A stretch of DNA of 64,000 nucleotides from Anaerolinea thermophila (lineage in GTDB: Bacteria > Chloroflexota > Anaerolineae > Anaerolineales > Anaerolineaceae). Shown here piece after piece: positions 1 through 64,000 of the stretch. How positions within the stretch are numbered: the stretch's first letter is position 1; each line of letters starts with the position of its first letter. The stretch lies in the NCBI RefSeq assembly GCF_020723905.1, contig NZ_DYHZ01000003.1:248001-312000 (forward strand), in the 5' to 3' direction. The notes beneath the pieces were generated by a model. It saw only the letters and a program-made list of their open reading frames with translations. It did not search any database and was not told the origin of the DNA. The translations under genes were made by a program, and so were the position numbers.

Positions 1-2
1 GC

Positions 3-998
3 TGGGTGCAGGATACAGCCCTCAATACTGCTCTGCTTCAAGCCTATCACACCATGCTCATGGTTGGGCGATATCCGATGGCAATCCTCTTCGTTTCCCT
101 TCATCCTGAAGAGGTGGATGTCAACGTTCATCCGACCAAAGCCGAAGTCCGTTTTCGAAATCCCGATCGAGTGTTCAGTGCCGTCTCTCGTGCTGTTCGG
201 AGAGCATTGTTGACTGCCAATCCTGTACCGTCGGTTGTTCCACCTTCAGTCTGGCAACGACCAGTGACTGGACAATCCACAATTGATCCTGCCTGGGAAA
301 TGTCTCGTCAGGCACAGGGCACGTGGTTTTCTTCTGAGACAACGGCTGAAGAACCGGAGTCTTCTGTCCTGGAAAACCCATCGCATCACGTCCAGTCACC
401 CCTTCCATCTGGGATGTTGCCATTGTTGCGTCTGGTTGGACAGGTGGCTATGGCATACCTGGTTGCAGAAGGTCCAGATGGTTTGTATCTTATTGATCAG
501 CATGCGGCTCATGAGCGTGTTCTGTTTGAGCGATTTCTCCAGAGAAAACCAGATGGCATTCCGGCACAGACTTTGTTAGAGCCAGTACTGGTTCATCTTT
601 CTCCTGCTCAGGCGAGGCTGTTGGAAAACGAGTTGGAAACTCTGAACCGCATTGGTTTCCAGATTGAGCCATTTGGACCTGCTACCTTCCGGGTGACTGC
701 GATTCCTGTGATCCTTGCCGGAGCCGATCCAGTGTCGGCTGTTCGTGCTGTGGTGGAAGACTTTGAGGAAGACGAAACACCCCTTCAATCGGAAGTGGAA
801 GCCCGACTGATTGCTCGAATTTGCAAACGTACTGCGGTTAAAGCCGGACAGGTGTTATCTCCAGAAGAACAGCGTGCCCTGCTCCATGATTTGGAAGCCT
901 GTCAATCTCCGCGTACCTGTCCGCATGGACGTCCTACGATGATTCATCTCTCGGCTGATTTGTTAGAACGTCAATTTGGTCGCAAGGGCTCTCGATAG
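3..998 (+). CDS. mutL: DNA mismatch repair protein MutL, C-terminal part (5' truncated by window)
   Basis: The reading frame is open from the first codon of the window, so the ATPase head is missing. What remains is the end of the N-terminal transducer region (QDTALNTALLQAYHTML, then VNVHPTKAEVRF), a poorly conserved linker, and the dimerisation/endonuclease domain. The endonuclease metal motif DQHA-x2-E-x4-E is present (DQHAAHERVLFE, nt 495-530), as are the accessory ICKRTAVKAGQ segment and the CPHGRP motif (nt 918-935). This is therefore a nicking MutL of the kind found in bacteria without MutH. It ends just before a strong bidirectional hairpin, and the next gene converges on it. The family call is certain; the true start lies outside the window. 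Confidence 0.97.
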   Translation, partial: WVQDTALNTALLQAYHTMLMVGRYPMAILFVSLHPEEVDVNVHPTKAEVRFRNPDRVFSAVSRAVRRALLTANPVPSVVPPSVWQRPVTGQSTIDPAWEMSRQAQGTWFSSETTAEEPESSVLENPSHHVQSPLPSGMLPLLRLVGQVAMAYLVAEGPDGLYLIDQHAAHERVLFERFLQRKPDGIPAQTLLEPVLVHLSPAQARLLENELETLNRIGFQIEPFGPATFRVTAIPVILAGADPVSAVRAVVEDFEEDETPLQSEVEARLIARICKRTAVKAGQVLSPEEQRALLHDLEACQSPRTCPHGRPTMIHLSADLLERQFGRKGSR

Positions 999-1012
999 GT
1001 TGGGTGCCTTAA

Positions 1013-1067
1013 CCAAACATGCGGAGGGTATCTGAAGCCTCCGCATGTTTGGTGTTCAGGCTTTTTT
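1013..1067. terminator. Bidirectional rho-independent terminator between mutL and the glycosyltransferase gene
   Basis: A perfect 15-bp inverted repeat (CCAAACATGCGGAGG, 10-nt loop, CCTCCGCATGTTTGG; 1013-1052) is followed by a T tract at 1061-1067. It lies between two convergent genes and can serve both. Confidence 0.85.
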
Positions 1068-1068
1068 G

Positions 1069-4000
1069 TCAGGGCAGGGTGAAGCGTAAAAGACGGTTAT
1101 TTGCTCCATCACTGACCCAGACTTTTCCCTCGGCATCGATGGCTATGCCTGACGCCAGGCCAAACCCATCGTAATTGGTGCTGTAATATCCCCAGCCGCG
1201 CACAAAACGACCATCGGAATTGAATTCCAGCACTCGATATCCCTCTGGGTCAGTTACAAAGACATGACCGTTCACCGGAGAAACCTTCAGGAAAGGTTTA
1301 TTCTCTAAAGATTGCCCATACCATCCGACGATTTCCCACTGCCGAATGGGGGTAAAAACGGTTCCTGAAGCATCTGGGACAAACACCTGCACCCTTTGAT
1401 TCCACGTATCTGCAATGTACACCAGTCCGTCCCTGTCAATGGCAATTCCAACAGGTTCGTCAAATTGTCCGATATCCAATCCGGCAGTGCCAAATTGAGC
1501 CACAAAAGTCCCATTCGGTTCGAATATGGCTACACGTTTGTTTCCGGTATCTGTGACATACACCCGTCCCCGCTGATCAATGGCTAAGCCACGTGGTCCC
1601 CAGAATGCATCGGGGGTCTCTGCCTGTCCGAAATATCCCCACATGCGCAGGAATGTACCATCCGGAGTAAAGGCTTGAATGCGGTGATTCCAGGTGTCGG
1701 TTACGAACACAGTCCCATCCAGCCCTACGGCCACATCCCACGGTTCATTGAAGGTTCCTCCAGGGGCATCACCCTGAGACTGGTCTGCAAAGGTGCCCCA
1801 CTGATGCAGCAGGGTTCCGTCTGCAGAGAAGTGCTGAATGCGGTGATTGCGCGAGTCAGCCACATACAATGTGCCGTCAGGTGCGATTGCCATTCCTCGC
1901 GGAGCCTGGAATTCGCCGGGGTTTGTCCCACTGGCGCCGATCACACGATCAGGGGTGAGATTGATCATCCCTGCCTGATAGGGGTCTTCTGGCGTGGTTT
2001 CTTCAATGGCTTGAGGGGGAATTCCATACTCCCACATCTTTCCAATTACATCCTTGCGGATGTACAGGCGCATTCTTGCCGCAGGTGACCAGTTTTCGAG
2101 GGTTAAATCTGTTCGGTTGGTCAACTGGGCATACTTTCGATAATCCCGATTCAACCAGATATCCCATAGCGCTGCCCGATAATCCGCAGAGGTGATGGCG
2201 TTGCGAATTCTCTCCCAGGTCAGATTTTTATAGTCTTCCATGGGCCACCACAACCGCATATATTCAAATTGAATATAGTTATCCCCAACAACCGGATCAA
2301 TCTTATTGAAAACGTCTTCTCCAGCGATGATTACAGCGGCTTCCCGCAAGTCGCGTGTCGGTTGAGAGCCAAAAGCGCGGGCATTGGGATAGTAACGCAG
2401 GTACCAGATGAAGGGATAATTGGCATCTCCTGAATAAGCCACTACCAGGTTGCGTCCCTTGGTCAGGCGCTGAGAAATTTCTTCAACCTGTTTCAACACC
2501 TGTTTGGGACCCGGTGCGGCGTGGGCGTAAACCAGATATTCGGTGGGGTAATCGTAATTGATAAAAGAGGCCCGGTAAGCGGCGCGGGCGGTGAGGATGG
2601 TAAGGATGGCAAAAACGGTCAGGGTACCCAGTCGAAGTACCTGGCGGGTTTCCCAGTTGCGAAATACATAGATAATACCTGCCAGTGTAGCCAGTGCCGT
2701 AATGGTGGAGAGCAGGAATTGACCGGTAGCCTGCAACTGCGTCAGGGAATTTCCTGCAAAGGGCGGATTGCTTCCCAGAACACTCCCCAATGCCATAGAA
2801 GTGCTGGTCAGAAACACTGGCAGGATTGCAAGTCCAATCCAGCCCTCCGGGCGAAGGACATCTTTCCATCTGGTGGTATCAATCAGGTACCCGATCCCCC
2901 AGCCTCCGGCAAGTAAAAAGCCCAGCGTGATATGCACGGTGAGCCATGGCATTTTTTCGCCGGCAATGCTGAAAGCAATCAGACTGGTAATTCCCCAATA
3001 CACAAGGAACAACAGCACCGGCAGAGGTTGAGCCTTTTCGTAAAATGTAGTCAGACTGAATGGGCTGGGGATTTCAGGTGTGGTCTCTTGTTCTACCAAC
3101 CTGGAAATTTCCTTATCATTGGATGCCTGGCTGGCAATTTCCTCTTCTTTTCGGGAAATCAGGCTGTCAGCAGGTTCTTCTGCCGGGCTTATGCCAGGTC
3201 TGTGGGCAAATTTTTTATACTTAGCCGCAAAGTAAACCGCTAAAATCGTTCCAAGGATTCCCAGATACTCGTAAACTGGCAATTGCACCAGAGCAAAATA
3301 ATAGATTGGCTGGGTTCCACGATTTTCTCCCTGTTGGCTAAGCCAGTATCCTAAACTACCTACAATACCGCTGAAGAACCCGTTGGTATAGGTGAACATG
3401 GTAGTATAGAAGAAGATGTACACAGCGTAAAACAAAAAGGCGTTCTTCAGCCAGAGTTTCCAATTCCAGAGAATACCCAATCCTGCGGAGAGAAGAAACA
3501 GGAAGATCAGGAATCCACCTGTCATGAGCCTGCCACTTGCCGATGTGTAGTCCAGTGGATCACCGCCCAGCATTTTGACTGGAAAAGCGGTCAATTGGGG
3601 GAGTATCAAAGTGCCAGTGAGCAGAAGCAGATTGAAAGAACGCAATTGTTTCAATTGATTCCAGCCAAGGTCCTGGATCAGAAATGCCAGACCGGCTCCA
3701 CCGCTGATCAAGGCGCCCAGTACCAGCGCCAGTTCAACGGCGACCTTCGTGCTGGCTGGTGTGGGTCCTGCACTGCTGGCGGTGGCTGGTTTAGCTGTCA
3801 ATACACCATACCCGATAGCCAGGAAAATGAGGAATAAGGCAACTCCAAATAAAGCCAGAATGGTGGTGGAACGGCGGAGATGTTCGCCCTCGGCGCGGAA
3901 AATTTCAGCCAGGAAGAGCAAAAGTAAAAACACCAGCAACTGGGCAACGTAAATGTAGGCCGTTTCCTTTGTAACAAAGTGCATCACAATACTGGCTGTC

Positions 4001-4533
4001 AGCAGGTAGAGGGAGAGTTTATCTCCTTTATCCATGTGACGAAGCACGGCGTACAGCATGACCACGCCGTACAGTTCAATAAAGCCTTCATTACGGGTAT
4101 AGCGACCGTAATACATCATGTATGGAGAAATCAGGAACAACAACCCGGCAATTAATGCGCCAGTCCTGCCCAGATAGCGGCGGAATCCAAATAGGACAAA
4201 CGCTACCGCAGCCGTGCTGAACAACGCTGCGGGTACACGGGAGGTAAAGTCGTTATCACCAAACAAAAAATAGGTGAATGCCACGATGTGAAACTGGAAA
4301 GGTCCATGAGTAACCGGGTTATGCGCATAGCCGCGACCCATAAACAGATCATGGGAGGGCCAGACATGATTCACTTCATCATGACTCATGACCCGCTCGC
4401 CTAGCATTACAAATCGGCTGAGAATGGTCAGGAGAAGGATTAGCGTGATGAAAATGGTTTCTACCCGGATGGGGTTGGACGGGGAAAAAAGAGGGCGATC
4501 CAGCCAGTGTTGAGAGGAATTTGTTTGATTCAT
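1069..4533 (-). CDS. Agl23/GT39-type polytopic glycosyltransferase-like protein fused to a C-terminal NHL beta-propeller
   Basis: A 1154-aa membrane protein. The N-terminal 500 or so residues match the Agl23-like (TIGR03663) group of GT-C membrane proteins: the first lumenal loop has the acidic motif SHDEVNH, followed by many hydrophobic helices and the YYGRYTRNE motif. A charged cytoplasmic insert (around AEEPADSLISRKEEE) splits two membrane blocks. After a soluble segment, roughly the last 300 residues form six NHL repeats, for example APRGMAIAPDGTLYVADS, EPWDVAVGLDGTVFVTDT and GPRGLAIDQRGRVYVTDT, enough for a complete six-bladed propeller. The start at 4533 (MNQTNSS) has GGAA upstream and lies after the preceding gene's stop; an ATG at 4545 is the alternative. 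It probably acts at the outer face of the membrane on lipid-linked sugars; donor and acceptor are unknown. Confidence 0.85.
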   Translation of the reverse strand: MNQTNSSQHWLDRPLFSPSNPIRVETIFITLILLLTILSRFVMLGERVMSHDEVNHVWPSHDLFMGRGYAHNPVTHGPFQFHIVAFTYFLFGDNDFTSRVPAALFSTAAVAFVLFGFRRYLGRTGALIAGLLFLISPYMMYYGRYTRNEGFIELYGVVMLYAVLRHMDKGDKLSLYLLTASIVMHFVTKETAYIYVAQLLVFLLLLFLAEIFRAEGEHLRRSTTILALFGVALFLIFLAIGYGVLTAKPATASSAGPTPASTKVAVELALVLGALISGGAGLAFLIQDLGWNQLKQLRSFNLLLLTGTLILPQLTAFPVKMLGGDPLDYTSASGRLMTGGFLIFLFLLSAGLGILWNWKLWLKNAFLFYAVYIFFYTTMFTYTNGFFSGIVGSLGYWLSQQGENRGTQPIYYFALVQLPVYEYLGILGTILAVYFAAKYKKFAHRPGISPAEEPADSLISRKEEEIASQASNDKEISRLVEQETTPEIPSPFSLTTFYEKAQPLPVLLFLVYWGITSLIAFSIAGEKMPWLTVHITLGFLLAGGWGIGYLIDTTRWKDVLRPEGWIGLAILPVFLTSTSMALGSVLGSNPPFAGNSLTQLQATGQFLLSTITALATLAGIIYVFRNWETRQVLRLGTLTVFAILTILTARAAYRASFINYDYPTEYLVYAHAAPGPKQVLKQVEEISQRLTKGRNLVVAYSGDANYPFIWYLRYYPNARAFGSQPTRDLREAAVIIAGEDVFNKIDPVVGDNYIQFEYMRLWWPMEDYKNLTWERIRNAITSADYRAALWDIWLNRDYRKYAQLTNRTDLTLENWSPAARMRLYIRKDVIGKMWEYGIPPQAIEETTPEDPYQAGMINLTPDRVIGASGTNPGEFQAPRGMAIAPDGTLYVADSRNHRIQHFSADGTLLHQWGTFADQSQGDAPGGTFNEPWDVAVGLDGTVFVTDTWNHRIQAFTPDGTFLRMWGYFGQAETPDAFWGPRGLAIDQRGRVYVTDTGNKRVAIFEPNGTFVAQFGTAGLDIGQFDEPVGIAIDRDGLVYIADTWNQRVQVFVPDASGTVFTPIRQWEIVGWYGQSLENKPFLKVSPVNGHVFVTDPEGYRVLEFNSDGRFVRGWGYYSTNYDGFGLASGIAIDAEGKVWVSDGANNRLLRFTLP

Positions 4534-4585
4534 GGGCGATTCCATTCTGCGATTCAGAATTGAATGCGGAATTTCTCCGTGTTTT

Positions 4586-6073
4586 TTATGAAGTTGGCAG
4601 ATTGAAGTAATTGTATATGGCTCTGGCAAGGTCTGCAACTACCCGGTTGGCAGGTTCCCAGAGCAATTGCACGGGATCGTACATGTATAAAGCAATCACA
4701 AAATTACCGCCGGGTGTATAGACAATGCCGGCATCGGACACCGAGTGCATCAGATTATCTGTTTCAATTGTCCAGCCATGCTTATGAGCAATTTGTGTAC
4801 CTTCAGGGATACCGGCTTCTAAAAGCACTCCATTACGGTTTTTCAGCAGGTAAGCGACCATTTGTTTGCATTTCGTCTGAGTCAACTGGTTCGGGAACAG
4901 TGCCGCAAAGGTCCCACCGTTTTTCTCAGCACACATATAAATGTCTTCCAGAAGTGAGCCAATATCCGATGCGGTAGTCTGGTTGTACAGGTCTGGATCG
5001 GTGGTTACATCTGTGCGCTGGTTAGCTGGGGTTGTGAAACGTTGCAGGAGAGGAGCGCCCGGGTAGAAATATCCTGCGAGGAAAGTGTTTTCTAAACCCA
5101 GGGTTTGCATATCGGCGGTTACCATCAGAGGACCGGTATTGCGATCCAGAAGCATTTCCATGAGCCGGTCCGCTGGACCATTTTCAGAGTATTCGATCAT
5201 CAGCGAAATTTGCTCCGCAATGTCTTCCGGAACCGGTTCTGGCGAACGCATCATGGCTGAGACCATAATGGGAATTTTTATGGTGCTGGCAGCCGAGAAA
5301 GCAATATTGGGTTGTACCAGTTTTCCCTCACTGTAGGCGAAATGAATCTCCTCGCCAGTTTGAAGGTCATTCACATACATTTCGAGAGTGCCCTTAAATC
5401 CGGAAAGTTCCACAATCTGTTGAAGCAAAATTTTCAAGTTCTCAACCGAAGGGCGTGGAGCACTGACTCGATTGAAGGTCAGGTTGACCTGTCGAGAAGT
5501 TGGAGAACGAAAGGCATCGCTGAGCAACACAACTGCCCGGTCTACATCCAGAGCAGTTCCTGCCTGCCCTGCCTGAAAGGTTACCGACCCTGGCATGGGC
5601 ATAGCGGGTTGGGGAGGTTCATCGTAACGTGCTACAATTTCTTCCTGAAGAAATGTTCTCAAACGTTCTTCGGAAAGCGTGGCAATCAGAGGAACTGGTT
5701 TAGGAGAGGGTAATCGATTCCAGAGAAACTCCCAGAAACCGGGCCAGAACGGTTGTTGGAGCCGTTCCAGGTCAGCAGCAGTCATCATGGCTTCCAGGTT
5801 CAAGCGAAAATCAACCGTAGAAGGTTTGATTTGAAATACGGCGTCGCGGTAACGAACCTCAACCGGAGTGGCTGTATATACCGTTAATAGGCGCTCTGCT
5901 GCCTGCTGTGGAGTAAGTCCACCCACAGGAACCCCGGCGATGATTTGTCCCGGTAAAAAGGTAGCACGGATTCGACTGTACCGAACCAGTTGCGTCACAG
6001 TAAGAATCACAGAAAGGAAGATGAGCGCAATCGAGATCCAGCGAATAAGAAGAAACGAGTTGCGGTTACGCAT
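4586..6073 (-). CDS. Membrane-anchored serine hydrolase: PG-binding domain plus class A beta-lactamase-like domain
   Basis: 495 aa with one N-terminal membrane anchor (residues 8-30). Residues about 38-205 resemble the peptidoglycan-binding PG_binding_4 domain found with VanW/YkuD proteins (IIAGVPVGGLTPQQAAERL). Residues about 215-490 look like a class A beta-lactamase fold: STIK at 263-266 provides the Ser-x-x-Lys pair, SEN at 296-298 sits in the SDN position, and KHG at 431-433 in the KTG position. The substitutions and the wall-binding domain point to a cell-wall peptidase or esterase role as much as antibiotic hydrolysis. It is 53 nt upstream of the glycosyltransferase-NHL gene and in the same direction, so probably co-transcribed. 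No good Shine-Dalgarno is visible before the ATG. Confidence 0.8.
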   Translation of the reverse strand: MRNRNSFLLIRWISIALIFLSVILTVTQLVRYSRIRATFLPGQIIAGVPVGGLTPQQAAERLLTVYTATPVEVRYRDAVFQIKPSTVDFRLNLEAMMTAADLERLQQPFWPGFWEFLWNRLPSPKPVPLIATLSEERLRTFLQEEIVARYDEPPQPAMPMPGSVTFQAGQAGTALDVDRAVVLLSDAFRSPTSRQVNLTFNRVSAPRPSVENLKILLQQIVELSGFKGTLEMYVNDLQTGEEIHFAYSEGKLVQPNIAFSAASTIKIPIMVSAMMRSPEPVPEDIAEQISLMIEYSENGPADRLMEMLLDRNTGPLMVTADMQTLGLENTFLAGYFYPGAPLLQRFTTPANQRTDVTTDPDLYNQTTASDIGSLLEDIYMCAEKNGGTFAALFPNQLTQTKCKQMVAYLLKNRNGVLLEAGIPEGTQIAHKHGWTIETDNLMHSVSDAGIVYTPGGNFVIALYMYDPVQLLWEPANRVVADLARAIYNYFNLPTS

Positions 6074-6118
6074 ACTGCGGATTTTACCAGAGAAATATAA
6101 GAGCGAAATGAATTGATG

Positions 6119-7183
6119 TTATACGGGGTTGGAAGACAGGGAGGTTTTGATTCTGGTAAGGAAGTGCTCTTCTTCCATGCCAACCCGTTTCAATAGATCG
6201 TCTTGAAGTTCATACAATCCTGATTTCAACGAGCCGATTCGTTCCGCTTCACCGGGATAGCGTTGTTGGAGGGCTTTAATGCGTTCCTTAAGAGGGACCA
6301 CTCGATTCCCCTCGACCAGTTTGTCGGCATAAAAAACCAGTTTTTGTTCCCATGTTTCCAGATCACTCAAACAGTGGAGCGCATGGGTCCGAATCACTTG
6401 ACCGATGCGGGGATATCCACGGTCTTCCAGTATGCGTGCTCCTAACTCGGCATGTCCCAAGGACGAGGAGGGTTCATTCCCTAACGTTTTCATTTTAGCC
6501 AGATCATGGAGCAAACCACTGCGATGAACGAGAATTGGATCAATGGTTTCACCTGCATTGCGGAGCCAGACTGCTATGACATAGGCTATTGTTGCTACCA
6601 TTTGCATGTGAATTTGCAGGGCGATTGGCAACCCAAATTCCGCCATCCAGGATTGACACATGGAGATATCTGGAAGGCACAGCGAAGAAAGTGTATGAGA
6701 CAACCTCGAGAAATGTTGAATTTCTCCATCCTGTAAGGGAAGCAAGCCGGGTGCTGGTTCACCTTCAGGGTTGAACCAGATGGCTTTCCACCCTGCTCGT
6801 TTTGCTCCTAGTACGTCTTCGGAAAATCTGTCACCCACCATAACAATCTGGTCAGGGTGGACTCCCAGTACGCTTTCCACCTGTCGGAAAAATTCCAGGT
6901 CTGGTTTTCGTGCCCCTAATTCCCGTGCAGTAAAAATGGCTTGAAAAGGTTTTTTGAGATTGACCCTTTCAAGGGCTTTTCCTACCTGAAAGGCGTTGGA
7001 ATCTGCTGCATTGGTGCCAACCACCAGTTTAAAATCAGCCTGTAAGGAGAAAAGCGTCTCTGCTGCGCCGGGCATTGCCCGGACTTCGTCCCAAAACATC
7101 ATTGGACCGGAAAAGCGAGGGTCAACTTTCATTAAGGTATTTCCCCAGTCAAAAACCAGAGTAGTGATGCCGTTTGGATTCAA
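6119..7183 (-). CDS. HAD-like hydrolase fused to an HD-domain phosphohydrolase
   Basis: 354 aa with two domains. Residues 1-150 are a HAD-superfamily domain: motif I FDWGNT with D12, motif III Lys in ARKPD (K93), and motif IV GDRFSED (117-123). The usual second Asp of DxDxT is replaced by Gly14, as in HAD enzymes that are not typical phosphatases. Residues about 165-350 are an HD domain with H192, H226-D227 (LLHDLAK) and a later ADKL Asp. The start is TTG at 7183, preceded by GAGAGG at 7-nt spacing; no in-frame ATG fits better. It lies 39 nt downstream of the MFS gene. Substrate unknown; a nucleotide or small phosphoester is plausible. Confidence 0.8.
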   Translation of the reverse strand: MNPNGITTLVFDWGNTLMKVDPRFSGPMMFWDEVRAMPGAAETLFSLQADFKLVVGTNAADSNAFQVGKALERVNLKKPFQAIFTARELGARKPDLEFFRQVESVLGVHPDQIVMVGDRFSEDVLGAKRAGWKAIWFNPEGEPAPGLLPLQDGEIQHFSRLSHTLSSLCLPDISMCQSWMAEFGLPIALQIHMQMVATIAYVIAVWLRNAGETIDPILVHRSGLLHDLAKMKTLGNEPSSSLGHAELGARILEDRGYPRIGQVIRTHALHCLSDLETWEQKLVFYADKLVEGNRVVPLKERIKALQQRYPGEAERIGSLKSGLYELQDDLLKRVGMEEEHFLTRIKTSLSSNPV

Positions 7184-7222
7184 GTCGTAGCCTCTCTCTT
7201 ATTAAAAAATATAGGGGTGAGG

Positions 7223-8419
7223 TTAATGAGTTTCTGCTTTCTCCAGTGCACGATTTGGAAAGACTAAAGATAACAGTGGAAAAGCCAGCAAATTTAGCAA
7301 TGCAAAGAAAGCGAAGGTATATCGGAACCCGATCCAATCTACCATAGATCCAGACAATGCGAGTCCAATGCCTGTGCCAAGATTGGCGATGCCCATCAGG
7401 ATAGCAAACATCGTTGCTGCAATTCGCAAATCGGTTACTCGCATGGAGGTGGCAAAATAAACGGTTTCGTAGAATCCGAAAGCGAAGCCAAACACCAAGA
7501 CCAGTACAAGGGCAAGCATGGCATCAGGGGTCAGGCTTAACCCCAAAATACTCACCAGCGAGAGTAGAATGGCAATTACCACTGAGCGAGATTGACCTAA
7601 CCGGTCAGTAAAGATACCTCCCAATACCCCTCCCAGGATGACACCGATTCCCCAGATGGTGGTGGTAAATCCAGCAAAACTGACGCTGATTTGAAAAGTC
7701 TGCTGTAAGAAAGGATTTACGATTTGATTGGCAGCATTGATGATCATTGAATAGAGTGCCCCCAGTATCCCCAGTGCTATCACCTCGCTGGATTTGAAGG
7801 CAGAAAAGCCCTTCCACGTAAATCGTTGTTGAGCTGTGCGCTCGCTCTCATGGAGCAAAAGCACCAGAGGCAGGGGAATTAACGTGAGGAGCGCGAGAAG
7901 ATAGAACATCCATGTCCATGAGGCATGCTGGGCAACCCACCCGATGACGCTCGAAATCAACACCACGCCCAGCGCTCGCCCTCCTACCATGATTCCCTGA
8001 ACCGTACCTTCCTCTTCTGGTGAGGTGGTATCCAGGGCTAAACCATCTGTGCTGGTATCGTACAGGGCTTGACCGGCCATCAACAGAAATGCCAGAAAGG
8101 CAAAAAGGGCAAATTGCCTGCCGGGATGAATGTATGGCACCAAAAGAAGACAAAGAAACTGTGTCAACAGCCCGATCAGGATATACGGTTTTCGGTGCCC
8201 CAGATGAAACAGATTGAACCGATCGCTGATTAAGCCCAGAAAGATTTTCAGAACAAAGGGAATGAGGGCAATGAGACCAATCAGTCCTACCTGTGTCATA
8301 CTCACATCAAAGGAAAGCAGGTAGATACCATTGAGTGCGGTGAAGTAACTTAAGATGGCACCCTCAGCGAAGTAGATCAGCGCAAACAAGGCAAAACGAA
8401 AAGAGCGAGAAGATTTCAT
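7223..8419 (-). CDS. MFS transporter
   Basis: 398 aa, about 12 hydrophobic helices, with the MFS loop 2-3 signature GLISDRFN and a repeat of it in the second half (GGIFTDRLGQSR). The N-terminus (ALIYFAEGAILSYF) resembles the AmpG/BT1-like branch, but substrate cannot be assigned. The start has GAGGT seven nt upstream of ATG. It is second in a minus-strand run, 72 nt after the rsmI-like gene and 39 nt before the HAD-HD gene. The membrane transporter call is secure, the function is not. Confidence 0.88.
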   Translation of the reverse strand: MKSSRSFRFALFALIYFAEGAILSYFTALNGIYLLSFDVSMTQVGLIGLIALIPFVLKIFLGLISDRFNLFHLGHRKPYILIGLLTQFLCLLLVPYIHPGRQFALFAFLAFLLMAGQALYDTSTDGLALDTTSPEEEGTVQGIMVGGRALGVVLISSVIGWVAQHASWTWMFYLLALLTLIPLPLVLLLHESERTAQQRFTWKGFSAFKSSEVIALGILGALYSMIINAANQIVNPFLQQTFQISVSFAGFTTTIWGIGVILGGVLGGIFTDRLGQSRSVVIAILLSLVSILGLSLTPDAMLALVLVLVFGFAFGFYETVYFATSMRVTDLRIAATMFAILMGIANLGTGIGLALSGSMVDWIGFRYTFAFFALLNLLAFPLLSLVFPNRALEKAETH

Positions 8420-8491
8420 CTGGGTACCTCGTTAAGATGTTGGATAGGCTTTGTCAGGTATATAGAAAATTTTCAGATGAAAGCATTTGAA

Positions 8492-9163
8492 TCAGTGGAT
8501 GATCAGGATAAATTCGCTTTTTTTCTCTTTAATTTTATGACGTACCTCGTCTATCTTTCCCCTCAGGATGGTTTCTCCCGGCAGGGTTAAATCCAAACAT
8601 AAGGTGATACGACAGTTCCCTCCAAAGACCGAAGCCACATCATCCAGTACCTGCATCAAGCGGTATGGGGTATCCATGATTACGACAGGCACTCTCAAGT
8701 TGCGCAAACCACGCAAGACATTGCGTCTTTCTGTTTTTTCTCGGGGGAGGAACCCCGCAAAATAAAAGCGTTCCAGACGAAAGTCAAGGATGGAGAGAGC
8801 CGCCATCAGGGAAGATGGTCCTGGAATGGGGGAAACGGGTACTTCCCATTCACTCAAAAGAGCAATTAAATGAGCACCCGGGTCAGCAAATACAGGCGTT
8901 CCACAATCAGAGATTAACGCCATGGATTCACCCATTAAGATACGCTGGGCAACATCAGGGGCTTTTTCGGCTTCATTGTGCTCATTCAGAACGATGATTT
9001 CTTTTTGAATGCCTAATTTCTTGAGAAGGGTACTACCAATGCGGTGCTCTTCACAAATGATCGCATGGACGTTATGTAAGACTTCTACTGCCCGTAAAGT
9101 GATATCTTTTGGATTACCAATGGGGGTGGCAACCACATAGAGATGTCCTTTTTTCGCTGTCAT
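8492..9163 (-). CDS. rsmI: RsmI-like tetrapyrrole-methylase-fold SAM methyltransferase (probable 16S rRNA C1402 2'-O-methyltransferase, short form)
   Basis: 223 aa. It aligns by eye with RsmI through the catalytic fold: LYVVATPIGNPKDITLRA, the CEEHR loop, ALISDCGTPVFADPG, and PIPGPSSLMAALS. Typical RsmI is about 280 aa; this protein ends right after the last strand of the catalytic domain (EFILIIH), so the C-terminal helical tail is absent. The CED/E-TR motif is also altered (CEEHR). It could be a shortened RsmI or a paralogue with another target. A TATGAT hexamer lies 6 nt before the ATG with no separate leader. It heads the minus-strand run that includes MFS and HAD-HD. Confidence 0.82.
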   Translation of the reverse strand: MTAKKGHLYVVATPIGNPKDITLRAVEVLHNVHAIICEEHRIGSTLLKKLGIQKEIIVLNEHNEAEKAPDVAQRILMGESMALISDCGTPVFADPGAHLIALLSEWEVPVSPIPGPSSLMAALSILDFRLERFYFAGFLPREKTERRNVLRGLRNLRVPVVIMDTPYRLMQVLDDVASVFGGNCRITLCLDLTLPGETILRGKIDEVRHKIKEKKSEFILIIH

Positions 9164-9214
9164 ACCTTAATCATAACATCAAAGATTGATCATATTAGAG
9201 ATTATCCTACTCAT

Positions 9215-9247
9215 GCAAAAGGGCTGCCCGCAGATCGGACAGCCCTT
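9215..9247 (-). terminator. Rho-independent terminator downstream of glnA
   Basis: Stem AAGGGCTGTCCG / CGGGCAGCCCTT (one mismatch, 5-nt loop) followed on the minus strand by TTTTGC. It lies 26 nt after the glnA stop. Confidence 0.8.
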
Positions 9248-9272
9248 CAAAAGGTCGCCTTATGCAGGGGAC

Positions 9273-10685
9273 TTACGCATCGTAGTACAGAGTAAATTCA
9301 TATGGATGCGGTCTCATGCGTACGGGGTCCACTTCGTTTTCATATTTGTAGGCAATATATGCCTCGAGGAAATCGGTGGTGAACACGTCGCCACGCAGAA
9401 GGAATTCATGATCTTCTTCAAGGGCTTTCAACACTGCATCCAGTGAGCCAGGAACCTGTTTGATGAGTTTGGCTTCCTCTGGGGGCAGTTCGTACAGATC
9501 TTTGTCGGCAGGTTCGCCCGGGTCGATGCGGTTCTGAATGCCGTCCAGTCCTGCCATCAGCAAGGCTGCAAAGGTGAGGTACGGGTTTGCGGCAGGATCA
9601 GGCGCGCGGAACTCGATTCGCTTGGCTTTGGGGCTCTTGCTATATACCGGAATGCGACAGATAGCCGAGCGATTGCGCTGAGAGTATGCCAGATTGACCG
9701 GTGCTTCGTATCCTGGCACAAGCCGGCGGTACGAGTTGGTAGTTGGCGCAACAATGGCTAACAAAGCCGGGGCGTGTTTGAGTAAGCCACCAATATAGAA
9801 TTTTGCGACATCAGAAAGGGAGGCATACCCGGATGGATCGTAGAAAATATTTGCCGAGCCGTTCCATAAGGATTGATGAACGTGCATGCCGGATCCGTTA
9901 TCCCCAAAGAGCGGTTTAGGCATAAAAGTTGCCGTTAAACCATTCTGGCGGGCAACGTTCTTGACGATGTACTTGAACACCATCACATTATCAGCCATGC
10001 GCAAGAGGGTATCGAAGCGCATATCGATTTCTGCCTGCCCGGCAGTGGCTACTTCGTGGTGATGAACTTCCACGGTGATGCCTGCTGACATTAACGCCAG
10101 GACAATTTTGGAACGTACGTCCTGTTGAGTATCTGCGGGTGGAACAGGGAAGTACCCACGTTTGGGCGGAATTTGCGCGCCCAGATTGGGTTTTAAATCC
10201 TCTCCTGACTTCCACCAGCCTTCCACGGAATCGATATAGTAAAACGAAGAGTTGGTGTTACTGCCATAGCGGACATCGTTGAACAGGAAAAATTCGGGTT
10301 CAGGTCCCCAGTAACTGGTGGTGGCAATTCCTGTCTGTTTGAGAAAGGCTTCTGCCTTTTTAGCGATGTGGCGTGGATCTCTCGAGTAAGGCTGGCGGGT
10401 GATTGGGTCGTAAACATCGCAGATAATCACCAGTGTGGGCACTTCCAGTACAGGGTCAATAAAGGCAGTAGTTGGATCGGGAATCAACAGCATGTCGGAT
10501 TCATGAATTTCTTTGAATCCGCGAATGGATGAACCGTCAAAACCAATTCCATCTTCAAAAAGCGATTCTTCCAGTTGTGTGGCTGGAATGGAGAAATGTT
10601 GCCAGGTGCCGGGCATATCGGTGAACCGCAAGTCCACCATCTGTACTTTTTCTTTCATCTTCATTACGTCAGTGACTGTAGTCAT
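9273..10685 (-). CDS. glnA: Type I glutamine synthetase
   Basis: 470 aa. ATP-dependent ligation of ammonia to glutamate. GSI hallmarks are present: FDGSSIRGF near the N-terminus, [20 protein letters not shown], and [15 protein letters not shown]. The adenylylation loop DLYELPPEE carries Tyr398, equivalent to E. coli Tyr397, so the enzyme is of the adenylylated type. This agrees with the glnE gene transcribed divergently next to it. Start chosen at 10685 because GGAGG sits 5 nt upstream; the longer in-frame ATGs at 10697 and 10706 would place this SD inside the gene. A terminator follows. Confidence 0.97.
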
Positions 10686-10776
10686 GAAAACCTCCATCAA
10701 ATGCAAACGAGATTGGTTTGATTGTATTCATCCCGGAGAAAGAAAAGACTACCCGAAGGGGTAATTTTGTCTCAAG

Positions 10777-10782
10777 TATAAT
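10777..10782 (+). promoter_or_regulatory. Candidate -10 box of glnE (TATAAT, 7 nt before ATG)
   Basis: TATAAT is followed by 7 nt and the ATG at 10790, placing the expected transcription start at or next to the start codon. No convincing -35 hexamer is visible. The 104-nt glnA-glnE gap must hold both divergent promoters. Confidence 0.5.
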
Positions 10783-10789
10783 GAGGATT

Positions 10790-13700
10790 ATGATACAGCC
10801 AATGCTGGAAAATGCTTTTCCCCTTTCTTACCTGTTGGAGGAATATGGGCTTTCCTCAACGGCTCAATCCTCTTTTTTTCGGATTGCCGAGTCCCTCAAG
10901 CGATTTACGGTAGATGAGAGTATCCTTCCATATTTGCTAAGAGCGTTGGGAGAACAGGAAGATTCAGAGCGCGTTCTGGCATATTTCGAACGTCTGGTCA
11001 ATGAACGATACCCAGAAAAGGTGTGGCCCTATCTTTCCAGAAATCCTCGCATCATTGAGATTCTGGTTATCCTCTTTTCGCGGAGTCAATTTTTATCCGA
11101 AATTTTGCTACGTAATCCTGAATTGATTTTCCACATGCCTTCTTACCGGCGGATGGCGCGCCCGAAATCAGTGGAACAGTTTTACACAGAAGCCCTTACA
11201 TGGATAAAAAACGATCAGCAAGATTCTTTCCTGTGGATGAATGGGTTACGCCGTTACCAGTCCGCAGAGTTGTTGCGCATTGGACTGTGCGATTTACTGG
11301 ATCTCTACGACCTTCCTGCAGTGACCCGTCAGTTGAGTACACTGGCTGAAGCCCTGATACGGGTATCCTTGCACCTGATAACTCAGGAGTTTGACGTTCC
11401 TTCGGACCGGCTTGCCATTGTTGCTTTGGGAAAATTAGGCGGGGGAGAACTCAATTATTCTTCAGACATTGATTTGCTCTTTCTTACCGATTCAGAAGAT
11501 CTGGAAAGGCTTCAGCGTTTAGGGGAGCGTCTTATTGATGCTCTCTCACGGGTGACAGAAGAGGGATTCCTTTATCGGGTGGATATGCGTTTGCGTCCAT
11601 GGGGACGGGTAGGTCCATTGATTTCCACTACGGAGGGATATCTGTCCTACTTAAAAAAACATGCCCGTCCCTGGGAAAAGCAAGCCCTTTTGAAAGCCCG
11701 GGTGATTTCCGGTAACGCTGAGATCAGGAAAAAATTTACTGAAGGGGTCTATCAAACCATTTTCTCTAACGGGATTGAGGAAGTGCGTGCAAGTGTTTTC
11801 TCAATGAAACAGCGCACTGAAGCAGAGTTAAAACAAAAAGATCAGTTATGGGGAGAGGTTAAACTGGGGGAAGGTTCAGTTCGAGATGTTGAGTTTACCT
11901 TACAGTTCCTCCAGTTAGCATACGGCAACACCTTGCCAGAAATCTTAACCGGTAACACGCTTGAAGGATTGGTGCGTCTGGGAGCGTCTGGATTGATTGA
12001 TTCGGACGAATATCGTATCCTCACCGAAGGCTACATTTTCCTGCGCACTGTCGAACACTATCTGCAAATGATGCACTACCGCCAGACGCACAGCCTGCCC
12101 AATCATCCTGAGGCTTTGCGAAAACTGGCAAGACGCCTGGGATACGATGGACAACAACCAGAACAGGTCTTTCTGGAGCGGTATGAGCAGCATCGTAAAG
12201 CCATTCGATCTGTGTTTTTGAAATATGTGGGGAATGGACATATGAGCACAAACTTAACCACCAGCCCTGTTCAGGGTGATAATAACGGAGAGAAGGGGGA
12301 ACTCTCTCAACATCTGAACCGGATGACGATTTCATACCGGGAAACCTACACAGAGGCTGAGATTACCCGGCATGCTCGTCTGGCACGCTTGTTAAGTGAG
12401 AAGATTCCCTGTCGGGTGGAAGCCCATCCAATCGAGGGGGATTTATGGCAGGTCACCATCGTAGCGCTCGACGCTCCTGGATTGTTCTCGGTGATCACAG
12501 GATTGTTATTTGTCCATGGCTGGAACATTCTCAGTGGTGATGCCTTTACCTATGAAGCCTTGAAAAATTCGAGCATATCGCCGGGTACACATGACCTGAG
12601 ACGAAAAATTGTGGACGTCTTTACCGTTCAGCCAGTGGAAGAAATCAGAGTAAATCCTTCTGCCTGGGATCTGTTTTCTGCTGAATTAACCACGTATTTG
12701 ATAAAAATGCGCTCTGGAGAGCGGCGCGAAGTGATGGGGGAGTTAACACGAAGGGTGGCAAACCGGGTGCGGAAACCTGAAACGCTAGTTCAGGCGCCAC
12801 CACTCTACCCGTTGGAAATTGCTGTGGATAATGAATCCAGTGATCACTTAACGGTTTTGCACATTCAATCTCAGGATACCGTAGGATTTCTCTATGAATT
12901 GACCAATGCACTGGCAATTACCGGCGTATATATTGACCGGGTACAAATTGAAACCGTCCAGAATCGGGTGCGAGACGTTCTCTACGTTACGGATATGAAT
13001 GGCAATAAGATCACGGATGCTGAAAAGTTGCGTGAATTACGCGCAGCGACAGTACTCATCAAGCATTTTACCCATTTACTCCCATTTTCCCCCAATCCTG
13101 AAAATGCGCTCATCCACTTCCGTGATTTTATGGATCAACTGCTTCGTCGTCCCAACTGGATGGATGAAATTGCCTCTGTGGAGCGTCCTGAAGTCCTTCA
13201 AGCGCTGGCTCATGTGTTGGGGGTGAGTGATTTTCTGTGGGATGATTTCCTGCGTATTCAATATGCCAACCTCTTCCCGGTTGTAACGGATGTCCAGGCG
13301 CTCAGTTCAGCAAAATCCCGCGAGATGCTGCAGAAGGAAATTGGCGCCATTCTGGATACTTTGCATCATGGTGCACAAGAGCCCAATGAAAATGCCCCCT
13401 GGATCGAGGCTTTGAATGCCTGGCGGGATCGCGAGATGTTCCGAATTGACATGCGACATATCCTTGGACACACCCGCGAGTTTTGGGATTTTGCCGCTGA
13501 ATTGACGGATCTTGCAGAAGTGGTCACCAATGTGACATTTCACCTTTGCCATGAGGATTTGCGCAGTGTTTATGGCACTCCATTGCTGGATGATGGCAGA
13601 ATCTGCCAGATGACAGTTTTGGGCTTGGGAAAATTTGGCGGAAAAGAACTGGGTTTTGCTTCAGACATTGAATTAATGTTTGTTTATGAAGGAAACGGAC

Positions 13701-14464
13701 AGACTACTGGACCAAAAGTTATTTCATCCGCCGAATTTTACGAAAAACTGGTTGAATACTTTGTCAAAGCCATGCGCAGTCGTAGAGAGGGCATATTTGA
13801 AGTGGATTTACGGCTGCGTCCCTATGGCAAGGCGGGAAACCTGGCGGTTTCGCTGGATGCGTTTCGACGGTACTTTTCTCCCTCAGGACCGGCATGGGCA
13901 TATGAACGCCAGGCTTTGGTTAAAATGCGCCACGTGGCTGGAGATGAGCGGTTAGGCAATGTGGTGTGCCAGATGCGGGATGAGTTCGTTTATCATGGAG
14001 AAGGCTTTGATGTGACCGCCATGCGCGCTATGCGTGAGCGTCAGATTCGTCATCTGGTCAAGGGAGGCACTTTTAATTTGAAATACAGTCAGGGTGGACT
14101 GGTGGATATTGAATATCTGGTGCAAGGATTGCAGATGCGCTATGGCGCACAATATCCTGAAGTTCGTCAGACCAATACCCGAGAGGCAATGGCCGCATTG
14201 CGGAAATTTGGAGTCTTGTCTGAGGAAGAATATACCCGTCTAAGAAAAGCCCATACTTTTCTGCGCTGGTGCATTGATTCGCTGAGGATGGTTCGAGGAA
14301 ATGCCCGGGATGTCACCCTTCCTCTGGATGGTACCGAGGAATACGAGTTTTTGGCACAGCGCATGCGGTATGGAGAGGATCCTCAAAAACTTCGCAAAGA
14401 AGTTCAGCGATATAGCGAAGATGTGCGAGAGTTAAACCATCGCCTGCTCGGTGGTACCCCCTGA
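10790..14464 (+). CDS. glnE: Glutamine synthetase adenylyltransferase/deadenylylase with inserted tandem ACT domains
   Basis: 1224 aa versus about 950 in E. coli GlnE. The N-terminal adenylyl-removing domain has GKLGGGELNYSSDIDLLFL (D226, D228), then a GlnE helical region. From about residue 515 to 790 there is an insert absent from classical GlnE, with two ACT domains: ACT1 near 550-610 (VTIVALDAPGLFSVITGLL) and ACT2 near 686-755 (LTVLHIQSQDTVGFLYELT). Both resemble the C-terminal glutamine-sensing ACT pair of GlnD. The C-terminal adenylyltransferase domain has GLGKFGGKELGFASDIELM, where the second metal Asp is Glu961. Its partner glnA is adjacent and retains the target Tyr. Start is uncertain: ATG 10790 is favoured, 10781 and 10802 are alternatives. 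Its 3' end overlaps the convergent ThiS gene by 33 nt. Confidence 0.92.
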   Translation: MIQPMLENAFPLSYLLEEYGLSSTAQSSFFRIAESLKRFTVDESILPYLLRALGEQEDSERVLAYFERLVNERYPEKVWPYLSRNPRIIEILVILFSRSQFLSEILLRNPELIFHMPSYRRMARPKSVEQFYTEALTWIKNDQQDSFLWMNGLRRYQSAELLRIGLCDLLDLYDLPAVTRQLSTLAEALIRVSLHLITQEFDVPSDRLAIVALGKLGGGELNYSSDIDLLFLTDSEDLERLQRLGERLIDALSRVTEEGFLYRVDMRLRPWGRVGPLISTTEGYLSYLKKHARPWEKQALLKARVISGNAEIRKKFTEGVYQTIFSNGIEEVRASVFSMKQRTEAELKQKDQLWGEVKLGEGSVRDVEFTLQFLQLAYGNTLPEILTGNTLEGLVRLGASGLIDSDEYRILTEGYIFLRTVEHYLQMMHYRQTHSLPNHPEALRKLARRLGYDGQQPEQVFLERYEQHRKAIRSVFLKYVGNGHMSTNLTTSPVQGDNNGEKGELSQHLNRMTISYRETYTEAEITRHARLARLLSEKIPCRVEAHPIEGDLWQVTIVALDAPGLFSVITGLLFVHGWNILSGDAFTYEALKNSSISPGTHDLRRKIVDVFTVQPVEEIRVNPSAWDLFSAELTTYLIKMRSGERREVMGELTRRVANRVRKPETLVQAPPLYPLEIAVDNESSDHLTVLHIQSQDTVGFLYELTNALAITGVYIDRVQIETVQNRVRDVLYVTDMNGNKITDAEKLRELRAATVLIKHFTHLLPFSPNPENALIHFRDFMDQLLRRPNWMDEIASVERPEVLQALAHVLGVSDFLWDDFLRIQYANLFPVVTDVQALSSAKSREMLQKEIGAILDTLHHGAQEPNENAPWIEALNAWRDREMFRIDMRHILGHTREFWDFAAELTDLAEVVTNVTFHLCHEDLRSVYGTPLLDDGRICQMTVLGLGKFGGKELGFASDIELMFVYEGNGQTTGPKVISSAEFYEKLVEYFVKAMRSRREGIFEVDLRLRPYGKAGNLAVSLDAFRRYFSPSGPAWAYERQALVKMRHVAGDERLGNVVCQMRDEFVYHGEGFDVTAMRAMRERQIRHLVKGGTFNLKYSQGGLVDIEYLVQGLQMRYGAQYPEVRQTNTREAMAALRKFGVLSEEEYTRLRKAHTFLRWCIDSLRMVRGNARDVTLPLDGTEEYEFLAQRMRYGEDPQKLRKEVQRYSEDVRELNHRLLGGTP

Positions 14465-14665
14465 AATCACACCGATTAACTGAAGCACATCCCCATCATT
14501 GAGTGGCGTATTTAAATCCAGAAGGATTCCCTCTCTGAGCACCAGAAATAATTCTGGGGGGATTTGAAGGGCTTCTAAAGCCTCTCCAACTGTTGTAACA
14601 CCCCGAACTATTTGTTCCTGTCCGCGAATTCGTATTATTACGGTAGGTTTTTCGTTTGAGTTCAT
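14432..14665 (-). CDS. ThiS/MoaD-like ubiquitin-fold sulfur carrier with a C-terminal tail after Gly-Gly
   Basis: 77 aa. Beta-grasp pattern: VIIRIRGQEQIV, a helix GVTTVGEALEAL, and DGDVLQLIGVISGG near the C-terminus, the diglycine that is normally adenylated and thiocarboxylated in ThiS/MoaD. Here it is followed by seven residues (TTEQAMV), so the Gly-Gly is not terminal and would need trimming before activation. ATGA overlap with the PstS-like gene upstream indicates translational coupling. The 3' end runs antisense into glnE. It might instead be a non-conjugated ubiquitin-fold protein. No ThiF/MoeB or JAB protease gene is seen in the window. Confidence 0.72.
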   Translation of the reverse strand: MNSNEKPTVIIRIRGQEQIVRGVTTVGEALEALQIPPELFLVLREGILLDLNTPLNDGDVLQLIGVISGGTTEQAMV

Positions 14666-15393
14666 GGGACTTCAGCCAGTCGTTCCTGTATACAAAGCAA
14701 CCACTCCAGCGTTTTGCCCTGTGGCTCAGCCGGGGTCAAAGCGAGGATGGGGTATTTATCAGTCCCGATTTGCCCCTCAACCGATAACGGGCGAATTGAA
14801 TCATCAACCCACCGCTTCGGGAGCATTCCCAATCCGCCGGGGGTATTTGCAATAAAAGTTCGCATTTCCTGAGGGGAGGGGATGATTACCATTTCTAGTG
14901 AGAAGGTTGGGTTTTGTTGATCAATCATTTGAAGGAACCGGCGGGTAATATCGCTTTCAACCGGATACCCGGCAAGTGTCAGGGTAAGATTGCTGCCGCC
15001 AAGACTCTCCCAATTAAGAGAAGGCATCTTTCCAAAATACACCTTTTGAATATCCTCATAACGAACATGGGCGATGGGATTATTCGGGTTAACAATCAGT
15101 ACCAGTTGCTCTTCCCCAATCTGGTATGCATGGTAATTTTCCGTCTGGGTATCTCCCCAACGCAGAATGATTTGCGGTTCGCCGGCATCGAAGGGAGAAA
15201 GAATGGCTAACCCTGTCCCTGAGGGTGTGCAGGATTTATATTCATTAGAAAGCGAAAGCAAAGAATCGGGAATTTGAATATACAGCCATTCCGGACCTGG
15301 TGCGGTTCTTGAAAGAGGGGCGGGAGTGCATCCTGTAAAGAATCCCAAAATCAGAATGGCTAAAAATTTTGAGACCACTTTTGTGTAGTTCAT
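14662..15393 (-). CDS. PstS-like periplasmic substrate-binding lipoprotein
   Basis: 243 aa. Signal peptide with lipobox ending FFTGC, so lipid-anchored outside the membrane. The middle matches the PBP_like_2/PstS family: LIVNPNNPIAHVRYEDIQKVYFGKMPSLNWESLGGS, and later TPGGLGMLPKRW. (The first segment is given as the family core around VNPNNPI and FGKMPSLNW.) No permease or ATPase gene is near, so it may be an orphan phosphate or oxyanion binder, or a sensor. Start at 15393 (MNYTKVV) gives a normal signal peptide; a longer in-frame start at 15453 would overlap uppP. It follows uppP by 14 nt and overlaps the ThiS gene by ATGA. Confidence 0.78.
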   Translation of the reverse strand: MNYTKVVSKFLAILILGFFTGCTPAPLSRTAPGPEWLYIQIPDSLLSLSNEYKSCTPSGTGLAILSPFDAGEPQIILRWGDTQTENYHAYQIGEEQLVLIVNPNNPIAHVRYEDIQKVYFGKMPSLNWESLGGSNLTLTLAGYPVESDITRRFLQMIDQQNPTFSLEMVIIPSPQEMRTFIANTPGGLGMLPKRWVDDSIRPLSVEGQIGTDKYPILALTPAEPQGKTLEWLLCIQERLAEVP

Positions 15394-15407
15394 GGTTGAA
15401 AATAGGA

Positions 15408-16226
15408 TTAAAAAACCTGCCAGAGGAGAACTCCCATACCAAGGATGAAACAATACAACGCAAAACCTTTCAAACTATGCCGTTGTAAGTGTCCCAACAA
15501 CCAGTGAATGGAAGCATATCCCACTCCAACCGCTGTGAGGAATCCGGTTAAAAGTTGTAGGGTATAAGCCCATAGATCGGGTTGTCCCAAAAGGTGAAGA
15601 CCTTCCAGTCCGCCCGCCGCCAGCATAATAGGAATGGACATGAGGAATGAAAATCGAGCCGCTGAAGAGCGATCCAGACCGCGTAATAATCCTCCAGTGA
15701 TGGTCGCGCCCGATCGGGAAATACCCGGGAACAGGGCTAAGGCTTGAAAAAGTCCCATGATGATTGCATCCCTGGCACTCATCTGAGCGAGGGATCGGGT
15801 GTGCTTTCCCAGTCCTTCCCCAAGAAAAAGCAGTGCCGCAGTTCCCAGTAAAAAGAAAGCCGTAGCGCTGACGCTGTGAAATGCCGATTCCACCAGAGAC
15901 TTAATCGCCACACCTGCAATGCCGGCTGGCAGAGTGGCCAGGAGAATAAACCATCCCAGTCGGGCATCCTGAGTTTCAAACAGGTTACGATGCTGAATAG
16001 CCCGAAACCAGGCAAAGAGGATTTTCCTGAGATCTTTCCAAAAGTATATAATAACGGCTACGAGTGTACCAACCTGAACAATCACATCAAAAGGAAAGAC
16101 CACCTGGGGATCAAAAGTCCAACCGAATAATGCAGGTACAATGACCAGGTGTGCTGAACTCGAGATGGGAAGAAATTCGGTCAGTCCCTGAACAATTCCA
16201 AGAATGACGGCTTCAAAGAGGCTCAT
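15408..16226 (-). CDS. uppP: Undecaprenyl-diphosphatase (BacA/UppP family)
   Basis: 272 aa integral membrane protein that regenerates undecaprenyl phosphate for wall synthesis. Family motifs: GIVQGLTEFLPISSSAHL near the N-terminus and FPGISRSGATI in the second half. The ATG at 16226 is 2 nt after the tgt stop, and AGAGGA at the end of tgt serves as its SD, so the two are translationally coupled. The genes downstream in the operon are the PstS-like lipoprotein and ThiS-like protein. Confidence 0.95.
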   Translation of the reverse strand: MSLFEAVILGIVQGLTEFLPISSSAHLVIVPALFGWTFDPQVVFPFDVIVQVGTLVAVIIYFWKDLRKILFAWFRAIQHRNLFETQDARLGWFILLATLPAGIAGVAIKSLVESAFHSVSATAFFLLGTAALLFLGEGLGKHTRSLAQMSARDAIIMGLFQALALFPGISRSGATITGGLLRGLDRSSAARFSFLMSIPIMLAAGGLEGLHLLGQPDLWAYTLQLLTGFLTAVGVGYASIHWLLGHLQRHSLKGFALYCFILGMGVLLWQVF

Positions 16227-16228
16227 TA

Positions 16229-17368
16229 TTATCCTCTTTCTTCTGGGTTCCGGGTGTGTTTCCCGCAAGGATGATAGTTGGAAAGAAACTCCTCGCGAAA
16301 ATCGTTGAAGCGTTTTTCCAGAATGGCCTGTCTTGCGCGCCGTACCAGTGTGAGTAATGTATGGATGTTGTGAATGGAAATCAGCGTAGATGCCAGCATT
16401 TCTTTCGCAACGATGAGATGTCTGAGATAAGCCCGACTGAAGGTACGGCAGGTATAACAGGTGCAGGTTTCATCGATGGGGCGTGGATCCCGTGCAAAGA
16501 CAGCGTTCATCAGATTCAATCGTCCGGTAAAGGTCATCGCTGCCGAATGGCGCGCCAGCCGCGTGGGCAGAACGCAGTCGAAGATATCCACGCCGCGGGC
16601 AATGCCTTCAACCAAGTCTTCTGGAGACCCAACTCCCATCAGATAGCGCGGTTTATTCGTTGGGAGAATGCCGTTGACAATTTCCAGCATGGCATGCATT
16701 TCGGCCTTTGTTTCTCCAACCGAAAGTCCTCCAATGGCATGCCCGGGAAAGTTTAGAGAGGCAATAAATTGGGCGGAGCGTTCCCGTAAATCCGGGAAAA
16801 CGCCGCCCTGTACGATACCGAACAGGGCTTGATCGGCACGGGTTTTGGCTTTCAGGCATCGTTCTGCCCAGGCATGGGTGCGTTCAAGAGCCCGCTCGTT
16901 GTAAGCCCGATCATAGGGTGGGGCGCATTCGTCGAATGCCATAATGATATCTGCGCCCAACAGTTCCTGAATCTGGATGGATTTTTCAGGGGTGAAGCGA
17001 TGGAGCGAACCGTCGATGTGACTCTTGAAGGTTACCCCGTCTTCATCAATTTTTCGCATAGCCGCAAGAGAAAAGACCTGAAAACCTCCTGAGTCGGTGA
17101 GCATGGGGCGATGCCATTGCATGAAGGCATGTAGTCCGCCCATCTCTGCCACCAGATCAGCACCGGGGCGCAGATAGAGATGATAGGTATTGGCGAGGAC
17201 GAGCGAGGCATCCAGTTCTTCCAGTTGTGCCGGGGTAACGGCTTTAACCGTAGCCTGTGTACCGACTGGAGCAAATATGGGCGTGAGCAAGTCGCCATGG
17301 GGGGTATGAAAGACCCCTGCACGGGCATTTCCATCTGTAGCCATTAATTCGTAATCGAAGGATTCCAT
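16229..17368 (-). CDS. tgt: tRNA-guanine (queuine) transglycosylase
   Basis: 379 aa, full length. It exchanges guanine-34 for the queuosine precursor in tRNAs with GUN anticodons. Signatures: HTPHGDLLTPIFAPVGTQATVK (split: HTPHGDLLTP, FAPVGTQATV), MLTDSGGFQVFSL with the general-base Asp, GGLSVGE, FDCVLPTRLAR with the nucleophilic Asp, and a C-terminal zinc site CTCYTC..H. It starts the minus-strand tgt-uppP-PstS-like-ThiS operon. TATAAT lies 9 nt before the ATG and no SD is visible, so the message may be leaderless. Confidence 0.97.
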   Translation of the reverse strand: MESFDYELMATDGNARAGVFHTPHGDLLTPIFAPVGTQATVKAVTPAQLEELDASLVLANTYHLYLRPGADLVAEMGGLHAFMQWHRPMLTDSGGFQVFSLAAMRKIDEDGVTFKSHIDGSLHRFTPEKSIQIQELLGADIIMAFDECAPPYDRAYNERALERTHAWAERCLKAKTRADQALFGIVQGGVFPDLRERSAQFIASLNFPGHAIGGLSVGETKAEMHAMLEIVNGILPTNKPRYLMGVGSPEDLVEGIARGVDIFDCVLPTRLARHSAAMTFTGRLNLMNAVFARDPRPIDETCTCYTCRTFSRAYLRHLIVAKEMLASTLISIHNIHTLLTLVRRARQAILEKRFNDFREEFLSNYHPCGKHTRNPEERG

Positions 17369-17377
17369 AGCGCGTCA

Positions 17378-17421
17378 ATTATACCGTAACTCAGTAGATG
17401 ACAGACAAATTCTGGTATACT
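17378..17421. promoter_or_regulatory. Divergent tgt/alr promoter region
   Basis: On the minus strand TATAAT (17383-17378) is 9 nt before the tgt ATG, with TTGTCT 19 nt further upstream. On the plus strand TATACT (17416-17421) is 7 nt before the alr ATG. Both genes lack a recognisable SD, so both transcripts could be leaderless. Confidence 0.5.
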
Positions 17422-17428
17422 TCAGCGC

Positions 17429-18541
17429 ATGGATCATACAGACCATACCACATGGCTTGAAATCGATCTCAACGTTATTCGGAAAAATATCCATTTGTTG
17501 CAACAAATAGTCGGTGTTCCCATTATGGCTGTGGTGAAAGCCAATGCCTACGGACACGGTCTGATCGAGACCAGTAAAGCAGCAGTTCAGGCAGGTGTCC
17601 AGTGGCTTGGGGTTGCCCGGATCGATGAGGCTCTGGAACTCCACCGGGCGGGGATTCAAGCCCATTCCATTGTATTGGGGTACACTCCTCCCGAGCGGGC
17701 TGGAGATGCAGCACAGGCGGGCATTCGCCTTGCGGTTTACGATTCTCATGTGGCGCAAGCCTATGCGGATCAAGCCAGAGCGGTGGGGAAACCATTGTAC
17801 GTGCATGCCAAATTTGATACCGGCATGGGCAGGTTAGGGGCTTCTCCAGAGGGAGGAGTGGAATGGATGCGCTGGTTGAAGACCCTTGACGGTTTACAGG
17901 TTGAAGGGGTGTTTACTCACCTTGCAGAAGCCGATGATCCCCAAAAAACAACCACAGACTGGCAGTTGAATCGATTTGATGCCTTGCTTTCGGGGTTGGA
18001 GTCAGTTGGATTGCGACCCAAATGGGTACATGCGGCAAATTCGGCAGGGGCATTGTATTTTCCCCGCGCCCGATATAACCTTGTCCGCACAGGAATAGCC
18101 GTTTATGGGCTCAATCCCTCTAACAGGGCTCCCTTGCCTGAGGGTTTTCGCCCGGCGCTGACCTGGAAAACGAGACTCACCTCTGTCAAGATTTTCCCAC
18201 CAAATCACGGTATCAGTTACAACTATCGTTATTACACAAGGTCCGAAGAAAGGATAGGAGTTTGCGCAGTTGGCTATGCAGACGGTTTCCGCAGACGTCT
18301 GGGAAACGTGGTGCTGATAAGAGGAAAAAAAGTGCCGGTAGTCGGAAGCGTTTGCATGGATCAGTGTATGGTTAATCTGGATGAGATTCCCGAAGCCGAA
18401 ATGGGCGATGAAGTTGTGCTGATTGGACAGCAAGGTGAAAACGAAATCACTGCCGAGGAACGCGCCCGTGAGTGGGAAACCATCAGTTATGAAGTCGTTT
18501 GCGGATTGGCAAACCGCCTGCCACGGATTTACATTGATTGA
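17429..18541 (+). CDS. alr: Alanine racemase
   Basis: 370 aa PLP enzyme making D-alanine for peptidoglycan. The PLP lysine is K37 in AVVKANAYGHG. Further family marks are KFDTGMGRLG, the catalytic tyrosine region HGISYNYRYYT, VGYADGFRR, and SVCMDQCMVNL. Length is typical. The start at 17429 is supported by TATACT 7 nt upstream and by alignment of the N-terminal WLEIDLNVIRKN. recJ begins 6 nt after the stop, so the two are one transcription unit. Confidence 0.97.
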   Translation: MDHTDHTTWLEIDLNVIRKNIHLLQQIVGVPIMAVVKANAYGHGLIETSKAAVQAGVQWLGVARIDEALELHRAGIQAHSIVLGYTPPERAGDAAQAGIRLAVYDSHVAQAYADQARAVGKPLYVHAKFDTGMGRLGASPEGGVEWMRWLKTLDGLQVEGVFTHLAEADDPQKTTTDWQLNRFDALLSGLESVGLRPKWVHAANSAGALYFPRARYNLVRTGIAVYGLNPSNRAPLPEGFRPALTWKTRLTSVKIFPPNHGISYNYRYYTRSEERIGVCAVGYADGFRRRLGNVVLIRGKKVPVVGSVCMDQCMVNLDEIPEAEMGDEVVLIGQQGENEITAEERAREWETISYEVVCGLANRLPRIYID

Positions 18542-18547
18542 GGCATC

Positions 18548-20245
18548 ATGGAACCTGTTCAAGAAAAACGCTGGAAAATTGCTCCCCCCGTACCTCCTCA
18601 GATTACTGAAGAATTGAAAAATTACTCTCCGGTAGTACGTCAGTTGCTGTACAACCGTGGGGTTACTACCAGGACCGCCGCTGAGACTTACCTTCAAGCA
18701 GATCTTCCCGGCTATTCTCCTTTCCTGATAATGGGAATGATGGAGGTGGTAGACCGATTGTTGTATGCAGTGGATCACCATGAAAAAATTGCCATCTATG
18801 GTGATTATGATGTGGATGGGGTAACAGCCACGACTCTGATGGTGGAAGTACTGGAAGCATATGGCGCGGATGTGGAATGGTACATTCCTAATCGCTTTGA
18901 TGAAGGCTATGGCTTGAACCCTGACGCAGTTCGGGAACTCCATGAAAGAGGGGTAGATGTCTTACTTACCGTGGATTGTGGCATTCGCTCCCCTGGAGAA
19001 GCCCGTCTTGCCGCACAACTGGGCATGGATTTGATCATTAGTGATCATCATCACCCGGGAACGGAGATTCCAGAGGCAGTGGGGGTGATTTGCCCGAAAC
19101 AGGCAGGAAATGCGTACCCCTATGAGCATCTTTCGGGGGTTGGCTTAGCCTTTAAGATTGCCGAGGCTCTGACGATGCGCCGTCCTCTGGCTGGGGTTTC
19201 GGTGTACCAGTGGCTGGATCTGGTGGCACTTGGGACCGTTGCAGATGTGGTTCCTCTTACAGGTGAAAACCGTTCACTGGTGAGAAAAGGACTGGAAATT
19301 CTTAAACAATCCCAGCGAGAGGGGGTTTTGGCTCTGGCACGGGTTGCAGGGCTGAAGCTCCCTTCTATCGAGTCATCCCATATTGGTTTCATTCTGGGTC
19401 CCCGCTTAAATGCTGCAGGTAGGGTGGAGTCAGCAAAAGCAGCGGTAGAGTTATTGCTGGCAAAAGACCTCTTTCAGGCTGGCATTCTGGCTCAGCAATT
19501 GGATACACAGAATCGAGAACGCCAGCGCCTTACTCAGGAAGTGCAGGAGAAAGCCATTCAAATTGCCAGCACCGGCAAAAGTAATTACCTGATCATGGCG
19601 TTCGATCCTGAATTTAACCCCGGGGTTGTTGGTTTGGCGGCATCCAGACTGGTAGAACTTTTCTATCGTCCCGCTATTGTTGGACAAAGAGAAGAGGAAG
19701 CGGGACAAACCCGGGCATCCTGTCGGAGCATTCCTGAATTTCATATCACTCAAGCACTGGATCAATGTGCTGAATTGCTGGAACGGCATGGTGGACATCA
19801 AGCCGCGGCTGGATTTACTGTCAAAAATGAGAATCTTCCTCTTCTTCAGGAGCGGCTCATTTCGATTGCAGAAGAAGGACTCAGTAATCTGGATTTGATT
19901 CCCTCTATTCATGCTGATATGGAACTTCCTTTGTCTGCAATTCAGCCAGATTTTTTAGGAGAACTCCAACGCCTGCAGCCTACCGGAGAAGGGAACCCGG
20001 AGGCCTTTTTTGTTTCACGCGGGGTTCAGGTGAAAGATGCCCGGTGTGTAGGTAGTCATGGCGAACATCTGAAACTTACTTTAGAAGATCGCAGAATCAT
20101 ATGGGATGCGATTGCTTTCCGTCAGGGGCATCGAATACAGGATTTGCCTCGTTTTGTGGATGTTCTGTATGCTCTGGAACAAAATACTTACAATGGAAAT
20201 ACCACCCTGCAACTCAGAGTAAGAGATATAAAACCCGCTCAGTGA
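18548..20245 (+). CDS. recJ: Single-stranded-DNA-specific exonuclease RecJ
   Basis: 565 aa. 5'-3' exonuclease on single-stranded DNA, used in RecF-pathway recombination and mismatch repair. DHH-family motifs are present: GDYDVDG (85-91), TVDCGI, SDHHHPG with DHH at 166-168, and the DHHA1 motif RHGGHQAAAGFTV. An OB-like C-terminal part follows (LQPTGEGNPEAFF). TTGAGG overlapping the alr stop is the SD. The stop codon lies in the loop of the downstream terminator hairpin. Confidence 0.96.
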   Translation: MEPVQEKRWKIAPPVPPQITEELKNYSPVVRQLLYNRGVTTRTAAETYLQADLPGYSPFLIMGMMEVVDRLLYAVDHHEKIAIYGDYDVDGVTATTLMVEVLEAYGADVEWYIPNRFDEGYGLNPDAVRELHERGVDVLLTVDCGIRSPGEARLAAQLGMDLIISDHHHPGTEIPEAVGVICPKQAGNAYPYEHLSGVGLAFKIAEALTMRRPLAGVSVYQWLDLVALGTVADVVPLTGENRSLVRKGLEILKQSQREGVLALARVAGLKLPSIESSHIGFILGPRLNAAGRVESAKAAVELLLAKDLFQAGILAQQLDTQNRERQRLTQEVQEKAIQIASTGKSNYLIMAFDPEFNPGVVGLAASRLVELFYRPAIVGQREEEAGQTRASCRSIPEFHITQALDQCAELLERHGGHQAAAGFTVKNENLPLLQERLISIAEEGLSNLDLIPSIHADMELPLSAIQPDFLGELQRLQPTGEGNPEAFFVSRGVQVKDARCVGSHGEHLKLTLEDRRIIWDAIAFRQGHRIQDLPRFVDVLYALEQNTYNGNTTLQLRVRDIKPAQ

Positions 20246-20260
20246 TAGAGCGGGTTTTAT
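20228..20260. terminator. Bidirectional terminator between recJ and the GT2 gene
   Basis: A perfect 13-bp inverted repeat ATAAAACCCGCTC / GAGCGGGTTTTAT with 7-nt loop. The A/T ends supply U tracts for both directions. Confidence 0.85.
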
Positions 20261-20263
20261 GGA

Positions 20264-20947
20264 TCAGTCAACAAAACGGTATTTCAGTAATGTCCACACG
20301 GCAATGAAAGCGTCTTTCATCTTGATCTTTTTTCCTTCGGAATATTCCCGTGGGTTAAATCGGATCGGCACTTCATAAATCCTTACTTTGCGCTTGAGCA
20401 GTTTGGCGGTAAATTCAGGTTCAAACTCAAATCCTCTGGCGTGTAAGGGGATTTGCAGAGCAATATCCCGCCGAAACAGTTTATACCCTGTTTCCATATC
20501 CGTCAGAATGTTGTTGTACAGAATGTTGGTTATGAAGGTGAGGATTTTGTTGGCAACCATGTTCCAGAACAGGATGGGACGTCTTGCCCCGCCGAGAAAT
20601 CGCGAGCCGTAAACTACTTCTGCGATACCCTCTTCCACAGGTTGAATCAGGGAGGGATAATCACGGGGATCGTATTCCAGGTCTGCGTCCTGAATGATGA
20701 TCCAGTCCCCTTTGGCTTGCTGAATTCCCGTTCGTACAGCGGCACCTTTACCCTGATTTTTCTCATGGAAAACAACCCTTACAATCGGATCATCTTTTAT
20801 GGTCATCAGGTAGTCCCTGGTGCCGTCGGTGGAGCCGTCATCCACAATGAGAATTTCCGAAGCCAGTTGTACAGCCTTCACCCGGCGGATGATCTCCGCA
20901 ATCGTCTGAATTTCGTTGTAAACAGGGATTAAGACAGTTAGATTCAT
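20264..20947 (-). CDS. Glycosyltransferase family 2 (DPM1/polyprenyl-phosphate glycosyltransferase-like)
   Basis: 227 aa, single GT-A domain without C-terminal membrane helices. N-terminal LTVLIPVYNEIQTI, then ILIVDDGSTDGTR, NQGKGAAVRTG, and the DxD-like QDADLEYDP. The YGSRFLGG and ETGYKLFRRD segments resemble dolichyl-phosphate mannose synthase-like enzymes. It probably charges a polyprenyl phosphate with a sugar, which would supply donors to membrane GT-C enzymes such as the GT/NHL protein at 1-4.5 kb. Start at 20947 is set by the family N-terminus; a TTGCTC-N18-TATAAT promoter ends 7 nt upstream. Confidence 0.88.
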   Translation of the reverse strand: MNLTVLIPVYNEIQTIAEIIRRVKAVQLASEILIVDDGSTDGTRDYLMTIKDDPIVRVVFHEKNQGKGAAVRTGIQQAKGDWIIIQDADLEYDPRDYPSLIQPVEEGIAEVVYGSRFLGGARRPILFWNMVANKILTFITNILYNNILTDMETGYKLFRRDIALQIPLHARGFEFEPEFTAKLLKRKVRIYEVPIRFNPREYSEGKKIKMKDAFIAVWTLLKYRFVD

Positions 20948-20954
20948 GGGGCTG

Positions 20955-20984
20955 ATTATAATGGGGATAGAAAAAGTTGAGCAA
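20955..20984 (-). promoter_or_regulatory. Sigma70-type promoter of the GT2 gene, likely leaderless
   Basis: Minus strand: TTGCTC (20984-20979), 18-nt spacer, TATAAT (20960-20955), then 7 nt to the ATG. Confidence 0.6.
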
Positions 20985-21022
20985 GATTTTACGGGTGAAT
21001 GAAAGGCTATTGCAAAGCGTAT

Positions 21023-21050
21023 GCAACTTTTAATCACCATGTGCGTATAA
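21023..21050 (+). promoter_or_regulatory. Candidate ECF-type autoregulated promoter
   Basis: GCAACT (21023-21028), 15-nt spacer, CGTATAA (21044-21050), upstream of the sigma-factor operon. The AAC-type -35 and CGT-type -10 resemble ECF promoters more than sigma70. The -35 half is also the right arm of TTGCA/TGCAA (21010-21026). Confidence 0.45.
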
Positions 21051-21079
21051 GGTAGTAGAAAAATGACAGGAGCCAAACG

Positions 21080-21673
21080 GTGAGTACCCTGGAAGCAGAA
21101 TGGATACAAGAAGCCATTCAAGGCAATGACGATTCGTTTGCCTGCCTGGTGGAATTGTATCAACGTCCAGTGTATAACCTGTGTTATCGCATGTTAGGAA
21201 ATGCTCAGGAAGCGGAAGATGCCGCCCAGGAAACTTTCTGGCGGGCTTACCAGGCTTTGCGGCGTTACGATCCTCAGCGTCCCTTTGTAACATGGCTTTT
21301 ATCCATCGCTGCGCATTATTGCATCGACCAGCAACGAAAACGCCGGGTTCCTCTGCTGGATCTTGACTTATTGCCTGAAGAAGATATTCCAGATGCTGCA
21401 CCTGACCCTGCTCGAGTGGTATCCGAAAGAGATAGTCAGGGGCAGATCCACCAGTTACTGAAAAAATTGTCCCCACTGGATCGTGCTGCAATTATTCTGC
21501 GTTACTGGTACGACTTCTCTGAAGAGGATATTGCCCGAACGCTTTCGCTAACGGTCAGCGCCGTAAAAAGCCGTCTTTTTCGAGCAAGGCGCGAACTGGC
21601 AGAAAAGTACCAGATTGAAGTTGAAAAGCCTCTTGTGGGAAGGAGAGCAAATGAAACCCCATCAACCATATGA
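21080..21673 (+). CDS. ECF-type RNA polymerase sigma factor
   Basis: 197 aa. Sigma region 2 (AFACLVELYQRPVYNLCYRMLG-type core, with AEDAAQETFWRAYQAL) and region 4 helix-turn-helix (LDRAAIILRYWYDFSEEDIARTL, then VKSRLFRARREL). GTG start at 21080 with AGGAG at 7-nt spacing. The anti-sigma gene begins inside its 3' end. It probably directs an envelope-stress operon including the three genes downstream, and perhaps itself through the promoter just upstream. Confidence 0.93.
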   Translation: MSTLEAEWIQEAIQGNDDSFACLVELYQRPVYNLCYRMLGNAQEAEDAAQETFWRAYQALRRYDPQRPFVTWLLSIAAHYCIDQQRKRRVPLLDLDLLPEEDIPDAAPDPARVVSERDSQGQIHQLLKKLSPLDRAAIILRYWYDFSEEDIARTLSLTVSAVKSRLFRARRELAEKYQIEVEKPLVGRRANETPSTI

Positions 21674-22187
21674 AGCATGGATTTTTGAAGAAGACCTCTC
21701 GCAGGAAGAGCAACAGAGGCTCACGGAGCATCTGAGTCAGTGCGAAGCATGCCGAAGCCTTCGCGAAAAATGGCTTGGAACTCAAACAGAGTTGCAGGAA
21801 AGGGCCATGGCTGTTCCTCGAGCAGGTTTTACCCAGCGCTGGAAAACCAGCCTGGTAGTGCGGAAACAGCGGGAGCAGAAAAAACAAGCCTGGAGGGTAT
21901 TCTGGATTTTCTCCGGTGTGGCATCAGGAGTGATGGCAGGAGTATTTACATATTTCCTCACCCAGATTTCTCTAGCCGGGTGGCTGGAGTTAAGTGTGGA
22001 GATGATCCATCAAGTTTTAGGGGTAACTTCTTCTATCGGTGGGGTGCTCTCTGCCTGGACTCGCCTGTATCCATTTCCGCTTACGCTCTTTATGGTTTTA
22101 CTGTTTCTCTTATCCCTGTTAGGGTTAATTGCTCTCTGGCTCTTTGCCTTATCTCGTACATTTCAAGAGGGGAAGGAACGCGCATGA
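21651..22187 (+). CDS. Anti-sigma factor, zinc-finger type with two membrane helices
   Basis: 178 aa. N-terminal zinc-binding anti-sigma motif H-x3-C-x2-C (HLSQCEAC). Two hydrophobic segments follow, near residues 80-105 (WIFSGVASGVMAGVFTYFL) and 145-170 (TLFMVLLFLLSLLGLIALW). Start 21651 has AAGGAG upstream and overlaps the sigma gene by 23 nt, which fits the usual sigma/anti-sigma coupling. An in-frame upstream start at 21615 lacks an SD. Confidence 0.85.
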   Translation: MKPHQPYEAWIFEEDLSQEEQQRLTEHLSQCEACRSLREKWLGTQTELQERAMAVPRAGFTQRWKTSLVVRKQREQKKQAWRVFWIFSGVASGVMAGVFTYFLTQISLAGWLELSVEMIHQVLGVTSSIGGVLSAWTRLYPFPLTLFMVLLFLLSLLGLIALWLFALSRTFQEGKERA

Positions 22188-23122
22188 ATACTCGCCATAA
22201 ATGGTTTACGCTTGCGTTGTTGATTGGTTCTCTCCTCATCCTTCCGGGGTGCATGACATCTACCTCTGTGTTCTCGACGGATGGAGCGGTGATTGGACAA
22301 AGTTTCATCCTTAAAGAAGGTGAAACCTGGGAAGATGATCTGTCTATTATCGGTGGTTCGGCTGTTCTGGAAAAAGGTTCGATTGTAGATGGGGATGTTG
22401 CTTTGATTGGCGGTACTTTGATGGTAGAGGGAACGGTGAAAGGGGACATCAGCGCAATGGGGGGAGTGATTTCCCTGGGAAGTCACGCTGTCATTGAGGG
22501 CGATATCATCACCTTAGGGGCAAACTTAACCCGGGAATCTGGCAGTGTGGTCAAGGGAAATTTCCAAAACCGTATTCCTGATTTTTCCATTCCTGCACAG
22601 AGTCCGACTCCGCAAGTTGGAATTTTTGAGACCGTCATGAATGTGTTCTGGAAAATCTTCCAGGCATTTGCACTGGGAGCGCTGGCGGTCCTGGTGGCTC
22701 TGTTCATGCTTCAACCGTTGGAGCGTGTTGGCACAACCATGCAATTTGCACCCGTTCAGGCAGGGGTGATTGGCTTTCTCACATTTATGGTGGGACTGGG
22801 AGTTTTGCTGGTGATGGCAATTACCATTTTGTTCCTGCCGTTAAGTTTTCTGGGCGCGGTTGCTTTGGGTCTGGCGTGGATTTATGGCTGGCTTGCTGCA
22901 GGCTTATTAACAGGAGAAAAACTTGCTGAACTTTTCCATACCTCGTGGAGCGGTCCAATCAGCGCAGGTATTGGTACGCTTGTTCTTACCCTGATCGCGA
23001 ATCTTTTAGGCGCCATTCCCTGTGTGGGTTGGGTTATTCCTTTTGTCGTGACTATGATCGGATTAGGCGCGGTGATTCTTTCCCGGTTCGGAACTCAGAG
23101 ATACCCAGGGGTAATCTCTTGA
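22184..23122 (+). CDS. Polymer-forming (bactofilin-like) lipoprotein with C-terminal membrane region
   Basis: 312 aa. Signal peptide and lipobox LPGC. Residues about 45-125 are glycine-rich beta-helix-like repeats (GDVALIGGTLMVEGTVKGD, then GVISLGSHAVIEGDIITLG), as in polymer-forming bactofilin relatives. The C-terminal half contains four or so hydrophobic helices. ATGA overlap with the anti-sigma gene and GGAAGGAA upstream decide the start. It probably acts at the envelope under control of the ECF system; molecular role unknown. Confidence 0.75.
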   Translation: MNTRHKWFTLALLIGSLLILPGCMTSTSVFSTDGAVIGQSFILKEGETWEDDLSIIGGSAVLEKGSIVDGDVALIGGTLMVEGTVKGDISAMGGVISLGSHAVIEGDIITLGANLTRESGSVVKGNFQNRIPDFSIPAQSPTPQVGIFETVMNVFWKIFQAFALGALAVLVALFMLQPLERVGTTMQFAPVQAGVIGFLTFMVGLGVLLVMAITILFLPLSFLGAVALGLAWIYGWLAAGLLTGEKLAELFHTSWSGPISAGIGTLVLTLIANLLGAIPCVGWVIPFVVTMIGLGAVILSRFGTQRYPGVIS

Positions 23123-23185
23123 AAGGATTATCAGATCTAAGAGAGTGGAATGAATTTTGCACCTGGAAGAGGGGAGGAGGAAAGG

Positions 23186-24037
23186 ATGAAAAAAATCGCT
23201 TTGTTTTTGTGGTTGGGGTTGCTGTTTTTTCTTGCGCTTGCCTGTACCATCAATTTGCCTTTACCCGAGGTGAAATTGATTGAACCGCAAACCTACCTGA
23301 TTAAGGAACCATATCCAGAACAGGAACCTGCCGAATTAATCATTCGTATGGGGGCAGGGGAGTTATCCCTGAGCGGAGGCGCGAAAAATCTCGTGGAAGG
23401 TGAGGTGGAATACAACGTAGAGGGTTGGGAGCCTAAGATTCGACGAGAGGGGCGTGAAGTGCGCATTGAACAGGGTGTGAAGAGTGCCAATTTTAGCCGC
23501 GGTGTTCAGAATCTGATTAATCGCTGGGATCTGGAACTGGGAAATCGTCCAATAGATCTGACCGTTGAGGCGGGGGCTTATGAAGGAGATTTGGATTTCT
23601 CTGATGTTCCGCTGACTCGCTTGAAAATTACCGATGGCGCCAGCAAGGTTCGGGTTGTGTTCAACCTTCCCAATCCGCAGGTGATGCGCGTTTTCACTTA
23701 TGAGACCGGGGCTTCCAATGTAACCCTGAAAAAACTCGCGAATGCCAACTTTGAGGAAATGACCTTTAAAGGCGGAGCAGGGAATTTCACTCTGGACTTC
23801 AGTGGAAAACTGCAACGTGATGCCAGAGTCTGGATTGATGGTGGTTTGGGGAATATGACCATTATTTTACCGGAGGAGTCCAACTGTCGGATTATTCTTT
23901 CCGGTGGTTTGACCAATGTCTCCACCGAAGGCTCCTGGAGTATTCAGGGACAGGAATACCGCACCATGGGAGATGGACCACAACTTCGTATCGAGGTTAA
24001 TGTGGGCGTGGGAAATTTAAAACTGATTAGCGAATAA
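23186..24037 (+). CDS. Toast-rack/LiaF-C-like lipoprotein
   Basis: 283 aa. Start MKKIALF at 23186 with GGAGGAGG upstream. Lipobox LALAC. The body shows repeated beta-strand motifs (IIRMGAGELSLSGGAKNL, GASNVTLKKLANANFEEM, FKGGAGNFTLDFSGKL, DGGLGNMTIILPEES), typical of the toast-rack/DUF2154 fold related to LiaF C-terminal domains that sense envelope stress. It is last in the ECF operon, before a terminator. Exact function is unknown. Confidence 0.75.
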   Translation: MKKIALFLWLGLLFFLALACTINLPLPEVKLIEPQTYLIKEPYPEQEPAELIIRMGAGELSLSGGAKNLVEGEVEYNVEGWEPKIRREGREVRIEQGVKSANFSRGVQNLINRWDLELGNRPIDLTVEAGAYEGDLDFSDVPLTRLKITDGASKVRVVFNLPNPQVMRVFTYETGASNVTLKKLANANFEEMTFKGGAGNFTLDFSGKLQRDARVWIDGGLGNMTIILPEESNCRIILSGGLTNVSTEGSWSIQGQEYRTMGDGPQLRIEVNVGVGNLKLISE

Positions 24038-24064
24038 ATCAATCGGTATAAAAAATGACAAACG

Positions 24065-24090
24065 GCGCAGGTTATTCTGCGCTGTTTTCG
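24065..24090 (+). terminator. Rho-independent terminator of the ECF operon
   Basis: GCGCAG (6-nt loop) CTGCGC followed by TGTTTTCGTT. It immediately precedes the TATAAT of the next gene. Confidence 0.7.
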
Positions 24091-24091
24091 T

Positions 24092-24097
24092 TATAAT
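24092..24097 (+). promoter_or_regulatory. -10 box of the permease gene
   Basis: TATAAT, 8 nt before ATG 24106. The -35 region is occupied by the terminator hairpin and no good -35 is seen. Confidence 0.5.
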
Positions 24098-24105
24098 CGG
24101 TGTTT

Positions 24106-25332
24106 ATGAATTTCTGGATAACACTTGCTATTGTTTTAATAACATATGTCGGCATTGCGCTGGGAAAATGGCCCAAGTTATCGGTCAACCGTACGACACT
24201 TACAGTCATTGGGGTTGGAATGCTCCTGGCTTTCAGGCAGATTGCCTTCGAGAATATCCGCGATTATCTGGATGTAGACACCTTAATCTTGCTCTTCAGT
24301 ATGATGGTGGTAAACGCCCACCTGCAACTTTCTGGATTTTTCCGGGTTGCTGCTCATCTATTGTTTCGCCTGACTCGAGGACCGAGGGTCTTTCTTGCTG
24401 TGGAAATTCTTCTGGCGGGTGTACTCAGTGCGCTTTTCCTTAATGATACCATTTGTCTGATGCTCACCCCTCTGGTTTTGAGCCTGTTGTTAAGCCTGGA
24501 ACGCAATCCCATTCCTTACCTGATTGCTCTGGCAACTGCGGCAAATATAGGCTCTACAGCCACATTAACGGGCAACCCGCAGAACATGATCATTGGTGTT
24601 TCTTCAGGTATTCCTTACGCTCAATTTGCCGGAGCACTCACTCCCATAGCACTGTTGGGGTTGGGTGTGGTTTGGGTGGTTTTGGTTCTTTTTTACCCTC
24701 AGGAATTTCGAGAAAAACGCTTTCCAGAAATGCCACCCTCACAGTTGAATGTAATGAGACCGCAATTGACAAAGACCTTGCTGGTCATTACCGCGATGTT
24801 GGTGGGTTTTCTGGCAGGGATACCGGTGGCTCTGGCGGCTTTTTTAGCGGCGTGCGCACTCTTTTTTACCCGCCGGGTAGACCCGGATAAGGTTTTAGCA
24901 GAGGTTGACTGGAGTTTACTGGTTTTCTTTGCGGCTTTATTCATTCTGACCGGCGCTCTGGAAGCCAATGGTATTACCCACCGTTTGTTTGAATTGCTGA
25001 ACTTTCAGGGTAATTTAAGCGTTCTGGGGCTCACTTCTGTTTCGGTGATCTTGAGTAACCTGGTCTCGAATGTACCCGCTGTGATGCTTTTACGCCCGGT
25101 TGTGGCTGGCTCAGCCCATCCGGTGGCTGGGTGGTTGACGCTCGCTGCTTCATCAACGCTGGCGGGTAACTTAACTTTGCTGGGTTCGGTAGCGAATTTA
25201 ATCGTGGCAGAAATAGCCAGCCGCAGACAGGTGAATTTGACCTTTGGAGAATATACCCGAAGCGGCTTGGTGATCACCATCATTACTCTGGTGATCAGTG
25301 TAGTGTGGCTTCAGTGGATGGTTTGGCGTTAA
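24106..25332 (+). CDS. ArsB/NhaD-superfamily ion permease
   Basis: 408 aa, about 11 hydrophobic segments. The motifs FLNDTICLMLTPLVL and ANIGSTATLTGNPQNMIIG are typical of the arsenite/Na+-H+ antiporter/anion permease (IT) superfamily; a second GNLTLLGSVANLIV sits in the C-terminal half. No arsenic genes are adjacent, so the substrate could be an anion or Na+/H+. ATG 24106 preferred over GTG 24100 because of the N-terminal MNFWITLAIV. The TAA stop overlaps the TAA of the convergent nadD within TTAA. Confidence 0.85.
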   Translation: MNFWITLAIVLITYVGIALGKWPKLSVNRTTLTVIGVGMLLAFRQIAFENIRDYLDVDTLILLFSMMVVNAHLQLSGFFRVAAHLLFRLTRGPRVFLAVEILLAGVLSALFLNDTICLMLTPLVLSLLLSLERNPIPYLIALATAANIGSTATLTGNPQNMIIGVSSGIPYAQFAGALTPIALLGLGVVWVVLVLFYPQEFREKRFPEMPPSQLNVMRPQLTKTLLVITAMLVGFLAGIPVALAAFLAACALFFTRRVDPDKVLAEVDWSLLVFFAALFILTGALEANGITHRLFELLNFQGNLSVLGLTSVSVILSNLVSNVPAVMLLRPVVAGSAHPVAGWLTLAASSTLAGNLTLLGSVANLIVAEIASRRQVNLTFGEYTRSGLVITIITLVISVVWLQWMVWR

Positions 25333-25955
25333 GGTTGAGAGGGGGCATACAGGTGATAACGTTCGATCACCTGAGCCACACCATCAGAAACCATGTAACG
25401 GTAGGGGCGTCCAGCGCGTACCCGTTGCCGGATATCATGCGAGGCGATCTGCAGGAGCGGGGCTTCGAAAAAGAACACTTTTTCCCGGATCCCTGGAATG
25501 GATGATTCCAGTGTTTTCCAATCTACGGTGACTTCCGGGCGTTTCAGCACACCTACTCCCGCAAGCAGCGCAATCAGTTTTGCCGGTTGATGCCATAAAG
25601 CTAAGTCCCGAAGGGAATCTTCCCCCATCAGATAATAAAAATCCACTCCGGGGAACTTTTCTTTCAACAGGCGCACAGTTTCAACGGTGTACTGGGGAGC
25701 AGGTAATTCTGCCTCAAGTGTGCTGATCTCAAATTGCTGGTATCCTCTCAGGGCTTCCTGCAACATTTCCATGCGGATGGGAAAGGGGGTAATGGGCATC
25801 CCACGTTTATGCGGTGGATCCGGGGTGATTAACCATAATACCCTGTCCAGATGCAACTGCGTTTGGGCTTCTTCCGCCAGTGCTAAATGGGCAATGTGAG
25901 GAGGGTCAAAGGTGCCTCCAAGCAATCCAATCCGGGAAGGGGTCAGTCCTGCCAT
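25329..25955 (-). CDS. nadD: Nicotinate-nucleotide adenylyltransferase
   Basis: 208 aa. NAD biosynthesis enzyme. N-terminal GLLGGTFDPPHIAHLALAEE contains the HxGH-type motif (HIAH). Further marks are TPDPPHKRG, the YYLMGEDSLRDLALWHQP loop, and C-terminal ISSHDIR-like ASHDIRQRV. The start overlaps the obg stop by 13 nt, giving an obg-nadD unit often seen in bacteria. Confidence 0.95.
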   Translation of the reverse strand: MAGLTPSRIGLLGGTFDPPHIAHLALAEEAQTQLHLDRVLWLITPDPPHKRGMPITPFPIRMEMLQEALRGYQQFEISTLEAELPAPQYTVETVRLLKEKFPGVDFYYLMGEDSLRDLALWHQPAKLIALLAGVGVLKRPEVTVDWKTLESSIPGIREKVFFFEAPLLQIASHDIRQRVRAGRPYRYMVSDGVAQVIERYHLYAPSQP

Positions 25956-27202
25956 TCCAGTTCGTAGTCGCCAATGAATACCGAATCGCCTTCTTGAATG
26001 CCAGCCTTTCGCAAAGCCTCCTCCACGCCGAGCGTTTCAATGAGTTTCTGGAATCGGCGAACAGGTGCTTCGTATTCCCAATACGTCATGGAAGCAGCGC
26101 GCTCCAGCGCCCTGGAATGAACTCGCCATCCACCGGGTACTCTCTCAATGGTAAACGCGCGGGGATCTTCTCCCGGGCGGTAAACCGGAAGCACTGGAAT
26201 CTCTTCCGTTTTGGGTGCTTTCTGGAGCATTTCTGCGGCTTTCCACAACAGTTCCCGTACGCCAGTGCGAGCCAGCGCTGAGATGGCGTAAGGTTCAACC
26301 CCGTGTTTGCGCAGTTGTTCCTGGATGTGAGGCCAGCGTTCTTGAACCTCGGGTAGGTCAATTTTATTTAATGCTACAATTAGAGGCTTCTCTGCCAGTT
26401 TTTCATCAAACAGAGCCAGTTCTGTATTAATTTGTGAGTAATCTGCCAGTGGGTCTTCCGATAGGCCATCCAGCAGATGAATCAAGACGCGTGTTCTTTG
26501 AATATGGCGCAGGAAAGCATCCCCCAATCCAACTCCCTGATGAGCGCCTTCAATCAATCCGGGAATATCAGCAAGGACGAGGGTAGTGTTGATGTCCAGT
26601 TCGGCAACGCCCAGATTGGGCTCCAGCGTGGTAAAAGGGTAATCGGCAATTTTGGGTCTGGCGTTCGTGACTGCCGCCAGCAGGCTGGATTTCCCCGCGT
26701 TTGGTACCCCAACGATTCCGACATCGGCAATCAGTTTCAATTCCAGTCGTAACACCCGTTCTTCGCCAGGTTCTCCTTTTTCTGCCATTTTCGGCACCTG
26801 GTTGGATGGGGTGGCAAAGTGCTGATTACCCCGTCCGCCTCTTCCCCCGCGAGCAACAATTAACCGCTGTCCGGGTTGCGTCAGATCCCCAAGCAGTTCG
26901 CCCGTTTCAGCATCTGTGACTACCGTGCCCGGGGGAACGGGAATAACCAGGTCAGGGGCAGATTTCCCGCTCATATTGTTTGGACCTCCGCGGGATCCAT
27001 CCTGTGCCTGATAGCGGTCTTTGTAACGGAACGCCACAAGGGTATTCAGGGTTGGCTTGACCTCCAGAACTACGTTTCCGCCTTTCCCGCCATCTCCCCC
27101 GTCGGGTCCGCCATGCGGTACGTATTTTTCGCGGTGGAAGTGTACCATCCCATCTCCACCGCGACCACCTTTCACCTTAATGATTGCTTCATCAACGAAC
27201 AT
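25943..27202 (-). CDS. obgE: GTPase Obg/CgtA
   Basis: 419 aa. Glycine-rich Obg fold (KGGRGGDGMVHFHREKY, GPDGGDGGKGGNV), G domain with G1 GVPNAGKSS, G3 DIPGLIEGA, G4 NKID and G5 SALA, and a C-terminal OCT domain (VRRFQKLIETLGVEEALRKAG). Ribosome maturation and stress GTPase. TAAAAT lies 6 nt before ATG on the minus strand and no SD is present, so it may be leaderless. nadD is coupled downstream. Confidence 0.97.
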   Translation of the reverse strand: MFVDEAIIKVKGGRGGDGMVHFHREKYVPHGGPDGGDGGKGGNVVLEVKPTLNTLVAFRYKDRYQAQDGSRGGPNNMSGKSAPDLVIPVPPGTVVTDAETGELLGDLTQPGQRLIVARGGRGGRGNQHFATPSNQVPKMAEKGEPGEERVLRLELKLIADVGIVGVPNAGKSSLLAAVTNARPKIADYPFTTLEPNLGVAELDINTTLVLADIPGLIEGAHQGVGLGDAFLRHIQRTRVLIHLLDGLSEDPLADYSQINTELALFDEKLAEKPLIVALNKIDLPEVQERWPHIQEQLRKHGVEPYAISALARTGVRELLWKAAEMLQKAPKTEEIPVLPVYRPGEDPRAFTIERVPGGWRVHSRALERAASMTYWEYEAPVRRFQKLIETLGVEEALRKAGIQEGDSVFIGDYELEWQD

Positions 27203-27220
27203 ATCCCAATTTTAACCGCA

Positions 27221-27264
27221 AATCGAACCGTGTGCGAGGGGCAATCCTCACACACGGTTCGATT
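27221..27264 (-). terminator. Long hairpin between the COG2403 gene and obg
   Basis: A 19-bp inverted repeat (18 of 19 paired) AATCGAACCGTGTGCGAGG / CCTCACACACGGTTCGATT with 6-nt loop. It directly follows the COG2403 stop and precedes the obg -10 region. The U tract is weak, so it may be partial termination or RNA stabilisation. Confidence 0.6.
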
Positions 27265-27279
27265 CTATGCTGAAAAGAG

Positions 27280-28605
27280 TTATTTCTTTCTGCCAAACTT
27301 TTCGGAGAGGATGTCCATCAAATCGGGTTTGCCGATTTCCTGCAATTCATAGCGTACCCGCTGAATGGGTTTTTGCACTTTGATCACACGGGTCAGATCA
27401 ATCGGGGTTGCACTGATTACCAGATCGACATCAGAGCGGTTGATGGTTTCTTCCAAATCTTTCATCTGGGCTTCCCCGTACCCCATGGCCGGCAGAATTG
27501 GTCCAGTGGTGGGATACTTATGGTAGGTTTCCAGAATACTGCGAACTGCAAAGGGGCGCGGGTCAACAATTTCTGCAGCACCAAAGCGGCGAGCCGCCAC
27601 CCAGCCGGCGCCATAAGCCATTTCACCATGGGTCAGCGTGGGACCGTCCTCAACTACCAAAACTCGCTTTCCGCGGATGGCGTTCGCATTTTCAACGAAT
27701 AATGGAGAGGCCGCTTCAATGAAGATTGCGTTGGGATTGACCGCATACAAACTTTCGCGGACTTTAATGACATCTTCAGGGCGGGCGGTGTCCACCTTGT
27801 TCAGGACGAACACATCGGCAGCTCGGACATTGGTTTCGCCCGGGTGATAGGCTAATTCATGACCCGGACGATGGGGGTCAGCAACCACAATGTATAAATC
27901 CGGCACGTAGAAGGGGAAGTCGTTATTCCCGCCGTCCCACAGGATGATATCCACTTCCTGCTCTGCCTGGCGGAGAATTTTCTCATAGTCCACACCCGCA
28001 TAAACAATCACACCATTGTCAAGGTGGGGTTCGTACTCCTCGCGTTCTTCAATGGTGCATTCATGCTTATCCAGATCCGCATAGGTTTCAAAACGCTGGA
28101 CGGCTTGCTTCACCAGGTCACCATAAGGCATGGGGTGGCGAATGGCGGCAACCTTGTAGCCCAGTTCACGCAGAATCAGGGAGACGCGGCGTGTAGTCTG
28201 GCTTTTACCAGAGCCAGTGCGTACAGCGCAAACAGCCACAACAGGTTTGGAAGATTTCAACATGGTGGCTTTTGTACCCATCAGGCGGAAATCAGCCCCT
28301 GCGGCAAGCACGGTGGAGGCTTTGTGCATGACGTACTCGTGCGGCACATCGCTGTAAGCGAAAACCACCTGATCCACTTTCAATTCTTTGATCAGCCGAA
28401 CAAGATCGCTTTCAGGATAAATTGGAATGCCTTTGGGGTATTGTGGACCAGCCAGTTCGGCAGGATAAACTCTGCCTTCAATGTTGGGAATTTGGGTTGC
28501 TGTGAAAGCAACCACTTCATATTCCGGATTCCCGCGGAAGAAGACATTGAAATTATGAAAGTCTCTTCCTGCAGCGCCCATGATGATGGTTCGAATTGGT
28601 GCCAT
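27280..28605 (-). CDS. COG2403 P-loop GTPase, cyclic 2,3-diphosphoglycerate synthetase-like
   Basis: 441 aa. N-terminal Rossmann-like part (TIIMGAAGRDFHNFNV), then P-loop RTGSGKS at 130-136, and HRPGHE, NKVD and VVEDGPT motifs. This architecture matches COG2403 proteins, which are related to archaeal cyclic 2,3-diphosphoglycerate synthetase but of unproven role in bacteria. The gene is in the same minus-strand stretch as pgk and gap, whose metabolites are close to 2,3-bisphosphoglycerate, but a terminator separates it from argS. AAGGAG and AAAGGT precede the ATG. Family assignment is fairly sure, reaction is not. Confidence 0.75.
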   Translation of the reverse strand: MAPIRTIIMGAAGRDFHNFNVFFRGNPEYEVVAFTATQIPNIEGRVYPAELAGPQYPKGIPIYPESDLVRLIKELKVDQVVFAYSDVPHEYVMHKASTVLAAGADFRLMGTKATMLKSSKPVVAVCAVRTGSGKSQTTRRVSLILRELGYKVAAIRHPMPYGDLVKQAVQRFETYADLDKHECTIEEREEYEPHLDNGVIVYAGVDYEKILRQAEQEVDIILWDGGNNDFPFYVPDLYIVVADPHRPGHELAYHPGETNVRAADVFVLNKVDTARPEDVIKVRESLYAVNPNAIFIEAASPLFVENANAIRGKRVLVVEDGPTLTHGEMAYGAGWVAARRFGAAEIVDPRPFAVRSILETYHKYPTTGPILPAMGYGEAQMKDLEETINRSDVDLVISATPIDLTRVIKVQKPIQRVRYELQEIGKPDLMDILSEKFGRKK

Positions 28606-28640
28606 AGTGTGACCTTTCTCTCCTTATCAGGTGATATTTC

Positions 28641-28681
28641 GAAAAAACAAGCGTTTGTATTGGAGAACTACAAACGCTTGT
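28641..28681 (-). terminator. Rho-independent terminator of argS
   Basis: A perfect 13-bp stem ACAAGCGTTTGTA / TACAAACGCTTGT followed on the minus strand by TTTTTT, 7 nt after the argS stop. Confidence 0.9.
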
Positions 28682-28687
28682 GATTTC

Positions 28688-30451
28688 CTACATGACCTCT
28701 GGGGCATGGATTCCCAAAAGCCCTAAAGCATTCGCAATGGCCTGCCGGGTTGCGGCTACCAGTCGGAGCCGTCCATTACGGATGGGTTCCTCGGCAGTCA
28801 AAACTGGACATTCGTTGTAAAAATCGCTAAAGGTTTTTGCCAGTTCATATGCCGCATTGGCAATATGTAACGGCTTTAATTCACTCGCGGCTCGCTGGAC
28901 TTCTTTCGGGAAGCGAGAAATCAAATCAATTAATTGCAGTTCGGAAGGCATCATGGCGTAGTTGATTGCTGCTTCGGTTGGGATGCCGCCGCCTTTGCGC
29001 AAAATACTGGAGGCCCGTACGTGGGCATATTGAATGTAAGGCGCCGCCTGTCCGTTGAAGTCCAGGGCTGTTTGCCAATCAAAGGTAACGATTTTTGTGT
29101 TTTCTCTTGCCAGCATGGGGTACTTAATTGCCCCGATACCGACAGCCTGGGCAACCTGTTGTTTTTGTTCCGGGGTAAGTTCTGGATTCTTTTCTTCTAC
29201 CACCTGCAAGGCTCGAGAAGTGGCTTCACGGATGAGGTCTTCCAGTAAAACGACAGTTCCTTCACGGGATGCCATCACCACATTACCGGGTAAATTGACC
29301 AGTTCGTAAGGAATATGCTGGCAACGAGTAGCCCATTCATATCCTGCCAGTTCCAGGGTCTTGAAAACCTGCTGGAAATGGAGAGATTGACGGACGTCCA
29401 CCACATAATAAGAGCGGTGCAGGTTTGGATAATCGGAAAACTTGCGCTTGGCAAGCGCCAGATCTTCGGTGGCGTAAAGCGCAGTATTATCCGAGCGCAG
29501 GATGACCAGCACGCGGTACTTTTCTTCGTTCAGTCCCAGCAGTTCATCCAGTTTGACAATAACCGGTCCTTCAGGTCTCTCGTCTCTGGCAATGCCTTTC
29601 TGGATGAGTTCTTCAACAACTTCCTTACCGGGGTGTTCCACCATGCTGTTGAAGTAGTAAATATCAAAATGGATATCGAGGATTTTGTACATTTCCCGAA
29701 AACCCTGCAGAGACCATTCCCGGGTTTCTTCCCATAATTGCACAATCTCCGGATCGCGTTTATCCCAGCGGGCATACAGTGCACGGACTTCGCTTTCCAG
29801 TTCAGGGTTTTCTTCCAGCCGTCGGTTGGCTTCTGCGTACAGATCCCCCATCCAGCGCGTGGTTGCATCAGCAGGTGGTTTTTCTCCAGCATGGAATTTC
29901 ATGTAATTCCACAGCCACTTAATCACATGGAGCCCAATATCACCTGGATAATTGGCGCGGATGACATCGTAACCGGCAAATTCCAGAATGCGACTGATGG
30001 AATCTCCAAGGATGGCGCTTCTCAAATGTCCAACATGAAACGCTTTATGCGTATTGGGCTGGGAAAATTCCACCATCACCTGTTGATTCAGGCGGGTTCC
30101 TTTTCCAAACGCTGAGCCTTCTTTGAGGACCTGGTCAATCACCCGTTGAGCATATTCCCTGGATGAGAAGTAAAGGTTTAGATACCCCTTAATGGCTTCC
30201 ACCCGTTCAAACCCTGCCGGTGTGCCCAACGTTCGGGCTACTTCTTCAGCCAGTTCTTGCGCCCGAATGGGAACCTGCACGTTTTTCCCCTGACGGGCTT
30301 CTTGTGCGGCTACGGGGAAAAAAGGCGCTGCAATTCCCCAGGCGCCATTGAAGGGAATCCATCCCCAGGTCAGTTTTACATCCTGAATACCTTTATCCCT
30401 CAGGATTTGAAGAATTTTCTCTTCTACTTGTTGCTTTTCTGCTTCAAACAT
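28688..30451 (-). CDS. argS: Arginyl-tRNA synthetase
   Basis: 587 aa class Ia synthetase. N-terminal Add1 domain, HIGH motif as HVGHLR within NTHKAFHVGHLRSAILGD, GDIGLHVIKW, and C-terminal anticodon-binding DALR domain (AYELAKTFSDFYNECPVL). As in most ArgRS the KMSK loop is poorly conserved. Start at 30451 (MFEAEKQ) has GGAAAG 8 nt upstream. Longer in-frame starts up to 30589 would run back through the terminator that follows rpsT. Confidence 0.97.
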   Translation of the reverse strand: MFEAEKQQVEEKILQILRDKGIQDVKLTWGWIPFNGAWGIAAPFFPVAAQEARQGKNVQVPIRAQELAEEVARTLGTPAGFERVEAIKGYLNLYFSSREYAQRVIDQVLKEGSAFGKGTRLNQQVMVEFSQPNTHKAFHVGHLRSAILGDSISRILEFAGYDVIRANYPGDIGLHVIKWLWNYMKFHAGEKPPADATTRWMGDLYAEANRRLEENPELESEVRALYARWDKRDPEIVQLWEETREWSLQGFREMYKILDIHFDIYYFNSMVEHPGKEVVEELIQKGIARDERPEGPVIVKLDELLGLNEEKYRVLVILRSDNTALYATEDLALAKRKFSDYPNLHRSYYVVDVRQSLHFQQVFKTLELAGYEWATRCQHIPYELVNLPGNVVMASREGTVVLLEDLIREATSRALQVVEEKNPELTPEQKQQVAQAVGIGAIKYPMLARENTKIVTFDWQTALDFNGQAAPYIQYAHVRASSILRKGGGIPTEAAINYAMMPSELQLIDLISRFPKEVQRAASELKPLHIANAAYELAKTFSDFYNECPVLTAEEPIRNGRLRLVAATRQAIANALGLLGIHAPEVM

Positions 30452-30487
30452 GATGAATTCTTTCCGCGTGATGGTGTAAACACCCAT

Positions 30488-30519
30488 AAGAAGAAAAAGC
30501 GGGAGGATCATCTCCCGCT
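30488..30519 (-). terminator. Rho-independent terminator between rpsT and argS
   Basis: Minus strand AGCGGGAG, 6-nt loop, CTCCCGCT, then TTTTCTTCTT. It sits 36 nt before the argS ATG, so it could also attenuate argS by readthrough from rpsT. Confidence 0.8.
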
Positions 30520-30592
30520 GCCGACCTCTCTGATGAGGGCGCTGTGATGTATGACAAAGCTCACCCGGTGGAAACCGGGGATCGAACAAGGG

Positions 30593-30859
30593 TTACTTTG
30601 CCAGTGCTGCAAGACGCTTCATCAGGCGGCTCTTGCGGCGGGCGGCATTATTCTTATGGATGACACCCTTTGAGGCTGCACGGTCAAGCGATGAAATCGC
30701 CAGTAATACAGCCTGTTTGGCTTCTTCCACCGACTGGGTGGCAATGGCTTCCCGGGCTTTCGCAATGGCCGTGCGCGCCTTTCCACGAACGATGCGGTTG
30801 CGAATGCGTCGTTTCTCGTTTTGTTTATTGCGCTTGATTTGAGACTTAATGTTCGCCAA
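30593..30859 (-). CDS. rpsT: 30S ribosomal protein S20
   Basis: 88 aa, very basic. N-terminus LANIKSQIKRNKQNEKRR and C-terminal HKNNAARRKSRLMKRL are typical S20. The start is TTG at 30859: GGAGG lies 9 nt upstream and the family starts exactly at this residue. The in-frame ATG at 30886 would put the SD inside the gene. A poor start codon is common for rpsT. Confidence 0.95.
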   Translation of the reverse strand: MANIKSQIKRNKQNEKRRIRNRIVRGKARTAIAKAREAIATQSVEEAKQAVLLAISSLDRAASKGVIHKNNAARRKSRLMKRLAALAK

Positions 30860-30934
30860 CTTTCCAATCCTCCAGATAATTTCCACAATCGCGACGATGG
30901 ATTTTAATCCAGACCTTGCCTTTTGTCCAGAGAA

Positions 30935-30975
30935 AATTTGAAAAAACTGCGGGGGAATTTAACGCCCCCGCAGTT
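30935..30975 (-). terminator. Rho-independent terminator of pgk
   Basis: Perfect 11-bp stem AACTGCGGGGG / CCCCCGCAGTT with T-rich run TTTTTTCAAATTTTC on the minus strand, 20 nt after the pgk stop. Confidence 0.9.
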
Positions 30976-30995
30976 GACTTTTCCTGACAAAGGGG

Positions 30996-32171
30996 TTACT
31001 TATCCAGTAAGGCTGCTACGCCAGGTAAGACCAGCCCTTCAAGCATTTCCAGAGAGGCACCGCCACCCGTTGAAATGTGGGTAATTTTGTCTGCCAGGCC
31101 GGATTTCTGAACAGCGGAAGCAGAATCCCCGCCGCCCACAATGGAAATGGCATTGCTTTTTGCCAGCGCTTCGGCGATTCCGAAAGTCCCCTTGGCAAAT
31201 GTGGAGACTTCAAAGACGCCCATAGGACCATTCCATACCACTGTAGCGGCATTTGCAATGACCTTTCCATAGGATTCGACCGTTTCCGGTCCGATGTCCA
31301 GAATCATCCAGTCATCGGGGATAGGCCCAACCGGCACAACTTTGGTCTCTGCGCCTTCTTCCATGGATTGAGCAATGACCACATCAACCGGCAGGCGAAG
31401 TTTTGTACCACCCTGGGCAATTAATTCACGTGCCAGATCAAGTACTTCATCCTCAACCAGCGATTTACCCAGTGGGTATCCCTGGGCTTTAAAGAATGTA
31501 TTTGCCATACCGCCGCCAATCAGGATGGTATCGGCTTTGGTGAGCAGGTTCTTAATCACACCGATTTTATCGCTCACTTTGGCGCCGCCTAAAATGGCAA
31601 CAAATGGACGCTTGGGATTTTCAATAGCCTGGGAGAGGTATTGGATTTCCTTTTCCATCAGGAAACCTGCCACTGCAGGCAGGAAGCGTGCCACACCCTC
31701 AGTGGAAGAATGGGCGCGGTGAGCACTCCCAAATGCATCATTGACGTATATATCCGCAAGGGCAGCCATTTTCTTCGCCAGTTCAAGGTCATTCTTCTCT
31801 TCTTCTGGATGGAAGCGGGTGTTTTCCAGCACCAACACGTCACCGGGTTTAAGAGTGGCGGCGGCTTTTTCGGCAGGCTCTCCTACGCAATCTTCAGCAA
31901 AAGCAACCGGTTTGCCCATTAATTTAGACAGGTATTCAGCAACCGGTTGCATTGAATACTTGGGGTCTGGTCCGCCTTTGGGCCTACCAAGATGCGAGAA
32001 GAGAATTACAGCGGCGCCTTGTTCCAGCAGATATTCGATGGTGGGTAATGCCGCGCGGATACGGGTATCATCCTGAACCACGCCGTCCTTGATAGGTACA
32101 TTGAAATCTACCCGAACCAGGACTTTCTTTCCTTTGACATCAATATCCCGAACAGATTTTTTGTTGAACAT
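30996..32171 (-). CDS. pgk: Phosphoglycerate kinase
   Basis: 391 aa glycolytic/gluconeogenic kinase. [50 protein letters not shown] and C-terminal GGGDSASA and [13 protein letters not shown] are all intact. The ATG at 32171 has GAGG 6 nt upstream; the in-frame GTG at 32183 overlaps that SD. It is downstream of gap, with a hairpin in the 73-nt gap between them. Confidence 0.98.
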
Positions 32172-32198
32172 ATTCAACCTCACTGGTCAATACAGGAA

Positions 32199-32230
32199 TT
32201 GTCCGCCCTCTTGAAATAGAGGGCGGACAA
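32199..32230 (-). terminator. Intercistronic hairpin between gap and pgk
   Basis: Perfect 12-bp stem TTGTCCGCCCTC / GAGGGCGGACAA with an 8-nt loop and no U tract. It is more likely an mRNA processing or stability element that sets the gap/pgk ratio than a full terminator. Confidence 0.55.
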
Positions 32231-32244
32231 GTTTTGGGTAAAAA

Positions 32245-33351
<1,107 letters not shown>

Positions 33352-33409
33352 TTATCTGAATGATCAATCCCCTTATGTCCAGACAAACCCCTCTAATTAT
33401 ATACGATTT

Positions 33410-34768
33410 TCAAGATTCGACATTGTTCAAGTTTTCACGAATATTTAAGGGACCTGTTCGTTCTTCAAAGATTTCCATAATCGTCATGGCAAGTTTGTGA
33501 GGATCGTGTCGAGTTGGATTTTGTGCATCCACCAGATCAGCACAGTACACGGGATAGATTTGCCTGAATTCATCCCCTGCCAGTACCCATTGAACACCAT
33601 CGGGAAGAACTTGCCTGGTGTTATGGTTGCAAAGAATGACATCAAAAATTCCCTCGCCAATGTATTGTTCAATAGTTTTTACATGATCTTCGCAGGTAAA
33701 GGAATCGGTTTCACCGCGCTGGGTAGCCACGTTGCAGATGAAAAATTTCAGCCCACGACTGACACGGATGGCTTCAGCAATATCAGATACCAGCAAATTG
33801 GGAAGGATGCTGGTAAACAAACTCCCGGGACCAATCAGAATCAGGTCGGCATTGAGAATGGCTTGAATGGCAGGGGGATAGGCTTTCGGATTATCAGGTT
33901 CAAGCCATACCCGCCGGATTTTGCCATTGACCTCTGGAATCCGACTTTCTCCCAGAATGTGAACTTCTCTGCCGCGGTCCGGAAGTTGAATATCCGCAGC
34001 CAGACGGACGTCATGCAGGGTTGAAGGATAAACCCTGCCACGGACTGCCAGGACTTTTCCTGATTCGGCTATGGCTTGTTCAAAACTTCCGGTGATTTCC
34101 GTCATCGCGGTGATGAACAGATTCCCCATGGAATGCCCGGTAAGCCCGTTGCTTCCAGAGAATCGGTACTGAAACAAATGCGTCATCAGGGTTTCGTCGT
34201 TTGCCAGTGCCGCCAGACAGTTGCGAATATCCCCCGGAGGAAGTACTCCCAGAGTGCGTCTTAACTCTCCGGACGATCCCCCATCATCGGCAACGGTCAC
34301 AATGGCGGTGATGTTGTGGGTGAACGTTTTAATGCCTCTTAACAGGCTGTACAGGCCAGTTCCACCGCCAATGGCAACAATTCGGGGACCGCGCTCTCGT
34401 TTGCGGAATTCAGAGAGGGAATCCAGTACCCGTTTTCCCGGTTGTAAGAAAGGGGAAAGCAGGGTTTTGTTGAATCCCCACAATCCGAAAAGCAACAATC
34501 CCAGTCCAATACCCCCGAAGATAAGCACGCGAAGCGGACGGGTCAGGAATCGAAGCGCCAGAAAAGACACAGCCGGTAGCCACCAGGTGTCAGGGGCGTT
34601 GCGGTAGAAATCGAGTAAAAGCATGGCAATCCCCACACCAATGAAGGTGTTGCCTAACATGATCAACAAAAGCCAGCGTTTCAGCCCTACGCCGGGGGAA
34701 AGCCAGCGGAGTTCCCGTTGAACCGTTTTAAGAACAGTTCGATAGAAAGATTTGCGCGAGTTTGGCAT
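33410..34768 (-). CDS. yvcK: YvcK/CofD-like gluconeogenesis factor with N-terminal membrane anchor
   Basis: 452 aa. Residues about 30-115 contain two or three hydrophobic segments, an N-terminal extension beyond the cytosolic Bacillus YvcK. The core has RIVAIGGGTGLYSLLRG, TVADDGGSSGELR, PPGDIRNCLAAL, GHSMGNL and DLILIGPGSLFTSILPNLL, all YvcK-type. The family binds UDP-sugars and is linked to carbon use and wall synthesis. It is upstream of gap, but gap has its own leader. A TTGACT-N17-TATATT promoter ends 9 nt before the ATG. Confidence 0.9.
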   Translation of the reverse strand: MPNSRKSFYRTVLKTVQRELRWLSPGVGLKRWLLLIMLGNTFIGVGIAMLLLDFYRNAPDTWWLPAVSFLALRFLTRPLRVLIFGGIGLGLLLFGLWGFNKTLLSPFLQPGKRVLDSLSEFRKRERGPRIVAIGGGTGLYSLLRGIKTFTHNITAIVTVADDGGSSGELRRTLGVLPPGDIRNCLAALANDETLMTHLFQYRFSGSNGLTGHSMGNLFITAMTEITGSFEQAIAESGKVLAVRGRVYPSTLHDVRLAADIQLPDRGREVHILGESRIPEVNGKIRRVWLEPDNPKAYPPAIQAILNADLILIGPGSLFTSILPNLLVSDIAEAIRVSRGLKFFICNVATQRGETDSFTCEDHVKTIEQYIGEGIFDVILCNHNTRQVLPDGVQWVLAGDEFRQIYPVYCADLVDAQNPTRHDPHKLAMTIMEIFEERTGPLNIRENLNNVES

Positions 34769-34777
34769 ACGCGGTAG

Positions 34778-34806
34778 AATATAGCAGTGATTTGAGTTTG
34801 AGTCAA
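34778..34806 (-). promoter_or_regulatory. Consensus sigma70 promoter of the YvcK-like gene
   Basis: Minus strand TTGACT (34806-34801), 17-nt spacer, TATATT (34783-34778). Only 9 nt separate it from the ATG, so the 5' UTR is at most about 3 nt. Confidence 0.7.
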
Positions 34807-34842
34807 CAATGTGAACCTGAAGGATGAGGCAGGATAATCATT

Positions 34843-35775
34843 ATGGACTATTACATCGCGGTAGATATTGGGGGAACCCAGTTGCGGGCTGCGTTGTATC
34901 CCGAAGGAGAGCAAAAAGCCGTTTCTCAGAAGCGCATCCCCACACAAGCCAGAGATCAATCTGCGGTTGATCGTCTTCTGGAACTTATCAAGACCGTTCT
35001 ACCTGCACATGGGAAAGTCAAAGCGATTGGTATGGCGGCACCGGGTCCCCTCAACCCTAAAACAGGTATTTTATACGCCGCTCCAAATATTCCCGGATGG
35101 GTCAATCTTCCATTGGCGCAGATTGTTCAGGATCGCTTCAAGATTCCAACATTGTTGGGAAACGATGCTAACCTTGCAGCCATGGGAGAATGGAAGTTTG
35201 GCGCAGGTCGTGGATACCAGCATTTGCTGTATATGACGGTCAGTACAGGAATTGGTGGCGGAGTGATCGAGGACGGAAAACTGTTGCTGGGATATAAAGG
35301 ACTGGCCGCAGAAATTGGGCATATCACTGTAGATCCCAGTGGGCCCCTGTGCGGTTGTGGACAACGGGGGCATCTGGAGGCGCTGGCATCCGGGACAGCA
35401 ATTGCCCGTTATGTTACTGAACAACTGGCTCGTGGGGTGCCTTCTTCTATGGCGGAATTGTCCACTGTATCTGCGCGGGATGTCAGTCTGGCAGCAGAAC
35501 AGGGTGATCCACTGGCTCGTGAAGCCCTTGCCCGGGCAGGAGGATATCTTGGGCGGGCAATTGCGGATTTCTTGCACTTATTCAATCCACAGATTGTAAT
35601 TATCGGTGGAGGAGTTTCACGGAGTGGTAAGTACCTGCTCGACCCTCTGAGGGAGGCTATTGCCGCCTACGTCATTTCGCCAGAGTATCTCCATGGCCTG
35701 GTGGTCACGACCGCTTCTCTTGGAGATGATGCAGGGCTTTTAGGTGCTCTGGCACTTGCTCAAACTGTAGAATAA
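34843..35775 (+). CDS. ROK-family sugar kinase (probable glucokinase)
   Basis: 310 aa. N-terminal phosphate loop VDIGGTQLRAALY, catalytic Asp in LLGNDANLAAMGE, STGIGGG, EIGHITVD, and the ROK zinc motif as CGCGQRGHLE, in which the usual third Cys is His. C-terminal IIGGGVSRSG and DDAGLLGAL. AGGA lies 8 nt before ATG. Divergent from the YvcK-like gene and followed by a terminator, so monocistronic. Glucose is the most likely substrate, not proven. Confidence 0.88.
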   Translation: MDYYIAVDIGGTQLRAALYPEGEQKAVSQKRIPTQARDQSAVDRLLELIKTVLPAHGKVKAIGMAAPGPLNPKTGILYAAPNIPGWVNLPLAQIVQDRFKIPTLLGNDANLAAMGEWKFGAGRGYQHLLYMTVSTGIGGGVIEDGKLLLGYKGLAAEIGHITVDPSGPLCGCGQRGHLEALASGTAIARYVTEQLARGVPSSMAELSTVSARDVSLAAEQGDPLAREALARAGGYLGRAIADFLHLFNPQIVIIGGGVSRSGKYLLDPLREAIAAYVISPEYLHGLVVTTASLGDDAGLLGALALAQTVE

Positions 35776-35789
35776 GATAAGAACGAAGG

Positions 35790-35820
35790 AAACGGAGGGA
35801 TCCCGCCCTCCGTTTTTATT
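35790..35820 (+). terminator. Rho-independent terminator of the ROK kinase gene
   Basis: AAACGGAGGG, 6-nt loop, CCCTCCGTTT, then TTATT. Confidence 0.88.
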
Positions 35821-35850
35821 ATTTTATTAACTACCCGAGCCCCTTGTTCA

Positions 35851-35880
35851 TTGGCAAAATTTGGGTGGATTTGCTACACT
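35851..35880 (+). promoter_or_regulatory. Promoter of the aminotransferase/histidine kinase operon
   Basis: TTGGCA (35851-35856), 18-nt spacer, TACACT (35875-35880), about 44 nt of leader before the ATG with GGAGG. Confidence 0.6.
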
Positions 35881-35930
35881 AGTGGAGGAAATCCCAATTC
35901 ATCTCAGAAACGTTCAGGAGGCAATCTGGT

Positions 35931-37253
35931 ATGGTGACAAGGCTTAAACTTCCCGGTGTGGTGGCTCGATCCATGATAGAACGCGATCATCGTGTCATTT
36001 CCCCTTCATATCCTCGAGGATATCCTTTTGTGATGGACCATGGAAAAGGTTGTGAGGTATGGGATGTAGACGGAAATCGTTTTCTGGATTTTGCAGCGGG
36101 GATTGCGGTAAATTCAACCGGACACAGCCATCCCAGGGTAGTGAAAGCGATTCAAGAACAAGCCGAAAAGTTTTTACACATCTCATCCGATTTCTATCAT
36201 GAGAACTGGATCAGGCTGGGTGAGGCGTTAAATGAGATTGCTCCATTCAATGAACCTGCGGTTTCCTTTATGACCAATTCAGGCACAGAAAGCGTGGAAG
36301 CAGCCATCAAACTGGCACGATATGTCACAGGAAGGACGCAATTTATCGGTTTTCTGGGAGGTTTTCATGGACGTACTATGGGAGCCGTAACGTTCACTGC
36401 CAGCAAGAATCATTATCATCGGGGCTTTTTCCCGTTGATGAATGGGGTTACCCATGTGCCATATCCTGATCCATACCACCCGGTGTTACAAAGCCTTCCG
36501 GGGGAAAGGTATGGAGAAACTGTTGTCCGTTATATCGAAGAACAGGTACTGGCAAAAGTGATACCCCCTGAGGATGTTGCGGCTATCCTCGTTGAACCGA
36601 TTCAGGGAGAGGGTGGTTATATTGTCCCGGCAGATGGTTTCTTCCCGGCTTTGCGCCAATTATGCGATCGATATGGAATTCTTCTGATCGTTGATGAAGT
36701 ACAGTCTGGCATGGGACGTACGGGAAAGTGGTGGGCAATTGAGCATTTTGGGGTGGAACCTGATATTGTCTGTGCGGCAAAAGGGATTGCCTCTGGCTTG
36801 CCGCTGGGCGCCATGATTGCCCGGAAGCGCTTGATGAAGTGGCAAAAAGGCGCGCACGGTAATACCTTTGGGGGAAATCCACTCTCATGTGCGGCGGCAT
36901 TGGCAACGATTGAATTAATTGGGAATGAATACATGCAAAATGCTGCTGAAGTAGGCGCATATACTCTGGAAAAATTGCGGGAAATGGCACTTCGTCATCC
37001 AGTAATCGGGGATGTACGGGGGATCGGTTTAATGATCGGGATAGAATTTGTTAAGGATCGGGAAACCCGAAAGCCTGATGAACAGTTTAGAGACCGGGTA
37101 GTGGATCTGGCTTTTGAGCATGGATTGCTCTTACTGGGTTGTGGAAAGAGTGTGATTCGCATTTCTCCGCCGCTTTGTATTACCCGTCAGGAAATCGATG
37201 AAGGATTAGGGATCATCGAAAGGGCTATTCAACTGGCAGAGGAAGCATGTTAG
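35931..37253 (+). CDS. Class III PLP aminotransferase (GabT/ornithine-type)
   Basis: 440 aa. N-terminal DVDGNRFLDFAAGIAVNSTGH, NSGTESVEAAIKLAR, GGFHGRTMGAVTFTA, LVEPIQGEGGY, VDEVQSGMGRTG, and the PLP lysine in CAAKGIASGLPLGA, with GNTFGGNPL after it. This is the 4-aminobutyrate/acetylornithine aminotransferase family; no arginine or GABA genes are near, so the amino donor is undecided. GGAGG is 9 nt before ATG. Its last 7 nt overlap the histidine kinase start, an unusual pairing. Confidence 0.9.
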   Translation: MVTRLKLPGVVARSMIERDHRVISPSYPRGYPFVMDHGKGCEVWDVDGNRFLDFAAGIAVNSTGHSHPRVVKAIQEQAEKFLHISSDFYHENWIRLGEALNEIAPFNEPAVSFMTNSGTESVEAAIKLARYVTGRTQFIGFLGGFHGRTMGAVTFTASKNHYHRGFFPLMNGVTHVPYPDPYHPVLQSLPGERYGETVVRYIEEQVLAKVIPPEDVAAILVEPIQGEGGYIVPADGFFPALRQLCDRYGILLIVDEVQSGMGRTGKWWAIEHFGVEPDIVCAAKGIASGLPLGAMIARKRLMKWQKGAHGNTFGGNPLSCAAALATIELIGNEYMQNAAEVGAYTLEKLREMALRHPVIGDVRGIGLMIGIEFVKDRETRKPDEQFRDRVVDLAFEHGLLLLGCGKSVIRISPPLCITRQEIDEGLGIIERAIQLAEEAC

Positions 37254-38812
37254 AACCGCTATTGCCTGATTTTCGCGTCCGACAGCGTGATTACTTGCTG
37301 GAAATTGCTCGAGCGTTAACGCAGGAACTGGATTTAAAAAAATTACTCGGGCGAATACTTCGCATAGCCATTGAGATGCTGGCAGGGCAGGCAGGGTTGA
37401 TTGCCTTACGCGAAGAAGAAGGCGGCTGGCGGGTGGTGGTGACTCAGGGCATTCCTATGCCTTTCTTGCGTGCCATTGAAAATGTACTGGCTAATGTTCC
37501 CGCTGATGAAGACCCTGAACAGTATGAACTACCTGAAATCAATCGCCAGGTAAACGAACTGGCACAGGCCGCCAGCATGGGGTTACTCCACGGGATTGTC
37601 TTGCCTTTGGTTACGCTCCAGCGTGTGGTCGGGCTGATTGTTATCTTTCGTTCTTATGCCGGCAGTTTTACGGCAAATGATATAGCCTTATTAAGTAGTT
37701 TTGCCGATCAGGCGGCAATCGCAGTACAAAATGCCCAGTTATACACCCAAACTACACTGGAAAAAGAGCGCCTTAATGCATTGTTAGATTCTCTTGCCGA
37801 TGGGATTTTGATTCTCCACCCGGATAATCGCATCGAGCGATGTAACCCGGCAATTTCTCGGATGCTTAATATGCCGCTGGAAAAAATTCGCGGAAAACGC
37901 CATGAAGAAATAATCCGCTGGAGCAAGCCACCTCAGGGCATTACACTTGAACAGGCTGAATCGGATGGCTGGCCCCTGACTCCGCATGCGTACCTCTATG
38001 TGGAAGGTGATCTTGCCCGTCCAGGATTAGCCCCTTTACCGGTAGGAATTACTTATGTTCCTCTGATTTCCTCTGAAAACCGTCTGGTCAATATCATCGC
38101 GACGGTGAGAGATATCACCCGCTTTCGGCAGGCAGAGGAGCTCAAATCTACTTTCATCTCCATTGTCAGTCACGAACTCAAAACGCCGGTGGCATTAATC
38201 AAGGGGTATGTAAGCACTCTGAGACGAGAGGATGCTTCCTGGGATCCGGAAATTATCCAGGATAGCCTGAAGGTAATTGAAGAAGAAGCCGACCGGTTGG
38301 CAGTGATGATTGAAAACTTGCTGGATGCTTCCCGCTTACAGGCTGGGGGCCTTACGTTAAAAAGAAGCGATTTGTCTCTCCCAGACCTGGCTCAGAGGGT
38401 GGCTCAAAGAATGCAAACGCAAACATCTTCTCATCGCATTGTGGTAGATTTTCCCGATGATTTTCCCATTGTACTTGCTGATGAAGGCAGGATTCAACAG
38501 GTGCTCACGAACTTGATTGGAAACTCCATCAAATATGCTCCAGGCGGTGAGGTGCGTATTCATGGAGAGGTGCGCGGCAATCAGGTCATTGTTTGCGTCA
38601 GCGATGAAGGTCCCGGTATTAACCCGGAAGATGTCCCTCATGTATTTGATCGTTTTTATCGTAACCCTGAAGCCGCAAAAGTAACGAAGGGGGCAGGGTT
38701 AGGTTTGTACCTCTCCCGTGCCATCATCGAAGCCCACGGAGGAAGAATCTGGGTGGATAGTCATCCCGGTCAAAAGGGGGCTCGTATTTGTTTTACATTG
38801 CCCAGAGATTAA
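37247..38812 (+). CDS. Soluble GAF-PAS histidine kinase
   Basis: 521 aa without membrane helices. GAF domain about 20-165, PAS about 180-290, HisKA with H309 in SIVSHELKTPVALIKGY, and HATPase_c with NLIGNSIKYAPGG (N box), VSDEGPGI (G1) and GAGLGLYLSRAI (G2). No response regulator gene is adjacent, so it is an orphan. It is translationally coupled to the aminotransferase (7-nt overlap), so its stoichiometry follows that enzyme. Signal unknown; cytoplasmic small molecule or redox sensing through GAF/PAS is plausible. Confidence 0.93.
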   Translation: MLEPLLPDFRVRQRDYLLEIARALTQELDLKKLLGRILRIAIEMLAGQAGLIALREEEGGWRVVVTQGIPMPFLRAIENVLANVPADEDPEQYELPEINRQVNELAQAASMGLLHGIVLPLVTLQRVVGLIVIFRSYAGSFTANDIALLSSFADQAAIAVQNAQLYTQTTLEKERLNALLDSLADGILILHPDNRIERCNPAISRMLNMPLEKIRGKRHEEIIRWSKPPQGITLEQAESDGWPLTPHAYLYVEGDLARPGLAPLPVGITYVPLISSENRLVNIIATVRDITRFRQAEELKSTFISIVSHELKTPVALIKGYVSTLRREDASWDPEIIQDSLKVIEEEADRLAVMIENLLDASRLQAGGLTLKRSDLSLPDLAQRVAQRMQTQTSSHRIVVDFPDDFPIVLADEGRIQQVLTNLIGNSIKYAPGGEVRIHGEVRGNQVIVCVSDEGPGINPEDVPHVFDRFYRNPEAAKVTKGAGLGLYLSRAIIEAHGGRIWVDSHPGQKGARICFTLPRD

Positions 38813-38874
38813 TCGCCTGTTTCGCACTTCGCAGAGTGGTATAATCCCATCATCTTTCTATTTAAGGATTCCCT

Positions 38875-40224
38875 ATGGCAAAAATTCAAACTTCTTGCCC
38901 ACGATGCCGCCAGCCTGTTCTTGCTGAAGTAGAGCAGTTGCTGGATATGAATGTTGATCCAAAAGCCAAACAGCGCCTTCTTTCGGGTACTTACAACCGT
39001 GCGGTGTGCCAGAACTGTGGATATGATGGGCCCATTCCCATGCCTCTGGTCTATCACGATCCTGAAAAAGAGTTGTTATTAACCTATTTCCCTCCCGAAC
39101 TGGGACTTCCTTTGAAGGAACAGGAACGGATTTTAGGCCCTTATATTAAACAGGTTACCGAACGCCTCAAGCCAGAAGAACGCAAAGCCTACCTTTTCCG
39201 CCCGCAGTCCATGTTCACCATGCAAACCATGATTGATCGGGTACTGGAAGCGGATGGCATTACCAGGGAAATGATTGAGAAATCTCAGAAACGTCTTAAC
39301 CTGATTCAACGTTTACTGAATGCCACGCCTGCTTCTCGCCCGGAAATTGTCCGGCAGGAAGAAGAAACTATGGATCAGGAATTTTTCCAGATGATTGGAC
39401 AATTTATCGAAGCATCACTGGCGGGAGGAGATCGGGCTACCGCTCAGGCTTTGGTGAATTTGCAGAAGGAAATTCTTCCATTGACTGCTCTGGGACAACA
39501 AATCTTATCTGATTCTGCGGCTATTCAAACAGCCTTGCAAGAACTCCAGGAAGCGGGCAAACGCGGTCTTACCCGGGAAGGCTTGCTGGAATTAATGCTG
39601 AAACAGACAAGCCCTGCCGCGGTTGAAGCACTGGCGCGTGTTACTGTTTCTGGTCTGGATTATGAATTTTTCAACATCCTCAGCAGCCGTATGGAAAATG
39701 CTCCCGATGATGAGAAAAAACGCTTACAGGAACTTCGGGACAAGTTATTGGCAATGACCCAGGAAGTCAACCGGCAAATTCAGGAGCAGATGCAGTCTGC
39801 TCGAAAACTGGTCGAAAATCTCCTTAATGCGCCCAATCTGGAAGCGGCTCTGGAAGAAAATCTTGGCTCGCTGGATGAGTTTTTCGCCGAAGCCTTGCGC
39901 GAGGCGCTGGATAAGGCTCGTCAGGATGGCGACCTTGAGCGCAGTGCCAGGATTCAGAAAATCGTAAACATACTGCAGGAAGCCGCGAAACCGCCTGCTG
40001 AGTACGAACTGATTGAAGACTTGCTCAGCGCTCGGGATGATGTAGCCCGTCGCGAATTGCTCGAAAAGAACGAAGAAAATATTTCGCCTGAATTTCTTCA
40101 GATCCTGTCTGGACTCGTTTCTCAGATGCAGGAACAGGGACAGGAAGAACTGGCTCATCAACTGGAAGGTGTTTACCGGCAAGCCTTGCGCTTCAGTATG
40201 GAAATGAATATGAAAAAGGGGTAA
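38875..40224 (+). CDS. CpXC-domain protein with long helical region
   Basis: 449 aa. N-terminal zinc-ribbon-like CpXC domain with C8/C11 (CPRC) and C45/C48 (CQNC), then LVYHDPEKELLLTYFPPE, typical of this domain. The rest (about 130-449) is rich in Glu, Gln, Leu and Ala and predicted helical, with coiled-coil character. No catalytic motif is seen. TATAAT at 38840-38845 and AGGA 7 nt before ATG support the start. Function unknown. Confidence 0.8.
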   Translation: MAKIQTSCPRCRQPVLAEVEQLLDMNVDPKAKQRLLSGTYNRAVCQNCGYDGPIPMPLVYHDPEKELLLTYFPPELGLPLKEQERILGPYIKQVTERLKPEERKAYLFRPQSMFTMQTMIDRVLEADGITREMIEKSQKRLNLIQRLLNATPASRPEIVRQEEETMDQEFFQMIGQFIEASLAGGDRATAQALVNLQKEILPLTALGQQILSDSAAIQTALQELQEAGKRGLTREGLLELMLKQTSPAAVEALARVTVSGLDYEFFNILSSRMENAPDDEKKRLQELRDKLLAMTQEVNRQIQEQMQSARKLVENLLNAPNLEAALEENLGSLDEFFAEALREALDKARQDGDLERSARIQKIVNILQEAAKPPAEYELIEDLLSARDDVARRELLEKNEENISPEFLQILSGLVSQMQEQGQEELAHQLEGVYRQALRFSMEMNMKKG

Positions 40225-40251
40225 CCCCTAAATATCTTCCTCTTGTTTTAT

Positions 40252-40282
40252 GGGGCTGTCTTTGAAGACAGCCCCTGTTTTA
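40252..40282. terminator. Terminator between the CpXC gene and the FHA gene
   Basis: GGGGCTGTC, 6-nt loop, GACAGCCCC, then TGTTTTATT. The genes converge here, so it may act in both directions. Confidence 0.82.
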
Positions 40283-40283
40283 T

Positions 40284-40949
40284 TCATTCAGCAGGCGGGT
40301 TATCCAGACGCAATCCATGACCTCGCACAGTCAGGATATAGTGATGGTGTGGATCAATTTCTGCAAGCCGTTCCCGTAACCTTCTTACCAGTGCATCAAA
40401 GGCTTGTTCGGTGACTCCAAAGGCTTCTTCTCCCCAAACGGCTTGAATCAATTCTTCGCGAGAAACCACTTCTCCCTGCTGTTTTTCCAGGGTTTGTAAC
40501 AGTCGAAATTGCTGTGCAGATAACGGTGGCAGAACTTCCTTCCCGTTAAGCCAGAGACGACGAGATCGTTCATCCAGTCTCAGACGATATCCTCTCGTAT
40601 GTGGAGGGATAAAGGCATTGCCTAAAGGCAGGGTAGCATCCGAAACAAGAAAAGTGAAATGCTGCACCAGGGCAACCTGAAACACATCTCCATCTTGGAG
40701 AGACACAGGATCTTCAACGCGCTTACCCAGGTAATAGGTGCCGTTTTTACTTCCTAAATCCTCCAGCATGGCTCCATTGGGGAGGGGAGATACCCGTGCG
40801 TGATAACGGGAAATCTGGCGGTCAGGAATAACGATGTCACAGGAAGGATCCCGACCGATAAGCAGGGATTTTTTCATTGTCCATCGTTGTCCATTCAGGG
40901 GACCTGTGGAAGCCACAAGCAAAGGCGCCTCTGTGCCGCTCTGTGTCAT
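40284..40949 (-). CDS. FHA domain fused to OmpR-type winged-helix DNA-binding domain
   Basis: 221 aa. FHA domain residues about 10-105: GR at 32-33, SRYH at 47-50, and GSKNGT at 66-71, the phosphothreonine-binding residues. Winged helix residues about 119-215, ending VRGHGLRL as in OmpR/PhoB C-terminal domains. There is no receiver domain. GGAGGG precedes the ATG at 5 nt. It is divergent from a Ser/Thr kinase. The layout recalls mycobacterial EmbR/PknH, although EmbR has its domains in the opposite order and an extra BTAD. Inferred: a transcription factor read out by phosphorylation from the neighbouring kinase. Confidence 0.88.
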   Translation of the reverse strand: MTQSGTEAPLLVASTGPLNGQRWTMKKSLLIGRDPSCDIVIPDRQISRYHARVSPLPNGAMLEDLGSKNGTYYLGKRVEDPVSLQDGDVFQVALVQHFTFLVSDATLPLGNAFIPPHTRGYRLRLDERSRRLWLNGKEVLPPLSAQQFRLLQTLEKQQGEVVSREELIQAVWGEEAFGVTEQAFDALVRRLRERLAEIDPHHHYILTVRGHGLRLDNPPAE

Positions 40950-40967
40950 GTAATCCCTCCGATACGG

Positions 40968-40999
40968 TATAATATATCAAAGAATCATACTTTTGATAA
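40968..40999. promoter_or_regulatory. Divergent promoter with inverted repeat between FHA regulator and Ser/Thr kinase
   Basis: Minus strand: TTATCA (40999-40994), 17 nt, TATATT (40976-40971) for the FHA gene. Plus strand: TATAAT at 40968-40973 for the kinase. The inverted repeat TATCAAA-N10-TTTGATA (40975-40998) lies over the FHA -35 and -10, a good place for autoregulation. Confidence 0.5.
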
Positions 41000-41084
41000 C
41001 CCTGCAGCGGGTCGTCCGAATAAAACCCAGACAATTACGCCGAATTAAAATTGTCTGAGGTCTGTGTTCAACAGGTAGGAGGAG

Positions 41085-42077
41085 ATGCCAGTTCCGATTA
41101 AGCCGGGAGAGGTGCTGCGAGGGCGTTATAAGATTCGCCGGGTGATTGGTCAGGGGGGAGTGGGTTGTATTTACCTGGCGGATGATTTACGCCTGGAAGG
41201 TCGCACCTGTGCATTGAAGGAAGTGGAACATGATCGTTCTCTGCCCCCCGATTTACTTCGGGAGGCGCGGGAGCAGTTTTTACGTGAAGCCACCATCCTG
41301 GCGCGTCTGGATCATCCCAACCTGCCCAAGGTTTCCGATTTTTTCTCTGTGGGGAACCGTGACTATCTGGTCATGGATTATGTCCCTGGAAAAGATTTAC
41401 GCACCTTAATGGTAGAGGCTCGTCAGGCGGGAACATTTTTAGCCGAAGAAGATGTGCTGGCGTGGGCAAGTCAACTGTGTGATGCGCTTGAATATCTGCA
41501 TGGTCAAAACCCTCCCATCCTTCATCGCGATATCAAGCCCAGCAACTTGAAATTAACCCCCAGTGGATTGTTAAAACTGGTAGATTTTGGTCTGGTGAAA
41601 CTGGCTGCGCCGGGTGAAGTGACTATTACCATTCTTCAAGGACAGGGCACTGCCCTTTACACCCCTCTGGAACAATATGGTGGTGATAGTGGGCATACTG
41701 ATGTGCGTTCTGATATCTACGCCTTTGGGGCTACTCTATATCATTTACTCACCAATCATCCCCCGGCAGATGCCAGAGAGCGTTTTCTGAACCCTGAAAA
41801 ACTCATTCCTCCAAGGCAACTGAATCCTGCTGTCTCTCAGAGAACCGAGCGAGCAATTTTATGGGCAATGTCTTTACATCCTGATGAACGTCCTGAATCG
41901 GTGACCCAGTTCCGTTCAGCCTTATTGGGGGATTATGCTCCCGTTTCGCGCCCTCTTCCCCGGGTATCCACGCAACGTTCTGTTTGGGGGTTCCTACGGT
42001 TTCCCCTGGAGAGAACTTTGCTGGGAACCTCTTTAATGCTGATGGCACTGGGTTTGCTGATTACCCTGTTACGGTAA
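41085..42077 (+). CDS. Hanks-type Ser/Thr protein kinase with C-terminal membrane anchor
   Basis: 330 aa. Gly loop GQGGVG at 22-27, K45 in [10 protein letters not shown] at 147-149 in HRDIKPSN, and DFG at 167-169. The APE motif is replaced by PLEQY after GTALYT (188-198), as in several bacterial kinases. One membrane helix near 311-328 at the very end with almost nothing outside, so no extracellular sensor domain. AGGAGG precedes ATG closely. The partner is the divergent FHA regulator. Its 3' end overlaps the convergent GH3-like gene by 9 nt. Confidence 0.93.
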
Positions 42078-44876
42078 ATTTTGGGGAGTCCTGGGTGATT
42101 CTCCTGATCGAACATATTGACGGCTGATTCCATACCATCCTGAGCCAACCAGTATACCGACGAATATCCCGATGCCAGTTACCCCAACAATTCCTTTCCA
42201 GGATTGGGCAAGTACTTCATGGCTACCCGGGAAGCCCAGCGCAAGGTAAAGGTACGAAAATGTACCTCCTAGAAGGATCATTAACCCAATTCTGACCGCC
42301 CAGCGTGAAGAATGAATCAATTGCAGAGAAGCCCAACCACCAGTAAGTGCCCCTCCAATGGTCAAAAGGGTGGAGAGTAGCCACAATCCGATCGTTGGGG
42401 TGCCTTGAGATTTCGGTGGCTCAGGAGTGGATGTTGGGGTGATTTCTGGCGTCAAAGTGAGAGTGGGGGTGGGGGTTTCTGTAGGGACAGGGGTAGGTAA
42501 AATGGCTGTAACCACAGCCCCTTCGGTATTACTTACATCCAGTCGAAGAATATTGGAATTCATGGCAGGTTCACTGGTTACGCGGATTTCCAGCAAGCCT
42601 GCTCGTTCAATTCGATAAGACGCGCGAGCGATTCCGCCTTGAGTTACCGTTTCTATCAATTGGGCTATCCCTGTTTCCCCTCCCGAAGAGAAATGGAATC
42701 GAACAGGAGTACCGTCTGGAACGGGATGGCGGTTGTGATCCAAAATAACCCCTGTTTTCAACGGAATGATATCTCCTACCTTGAAGGTGGGAACAGGCGT
42801 TGCTTCGGAATTTCCGCCTGGCTTCACCATACCTTCTGGTATATCCAGTTGTAAACTGATAATCTGATTGGGGTCAGGAGTAGTTGCTTCTATGAGATCA
42901 TAACCAATCCCTGGAATGGAGACCGGTGAGGCTCCTGAAGGGATCATCTCCTGGAAAAGCAGACGGGCGGCAATTTCGATGAAGGGTGAGGTTTTCCCAT
43001 ATAGGGCATAGTAAGCGTTGAGTTTACTGATGTCGGTAGCATCCAGGTAGTAGGGTGCGTTGAAGGCAAACACAATGATTTTTTTATTCCGAATCCAGTC
43101 AGGCTTTTCTGATAACAATTGCCGTAATGCGCCTGATTCTGGCCGGCTGGAAGATTCGTTCAGGGTGGAGAAAATCAACCAGTCTGCCAGTTGCACATCG
43201 CGTACCAGTGTTTCTGTTCCCTCCTGGTTGCGGAGGGCTTGCCAGAGCTCTAAAAAGGAGTAAGAACTCACCCGGTTAGAAGAAACTTGCGCTCCGGCTT
43301 GAGGCCCATATAGTTGCAAAACTGCGTTCTGCAAAGCATTAATGGCAGGGCTGGGTTTTTCCGCACAGGTGTTGCATTGTCGAGCAAGAATCGTGTCTGT
43401 AAAGAAGACCAGGCGCTCTCTTGGCTGGGGTGGGGAAGGCAAAACATTGATGAGTTCGTTAAAATCTGGACTGATCAATGTTGCTGCACGGGCGGCTACA
43501 TCAAAGGTGATTTTTTGGGATTTACCAATGGCACCAAGGTTGGATTCGGATGGAACAATTTGTTCAAAATCAAAACCGGGATATAAGCGGAACTTCAAGG
43601 TCAGGATCCGTTCTACGGATTCATCTACCCTCTGTGCAAATGTGGGATCTTCATTGTATTTCTGAATGAACGATTCTAAAATGCGTGTCAGGGTGGTGTA
43701 TGAATCGGGGTCTCCACTGGAAACCAGCGAGTCAATGTAAAGAATGTCATTACCCGCAAGAAAAGCATTTCGAGCAATCTGGCGGGCATCGAAGTTTGTT
43801 CCACTGGGATCAAAAAAACGCTGAATGGCTGGACTGCCTAAATTATCGCTGACGATTACACCACCGTTTCCCCGCCACTGCGCAAATTCAGGCAGACTCA
43901 AAATTTCATTCAAAGCCGTGCGATCAAAACTCAATGGGTTTGTGGTCGCGCGGATATTTTTCTGAAATCCTTGATATCGAATGTGAGAAAGCAACAAGCC
44001 GTCAGTTGTAGAGGCTGATGGGATTGGTTCACTGGTCACTGCGATGAACGGTGCCAGTTCAACTTGTTTTAACTGCTCAAAGGTTTTCCGAACGGTGGCT
44101 ATTTCTTCTTCCGGCTGCCGATCTGAACTTCCCCGGCCCGGGAAATGTTTGGCGATGACTGCCATTTTCTCCCCGCTCCCTTGATGAATGCCGGCAATGT
44201 AGGCTTTTCCCATTTCGCTGACCCAGTAGGGGTCCCCGCCAAATGTACGCGAACCGAGGTCTTCTTTCCCTATCGCATAGGGAACATCCAGTACATCCAA
44301 TGAAGGTCCAAAAATCAGATTGAATCCCAGAGCGCTGAGTTCACTGCCAAGCACTGCCCCTACCTGTTGAGCGATGCTGGTATCCCAGGTCGCTCCAATT
44401 GCCATTAGATTGGGTAGAGGGGTCAGACTGGAAAGGATCTGGTCATGGGGAGCAAGGTCGCCTTCTTGGGAAATCCCTATAAAAAGGGGGATATATTGTG
44501 GAATGGTTTGCCCTTCACTTTGAGATTGATTCCACTCAATTTCCTGTAGCGTTCGGATTAGATTGAAAGTGCTCAGCAGTAAACTTTCCTGATCGTTAAA
44601 GTTGTTATTCTTTCGCAGTAAAACGACTCCTCCGATGTGATAGCGGGTGATCAGGGTATAAATTGGAGATTCAGGTGTTATATTTGTTCCTTGGAAAGAA
44701 ACCAGGAATAGTTGACCAATCCGTTCTTCAGGGGTAAGTTTTTCAAGCAGATTGCGTGCTTTTTGCCTTGGGTTATCGGCTTGAGGAAGTGAATTGGCTG
44801 AGGCAAGAGGAAAGATGGCTGTTAAAAGTACAGCCACAAGAAGAAGGATCAAAATAGGGTTATGACTTCTCTTCAT
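42069..44876 (-). CDS. Secreted GH3-like (NagZ-related) protein with Pro/Thr linker and C-terminal membrane helices
   Basis: 935 aa. Signal peptide ([17 protein letters not shown]), GH3 N-terminal barrel about 45-400 ([38 protein letters not shown], and the nucleophile region VIVSDNLGS), a GH3 C-terminal-like sandwich about 430-640, a beta-sandwich domain, a Pro/Thr-rich linker near residues 775-810 and about three membrane helices at the end. In NagZ the loop after KHFPGHG carries an Asp-x-His acid/base pair; here the sequence SSDRQPEEE has no His at that place. It may have altered chemistry or none. Last gene of the minus-strand four-gene operon. Confidence 0.82.
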
Positions 44877-44890
44877 AAAGCATATCTGTT

Positions 44891-45832
44891 TTATGAATGG
44901 ATAATTTTTTCAAAAAGACTCGAATCGATATTTCCTCCACTGATAATTAAGGTGGCAGGGAATTCTTGTACTTTTCCGCTCATCACGGCAGCCAGGGTTA
45001 CCGCTGCAGAGCCTTCGATACGTTCCTGAAAATTTTCCCATGCATAACGGATGGCTTGAGCAATTTCGATTTCCGATACCAGTCGGATATCAAAAAGATG
45101 TGATTTCACCAGGGGAATGGTGATAGAGCTCTCTTCTAAATCGCCAGCCAGACCATCTGCGAGACTTTTCCATTCTACCACTTTCTCTTTGTTTCCCTGG
45201 TGAAAAAGTGCGTGAAAATAAGGCGAGGCTTCTGACTGAATACCAATCACCTTGGGGGGATTGGGTAAATGCTGTATCGCCAGAGCAATTCCTGCGGCTA
45301 ATCCACCGCCACCAACCGGCACTACCACACTTTCAGGGATATTTTCTGCCCATTGCTCAATCAGTTCTACTCCAATCGTAGCCTGTCCGGCAATTACCTG
45401 CGGGTCATTATAGGGAGAAATCCATGTCATCTTATGACGTTGGGCGTATTCTATTGCGGCTTGTTCAGCGTCGGCATAATTCCCGGAGACGAACCGCACG
45501 TCGGCACCCCATGCCCGCATCTGTTCCACCTTGAGAGCAGAAGCATTCTCATATGTGAAAACAATGCAAGAAGTTCCCAGTCTTTTGGCAGCATAAGCCA
45601 CACCCTGCCCGTGGTTGCCAGCGCTGGCACAGACCAATCCTCTTTCTAATTCCCATTCTTCCAGAGAAAAGGCTCTGTTCAGCGCTCCTCTTACTTTGAA
45701 GGAACCCGTAATCTGGTGATTCTCCCATTTGAAGGAAAGAGCGGTTTGTTCATCCCATGTTAATGGCGTTTGAATCACCTCATTTTTTAAGCGTAGATAA
45801 GCCTGTTCAATCCACTCCTTCGGAAACATCAT
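44891..45832 (-). CDS. Threonine dehydratase/serine racemase-type PLP enzyme
   Basis: 313 aa fold-type II PLP enzyme without a regulatory ACT domain. The PLP lysine is K46 in ITGSFKVRGA. SAGNHGQGVAYAAKRLG and the phosphate-cradle PVGGGGLAAG are intact, with C-terminal LIISGGN. Length fits catabolic TdcB-type threonine ammonia-lyase or serine racemase. ATGA overlap with the GDPD gene upstream; 14 nt before the GH3-like gene. Substrate between Thr and Ser is undecided. Confidence 0.88.
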   Translation of the reverse strand: MMFPKEWIEQAYLRLKNEVIQTPLTWDEQTALSFKWENHQITGSFKVRGALNRAFSLEEWELERGLVCASAGNHGQGVAYAAKRLGTSCIVFTYENASALKVEQMRAWGADVRFVSGNYADAEQAAIEYAQRHKMTWISPYNDPQVIAGQATIGVELIEQWAENIPESVVVPVGGGGLAAGIALAIQHLPNPPKVIGIQSEASPYFHALFHQGNKEKVVEWKSLADGLAGDLEESSITIPLVKSHLFDIRLVSEIEIAQAIRYAWENFQERIEGSAAVTLAAVMSGKVQEFPATLIISGGNIDSSLFEKIIHS

Positions 45833-46581
45833 CGTCCTAAAACCTCACGGGCGAGAAGCGGATCATCGGTGATCAGTCCGTCCACCCCATGTTGAACCAG
45901 TTCTTGCATGGCGTTGAACTGGTTCACCGTCCACACGTTGATTCTCCGTCCTTTCTGATGTTGCTTTTGAATGAACACTGGTGTGGCATCCGTATAATAA
46001 GGATGGATAAATTCAGGTGAAAGACCACGCATTATAAAAGACCTTGCCCACCATCCGCTTCGACCTTCCAGTGCGAGAAGGGCTACCGGGACTTCGGGAA
46101 GAATTTGACGCGCGCGCATGAGATTTAACGGATGAAAAGAGGAAAATAATACCCGCTCTTCCAGATGATGTTTCTTCACCAGATGACAGACTTTTTCTAC
46201 CAGTGCATCTGTAGGCGTGGTGTAATTCGTTAATTCCACGTTTATCAGCAGAGATGGGGCAATTTCAACGAAAACCTCTTCCAGTGTGGGAATAGGTTCA
46301 TTGCTAAATTTTGGAGAGAAGAACCTGCCGGCGTCTAGTTGTTTCAATTCAGCCAGAGTCAACCGATGAACCCATCCCTTTCCATTGGTTGTTCTGTCCA
46401 CTGTGGGGTCGTGAATCACCACCACATGACCATCTGCGCTGAGTTTGGCATCCAGTTCAACGGCATCTGAACCCTGCTCAATGGCAAGGCGAAAGGCGGC
46501 AAGGGTGTTTTCGGGAGCATAGGCACAGGCTCCCCGATGAGCAATGATAAGGGGATCGTGTCGAAGGCGAAATTCGTTCAT
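45829..46581 (-). CDS. Glycerophosphodiester phosphodiesterase
   Basis: 250 aa, cytosolic GDPD. IIAHRGACAYAPENTLAAF with catalytic His, DAVELDAKLSADG with the metal Glu and Asp, VVIHDPTVDRTT with second His, and C-terminal INVWTVN and VDGLITDDP. It frees glycerol-3-phosphate from lipid-derived diesters. ATGA overlaps both neighbours (AAA ATPase before, PLP enzyme after), so the operon is tightly coupled. Confidence 0.95.
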   Translation of the reverse strand: MNEFRLRHDPLIIAHRGACAYAPENTLAAFRLAIEQGSDAVELDAKLSADGHVVVIHDPTVDRTTNGKGWVHRLTLAELKQLDAGRFFSPKFSNEPIPTLEEVFVEIAPSLLINVELTNYTTPTDALVEKVCHLVKKHHLEERVLFSSFHPLNLMRARQILPEVPVALLALEGRSGWWARSFIMRGLSPEFIHPYYTDATPVFIQKQHQKGRRINVWTVNQFNAMQELVQHGVDGLITDDPLLAREVLGR

Positions 46582-47927
46582 AGTTCTACAAAGTAAGATT
46601 TAGCGGCTCGATCGATCAGTTCCCGACTCATTTCCGGTTCAACGTTCAGGTATCCGGCAATATCCAGGATCTGATCGCATAAATCACGAGGATGATTGGC
46701 GCGCAGTTTTCGGTTACGCTTTACATACCATTCCTGAAGCAGGTAGGCTAACCCCTGATCGGAATAGGTAACCCCCTTGGCGGCAGCAACCCGACGGAAA
46801 ATTTCCCGGTATTCCTCGTAGGAAGGATCCTGAATTTCAATTTTATGGCGCAATCTGCGTAGGAAGGCCTCATCGACCAGTTCTTTGGGTGGCAGGTTGG
46901 TGGAGAACACTACCAGCACATCGAATGGAATCTCGATCTTCCGACCGGTATGCAGGGTTAGATAATCAATGCGGTTTTCCAGAGGTACAATCCAGCGGTT
47001 GAGCAAATCTCGTGGGCGCACCATTTGACGTCCAAAGTCATCAATCAACAAGATGCCGCCATTGGCTTTAACCTGGAAGGGGGCTTCGTAATACTTTAGC
47101 GTATCGTCAAAGACCAGATCCAGCCCGGCAAGGGTCAATTCACCACCTGTGACAATAAAAGGCCGATGGATACGTACCCAACGGGGGTCGCGGCGAGAAC
47201 CGGCTTTCAGCGTGCCCGTTCCCTGATAGGTGGTGTCTTCCTCTTGCACCAGTTTGTGATTGACGGAATCATATAACTTGATAACCTGCCCGTCTACATA
47301 GATGGCATAAGGAATGTAAATGCTTTGAGCCTGGAGCATGTTGCCAATGGCGCGGGCAATGCTGGTCTTGCCGTTACCCGGAGGACCATACAGGAATATT
47401 GACGTTCCGGAGTTTACTGCCGGGCCCAGTGCCTGAAAGGTATTTTCGTTAAGCACCAGTCCCGAAAGGACCTGCCTCATCACCCGGCTGGTAACCTGAA
47501 CGCGCGAACGCGCCTGCCGTAATACCGACTCCACGTATACCCCTAAAGGAACAGGAGCAGGTCCCGCATATTGACTGCGTTCCAGGGCTTCTCGAGCGCG
47601 AGCAATTCCTGCACCGGTGATGGCGTAGAGATAGGCACCCTCCCCAAGTCCCATTTGAGAGGATCTCACCTCAATGAGTTTCTCACGCTTAAGGGTTTCC
47701 ACGATCTGGTCAACAACACCCGAAAAGGGCAGGGCGATTTCCTCAGCAATTTTGTACCCGGTCAGGTATCCCTGGAAATACATCACCTTGAGAACTAAAT
47801 CCTGAAGCCATAAAGGGGAAAGACCAGTATCTTCCAGATTGACAATGGGAGGTGGGGTAAAGGGTGGGGCAGAGGGCCCTGTAGGTGTTGCAGGTTTTGC
47901 TCCCGATTTCATGGGTGCATTTGTCAT
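46578..47927 (-). CDS. AAA ATPase with N-terminal winged-helix-like domain
   Basis: 449 aa. A Pro-rich start (residues 1-30), a helix-turn-helix-like segment about 40-110 (YLTGYKIAEEIALPFSGVVDQ), then an AAA module: Walker A GPPGNGKTS at 181-189, Walker B GGILLIDDFGR, a sensor-1 Asn in VFSTNL, and Arg-rich RRLRHKIEI. It resembles MoxR/Cdc48-like ATPases frequent in Chloroflexota and cyanobacteria, of unknown role. First gene of the operon; GGAGG 6 nt before ATG and TATAAT at 47989-47984 (minus). Confidence 0.85.
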   Translation of the reverse strand: MTNAPMKSGAKPATPTGPSAPPFTPPPIVNLEDTGLSPLWLQDLVLKVMYFQGYLTGYKIAEEIALPFSGVVDQIVETLKREKLIEVRSSQMGLGEGAYLYAITGAGIARAREALERSQYAGPAPVPLGVYVESVLRQARSRVQVTSRVMRQVLSGLVLNENTFQALGPAVNSGTSIFLYGPPGNGKTSIARAIGNMLQAQSIYIPYAIYVDGQVIKLYDSVNHKLVQEEDTTYQGTGTLKAGSRRDPRWVRIHRPFIVTGGELTLAGLDLVFDDTLKYYEAPFQVKANGGILLIDDFGRQMVRPRDLLNRWIVPLENRIDYLTLHTGRKIEIPFDVLVVFSTNLPPKELVDEAFLRRLRHKIEIQDPSYEEYREIFRRVAAAKGVTYSDQGLAYLLQEWYVKRNRKLRANHPRDLCDQILDIAGYLNVEPEMSRELIDRAAKSYFVEL

Positions 47928-48115
47928 AGATGACCTCCCTGAAACAAGCCAAATTTGGGTAGAACAGCGAATAGTTTCTTTTGATTATAGCATGCTGTAA
48001 ACGGGATGCCCTCACACAAAGGGATTTTCCCTCTTTACGAATACCTTTCAGTTCCCTGAAATGGATATAATAAATTCGATTCTCCAAAATTGCGTAACGC
48101 GAGGAGCCTGCCACC

Positions 48116-49162
48116 ATGAATTTTGATCGTCCTCATCGTCGTTTAAATTTACTCACCGGAGAATGGGTTCTGGTTTCTCCTCACCGAGCCAGACGCCCAT
48201 GGCTGGGACAGGTAGAAAAAGTGCCCCCGGAGCGATTACCTCAATATGACCCGGAATGTTACCTTTGTCCGGGAAATAAGCGTTCGGTTGGTGTTCAAAA
48301 TCCCCCCTACACAGGGACGTTTGTTTTTGACAATGATTTTGCTGCTTTACTGCTTCCAGAAGACCGCCCCGGGAGCCACACAGAAAGCGATCTATTTATC
48401 GCTGAGGAAGAGAATGGCATTTGTCGGGTGATTTGTTTTTCGCCCCGGCATGATTTGACCATCCCGGAGATGAGTCAGGGGGAGGTAGAAGCCGTCATTG
48501 ATATATGGATTGAGCAAACCCTGGATTTGGGTGGGAAGCCATTTATTCAGTATGTTCAAATATTTGAGAACAAGGGGGCGATGATGGGAGCATCCAATCC
48601 CCACCCCCATAGCCAGGTGTGGGCGACCAGTCATATTCCCAACCAGCCTGCTGTGGAATTACGTCAGCAGGAAGCATATGCTCAAAAGCACCACTCCTGT
48701 CTGCTGTGCGATTATCTGAAGGCAGAACAATCATCCGGAGAACGGATTGTCTGTAGCAATGAATTCTTTACGGCATTAGTACCGTTTTGGGCTGTCTGGC
48801 CCTTTGAAATTCTGCTCATTTCCCATGATCATGTCGGTTCAATGCCGGACTTGAATCTGGAACAACGCCAGGGGCTGGCAGATATCCTCCGGCAAATCAC
48901 GATTCGTTACGATAACTTATTTGGAATTTCTTTCCCCTATTCGATGGGATTTCACCAGACTCCTTCCGATGGAAAATCCTACCCTTTCCATCATTTTCAT
49001 GCACACTATTATCCGCCTCTGTTGCGGTCCGCTACCGTTCGGAAATTTATGGTGGGCTTTGAGATGCTGGGAATGCCGCAACGTGATTTAACCCCCGAAA
49101 CCGCTGCACAGCGTCTTCGGGATTTACCTGCAATTCATTACAAGAACAGGGAGCCTGACTAA
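48116..49162 (+). CDS. galT: Galactose-1-phosphate uridylyltransferase
   Basis: 348 aa, class I GalT. N-terminal RRLNLLTGEWVLVSPHRARRPW, Zn-site C48/C51 (CYLC), catalytic HPH at 163-165 in SNPHPHSQVWA, and C-terminal HHFHAHYYPPL. Leloir pathway transfer of UMP between UDP-glucose and Gal-1-P. TATAAT at 48066-48071 and GAGGAG before ATG. No galK or galE adjacent. The last 4 nt overlap the convergent kinase gene. Confidence 0.96.
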   Translation: MNFDRPHRRLNLLTGEWVLVSPHRARRPWLGQVEKVPPERLPQYDPECYLCPGNKRSVGVQNPPYTGTFVFDNDFAALLLPEDRPGSHTESDLFIAEEENGICRVICFSPRHDLTIPEMSQGEVEAVIDIWIEQTLDLGGKPFIQYVQIFENKGAMMGASNPHPHSQVWATSHIPNQPAVELRQQEAYAQKHHSCLLCDYLKAEQSSGERIVCSNEFFTALVPFWAVWPFEILLISHDHVGSMPDLNLEQRQGLADILRQITIRYDNLFGISFPYSMGFHQTPSDGKSYPFHHFHAHYYPPLLRSATVRKFMVGFEMLGMPQRDLTPETAAQRLRDLPAIHYKNREPD

Positions 49163-49797
49163 TCCAGTATCATTTCTTCTTTGCCTGCCAGTTTTTCCTG
49201 AATCCGCTGGACGACCAGATCGAGGTGCTGTGGACGATGGACAAAATCCAGATCGTCCGAGCGGATGGTCAGCACCGGGCACAGGTCAAAGGATCGGAGC
49301 CAGTCTTCATAGAAAGTATCAAGCAGGGCAAGGTATTCTTCGGTGATACCTGTTTCAATATTCCTTGCCCGCTTGCGGATTCGATTCATCAAGACGGGGA
49401 CGGGTGCTTTGAGGTAGATCAGCAGGCTAGGCGCTGGGAGATGCGCCACCACCAGATCGAACACTTTACGGTAGGACAGATACTCCGCTTCCGTCATGTT
49501 CCCTAAATGGTGGAGCGCGCGTGCGAAGATGTACGCATCCTCGTAAATACTGCGGTCAATAATTGCAGAGCGCGGGTCATTCCACATGTCGAGATGTTGC
49601 TGAGCACGGTGTCCTAAAAAGTAAATTTGCAGGTGAAAGGACCATTTCTTCATATCTGCATAAAAATCGGCCAGGAAGGGATTGTCAGCCACTGATTCAT
49701 AAGCAGTGATCCATCCCAGACGCTCGCCGATTCTCTCAGTCAGTGAAGTCTTTCCAGAGCCGATGTTTCCCGCTACAAGCACCAATCGTTTAGGCAT
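49159..49797 (-). CDS. Deoxynucleoside kinase
   Basis: 212 aa. P-loop GNIGSGKTS at 10-18, YESVADNPFLADFYAD, the DRSIYEDAYIFA motif with catalytic/ERS-type residues, and the lid RIRKRARNIE. Matches the bacterial dGK/dAK family that salvages deoxynucleosides. Start 49797 (MPKRLVL) has GGAG 9 nt upstream; the in-frame ATG 49812 has none. Convergent with galT. Confidence 0.92.
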   Translation of the reverse strand: MPKRLVLVAGNIGSGKTSLTERIGERLGWITAYESVADNPFLADFYADMKKWSFHLQIYFLGHRAQQHLDMWNDPRSAIIDRSIYEDAYIFARALHHLGNMTEAEYLSYRKVFDLVVAHLPAPSLLIYLKAPVPVLMNRIRKRARNIETGITEEYLALLDTFYEDWLRSFDLCPVLTIRSDDLDFVHRPQHLDLVVQRIQEKLAGKEEMILD

Positions 49798-49914
49798 AGC
49801 AATTTTCTCCATGAGGAATGGTTTTGGTGTCCTTTTGGTAATTCTATCCCACTTCTTAAAGAGGACGGGAGTATAATACCCCGTGAATTTCTCTCTTTCT
49901 GGGAGTTTTTAAGG

Positions 49915-50268
49915 ATGGCTGACCAGCCACAAACCAGAGTGGATCGTATGATACTGATTGTTGTTGCCGCTGAACAAAGCGGTCAATTGACCTCGGCACT
50001 GCTTAAGGCTGGGTTTGCCTTAACAGTCATCAGTCCACGTGAGGGTTTTTTGGGTTTTGGATCCACTTGTCTGTTGATGGGAATCCATTCTCAAAGAGGG
50101 GATGAACTTGTGCAAATTGTCCAGAAAATTTGTGGAACGCGCCGACGGTTTGTTCCAGCACAGGGGCATATGGTTCTACCTGAAGGACTTCCTCCCATGA
50201 TGATCGAAGCCGAAGTAGGGAGTGCGTATATTTTCAGTATCGAAGTAGAGCATTTCGAACAGTTCTAA
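49915..50268 (+). CDS. PstA-like (DUF970) PII-fold cyclic-di-AMP receptor
   Basis: 117 aa. MILIVVAAEQSGQLTSALLKAGFALTVI core with the long loop GGFLGFGSTCLLMGI-like SPREGFLGFGSTCLLMG, characteristic of DUF970/PstA proteins that bind c-di-AMP. TATAAT at 49872-49877. Only 3 nt separate it from the MFS gene, so the operon is receptor-transporter-TSCPD. Binding of c-di-AMP is family knowledge, not visible directly. Confidence 0.82.
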   Translation: MADQPQTRVDRMILIVVAAEQSGQLTSALLKAGFALTVISPREGFLGFGSTCLLMGIHSQRGDELVQIVQKICGTRRRFVPAQGHMVLPEGLPPMMIEAEVGSAYIFSIEVEHFEQF

Positions 50269-50271
50269 ATT

Positions 50272-51672
50272 ATGGCAAGTCACTCATCGCAGATTTCGTG
50301 GAAGAAAATCCGAAACAGCCTCCAATCGATCACGTCTGGAGGAACCTGGGTAACTCAGTTTCCACATCAGGTACAACACAATCTAAGGATGTTCTTTTTT
50401 GATGGCATCTTTGCCGCCAGTCAAGACGCTATTCATGTGACTTATCTCACCTTGTACGTCCTGGCATTAGGAGCGACAAAGGCTCAAATTGGTCTCATGA
50501 GTGCTCTGGGTAGTCTGGGAGCCATGCTCCTGTTACTCCCTGGAGCAATTCTGGCAGAAAAATCACCCAGTCGAAAATGGCTCGTAGTGCTTTCGGGAGG
50601 GGGAATTAGCCGCCTGATGCTTCTCGGTTTTGCAGTGCTGCCCTTCTTCCTGTCCGGAGAATCGGCAGTAATGGCGGCTATAGCCATGAAGGTAATCATG
50701 GATGCTTTCTCCAACCTGTCCATGCCCGCCTGGACTTCACTCACGGCTGATATTGTGCCTCTGGCATGGCGTGGACGCTATTTTGGCACTCGCAATATGT
50801 TTATGGGGATTGCCAATATGCTGGTGACTTTTATCGCCGGGCAGATGATTGTCCATGCTGCTACACCGCTGGAAGGGTATCAGAAAGTCTATCTGTTAGC
50901 CCTGGTGTTGGGCATTTCTTCAACGGTCTTTTTTGCCAGCATTCGAGAGACGCAATCCAGTCATGTCGCTTCTCAAAAGGGCTTAGAGGTATATAAACCC
51001 AGAGTGCTCCTTCAGGGACTAAAGCGAGATCCTAATTTTGTAGCATTTTGTATTTCTCAAATGGTCTGGAATTTTTCTGTCAATATTGCAGGTCCTTTTT
51101 TTAGCGTGTATCAGGTTGAGGTGCTGAACTCTACCCCTGCTATTATTGGTATTCAGTCGATCATAGCCAGTGTATCAGGTTTACCTGCCCAGCGCCTTTT
51201 TGGCACATTGAACGACCGTTGGGGTCCTCGCAAGGTCCTCTTGCTAACAGGTTTCTTAATTCCCTTTATGCCGTTTGTCTGGCTGCTGGTTCGCTCCCCC
51301 TGGCATCCCACCCCCATTAACATTTGGGCTGGCTTTATGTGGGCAGGATATAGTCTGGCGTCTTTTAATTTTTTACTTTCTATCAGTACCCAGGAAACGC
51401 GTGCCAGATATTCCGCATTGTACCAGATTGCTGTGACGCTTTCCCTGGCGGCTGGGTCGGCTTTTGGAGGTTTTCTGGTTCAACACGTTGGGTATCCGGC
51501 AATTTTTATCAGTTCGGGTATTGGGCGATTTTTGAGTGTGTTTCTTGTCTGGCGTTTTGTAAAATCAGCCCAGGAATCTCCCGATGCCGCTTTACCTGTA
51601 TTGGATCAACCGGAAATAACAACTTCGGTGAAGGAGGCTGAAACGTACCAGAATGGGCATGAAGACATTTGA
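50272..51672 (+). CDS. MFS transporter
   Basis: 466 aa, about 12 hydrophobic helices. Central charged loop and the RWGPRK-type motif after helix 8 (LNDRWGPRKVLLL) identify MFS; PLAWRGRYFGTRNMFMG is common in sugar- or nucleoside-type relatives but does not fix the substrate. Starts 3 nt after the PstA-like gene and its end overlaps the TSCPD gene, suggesting it may be controlled by or report to the c-di-AMP receptor. Confidence 0.87.
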   Translation: MASHSSQISWKKIRNSLQSITSGGTWVTQFPHQVQHNLRMFFFDGIFAASQDAIHVTYLTLYVLALGATKAQIGLMSALGSLGAMLLLLPGAILAEKSPSRKWLVVLSGGGISRLMLLGFAVLPFFLSGESAVMAAIAMKVIMDAFSNLSMPAWTSLTADIVPLAWRGRYFGTRNMFMGIANMLVTFIAGQMIVHAATPLEGYQKVYLLALVLGISSTVFFASIRETQSSHVASQKGLEVYKPRVLLQGLKRDPNFVAFCISQMVWNFSVNIAGPFFSVYQVEVLNSTPAIIGIQSIIASVSGLPAQRLFGTLNDRWGPRKVLLLTGFLIPFMPFVWLLVRSPWHPTPINIWAGFMWAGYSLASFNFLLSISTQETRARYSALYQIAVTLSLAAGSAFGGFLVQHVGYPAIFISSGIGRFLSVFLVWRFVKSAQESPDAALPVLDQPEITTSVKEAETYQNGHEDI

Positions 51673-51922
51673 GTTTGAACCTCAGGGCGTTTGTTCTCGA
51701 AAAATTTATCTGGAATTGGAGAATGGACAGATTAAGGAGGTAGAATTTCTGGGGGGATGTGATGGAAATCTCCAGGGAATTTGCCAGTTGGTACGGGGTA
51801 TGGAGGCGGTAGAAGTTATTCGACGATTGAAAGGGTTGAATTGTGGACGAAAAGAGACTTCCTGCCCGGATCAGTTAGCGCAGGCTCTGGAAATTGCCGT
51901 CAGGAAATATGAAAAAGATTAG
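51659..51922 (+). CDS. TSCPD-domain small protein
   Basis: 87 aa. FEPQGVCSRKIYLEL, GGCDGNLQGICQLVRGM, LKGLNCGRKETSCPDQLAQAL: the TSCPD domain named after its last motif, here complete (TSCPD). The domain also occurs at the end of class II ribonucleotide reductases; the free form is of unknown function. Start 51659 chosen by family N-terminus; ATG 51653 is possible. Overlaps the MFS 3' end by 14 nt. Confidence 0.85.
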   Translation: MKTFEFEPQGVCSRKIYLELENGQIKEVEFLGGCDGNLQGICQLVRGMEAVEVIRRLKGLNCGRKETSCPDQLAQALEIAVRKYEKD

Positions 51923-51948
51923 GAATTGATTAACGTTGGGCAATTGTC

Positions 51949-51977
51949 TTGACTTTTGTACTTCGATATGTCATACT
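51949..51977 (+). promoter_or_regulatory. Promoter of the photolyase leader
   Basis: TTGACT (51949-51954), 17-nt spacer, CATACT (51972-51977). The expected transcript start near 51984 gives a leader of about 290 nt. The spacer contains GTACAAAA on the minus strand, a single copy of the TACAAA word seen in the carH/crt operators. Confidence 0.6.
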
Positions 51978-51983
51978 AACTTC

Positions 51984-52274
51984 ATCAACCCTGAAGGTTG
52001 TTTTTTATTCCAGTGCTATCTTTAGAGAAAAGGAGGTGGTGTCGAAAATGGATCATAGTAAGCAACAAACGGCTGCGGCACCCCTCCTGGTTTCTCATTA
52101 ACCAGTGTGCCGCAGCCACCCAAAGAAGGAGCCGTCTGAAGAAGGCGGCTTCTTCGTTTAAACCTTTTACAACCATTAAGCGGTAAAGCCTCCCGTGAGG
52201 TATTATTAATCCGAAAGGGGCGGATATTCGATCAAATTTTACAGGTACCCTCGAGTATCCGCCTTTTGATCAAC
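51984..52274 (+). ncRNA. Structured 5' leader RNA upstream of the photolyase gene
   Basis: The 352-nt gap 51923-52274 has no long gene but dense structure. (a) CAACC-5-GGTTG then T6 (51986-52006). (b) A 17-codon ORF with a 9-nt SD (52030-52101). (c) GGCTGCGGCAC / GTGCCGCAGCC (52071-52117), whose 5' arm lies in that ORF, with inner stem CTGGT/ACCAG. (d) A 10-bp stem at 52125-52134 / 52146-52155 with one G-U. (e) A 13-bp stem at 52219-52231 / 52251-52263 with one G-U, followed by TTTT, 11 nt before the photolyase ATG. AGGAGG (52031-52036) can pair with CCTCCT (52083-52088). This looks like a cis-regulatory attenuator; ligand or signal unknown. Confidence 0.65.
52048..52101 (+). CDS. 17-aa leader peptide ORF in the photolyase leader
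   Basis: ATG to TAA, peptide MDHSKQQTAAAPLLVSH. The SD AAGGAGGTG (52030-52038) is the best match to anti-SD in this neighbourhood, although the last SD base is 9 nt from ATG. The second half of the ORF forms the 5' arm of the 11-bp stem, so a translating or stalled ribosome would change leader folding. Its sequence shows no run of a single regulatory amino acid (three Ala, two Gln). Confidence 0.55.
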   Translation: MDHSKQQTAAAPLLVSH

Positions 52275-53675
52275 ATGCCAACGATTCTGTGGTGGATTCG
52301 CCGCGATTTACGCCTTCATGATCATCCAGCCCTTGATTATGCTTTACAGCGAGGCAGGGTAATTCCTGTGTTTATTCTGGATGAAGCATTGCTAAAGAAC
52401 GATGCCCCTTACCGAAAAAACTTTCTCTTTTCCGGGTTAAGAGATTTAGATGCAGAATTGCGAAAAAAAGGAAGCAAACTCGTCCTTCGCAGGGGAGAGC
52501 CTCTGGTTGAACTGTACCGGTTAGTTCAGGAAACCTCAGCAGATGAAATTGTTGCTCTGGAGGATTATTCCCCTTATGCCCGCATCAGAGATGAACGTAT
52601 TGCAAAATCTCTCCCCTTACGCCTTTTTGCTGGAGAGACGGTCTTTCCCCCATACATGGTGGTGAAATCAGATGGAACCCCCTACACCGTTTTCACCCCA
52701 TTCAGCAAGGCTTGGAAAGCGCTTCCTTTCGTTTCACCGTCCGGTTTATCACTTCCCGAACGTTTTCCTTCCATCCCTGACGAGATTTTGTCTTTTCCTT
52801 TTCCTGAGGCATCCTCACCAGAAGGATTCCTTCCCGGTGAAACGGAAGCCATAAATCGCATGGAGAGATTTCTCGCAGGAACGGTTGGTCAATATGCCGA
52901 ATCCCGCAATCGCTTAGACCAGGAAGGCACCTCCATGCTCTCACCCTATTTTCGTTTTGGCATGCTTTCTCCCCGAATGGCGGTCTCTCGAGTCTGGAAA
53001 CTATTGCAGGAACCGCTTCTGCCCGAAGAGAAGAAAGGGTGCGAAACCTGGTTGAATGAACTTATCTGGCGCGAATTTTATATATCTATTTTGTATCATT
53101 TTCCCCATGTACTCAAAATGGCTTTCAACCCTGCACTCCGAGCCATTGAATGGAGGAATGCTTCCAACGAACTGGAGGCATGGAAAGCAGGGATGACGGG
53201 TTACCCGGTTGTGGATGCGGCCATGCGTCAGTTGAGAGCAACAGGGTGGATGCATAATCGAGCGCGGATGATCGTTGCTTCTTTCCTGAGCAAGGATTTG
53301 CTGATCAATTGGCAGGAAGGGGAACACTGGTTCATGCAATGGCTGATAGATGGCGACCCCGCCTCAAATAACGGAGGATGGCAGTGGACAGCCGGGGTAG
53401 GCACCGATGCAGCTCCGTACTTTCGAATTTTTAATCCGGTCCTGCAAAGTGCCCGGTTCGACCCTCATGGCCTCTATATCAGAAAATGGGTGCCGGAGTT
53501 GCGCAACGTTCCTGAGCAATACATCCACTCCCCCTGGACGATGCCTGTTTCTCTCCAATCCTCATTGGGTATCCACATTGGCAAAGATTATCCTGTTCCA
53601 ATTGTAATGCACCATGAGACCAGGACTCGGGTGTTGGAGGCTTACCGTAAGTCTCAGAAAACATATACTTCCTGA
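52275..53675 (+). CDS. phr: Class I CPD photolyase/cryptochrome family
   Basis: 466 aa. N-terminal photolyase alpha/beta domain (ILWWIRRDLRLHDHPALDYAL) and C-terminal FAD domain with WLNELIWREFYISILYHFP, GYPVVDAAMRQLRATGWMHNRARM (in parts), NGGWQWTAGVGTDAAPYFRIFNP. Light-driven repair of cyclobutane pyrimidine dimers is the usual activity; a 6-4 or cryptochrome role is less likely. ATG 52275 has no SD: the preceding bases are the 3' arm and T tail of a hairpin, so translation or transcription through the leader is probably the control point. TTG 52266 is the in-frame alternative. Confidence 0.93.
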   Translation: MPTILWWIRRDLRLHDHPALDYALQRGRVIPVFILDEALLKNDAPYRKNFLFSGLRDLDAELRKKGSKLVLRRGEPLVELYRLVQETSADEIVALEDYSPYARIRDERIAKSLPLRLFAGETVFPPYMVVKSDGTPYTVFTPFSKAWKALPFVSPSGLSLPERFPSIPDEILSFPFPEASSPEGFLPGETEAINRMERFLAGTVGQYAESRNRLDQEGTSMLSPYFRFGMLSPRMAVSRVWKLLQEPLLPEEKKGCETWLNELIWREFYISILYHFPHVLKMAFNPALRAIEWRNASNELEAWKAGMTGYPVVDAAMRQLRATGWMHNRARMIVASFLSKDLLINWQEGEHWFMQWLIDGDPASNNGGWQWTAGVGTDAAPYFRIFNPVLQSARFDPHGLYIRKWVPELRNVPEQYIHSPWTMPVSLQSSLGIHIGKDYPVPIVMHHETRTRVLEAYRKSQKTYTS

Positions 53676-53758
53676 AAAAATTACTGGCTTTTTTGATTGC
53701 CTTTGATTCCTGAAGTCATGTCATAATCACAGGAGATTCTTTTATGGGAGGAACTGAT

Positions 53759-54745
53759 ATGATTCCAAATCAGTGGTATGTCGTTTTGGAATCCAGAGAA
53801 GTTCGAAAGGGACAACCGGTTGGTGTCATTCGAATGGGGGAGAAAATGGTGTTCTGGCGTCGCAAAGATGGTAAAGTGGTGTGCATGTCCGATCGTTGTC
53901 CCCATCTTGGAGCAAGTTTATCTGGTGGAAAAGTGGCGGATGACCATCTGGCTTGTCCGTTCCATGCGTTTGAATTTGATTCTACCGGCGCATGCAGATA
54001 CATCCCCGCCCTTGGAAGAAACGGTGTTCCTCCAAAAGCCATGCGGGTAAAATCTTATCCCACTTATGAGGCGCACGGATTCATTTGGATTTACTGGGGA
54101 GAACCTCAAGGCTCACTAACACCTCCCAAATTCTTTGACATTGATGAAACCTTTTCTTATGCAGGTTACAGGCAGATGTGGAATGTGCATTATTCCAGAA
54201 TGGTGGAAAACCAGTTGGATGTGATGCATCTGCCACACGTACACACAGATACCATAGGCAGAGGAAAGCGCGTGGTGGTAGATGGACCTCTCGTAAAAGT
54301 AGAGGATGGTGTGTTAAAGGTGTGGGTTTTCAATCGAAAAGATGATGGAAATCCACCGCGCCGAGCGGACGACCTGGTGATGCCTGATCGTCCACCCTTC
54401 CTGGAATTTATCTTCCCTAACCTCTGGCAAAATCGAATCAGTCCGGATTTCCGGATTGTAGTGGCATTTGTTCCGGTGGATGAAGAGCATGGAATGTTTT
54501 ACTTAAGACAGTACCAGCGATTTGTCCGTGTGCCGGTGCTTCGAGAGATTGTGAACTGGTTTGGGGTTCTGGCAAGTCATCATATCGCTGAGCAAGATCG
54601 CAGGGTAGTGAATACCCAGTTACCTAAAAAGTCCTCTTTACGGGGAGAAGATAAGCCTATTCAGTGCGATAATGCGGTATTAACCTATCGAAGGGTTCGC
54701 GAGGAGTTGATTGAAAAAGCCAGAAATCCCGAAAATCAAGCATAG
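53759..54745 (+). CDS. Rieske non-haem iron oxygenase
   Basis: 328 aa. Rieske [2Fe-2S] ligands C47-x-H49 and C66-x2-H69 (CPHLGAS and CPFHAFEFD). The mononuclear iron motif N151-x2-D154-x2-H157-x4-H162 (ENQLDVMHLPHVH) is intact. It resembles the pheophorbide-oxygenase/aromatic ring hydroxylase branch; substrate unknown. Start 53759 (MIPNQWYVVL) has GGAGGA at 6 nt, but ATG 53744 with AGGAG at 8 nt is also possible. It follows the photolyase by 83 nt and converges on plsY 3 nt away. Being beside crt genes, it could act on a carotenoid or porphyrin; that is inference. Confidence 0.88.
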   Translation: MIPNQWYVVLESREVRKGQPVGVIRMGEKMVFWRRKDGKVVCMSDRCPHLGASLSGGKVADDHLACPFHAFEFDSTGACRYIPALGRNGVPPKAMRVKSYPTYEAHGFIWIYWGEPQGSLTPPKFFDIDETFSYAGYRQMWNVHYSRMVENQLDVMHLPHVHTDTIGRGKRVVVDGPLVKVEDGVLKVWVFNRKDDGNPPRRADDLVMPDRPPFLEFIFPNLWQNRISPDFRIVVAFVPVDEEHGMFYLRQYQRFVRVPVLREIVNWFGVLASHHIAEQDRRVVNTQLPKKSSLRGEDKPIQCDNAVLTYRRVREELIEKARNPENQA

Positions 54746-54748
54746 GAC

Positions 54749-55360
54749 TTATCCATTTTTTCTTTTCTTGAAAACGGTTCGAATTTGTGGAGCCGTTTTC
54801 AATTCGCTGGCGTGTTTACCGATGAGAAACAGAGTGTTGAGAGCCCAAACACTCAGAAGAAGTGGATTGGGATGGTATAAAACCAGGTAGGTGAAAACAC
54901 CCAGCTGGCTAAACAAAACCACCCACGCATGAGGCTGGAGAAAGTAGATTCCCACTGCCATGAACAGCCCAAGGATAATTGGAATTTCTCCCAGGGTCAG
55001 CCCAATCCACATGCCAAACGTGGATGCAATGGCTTTTCCCCCTCTCCCTTTGAGAAGAGGCGAAAACATGTGTCCAAGAACGGGAGAAAGTGAAATCAGG
55101 AGCATCCATACAAAAGGGGGGTGAACAAAGAAATGAACCCATCCAACAGGAATTGCGGCTTTAAAAACATCCAACACCAGTGCCAGGGCACCACTCCATT
55201 TTCCCCCCGCCCGAAACAGGTTCGTAGCGCCTGGGTTTCCATCCCCAACCTGCCGTATGTCCGAATGAAACAGCCACTTACCCAGCAAATATGAATAGGG
55301 GATACTTCCGGAGAGAAATCCGATGCACCCCCAGATGAAATATTGAAGATGAGAACTCAT
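54749..55360 (-). CDS. plsY: Acyl-phosphate:glycerol-3-phosphate acyltransferase (PlsY-like)
   Basis: 203 aa integral membrane protein. The three PlsY motifs are present: SGSIPYSYLLGKW, GDGNPGATN, and GHMFSPLLKGRGGKAIA. It makes lysophosphatidate for membrane lipids. Last gene of crtI-crtB-plsY, with ATGA overlap to crtB. PlsY in a carotenoid operon is unusual and may couple pigment and membrane synthesis, or be a second, pathway-specific copy. Confidence 0.92.
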   Translation of the reverse strand: MSSHLQYFIWGCIGFLSGSIPYSYLLGKWLFHSDIRQVGDGNPGATNLFRAGGKWSGALALVLDVFKAAIPVGWVHFFVHPPFVWMLLISLSPVLGHMFSPLLKGRGGKAIASTFGMWIGLTLGEIPIILGLFMAVGIYFLQPHAWVVLFSQLGVFTYLVLYHPNPLLLSVWALNTLFLIGKHASELKTAPQIRTVFKKRKNG

Positions 55361-56265
55361 TTTTCTTGTGTTTGAAGAATTTTTTTAGAATTTGAAAGTT
55401 GTTTTACCTTCCATAAAATTCCCGGCAGCAGCGCAATTTTTTTCCATCCACTGGTATGAGCCCGGATCGAGTATACACGGTACTCGTTTTTTTCAATTTC
55501 GTCAAGAATGGCGCGGTAGAGAAGTGCGGCTGCACCAACTGCTGGACGGGCTGTTTCGCTCAGATATGCGATTCCAGGAAGCGCTTGCAGATAAAGAGCC
55601 CGGGTTCTGGAAATTTCAAATTTCATGAGTTCAATAAAACGCTCATCATAAACACGCTCGAGGATCTCTTGAGGGGTCAGGCTAAACCTTTTAAGGTCTT
55701 CTACAGGAAGATATACGCGATTTCGCTGGGCATCTTCTCCGATATCCCTCAAAATATTGGTCATTTGGAGAGCAATTCCCAATTGAATGGCATAGGGGGC
55801 AGCCTGCTGGAAACTTGCCCCCTTTGCCAGTCCAATAATGGGAAGTGCCAGAAGCCCTACGGTTGAAGCAACCCGGTAGCAATATGTCTGGAGTGCTTCA
55901 AAGGTTGGGTAGAACTGAAAATTCAGGTCCATTTCAATCCCATCCAGCAGTTCTTTTTCGTACTCACGATTAATGGGATATGCTTCCCGGACCTGTGCCC
56001 AGGCTTTCAGTACCGGATTGGTTTGTTCATCTGAGGATAGACCGACAGATGCTCTCCATGCATTCAGATCATTCAGAGTAGTTTGCTCTCGATCAACGAG
56101 ATCATCACTTGCCCGACAAAATGCATAGAGGGCCCGGATGGCATACCGCTTTGTGGGAGGGAGCAGAGCCGTTGCAAAGTAAAAAGTCTTGGAATGCTCC
56201 CGAATGATTTGCTCTAAAAGCATGGTAGCGGTGGCATCCTGTTGGGCAAGGATGGTTACAGACAT
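55357..56265 (-). CDS. crtB: Phytoene (squalene) synthase
   Basis: 302 aa. Head-to-head condensation of prenyl diphosphates. First Asp-rich motif D54-x3-D58 (ASDDLVD), second D174-x3-D178 (NILRDIGEDAQRNRVYLP), and HSKTFYFAT at the N-terminus. GGAGG 5 nt before ATG. 15 nt after crtI and ATGA-coupled to plsY. With crtI downstream chemistry it is phytoene rather than squalene synthase. Confidence 0.95.
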   Translation of the reverse strand: MSVTILAQQDATATMLLEQIIREHSKTFYFATALLPPTKRYAIRALYAFCRASDDLVDREQTTLNDLNAWRASVGLSSDEQTNPVLKAWAQVREAYPINREYEKELLDGIEMDLNFQFYPTFEALQTYCYRVASTVGLLALPIIGLAKGASFQQAAPYAIQLGIALQMTNILRDIGEDAQRNRVYLPVEDLKRFSLTPQEILERVYDERFIELMKFEISRTRALYLQALPGIAYLSETARPAVGAAALLYRAILDEIEKNEYRVYSIRAHTSGWKKIALLPGILWKVKQLSNSKKILQTQEK

Positions 56266-56280
56266 TTCTACCTCCAGTTC

Positions 56281-57762
56281 TCAGGAAGATCTCCCGAGGA
56301 TTAACTTCTCCGCAATAATTGAAGAGGAGAGCACTCCTGGTAATCCTGCTCCAGGATGAGTTCCGGCGCCGACAAAATACAAGTTCTCGAAATCTTCAGA
56401 TTGGTTATGGGGCCGGAACCATGCAGATTGAGTCAAAATGGGTTCCACTGAGAAAGCCGCCCCCCGGAAACTGTTCAGTGTATTTTCAAAGTGGAGAGGA
56501 TCAATATAGTGCTCTGCGACAATGTTTGCGCGCAGGTCAGGTAAGTAATTTTCTTCCAGGAACTTTAGAATGCGGTCCTTGTAAATGGGTGCCATGGTTT
56601 CCCAGTCAATATCGCCTTTCAGATGGGGAACAGGCGAAAGAACATAAAAGGATTCACATCCTTCTGGTGCCATAGATGGGTCGGTAATGGTGGGCATATG
56701 CAGGTAAAGCGAAAAATCATCTGCAAGTACTTTGCGGCGGAAAATATCATCCAGCAAGCCTTTATACCGACTGCTGAGGATGATATTATGATGGGCTAAC
56801 CGGCTTTCCAGGTATCGTCTCTTTGTCCCAAAGTAGATGACAAACAGAGACATGCTGTAGCGCATTCGTTCATAGCGGGTGTTCGTGTTCACCTTTCGAT
56901 ATCTTGCCGGGATGAGATTGCGATATGTCCAGGCTACGTCTGCGTTGCTGATAACAGCATCGGCGTTGTGAACAGAACCATCCCTCAACCGGATTCCACT
57001 GACCCGACGATCCCCGGAAACCAGAATTTCTTCCACTTCCGCGTTCAGGTGGATTTTTCCACCCAATTCTTCAATCAGACGTGTCATGGCATCCACAATG
57101 GCTCCGGTTCCTCCCATGGCATACCAGACGCCCCATTCCCGCTCCAGATAATGGATCATGGTATAAATGCTGGTCACTTCAAACGGGTTTCCGCCTACCA
57201 GCAAGGGATGAAAAGAAAAGACCATGCGCAGGAATGGATGTTTAACGAACTGTGAGACATATTGATAAACACTTTTATAAGATTGAAGTTTTACTAGGTC
57301 GGGCGCAATTCGCAACATATCTTGAATATGCAGGAAAGGCTCAGAGGCTAATTCCACAAACCCTTTTTGAAAGATGGGCTTTGTGGTTTGAATGAAACGT
57401 TCATATCCAGATTTGTCTTCAGGGTTCCACTTCTCAATCTCTTTTAGGATGAACTGTGGATCGCCGTTGTAATCAAACTGGTTACCCTGGTGATCGAAAA
57501 TCCGGTAAAACGGATCCACCGGCACAAATTTCACATAATCTTCCCGGTTTCGACCTGCCAGAGCAAAGATCTCATCGAACATCCAGGGAGCGGTGATAAC
57601 TGTGGGACCCCCATCAAACTTAAACCCGTTGATTTCATAGACATATGCTCTGCCCCCCGGTTTATCGCGTTTTTCAAAAATTTCAACTTCAACCCCCCGA
57701 GCCGCAAGGCGGGCTGCGGCGCCTAAACCCCCGAATCCACTGCCAATGATGATGACTTTCAT
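56281..57762 (-). CDS. crtI: Phytoene desaturase CrtI-type
   Basis: 493 aa. FAD dinucleotide-binding start [21 protein letters not shown] (split core [10 protein letters not shown]), [15 protein letters not shown], and C-terminal CrtI signature [17 protein letters not shown]. Converts phytoene to more unsaturated carotenoids such as lycopene. Start 57762 (MKVIIIG) has GGAGGG at 5 nt; in-frame 57813 lies in the operator. TATAAT at 57798-57793 (minus), and the 11-bp repeat array overlaps its -35 position. A related CrtN/CrtO-like activity cannot be excluded. Confidence 0.95.
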
Positions 57763-57792
57763 TTCTTCCCTCCATTTCAGAAACTTAGAATC

Positions 57793-57850
57793 ATTATATA
57801 AAATAAAAGACAACTGTATCTTTTGGTATGGGGTTTGTATAAAGTTGTCT
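57793..57850 (-). promoter_or_regulatory. crtI promoter with CarH-type tandem operator
   Basis: Minus strand -10 TATAAT (57798-57793). Upstream are TACAAA (57839-57834), TACCAA (57828-57823) and TACAGT (57818-57813), spaced 11 and 10 bp, over the expected -35 position. The array is bracketed by AGACAACT (57808-57815) and AGTTGTCT (57843-57850). The 11-bp direct-repeat layout is that of CarH operators. Confidence 0.7.
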
Positions 57851-57857
57851 GGAATTT

Positions 57858-58304
57858 TTAAGACAAAGCAAGGCGAGTGATTTTCTTCCTGCGGTACCAG
57901 AAAAAGAATTTCATGGCAATAGGATTAAATAATAAACGGGTAAAAAGCCCCTGGAGATTGTTGGTGTGCTCAAATTCAATGCGCTCAGTCATTTGCGTTT
58001 CATTAACTGAAAGAGATTTCCACTGGTGATAGTGTTTCCAGTGCCGGAAGGGACCTTTTCGTTGAATATCCAGAAATCCCTCTTGGAATGATACCTGCTG
58101 ATGTTGGGCTTCCCATTCAATAGGCAAAGGTCCAAACCATAACTTGAAATGAGTCACTGAATTTTCGCTAATCGGATCTTGAGAAAGGATTTCAATCCGA
58201 ATACCGGGTGGGGTTAATTGTTTCAAGGCATTGGGTGAAAAGTGAATTTGGGCTATTTTTTCAGCAGGAGCCCGGACGGTGTAGGTGTCAATCAGTTCTT
58301 TCAT
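57858..58304 (-). CDS. SRPBCC (START-like) domain protein
   Basis: 148 aa. N-terminal [28 protein letters not shown] and the later [18 protein letters not shown] are typical of SRPBCC/ligand-binding cyclase-like proteins that hold a hydrophobic ligand. Its start overlaps the 51-aa gene by ATGA. Between the MFS gene and crtI, it probably belongs to the carH1 transcript. Ligand could be a carotenoid or lipid; not shown. Confidence 0.75.
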
Positions 58305-58456
58305 CGTTTTTTTCGTCTACTCATGACAGGACTGCCAACAGGTATCGGCTGTGGAACAGGAGGCTTTTCAAAAAGAGGCGGGATTTCTTTGAGCCAGTTT
58401 TCGACTCGATCAATCAAGCCCTGAAAAGGGGATTTGGAAGTGTTTTTCTTTTTCAT
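58301..58456 (-). CDS. 51-aa basic, proline-rich small protein
   Basis: ATG at 58456, TGA at 58301-58303, 51 codons. It starts MKKKNTSKSPFQGLIDRVEN, has a Pro-rich middle (PPVPQPIPVGSP) and ends MSRRKKR. It begins 13 nt after the MFS stop and its TGA overlaps the SRPBCC ATG (ATGA), so it fills the only gap in the operon in the right frame. No membrane segment. SD is weak (AAAGAAA). No family recognised. Confidence 0.6.
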   Translation of the reverse strand: MKKKNTSKSPFQGLIDRVENWLKEIPPLFEKPPVPQPIPVGSPVMSRRKKR

Positions 58457-58469
58457 CGTAAATTTCTTT

Positions 58470-59699
58470 CTAGTCCATACTGCTGGAACTTTGCACCAGT
58501 GGCCGCATATGGAAAACCATGCGCCAGAAATAAGACCCCAGCCACAACAGGAGAATTGACGCTAAAAATCCTGGTACGGCGGTTCCAATGAAATTCCCAT
58601 AAGTTTTAGAGGCGATTTGAAGAAGGAGTGATCCCAGGGAAGGAGCAAGCACACGGGTCAGGGATTCAAGTGAAGCCGCCAGGCCTAAAATGCCTCCGGT
58701 TTCGACAGAGGCAACGGACTTTGAGAGTGCACTGTTGATGACTGTATTGAGAATACCTCCAGATACAGCAATCGGAAGGAGAGCAATCAGAAGAACAGGA
58801 ATTGATGGTGCCAGAGCCCATACCATCAGAGATACTGCCATGGTGAGAATTGCCGCGAACATCAAATTGATTTCACTGAACCGTTTAGTAATTTTTCCGA
58901 TAAAAACGCCCTGCGTCAGTACCGAAATCAACCCGACATACGCCAGGATATATCCGGTGTCACGGGCCTGGAGGTTGAATCGTTCCAATGCATAGATTGC
59001 AAAGATGGTTTGAAAGAGAGAGAAAGCCAACCCAAAGAAAAATCGGGTATGCAGAAGCGGTCCAACGTATGGACGGCGTAAAGTATCCAGCATGGCTTTG
59101 AGAGTAAGAGGAGGGCGCTGCTGTAGGCTGATGCTTTGACGGCGTTCCGGTGTCAGCGATTCTTTTAACCACAGAAATACCAGCAGAAAATTGATGATGG
59201 AAAGACCGGTTGCCGAGAATGCCGGGTACTCGTAGCCAAACTGGCTGAGTGCTCCTCCAATGGCTGGACCAAGAATAAAGCCCAGGCCAAAAGCGGCCCC
59301 AATCAATCCCAATCCGCGTGCGCGGCTTTGATTGTCGGTAACATCGCTGATATACGCCTGGGCCACGCTGATGTTGGCTGCGGTAAACCCTGCCAGAATT
59401 CGAGAGATAAAGAGCATGGTCAGATTTTGGGCAATTCCCAGGAGGAGAAATCCAAGGGCGTTACCCACAATCGAAATCAGCAGGATGGGGCGCCTTCCAT
59501 AACGATCAGACAGCCTGCCTAAAAAAGGCGCGCCAATGAACTGCGCCAGTGCATAGGAGGCTACCAGCAAACCAATCTGGAACTCGCTGGCTGAAAAACT
59601 CTTTGCCAGATACGGCAGAAGTGGAAGAATTAAACTGAACCCTAACAGGTCAATGAAAACGATGAGAAAAATGGATGACAATGCTTTGTTTTTGAACAT
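58470..59699 (-). CDS. TetA-like MFS efflux transporter
   Basis: 409 aa, 12 hydrophobic helices. Motif A GRLSDRYGRRPILL and motif C-like GFILGPAIGGAL place it with drug:H+ antiporters of the TetA group; N-terminal IFLIVFIDLLGFSLILPLLP is typical. AAAGGTG 5 nt before ATG. 10 nt after carH1, so transcribed with it. It may export a photo-oxidation product or another small molecule; substrate unknown. Confidence 0.9.
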   Translation of the reverse strand: MFKNKALSSIFLIVFIDLLGFSLILPLLPYLAKSFSASEFQIGLLVASYALAQFIGAPFLGRLSDRYGRRPILLISIVGNALGFLLLGIAQNLTMLFISRILAGFTAANISVAQAYISDVTDNQSRARGLGLIGAAFGLGFILGPAIGGALSQFGYEYPAFSATGLSIINFLLVFLWLKESLTPERRQSISLQQRPPLTLKAMLDTLRRPYVGPLLHTRFFFGLAFSLFQTIFAIYALERFNLQARDTGYILAYVGLISVLTQGVFIGKITKRFSEINLMFAAILTMAVSLMVWALAPSIPVLLIALLPIAVSGGILNTVINSALSKSVASVETGGILGLAASLESLTRVLAPSLGSLLLQIASKTYGNFIGTAVPGFLASILLLWLGSYFWRMVFHMRPLVQSSSSMD

Positions 59700-59709
59700 G
59701 GTTACACCT

Positions 59710-60705
59710 TTAAGAGGCTGAATTTCCTTGTGTAGATGTTAAGAGCGATTCGATCCGGGAGACAATTTCTGAGGGACGCATCCCTGTAAGATATATGGCA
59801 GACACGCTGTCCGGTAAGCGGTTGGCATGAAAGGCTTGTCCGCCTAAAACAATCAGAGGCTTTTTCCCTTTGATTTTCTCAAGAATGCGAGGAAGTTCTG
59901 TCAGGTGTAAAGCATTGTGGAAATTATTAGCCGTGAACATGACCAGTTCAGGTCGCAGAGCATTAAGAGTTTCTTCAAGTCGGTCCAGTTTCAGGTCTGG
60001 CCCAAAGTAAATGACATCCCAGCCTCTCCAGCGAAGCATCACAACCAGCATTAAGATTCCAATTTGATGCATTTCTCCCGGAGCACAGGCGGCAAAAATT
60101 TTTGTGGAACGTATAGGTTGGCTTGTTGCTGTCATCATGCTCATCAAGTGTTGCATGACAAACTGAGTGGCAAAGTGTTCCACTGCGATGCTTAATTCTC
60201 CACGATGCCAGCGTTCTCCAATTTCTACCAGTGCAGGAGTGATGATTTCTGTAAGGACCTGATCAACAGAATACAGAGAAAAAGACCTTCTCAGCACTTC
60301 TGTGGCTTGGATTTCATCAAATGAGAGAATCTTTTCGAGAAACTCCTTGCAAAGATGAGTTAATTCTGTCGGAGAGGTGTTGAGCGGCGTGGTAAATGGT
60401 GGAACTGATGGCGTAATAGCCGGATCTTGCCCGTTTTTACGAAGTTCATTCAAGTATTCTACGGCTCTGCTGATGTGCATGCCGGAATCAATTTGTGCTT
60501 TGAGCCATCGAAGCGTGCGTAAATCATATTCCGAATACAAACGATATCCCTGATGCCCTCTTCGGGGAGAAGGTAATCCGTAACGTCTCTCCCATGCTCG
60601 AATCGTAACGGGAAGCAACCCTACCAGTTGAGAGATGGCTTTAATGTTATATACCGGTATATCGTTTTTACTGTTAGAGTGATTTTTTTCACTGCTCATT
60701 GCCAT
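59710..60705 (-). CDS. carH: CarH-type MerR/B12-binding light-responsive repressor (copy 1)
   Basis: 331 aa. MerR helix-turn-helix residues about 17-90 (YNIKAISQLVGLLPVTIRAWERRYG, given as the family core TIRAWERRYG), linker, four-helix B12 cap, Rossmann B12 domain. The CarH-diagnostic W-x9-E-H motif is W166...E176-H177, and His167 follows the Trp as in Thermus CarH His132. The cobalamin His motif E-x-H-x2-G is EMHQIG with H213. In CarH proteins adenosylcobalamin drives tetramer formation and repression in the dark; light breaks the Co-C bond and frees DNA. AAGGA 5 nt before ATG. Followed by MFS, small gene and SRPBCC. Confidence 0.92.
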   Translation of the reverse strand: MAMSSEKNHSNSKNDIPVYNIKAISQLVGLLPVTIRAWERRYGLPSPRRGHQGYRLYSEYDLRTLRWLKAQIDSGMHISRAVEYLNELRKNGQDPAITPSVPPFTTPLNTSPTELTHLCKEFLEKILSFDEIQATEVLRRSFSLYSVDQVLTEIITPALVEIGERWHRGELSIAVEHFATQFVMQHLMSMMTATSQPIRSTKIFAACAPGEMHQIGILMLVVMLRWRGWDVIYFGPDLKLDRLEETLNALRPELVMFTANNFHNALHLTELPRILEKIKGKKPLIVLGGQAFHANRLPDSVSAIYLTGMRPSEIVSRIESLLTSTQGNSAS

Positions 60706-60733
60706 TTGTGGTCCTTAATCCCATAATACCCTC

Positions 60734-60784
60734 ATCATACCCTGTGTTTAGGGTAAGGGAAAAACTTTTTGTATAATGTTTGTA
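60734..60784 (-). promoter_or_regulatory. carH1 promoter region with TACAAA tandem repeat
   Basis: Minus strand TACAAA at 60784-60779 and again at 60773-60768, exactly 11 bp apart. A candidate -10 is TATGAT (60739-60734), with its -35 position just downstream of the repeats. A small dyad ACCCT-N6-AGGGT lies between. Confidence 0.6.
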
Positions 60785-60785
60785 C

Positions 60786-61769
60786 CTACTGGATTCTGTT
60801 GCGATGATTGGGTTTCCCTGCAGAATCTGCAAGCAATTCGTTAATCTTTTCCAACCCTTTCTCCAGAGTATTGCCAAGGTAAATACCCGCAACTTTTTGT
60901 CGAATCTCAGGGTGGTTGTCAAAACCTCTCCCTCCATAACAAAACAGGGGAGGACGGCGCAACATTGCCAGCCTTTGTTGAGCATTTTTTAATTCCATAG
61001 CTGACGAACTGGAAGAGGCGGACAAAATAATCATTGCCGGATGTTCATAAGAAGCAAAATCAACCAGGTCCTCTATAGGCACATCGGGGCCCAGATATTC
61101 CACCCGATATCCCTGGGCTCGCAGTAGGGTCGAAAGCATTAATGCTCCCAGTTCGTGTTGCTCAAAGGGGGCGCATCCAACAAGAATGTAAGAGGAATTT
61201 TTTCGAATGGGATAAGTCTGGAAAAGACCGAGCAATTTACCTTTCAGGAAATTGCTGGCAAAATGTTCGGTGGCTATGGTGATTTTTCCCAGATACCAAT
61301 CTTCCCCAATCTGAGTAAGCGTTGGAACCAGAATCTCCATAAATAAGGGGATGAGATCGTATTCTTCAACAGCCTGTTTAAACAATTCGCTGGCGCGTAT
61401 CTCATTGTGGGCGAGAAAGGCTTGATAGAGGAATTTAACAAGTTCTTCCTTCTGGTGGATTGGCTGGCGCGTGACTTTTTGTGGGGCGGTTGGGGTCACC
61501 TCTGGCATAATACCCTGGTTCATCATGGCGCGCAATTCTGAAACCGCATTGCTGATGGAAACCCCGGCATCCACACGGCTTTTCAGCCACCGCAGGATGG
61601 CTACATCGCGTTCAGAATAGAGGCGGTAGTGATTGTCAGCACGTTGTGGATTGAGCACTTCATGACGCCTTTCCCATGCTCGCAGTGTAACAGGGCGAAT
61701 GCCCGTTTGTATGGAAACCGCCTTTATCGTGTACTGGGGAATATCGGGTAAGTCAGCAATTGTAGCCAT
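60786..61769 (-). CDS. CarH-like MerR/B12-binding regulator (copy 2, Trp-Tyr variant)
   Basis: 327 aa, same architecture as copy 1: MerR DNA-binding domain (YTIKAVSIQTGIRPVTLRAW core), cap, and cobalamin domain. The cap motif W-x9-E-H is W158...E168-H169 but the residue after Trp is Tyr159, not His. The cobalamin His motif is EQHELG with H205. In Thermus CarH the His after the Trp becomes the second cobalt ligand after light; this copy cannot make that bond the same way. AGGAG 6 nt before ATG. TTGTAT-N17-TATACT promoter upstream. Either a photoreceptor with different recovery or a CarA-like partner. Confidence 0.88.
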   Translation of the reverse strand: MATIADLPDIPQYTIKAVSIQTGIRPVTLRAWERRHEVLNPQRADNHYRLYSERDVAILRWLKSRVDAGVSISNAVSELRAMMNQGIMPEVTPTAPQKVTRQPIHQKEELVKFLYQAFLAHNEIRASELFKQAVEEYDLIPLFMEILVPTLTQIGEDWYLGKITIATEHFASNFLKGKLLGLFQTYPIRKNSSYILVGCAPFEQHELGALMLSTLLRAQGYRVEYLGPDVPIEDLVDFASYEHPAMIILSASSSSSAMELKNAQQRLAMLRRPPLFCYGGRGFDNHPEIRQKVAGIYLGNTLEKGLEKINELLADSAGKPNHRNRIQ

Positions 61770-61800
61770 AGAATGCTCCTGTTAGACAAATCCTATCATT

Positions 61801-61851
61801 TAGGTACGGATTGTATAAAGATAGTATAGTGTTTATAGGTTTAAAATACAA
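61801..61851 (-). promoter_or_regulatory. carH2 promoter with overlapping 11-bp repeats
   Basis: Minus strand -35 TTGTAT (61851-61846), 17-nt spacer, -10 TATACT (61828-61823). Repeats TATAAA (61837-61832), TACTAT (61826-61821) and TACAAT (61815-61810) are 11 bp apart and cover the -10, with TACCTA (61806-61801) 9 bp on. Suggests negative autoregulation. Confidence 0.62.
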
Positions 61852-61884
61852 TAGGGAAAGCCAGTTTCTAATTAAACTCTCATG

Positions 61885-61901
61885 TTTGTAAAATGTTTGT
61901 A
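61885..61901 (-). promoter_or_regulatory. Near-perfect TACAAACAT tandem repeat between carH2 and the methyltransferase
   Basis: Minus strand TACAAACAT starting at 61901 and again at 61890, 11 bp apart and identical over 9 bases. It is the cleanest copy of the putative CarH site, 34 nt upstream of the carH2 -35 and in the middle of the 278-nt AT-rich gap 61770-62047, so it could also serve the methyltransferase. Confidence 0.6.
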
Positions 61902-62047
61902 TACATTTCATGGTATCCGATTTGTCTTGTTGGTAACATATACCTTCTGCAATTTACTGAATAATTATTTTATTTTTATGATTTGGCTCTTAGGTTTTTT
62001 GCACTTTTTGGTATTGAAGTATCGAAAATACGGTTAAAATACCTTTC

Positions 62048-62929
62048 ATGTCCTGGATACGCAGAATTTATTTTGGGGATAACCTTGCGGTTTTACGTTC
62101 GCTCCCTTCAGAATCGGTTCATTTAATTTATATTGATCCCCCATTCAATACAGGGAAAGAACAATCACGAACCCGTTTGAAAGTGTCCCAATCTGATTCG
62201 GGAAACCGGCGCGGTTTTGGAGGGAAAACCTATGAAAGTGTGCAGGTGGATGAAAAAGGATATCCCGATAATTTCGAGGATTATGAAGCCTTTCTGGTTC
62301 CTCGGCTGGAAGAAGCCTATCGGATTTTGACGCCAGATGGAAGTTTATACTTCCACATTGATTACCGTGAAGTGCATTACTGTAAAATCTGGCTTGATCG
62401 TATCTTTGGGCGAGAATGTTTCCTTAACGAAATCATTTGGGCTTACGATTACGGAGGCAAACCTAAAAACCGCTGGCCTGCCAAACACGATAACATCCTT
62501 TTTTACGTCAAGGATCCAGACCATTACACCTTTAATGTGGATGCCATAGATCGTGAACCTTACATGGCACCGGGTCTGGTTGGACCCGAAAAAGCCGCCC
62601 GCGGTAAACTCCCAACGGATGTCTGGTGGCATACAATTGTAGGAACAAACAGCAAAGAAAAGACGGGATACCCGACACAAAAACCTGTTGGCGTGATCAA
62701 TAGAATTATCAAGGCGTCTTCAAACCCAGGGAATCTGGTGATGGATTTCTTCGCCGGAAGTGGTACTGTTGGGGAATGCTGTTTGGAACTTAACCGCCAG
62801 TTCATACTGGTAGATAACCATCCTGAAGCCATACAGGTCATGCGGAAACGATTCTCCGGAGTGGAAGGCATTGAATGGATTGATGCTTCTAAAGGGCTAA
62901 AGGATCTTCACGGAAAAGAATATTCTTAA
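62048..62929 (+). CDS. Orphan DNA adenine-N6 methyltransferase (beta class)
   Basis: 293 aa. Catalytic motif IV DPPF at 30-33 (IYIDPPFNTGK) precedes the SAM motif I DFFAGSGT at 233-240, the order of beta-class N6-adenine (or N4-cytosine) methyltransferases. GYPTQKPVGVINRIIKAS is motif X-like. No restriction endonuclease or specificity subunit gene is next to it. TAAAAT lies 7 nt before ATG with no SD. It shares its upstream region with carH2 and converges on ppk1. Target sequence unknown. Confidence 0.9.
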   Translation: MSWIRRIYFGDNLAVLRSLPSESVHLIYIDPPFNTGKEQSRTRLKVSQSDSGNRRGFGGKTYESVQVDEKGYPDNFEDYEAFLVPRLEEAYRILTPDGSLYFHIDYREVHYCKIWLDRIFGRECFLNEIIWAYDYGGKPKNRWPAKHDNILFYVKDPDHYTFNVDAIDREPYMAPGLVGPEKAARGKLPTDVWWHTIVGTNSKEKTGYPTQKPVGVINRIIKASSNPGNLVMDFFAGSGTVGECCLELNRQFILVDNHPEAIQVMRKRFSGVEGIEWIDASKGLKDLHGKEYS

Positions 62930-62944
62930 GAGCCTCGAAAATAT

Positions 62945-64000
62945 TTATCCATGTTCTCCCTGCGCTTCCCGGCGGCGGGCAATGAATGTCTCCTGTGCAT
63001 TGATGATGGGTTCTCCGGGTTGAGGTTTGATTCGTTTGTATGAACCATCAGGCTGCATGATGCGTGCTTTTACATTGTCCTTCAGGTAGGTTTCCAGAAT
63101 TTCATCCCGAATAGTCCGGATCATTTGAGGGTCTTCGACCGGGAATAACACTTCAACACGTTGATTAAGATTGCGAGGCATTAAATCGGCGCTTCCCATG
63201 TAGATAATTTCTTCCCCCGCATTCTGAAAATAATAAATTCGGCTGTGTTCGAGGAATCGCCCAACGATACTCCGTACGGTAATATTTTCGCTGATACCCG
63301 GAATGCCGGGACGCAAACAACACATTCCACGAACAATCAGGTCGATTTTTACACCGGCCTGTGATGCTTCGTATAGCAATCGAATGATGGGCTTGTCCAC
63401 CAGTGCATTCATCTTAAATAGCAGATATCCCTGTTTCCCTGCTTTTTGATGAGCAATTTCCTGGCGAATCAACGCTTCAAATTGCTGGCGCAGGTTGATG
63501 GGGGCCACCAGTAATTTCCGGTAGGTATCTCTGGAAGAGTATCCCGTCAGGTAATTAAATAAGTCAGAAGCATCTGCGCCAATTTCTTCATCACAGGTAA
63601 ACATGCCAATATCTTCATAGATGTTTGCCGTGATGTGGTTGTAATTTCCAGTGCTCAGGTGGATATACCGGCGTATGTGATTGCCTTCTTTCCGGACCAC
63701 CAGCGCTACCTTGGAATGGGTTTTAAGCCCTAATAGCCCGTAGATGACATGAACGCCTTCCTGTTCGAGGATTTTTGCCCATCCAATATTGCTCTCTTCA
63801 TCAAAACGGGCTTTTAATTCCACCAGAACAGCAACCTGTTTGCCGTAATCTCGTTGTGCTTCCAGCAGTGCCCGTACCACCGGGGAGTCTTTCCCCACTC
63901 GATACAGAGTTTGCTTAATTGCCAGAACATGTGGATCGCGTGAGGCTGCTCTTAAGAAATCAATGACCGGATTGAAAGAGTCATAAGGGTGATGCAGTAA
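62945..64000 (-). CDS. ppk1: Polyphosphate kinase 1, C-terminal part (5' truncated by window)
   Basis: The frame stays open to the window edge (first codons [20 protein letters not shown] on the minus strand), so at least 351 codons are present and the N-terminal domains lie outside. [28 protein letters not shown] with the phosphohistidine-type Hx[27 protein letters not shown] and [16 protein letters not shown] are typical of the two PLD-like C-terminal domains. Reversible polymerisation of ATP gamma-phosphate to polyphosphate. Ends 15 nt from the convergent methyltransferase stop. Confidence 0.96.

Follow-up and report, generated by a model that had tools for sequence, protein, structure and literature searches.

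A B12-dependent light sensor and its diverged twin appear to switch carotenoid and precursor genes in a Chloroflexota bacterium

In Anaerolinea thermophila (Chloroflexota), a B12 light sensor encoded beside a diverged twin appears to switch on the carotenoid genes together with a gene for their precursor supply. With a probability of roughly three in four, judged from sequence, we read the locus as part of a CarH-type, AdoCbl-dependent and light-released regulon, in which CarH1 would be the sensor and CarH2 a diverged co-repressor. Anaerolineaceae are non-phototrophic, mostly anaerobic Chloroflexota; this reading, if true, would place B12 light sensing in that family and put the carotenoid branch under the same light switch as an unlinked mevalonate-supply gene. 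The window, i.e. the whole analysed stretch of 64,000 nucleotides, contains the following relevant features:

54749..55360, minus strand: plsY-like ORF (named so in the original prediction), overlapping the end of crtB
55357..56265, minus strand: crtB, phytoene/squalene synthase family (Pfam SQS_PSY)
56281..57762, minus strand: crtI, phytoene desaturase family (NCBIfam TIGR02734, 609.5 bits, cut-off 238.1; also Pfam)
57815..57841, minus strand: candidate crtI operator, TATACA, CATACC and GATACA at 11 and 10 bp
57858..58304, minus strand: 148-aa ORF ("SRPBCC" in the original prediction), conserved in the cluster by synteny
58470..59699, minus strand: MFS transporter (Pfam MFS_1), in the conserved cluster by synteny
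59710..60705, minus strand: carH1, MerR + B12-binding_2 + B12-binding protein, 331 aa
60770..60786, minus strand: predicted carH1 operator, GGTACA (pseudorepeat) and TATACA (full half-site) at 11 bp
60786..61769, minus strand: carH2, MerR + B12-binding_2 + B12-binding protein, 327 aa
61812..61828, minus strand: proximal imperfect repeat of carH2, TATACA and TATACT at 11 bp
61887..61903, minus strand: predicted distal carH2 operator, TATACA-N5-TTTACA, two full half-sites at 11 bp

Both proteins belong to the CarH family: their MerR, B12-binding_2 and B12-binding domains all score above the Pfam cut-offs, their closest PDB relatives are Thermus CarH/LitR (5c8d, E 1.1e-31 for CarH1 and 7.8e-28 for CarH2), and their predicted folds have 5c8d/5c8e as top Foldseek match, with ~26-30% identity in the fold alignments. 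Over full length the rmsd of these models is large owing to a different arrangement of the domains; taken on its own, the B12 part superposes at ~2-3 Å in many of the alignments. CarH is also the best NCBIfam family for both, at 154.3 bits (CarH1) and 148.1 bits (CarH2), below the equivalog cut-off of 400. The Thermus CarH dimer has a salt bridge between Arg176 and Asp201; since Arg176 is replaced by Met in CarH1 and by Gln in CarH2, this bridge cannot form here in the same manner. A profile search of the genome also recovered two matches to the cobalamin adenosyltransferase family PF01923. Among the neighbors, the 148-aa ORF gave no Pfam or NCBIfam match, the plsY-like ORF is linked to crtB in three distinct relatives (L071, L075, L140), and a photolyase shares the locus in several relatives. 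Thermanaerothrix daxensis, a relative that can be cultured, carries this cluster as well (L053).

CarH1 and CarH2 fall into two separate clades with largely complementary residues at the light-sensing positions. The light signature of B12 photoreceptors comprises the elements GxxW, EH, GxxH and GxxxP (PMC11796333). In Thermus numbering, the window CarH1 has the first three, along with His132 (the upper ligand in the Thermus light state) and His177, and departs only at GxxxP, where Pro203 is replaced by Lys; W131, E141, H142, E175, H177 and G180 are all present, i.e. the Wx9EH and D/ExHxxG part of the B12 motif is intact. Across its clade, Trp131, Glu141 and His142 are retained in 27/27 members, His132 and Gly174 in 24/27 each and Pro203 in just 5/27, while the same three relatives named above encode a CarH1 with the complete light signature. 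CarH2 mostly shows the reverse: the window protein has Tyr at position 132 and Phe at 174, and thus neither His132 nor GxxH, and its clade keeps His132 in 2/53 and Gly174 in 4/53 members but the Pro of GxxxP in 48/53. It does retain Wx9EH (the Trp is found in 52/53 members), D/ExHxxG and His177, the last being lost in 6/53. Neither window protein, therefore, has the complete four-element signature. The original prediction of two CarH-type B12 photoreceptors is thus upheld as regards family, whereas the lack of His132 and Gly174 in CarH2 suggests that the two are not equivalent photoreceptors. The absence of His132 by itself does not prove light-blindness: the photocobilins AbDPcob (Tyr at this position) and SasPcob (Gln) and the B12 photoreceptor CtMerR (Arg) are reported to stay light-responsive (PMC11796333). 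Unlike these, CarH2 additionally lacks the Gly of GxxH.

The candidate operators follow the published CarH half-site TnnACA, arranged as tandem 11-bp repeats (PMC9304148). In the original prediction, TACAAA-like words recur every 11 bp in three intergenic regions, always in the orientation of the gene and over or beside -35/-10 positions. Exact TACAAA-N5-TACAAA pairs indeed lie on the gene strand before carH2 (61885-61901) and carH1 (60768-60784), but the remaining stretches are weaker. At 61801-61837, one full word (61812-61817) and one near-match (61823-61828) are in 11-bp register, and this proximal carH2 repeat is weak because it has a single full half-site. The crtI region (57813-57839) has one full TnnACA (57836-57841), the further repeats at 11 and 10 bp being imperfect. 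Just one intergenic site adjoining the car genes in the window has two full half-sites. The crtI candidate sits within an inverted repeat (arms 57801-57819 and 57839-57857; fold z -2.3), which may be a terminator; its placement at a plausible -35 was judged by eye only (GATACA at 57815-57820, 16 bp from TATAAT at 57793-57798), and sigma70-like promoters are no commoner than in shuffles (7 against 6.8), so that the -35/-10 placement of the words stays putative.

Counts of loose words do not set these sites apart. In the window, words with up to two mismatches occur 9 times against a shuffle mean of 5.36 (8/100 shuffles reach 9) and strict TnnACA pairs twice against 1.52, with no clear enrichment in either case. 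Across the genome (3.29 Mb), the exact pair at 11-bp spacing has only three matches, one each upstream of carH1, of carH2 and of an alpha/beta hydrolase gene, against one for the backward control; one-mismatch words (18 against 15 in the control) show no clear enrichment. Thirteen other one-mismatch places that were inspected, six inside ORFs and seven between ORFs or at their ends, had no evident light-related gene by eye. It is therefore the exact sites, together with conservation in relatives, that carry the case, not the word counts in the window.

In Anaerolineaceae relatives, full TnnACA pairs show a sharp peak at 11-bp spacing before carH1-like genes, carH2 and crtI, and the repeat consensus matches the word of the original prediction. 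Counting either strand, a pair precedes 15/34 carH1-like genes (shuffle mean 0.24, max 3; 13/34 sense) and 15/53 carH2 genes (mean 0.55, max 3; 6/53 sense, 9/53 antisense), while crtI has it in 5/15 upstreams, all sense (mean 0.05, max 1); the window's own carH1 and crtI sites are not among these full pairs. The antisense carH2 pairs show that the orientation rule, true of both exact window pairs, does not extend to relatives. Many relatives lack a full pair (19/34 carH1-like, 38/53 carH2 and 10/15 crtI upstreams), and none was found upstream of crtB, mfs, srpbcc, rieske, photolyase or plsY. Tandem 11-bp operators stand upstream of both car genes in seven loci. The carH2 pair tracks the presence of carH1 in the locus (12/25 with against 3/28 without, p 0.005), although some loci stop short of the place where carH1 would lie and shared ancestry of the species makes this Fisher test, like that for mvaA below, overstate independence. 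As for the proposal of one regulon comprising crtI-crtB-plsY, the carH1 cluster and carH2, sites at carH1, carH2 and crtI recur in relatives, but that at crtI is weak in this genome.

The regulon looks wider than first proposed. Triple half-sites before the HMG-CoA reductase gene in two sister genomes led us to seek, and find, a pair in the present genome: its sole HMG-CoA reductase match, mvaA, is unlinked to the car/crt cluster, has an 11-bp half-site pair just upstream of its start and is followed by a probable HMG-CoA synthase gene. A pair precedes mvaA in 6/21 genomes with CarH1 (15/21 having no full pair there) and in 0/69 without it (p 8.7e-5), the latter being 35 with CarH2 or a long CarH only and 34 with no CarH match; leaving out the two discovery genomes gives 4/19 against 0/69 (p about 0.002, worked by hand). 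The third exact genome match lies 46 bp upstream of the alpha/beta hydrolase gene. Upstream of its homologs, 5/30 have an 11-bp pair at that place, on the other strand; the association with CarH1 is not significant (4/12 against 1/18, p 0.13, one of the four being the genome in which this site was discovered), and genome G006 has the site with no CarH match. In all, full tandem pairs of TnnACA stand at carH2, mvaA and the hydrolase, and a full half-site with a pseudorepeat at carH1 and crtI.

These observations are consistent with the following mechanism. In the dark, AdoCbl-loaded CarH1, probably together with CarH2, would occupy the tandem half-sites and repress carH2, a putative carH1-mfs-148-aa gene unit and a putative crtI-crtB-plsY unit, as well as the unlinked mvaA (and the probable HMG-CoA synthase gene that follows) and the hydrolase gene. 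Light would cleave the Co-C bond of the AdoCbl bound to CarH1 and dissociate the oligomer, so that carotenoid enzymes and mevalonate precursors would be made together, with CarH2 acting as a co-repressor less readily released by light.

Other readings differ chiefly in what CarH2 does and what CarH1 senses. It is possible, though unlikely, that CarH2 is a CarA-like, B12-independent repressor on common operators, with light acting via CarH1 only or an antirepressor freeing CarH2. The near-absence of His132 and Gly174 from its clade, the occasional loss of His177, the same tandem arrangement of carA-carH in M. xanthus (PMC9304148) and the report that H132A Thermus CarH stays mostly tetrameric after light (PMC10442372) favor such a role. 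Yet an earlier report cited in the latter paper has H132A disassembling, the light response persists with other residues at 132 as noted above, and the published mark of CarA, loss of the Trp of Wx9EH with the B12 motif kept (PMC9304148), is not seen in the window CarH2, which still has Wx9EH and His177, or in nearly all of its clade. We consider it doubtful that the two proteins form one hetero-oligomeric photoreceptor, with CarH1 holding the light-sensing cofactor and CarH2 capping it in trans. Their complementary residues fit this idea, as does CtMerR, where the adjacent subunit supplies the Pro of GxxxP that contacts the AdoCbl site (PMC11796333); against it, CarH2 retains this Pro in 26/28 loci showing no carH1, and the CarH1 proteins of L071, L075 and L140 have the complete signature themselves.

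Anaerolineaceae are anaerobes often living in the dark, which speaks for a regulon responding to the supply of AdoCbl or to oxygen instead of light, the loss of AdoCbl derepressing the carotenoid genes. The requirement of AdoCbl for DNA binding by CarH (PMC9304148) and the coupling of light and oxygen by Thermus CarH (PMC10442372) point the same way; however, the invariance of Trp131, Glu141 and His142 in the CarH1 clade, the first two of which contact the adenosyl group (PMC10442372), and the photolyase in the locus of several relatives make this improbable. That the words at 11-bp spacing are no more than AT-rich promoter sequence arisen by chance, as the loose-word counts might suggest, is very improbable indeed: the peak in relatives falls at 11 bp only, with zero in control upstreams, the three exact genome matches precede plausible targets, and the prediction for mvaA was confirmed.

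Several known systems come close to the light-released CarH regulon of the preferred reading. Thermus thermophilus CarH (5C8D/5C8E) shares the MerR, four-helix and Rossmann B12 domains, Wx9EH, His177 and tandem 11-bp TnnACA; it uses three half-sites (PMC9304148) as against mostly two here, and differs from the present system in that Arg176 is replaced here, a diverged second CarH adjoins, and HMG-CoA reductase is among the likely targets. Bacillus megaterium CarH/LitR likewise has tandem 11-bp half-sites and pseudorepeats at -35 or -10, but four half-sites (PMC9304148). The CarA-CarH pair of Myxococcus xanthus also represents tandem diverged paralogs in a carotenoid cluster, although CarA lost the Trp of Wx9EH and CarH2 did not. 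CarH1/CarH2 appears to represent another CarH duplication in addition to the myxobacterial one, making the loss or re-use of chemistry by a photoreceptor paralog directly comparable. An HMG-CoA reductase gene is likewise present in some clusters of Cystobacterineae (PMC9304148), whereas here the sole such gene is unlinked and has its own 11-bp site. The literature searched agrees with the original statement that no characterized example is known in this phylum; the one Chloroflexota mention found is Herpetosiphon, described as having a CarH gene beside phytoene synthase but constitutive pigment without light induction (PMC6210107), which speaks against the preferred reading.

Triple half-sites are absent from this genome in the genome-wide scan, as are a TspO match and a pair at its two polyprenyl synthase loci. 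Across 147 family genomes, triple sites number about 78 against 29 backward controls (hand count). Eleven such places, picked for recurrence in sister genomes, nearness to car genes or strength, were fetched; besides mvaA they include a TspO-like ORF (by eye, with no Pfam match), a g40 site, and a fasciclin gene accompanied by a CrtC-like one (match to the CrtC model under the cut-off).

The 3.29 Mb genome, from the family Anaerolineaceae (Chloroflexota), carries the following genes around the neighboring carH1 and carH2, which code for MerR plus B12-binding proteins (identified by ORFs and Pfam):

window, minus strand: carH2, carH1, mfs, a 148-aa ORF (srpbcc), crtI, crtB and a plsY-like ORF
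window 52266-54745, plus strand: photolyase and Rieske oxygenase

When the window was compared with 63 loci of relatives (two of them duplicates), the order carH2-carH1-mfs-(148 aa)-crtI-crtB was seen to be kept in several genera. In some relatives the car cluster also takes in plsY, Rieske or photolyase, and at other loci carH2 occurs without carH1. The photolyase and Rieske oxygenase genes accompany the cluster in several relatives, yet without an 11-bp pair, i.e. two full TnnACA half-sites at 11-bp spacing.

Tandem 11-bp repeats of the form nnnnTnnACAn are the published CarH operators (PMC9304148), and the original prediction placed such sites before crtI, carH1 and carH2. The exact pairs before carH1 and carH2 stand, but the other two predicted groups of sites, at 57813-57839 and 61801-61837, are weak. 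Genome-wide, TACAAA-N5-TACAAA has three exact occurrences, one ahead of each car gene and the third at C2:77354-77370, against one for a control pattern; looser words show no clear enrichment. A second, unlike 11-bp tandem repeat, CATAATACCCT/CATCATACCCT, lies at window 60722-60743, between the carH1 operator and the carH1 start.

The signal is clearer in relatives, where full pairs at every spacing were counted in 200 bp upstream of each gene (starts extrapolated from tblastn; the two duplicate loci dropped): 11 bp alone stands out in the spacing spectrum, and the repeat consensus is near T-TnTACAA-A. Such pairs occur upstream of 13/34 carH1-like genes in sense and 4/34 in antisense orientation, of 6/53 (sense) and 9/53 (antisense) carH2 genes, and of 5/15 crtI genes (sense). 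On either strand this amounts to 15, 15 and 5 upstreams, versus dinucleotide-shuffle means of 0.24, 0.55 and 0.05, respectively. The 34 carH1-like genes take in four longer CarH-like ones (L157-L160), and a few of the 34 belong to other lineages of Chloroflexota. A full pair is missing from 19/34 carH1-like, 38/53 carH2 and 10/15 crtI upstreams; neither the carH1 nor the crtI site of the window counts as positive, because each has one full half-site and one pseudorepeat, an imperfect half-site. No pair was found in the 200-bp upstreams of crtB, mfs, srpbcc, rieske, photolyase or plsY in relatives, while one antisense pair occurs among six mtase upstreams, that of the window overlapping the carH2 upstream. 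In five loci of genome group g40 (L027, L033, L034, L036, L039) the tandem pair is absent at carH1 and an inverted repeat, GGTTTGTC...GACAAACC, is seen by eye instead, with T-rich DNA after it in some loci; it could be a terminator or an alternative operator.

Triple half-sites before a Pfam-supported HMG-CoA reductase gene (mvaA) in two sister genomes led to the prediction that the regulon extends to mvaA, of which this genome has one match in all. TATACAAACCATGTACA ends 9 bp ahead of the first ATG of mvaA and 15 bp ahead of the second in-frame ATG. The gene behind this genome's mvaA is probably an HMG-CoA synthase, and the corresponding protein of a sister genome has an HMG_CoA_synt_C match slightly under the cut-off. 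A match was present in 133 genomes, and upstreams were obtained for 90 of them: 30 via searches and 60 fetched after being picked by CarH status prior to viewing their sequence. The 11-bp pair is present at mvaA in 6/21 genomes with CarH1, 0/35 with CarH2 or long CarH only and 0/34 without a CarH match at E 1e-20 (Fisher p 8.7e-5, weakened, as for the carH2 pairs, by species relatedness); leaving out the two discovery genomes gives 4/19 versus 0/69. Likewise, carH2 pairs go with carH1 in the locus (12/25 with it versus 3/28 without, some loci being cut short). Thus, it is the presence of CarH1, not that of CarH2, that the operators follow, although lineage confounds this association.

Thermus CarH/LitR is the best PDB match for both proteins, whose predicted folds (mean pLDDT 84.9 and 85.5) have 5c8e/5c8d as top structure matches. 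Among the matches listed for the CarH2 alignment (at most 80), the best named ones come from genera such as Thermanaerothrix, Anaerolinea, Bellilinea and Ornatilinea. A quick maximum-likelihood tree of 113 rows, from which rows >420 aa and loci L109-L130 were excluded beforehand, recovers 27 CarH1 and 53 CarH2 as two groups (SH-aLRT 99 and 96). In Thermus numbering, their residue counts (CarH1; CarH2) are W131 27/27; 52/53, H132 24/27; 2/53 (Tyr in 39), E141 27/27; 50/53, H142 27/27; 52/53, G174 24/27; 4/53, H177 26/27; 47/53 and P203 5/27; 48/53. The window pair is 48% identical in the DNA-binding parts (77 columns) versus 29% in the B12 parts (195 columns), which fits a shared DNA target with diverged sensing.

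Judged by the published criterion for CarA, loss of the Trp of Wx9EH (PMC9304148), CarH2 is not a CarA, as this Trp is present. H132A Thermus CarH remained largely tetrameric after light in one study, although an earlier report cited there disagrees (PMC10442372); by analogy this suggests, short of proof, that CarH2 is less readily released by light. Position 132 is Arg, Gln or Tyr in some known B12 photoreceptors (PMC11796333), and in the other phyla sampled it varies freely while the remaining signature residues are kept, so this reading of CarH2 is tentative. In L065-L068 and L164, which have carH2 without carH1, His177 is also replaced by Asp or Arg, and normal B12 binding is therefore probably lost in these proteins. 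By eye, a long lipoprotein-like ORF precedes carH2 in L066, L059, L064 and L162; the last three retain His177. The longer class (L157-L160; 442-478 aa) has well over 100 additional C-terminal residues, with no further Pfam domain in the two checked (L157, L159), 11-bp pairs upstream in 4/4 and a photolyase within the same locus in two.

The most likely mechanism is light-released repression by CarH1: in the dark, the AdoCbl-bound form would repress from tandem half-sites, and its release by light would raise CarH1 itself, CarH2, carotenoid enzymes and mevalonate supply together. Cobalamin adenosyltransferase homologues were found in this genome. Light and oxygen are coupled in Thermus CarH (PMC10442372); therefore the switch in an anaerobe may respond to light plus air.

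CarH regulons as such are already known. Some myxobacteria have an HMG-CoA reductase gene within the carotenoid cluster (PMC9304148), and in Herpetosiphon CarH adjoins a phytoene synthase gene, with constitutive pigment (PMC6210107). In the literature searched, which largely excludes subscription papers, no work on CarH operators of Chloroflexota turned up. New here are an operator set within Chloroflexota, the inclusion in it of an HMG-CoA reductase gene that is unlinked, and the divergence of CarH1 from CarH2.

The C2:77354-77370 pair, which extends to a near-match third word 11 bp further, is on the strand opposite to an alpha/beta hydrolase gene, 46 bp ahead of its start. In L060 a homologue of this hydrolase (43% identity) shares a cluster with carH2 and photolyase, and in g40 genomes G139, G142, G144 and G146 it is about 7-9 kb from carH2. 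In relatives, a further triple half-site (L209:2349-2376) stands before a fasciclin gene, has a CrtC-like gene beside it and adjoins carH2 in G032; another, kept in four g40 genomes (L201-L204), is found where a 420-aa ORF begins. Across the latter site, a sigma-factor-like gene (Pfam-checked for L201 only) begins in L201 and L202, a candidate likeness to M. xanthus CarQ.
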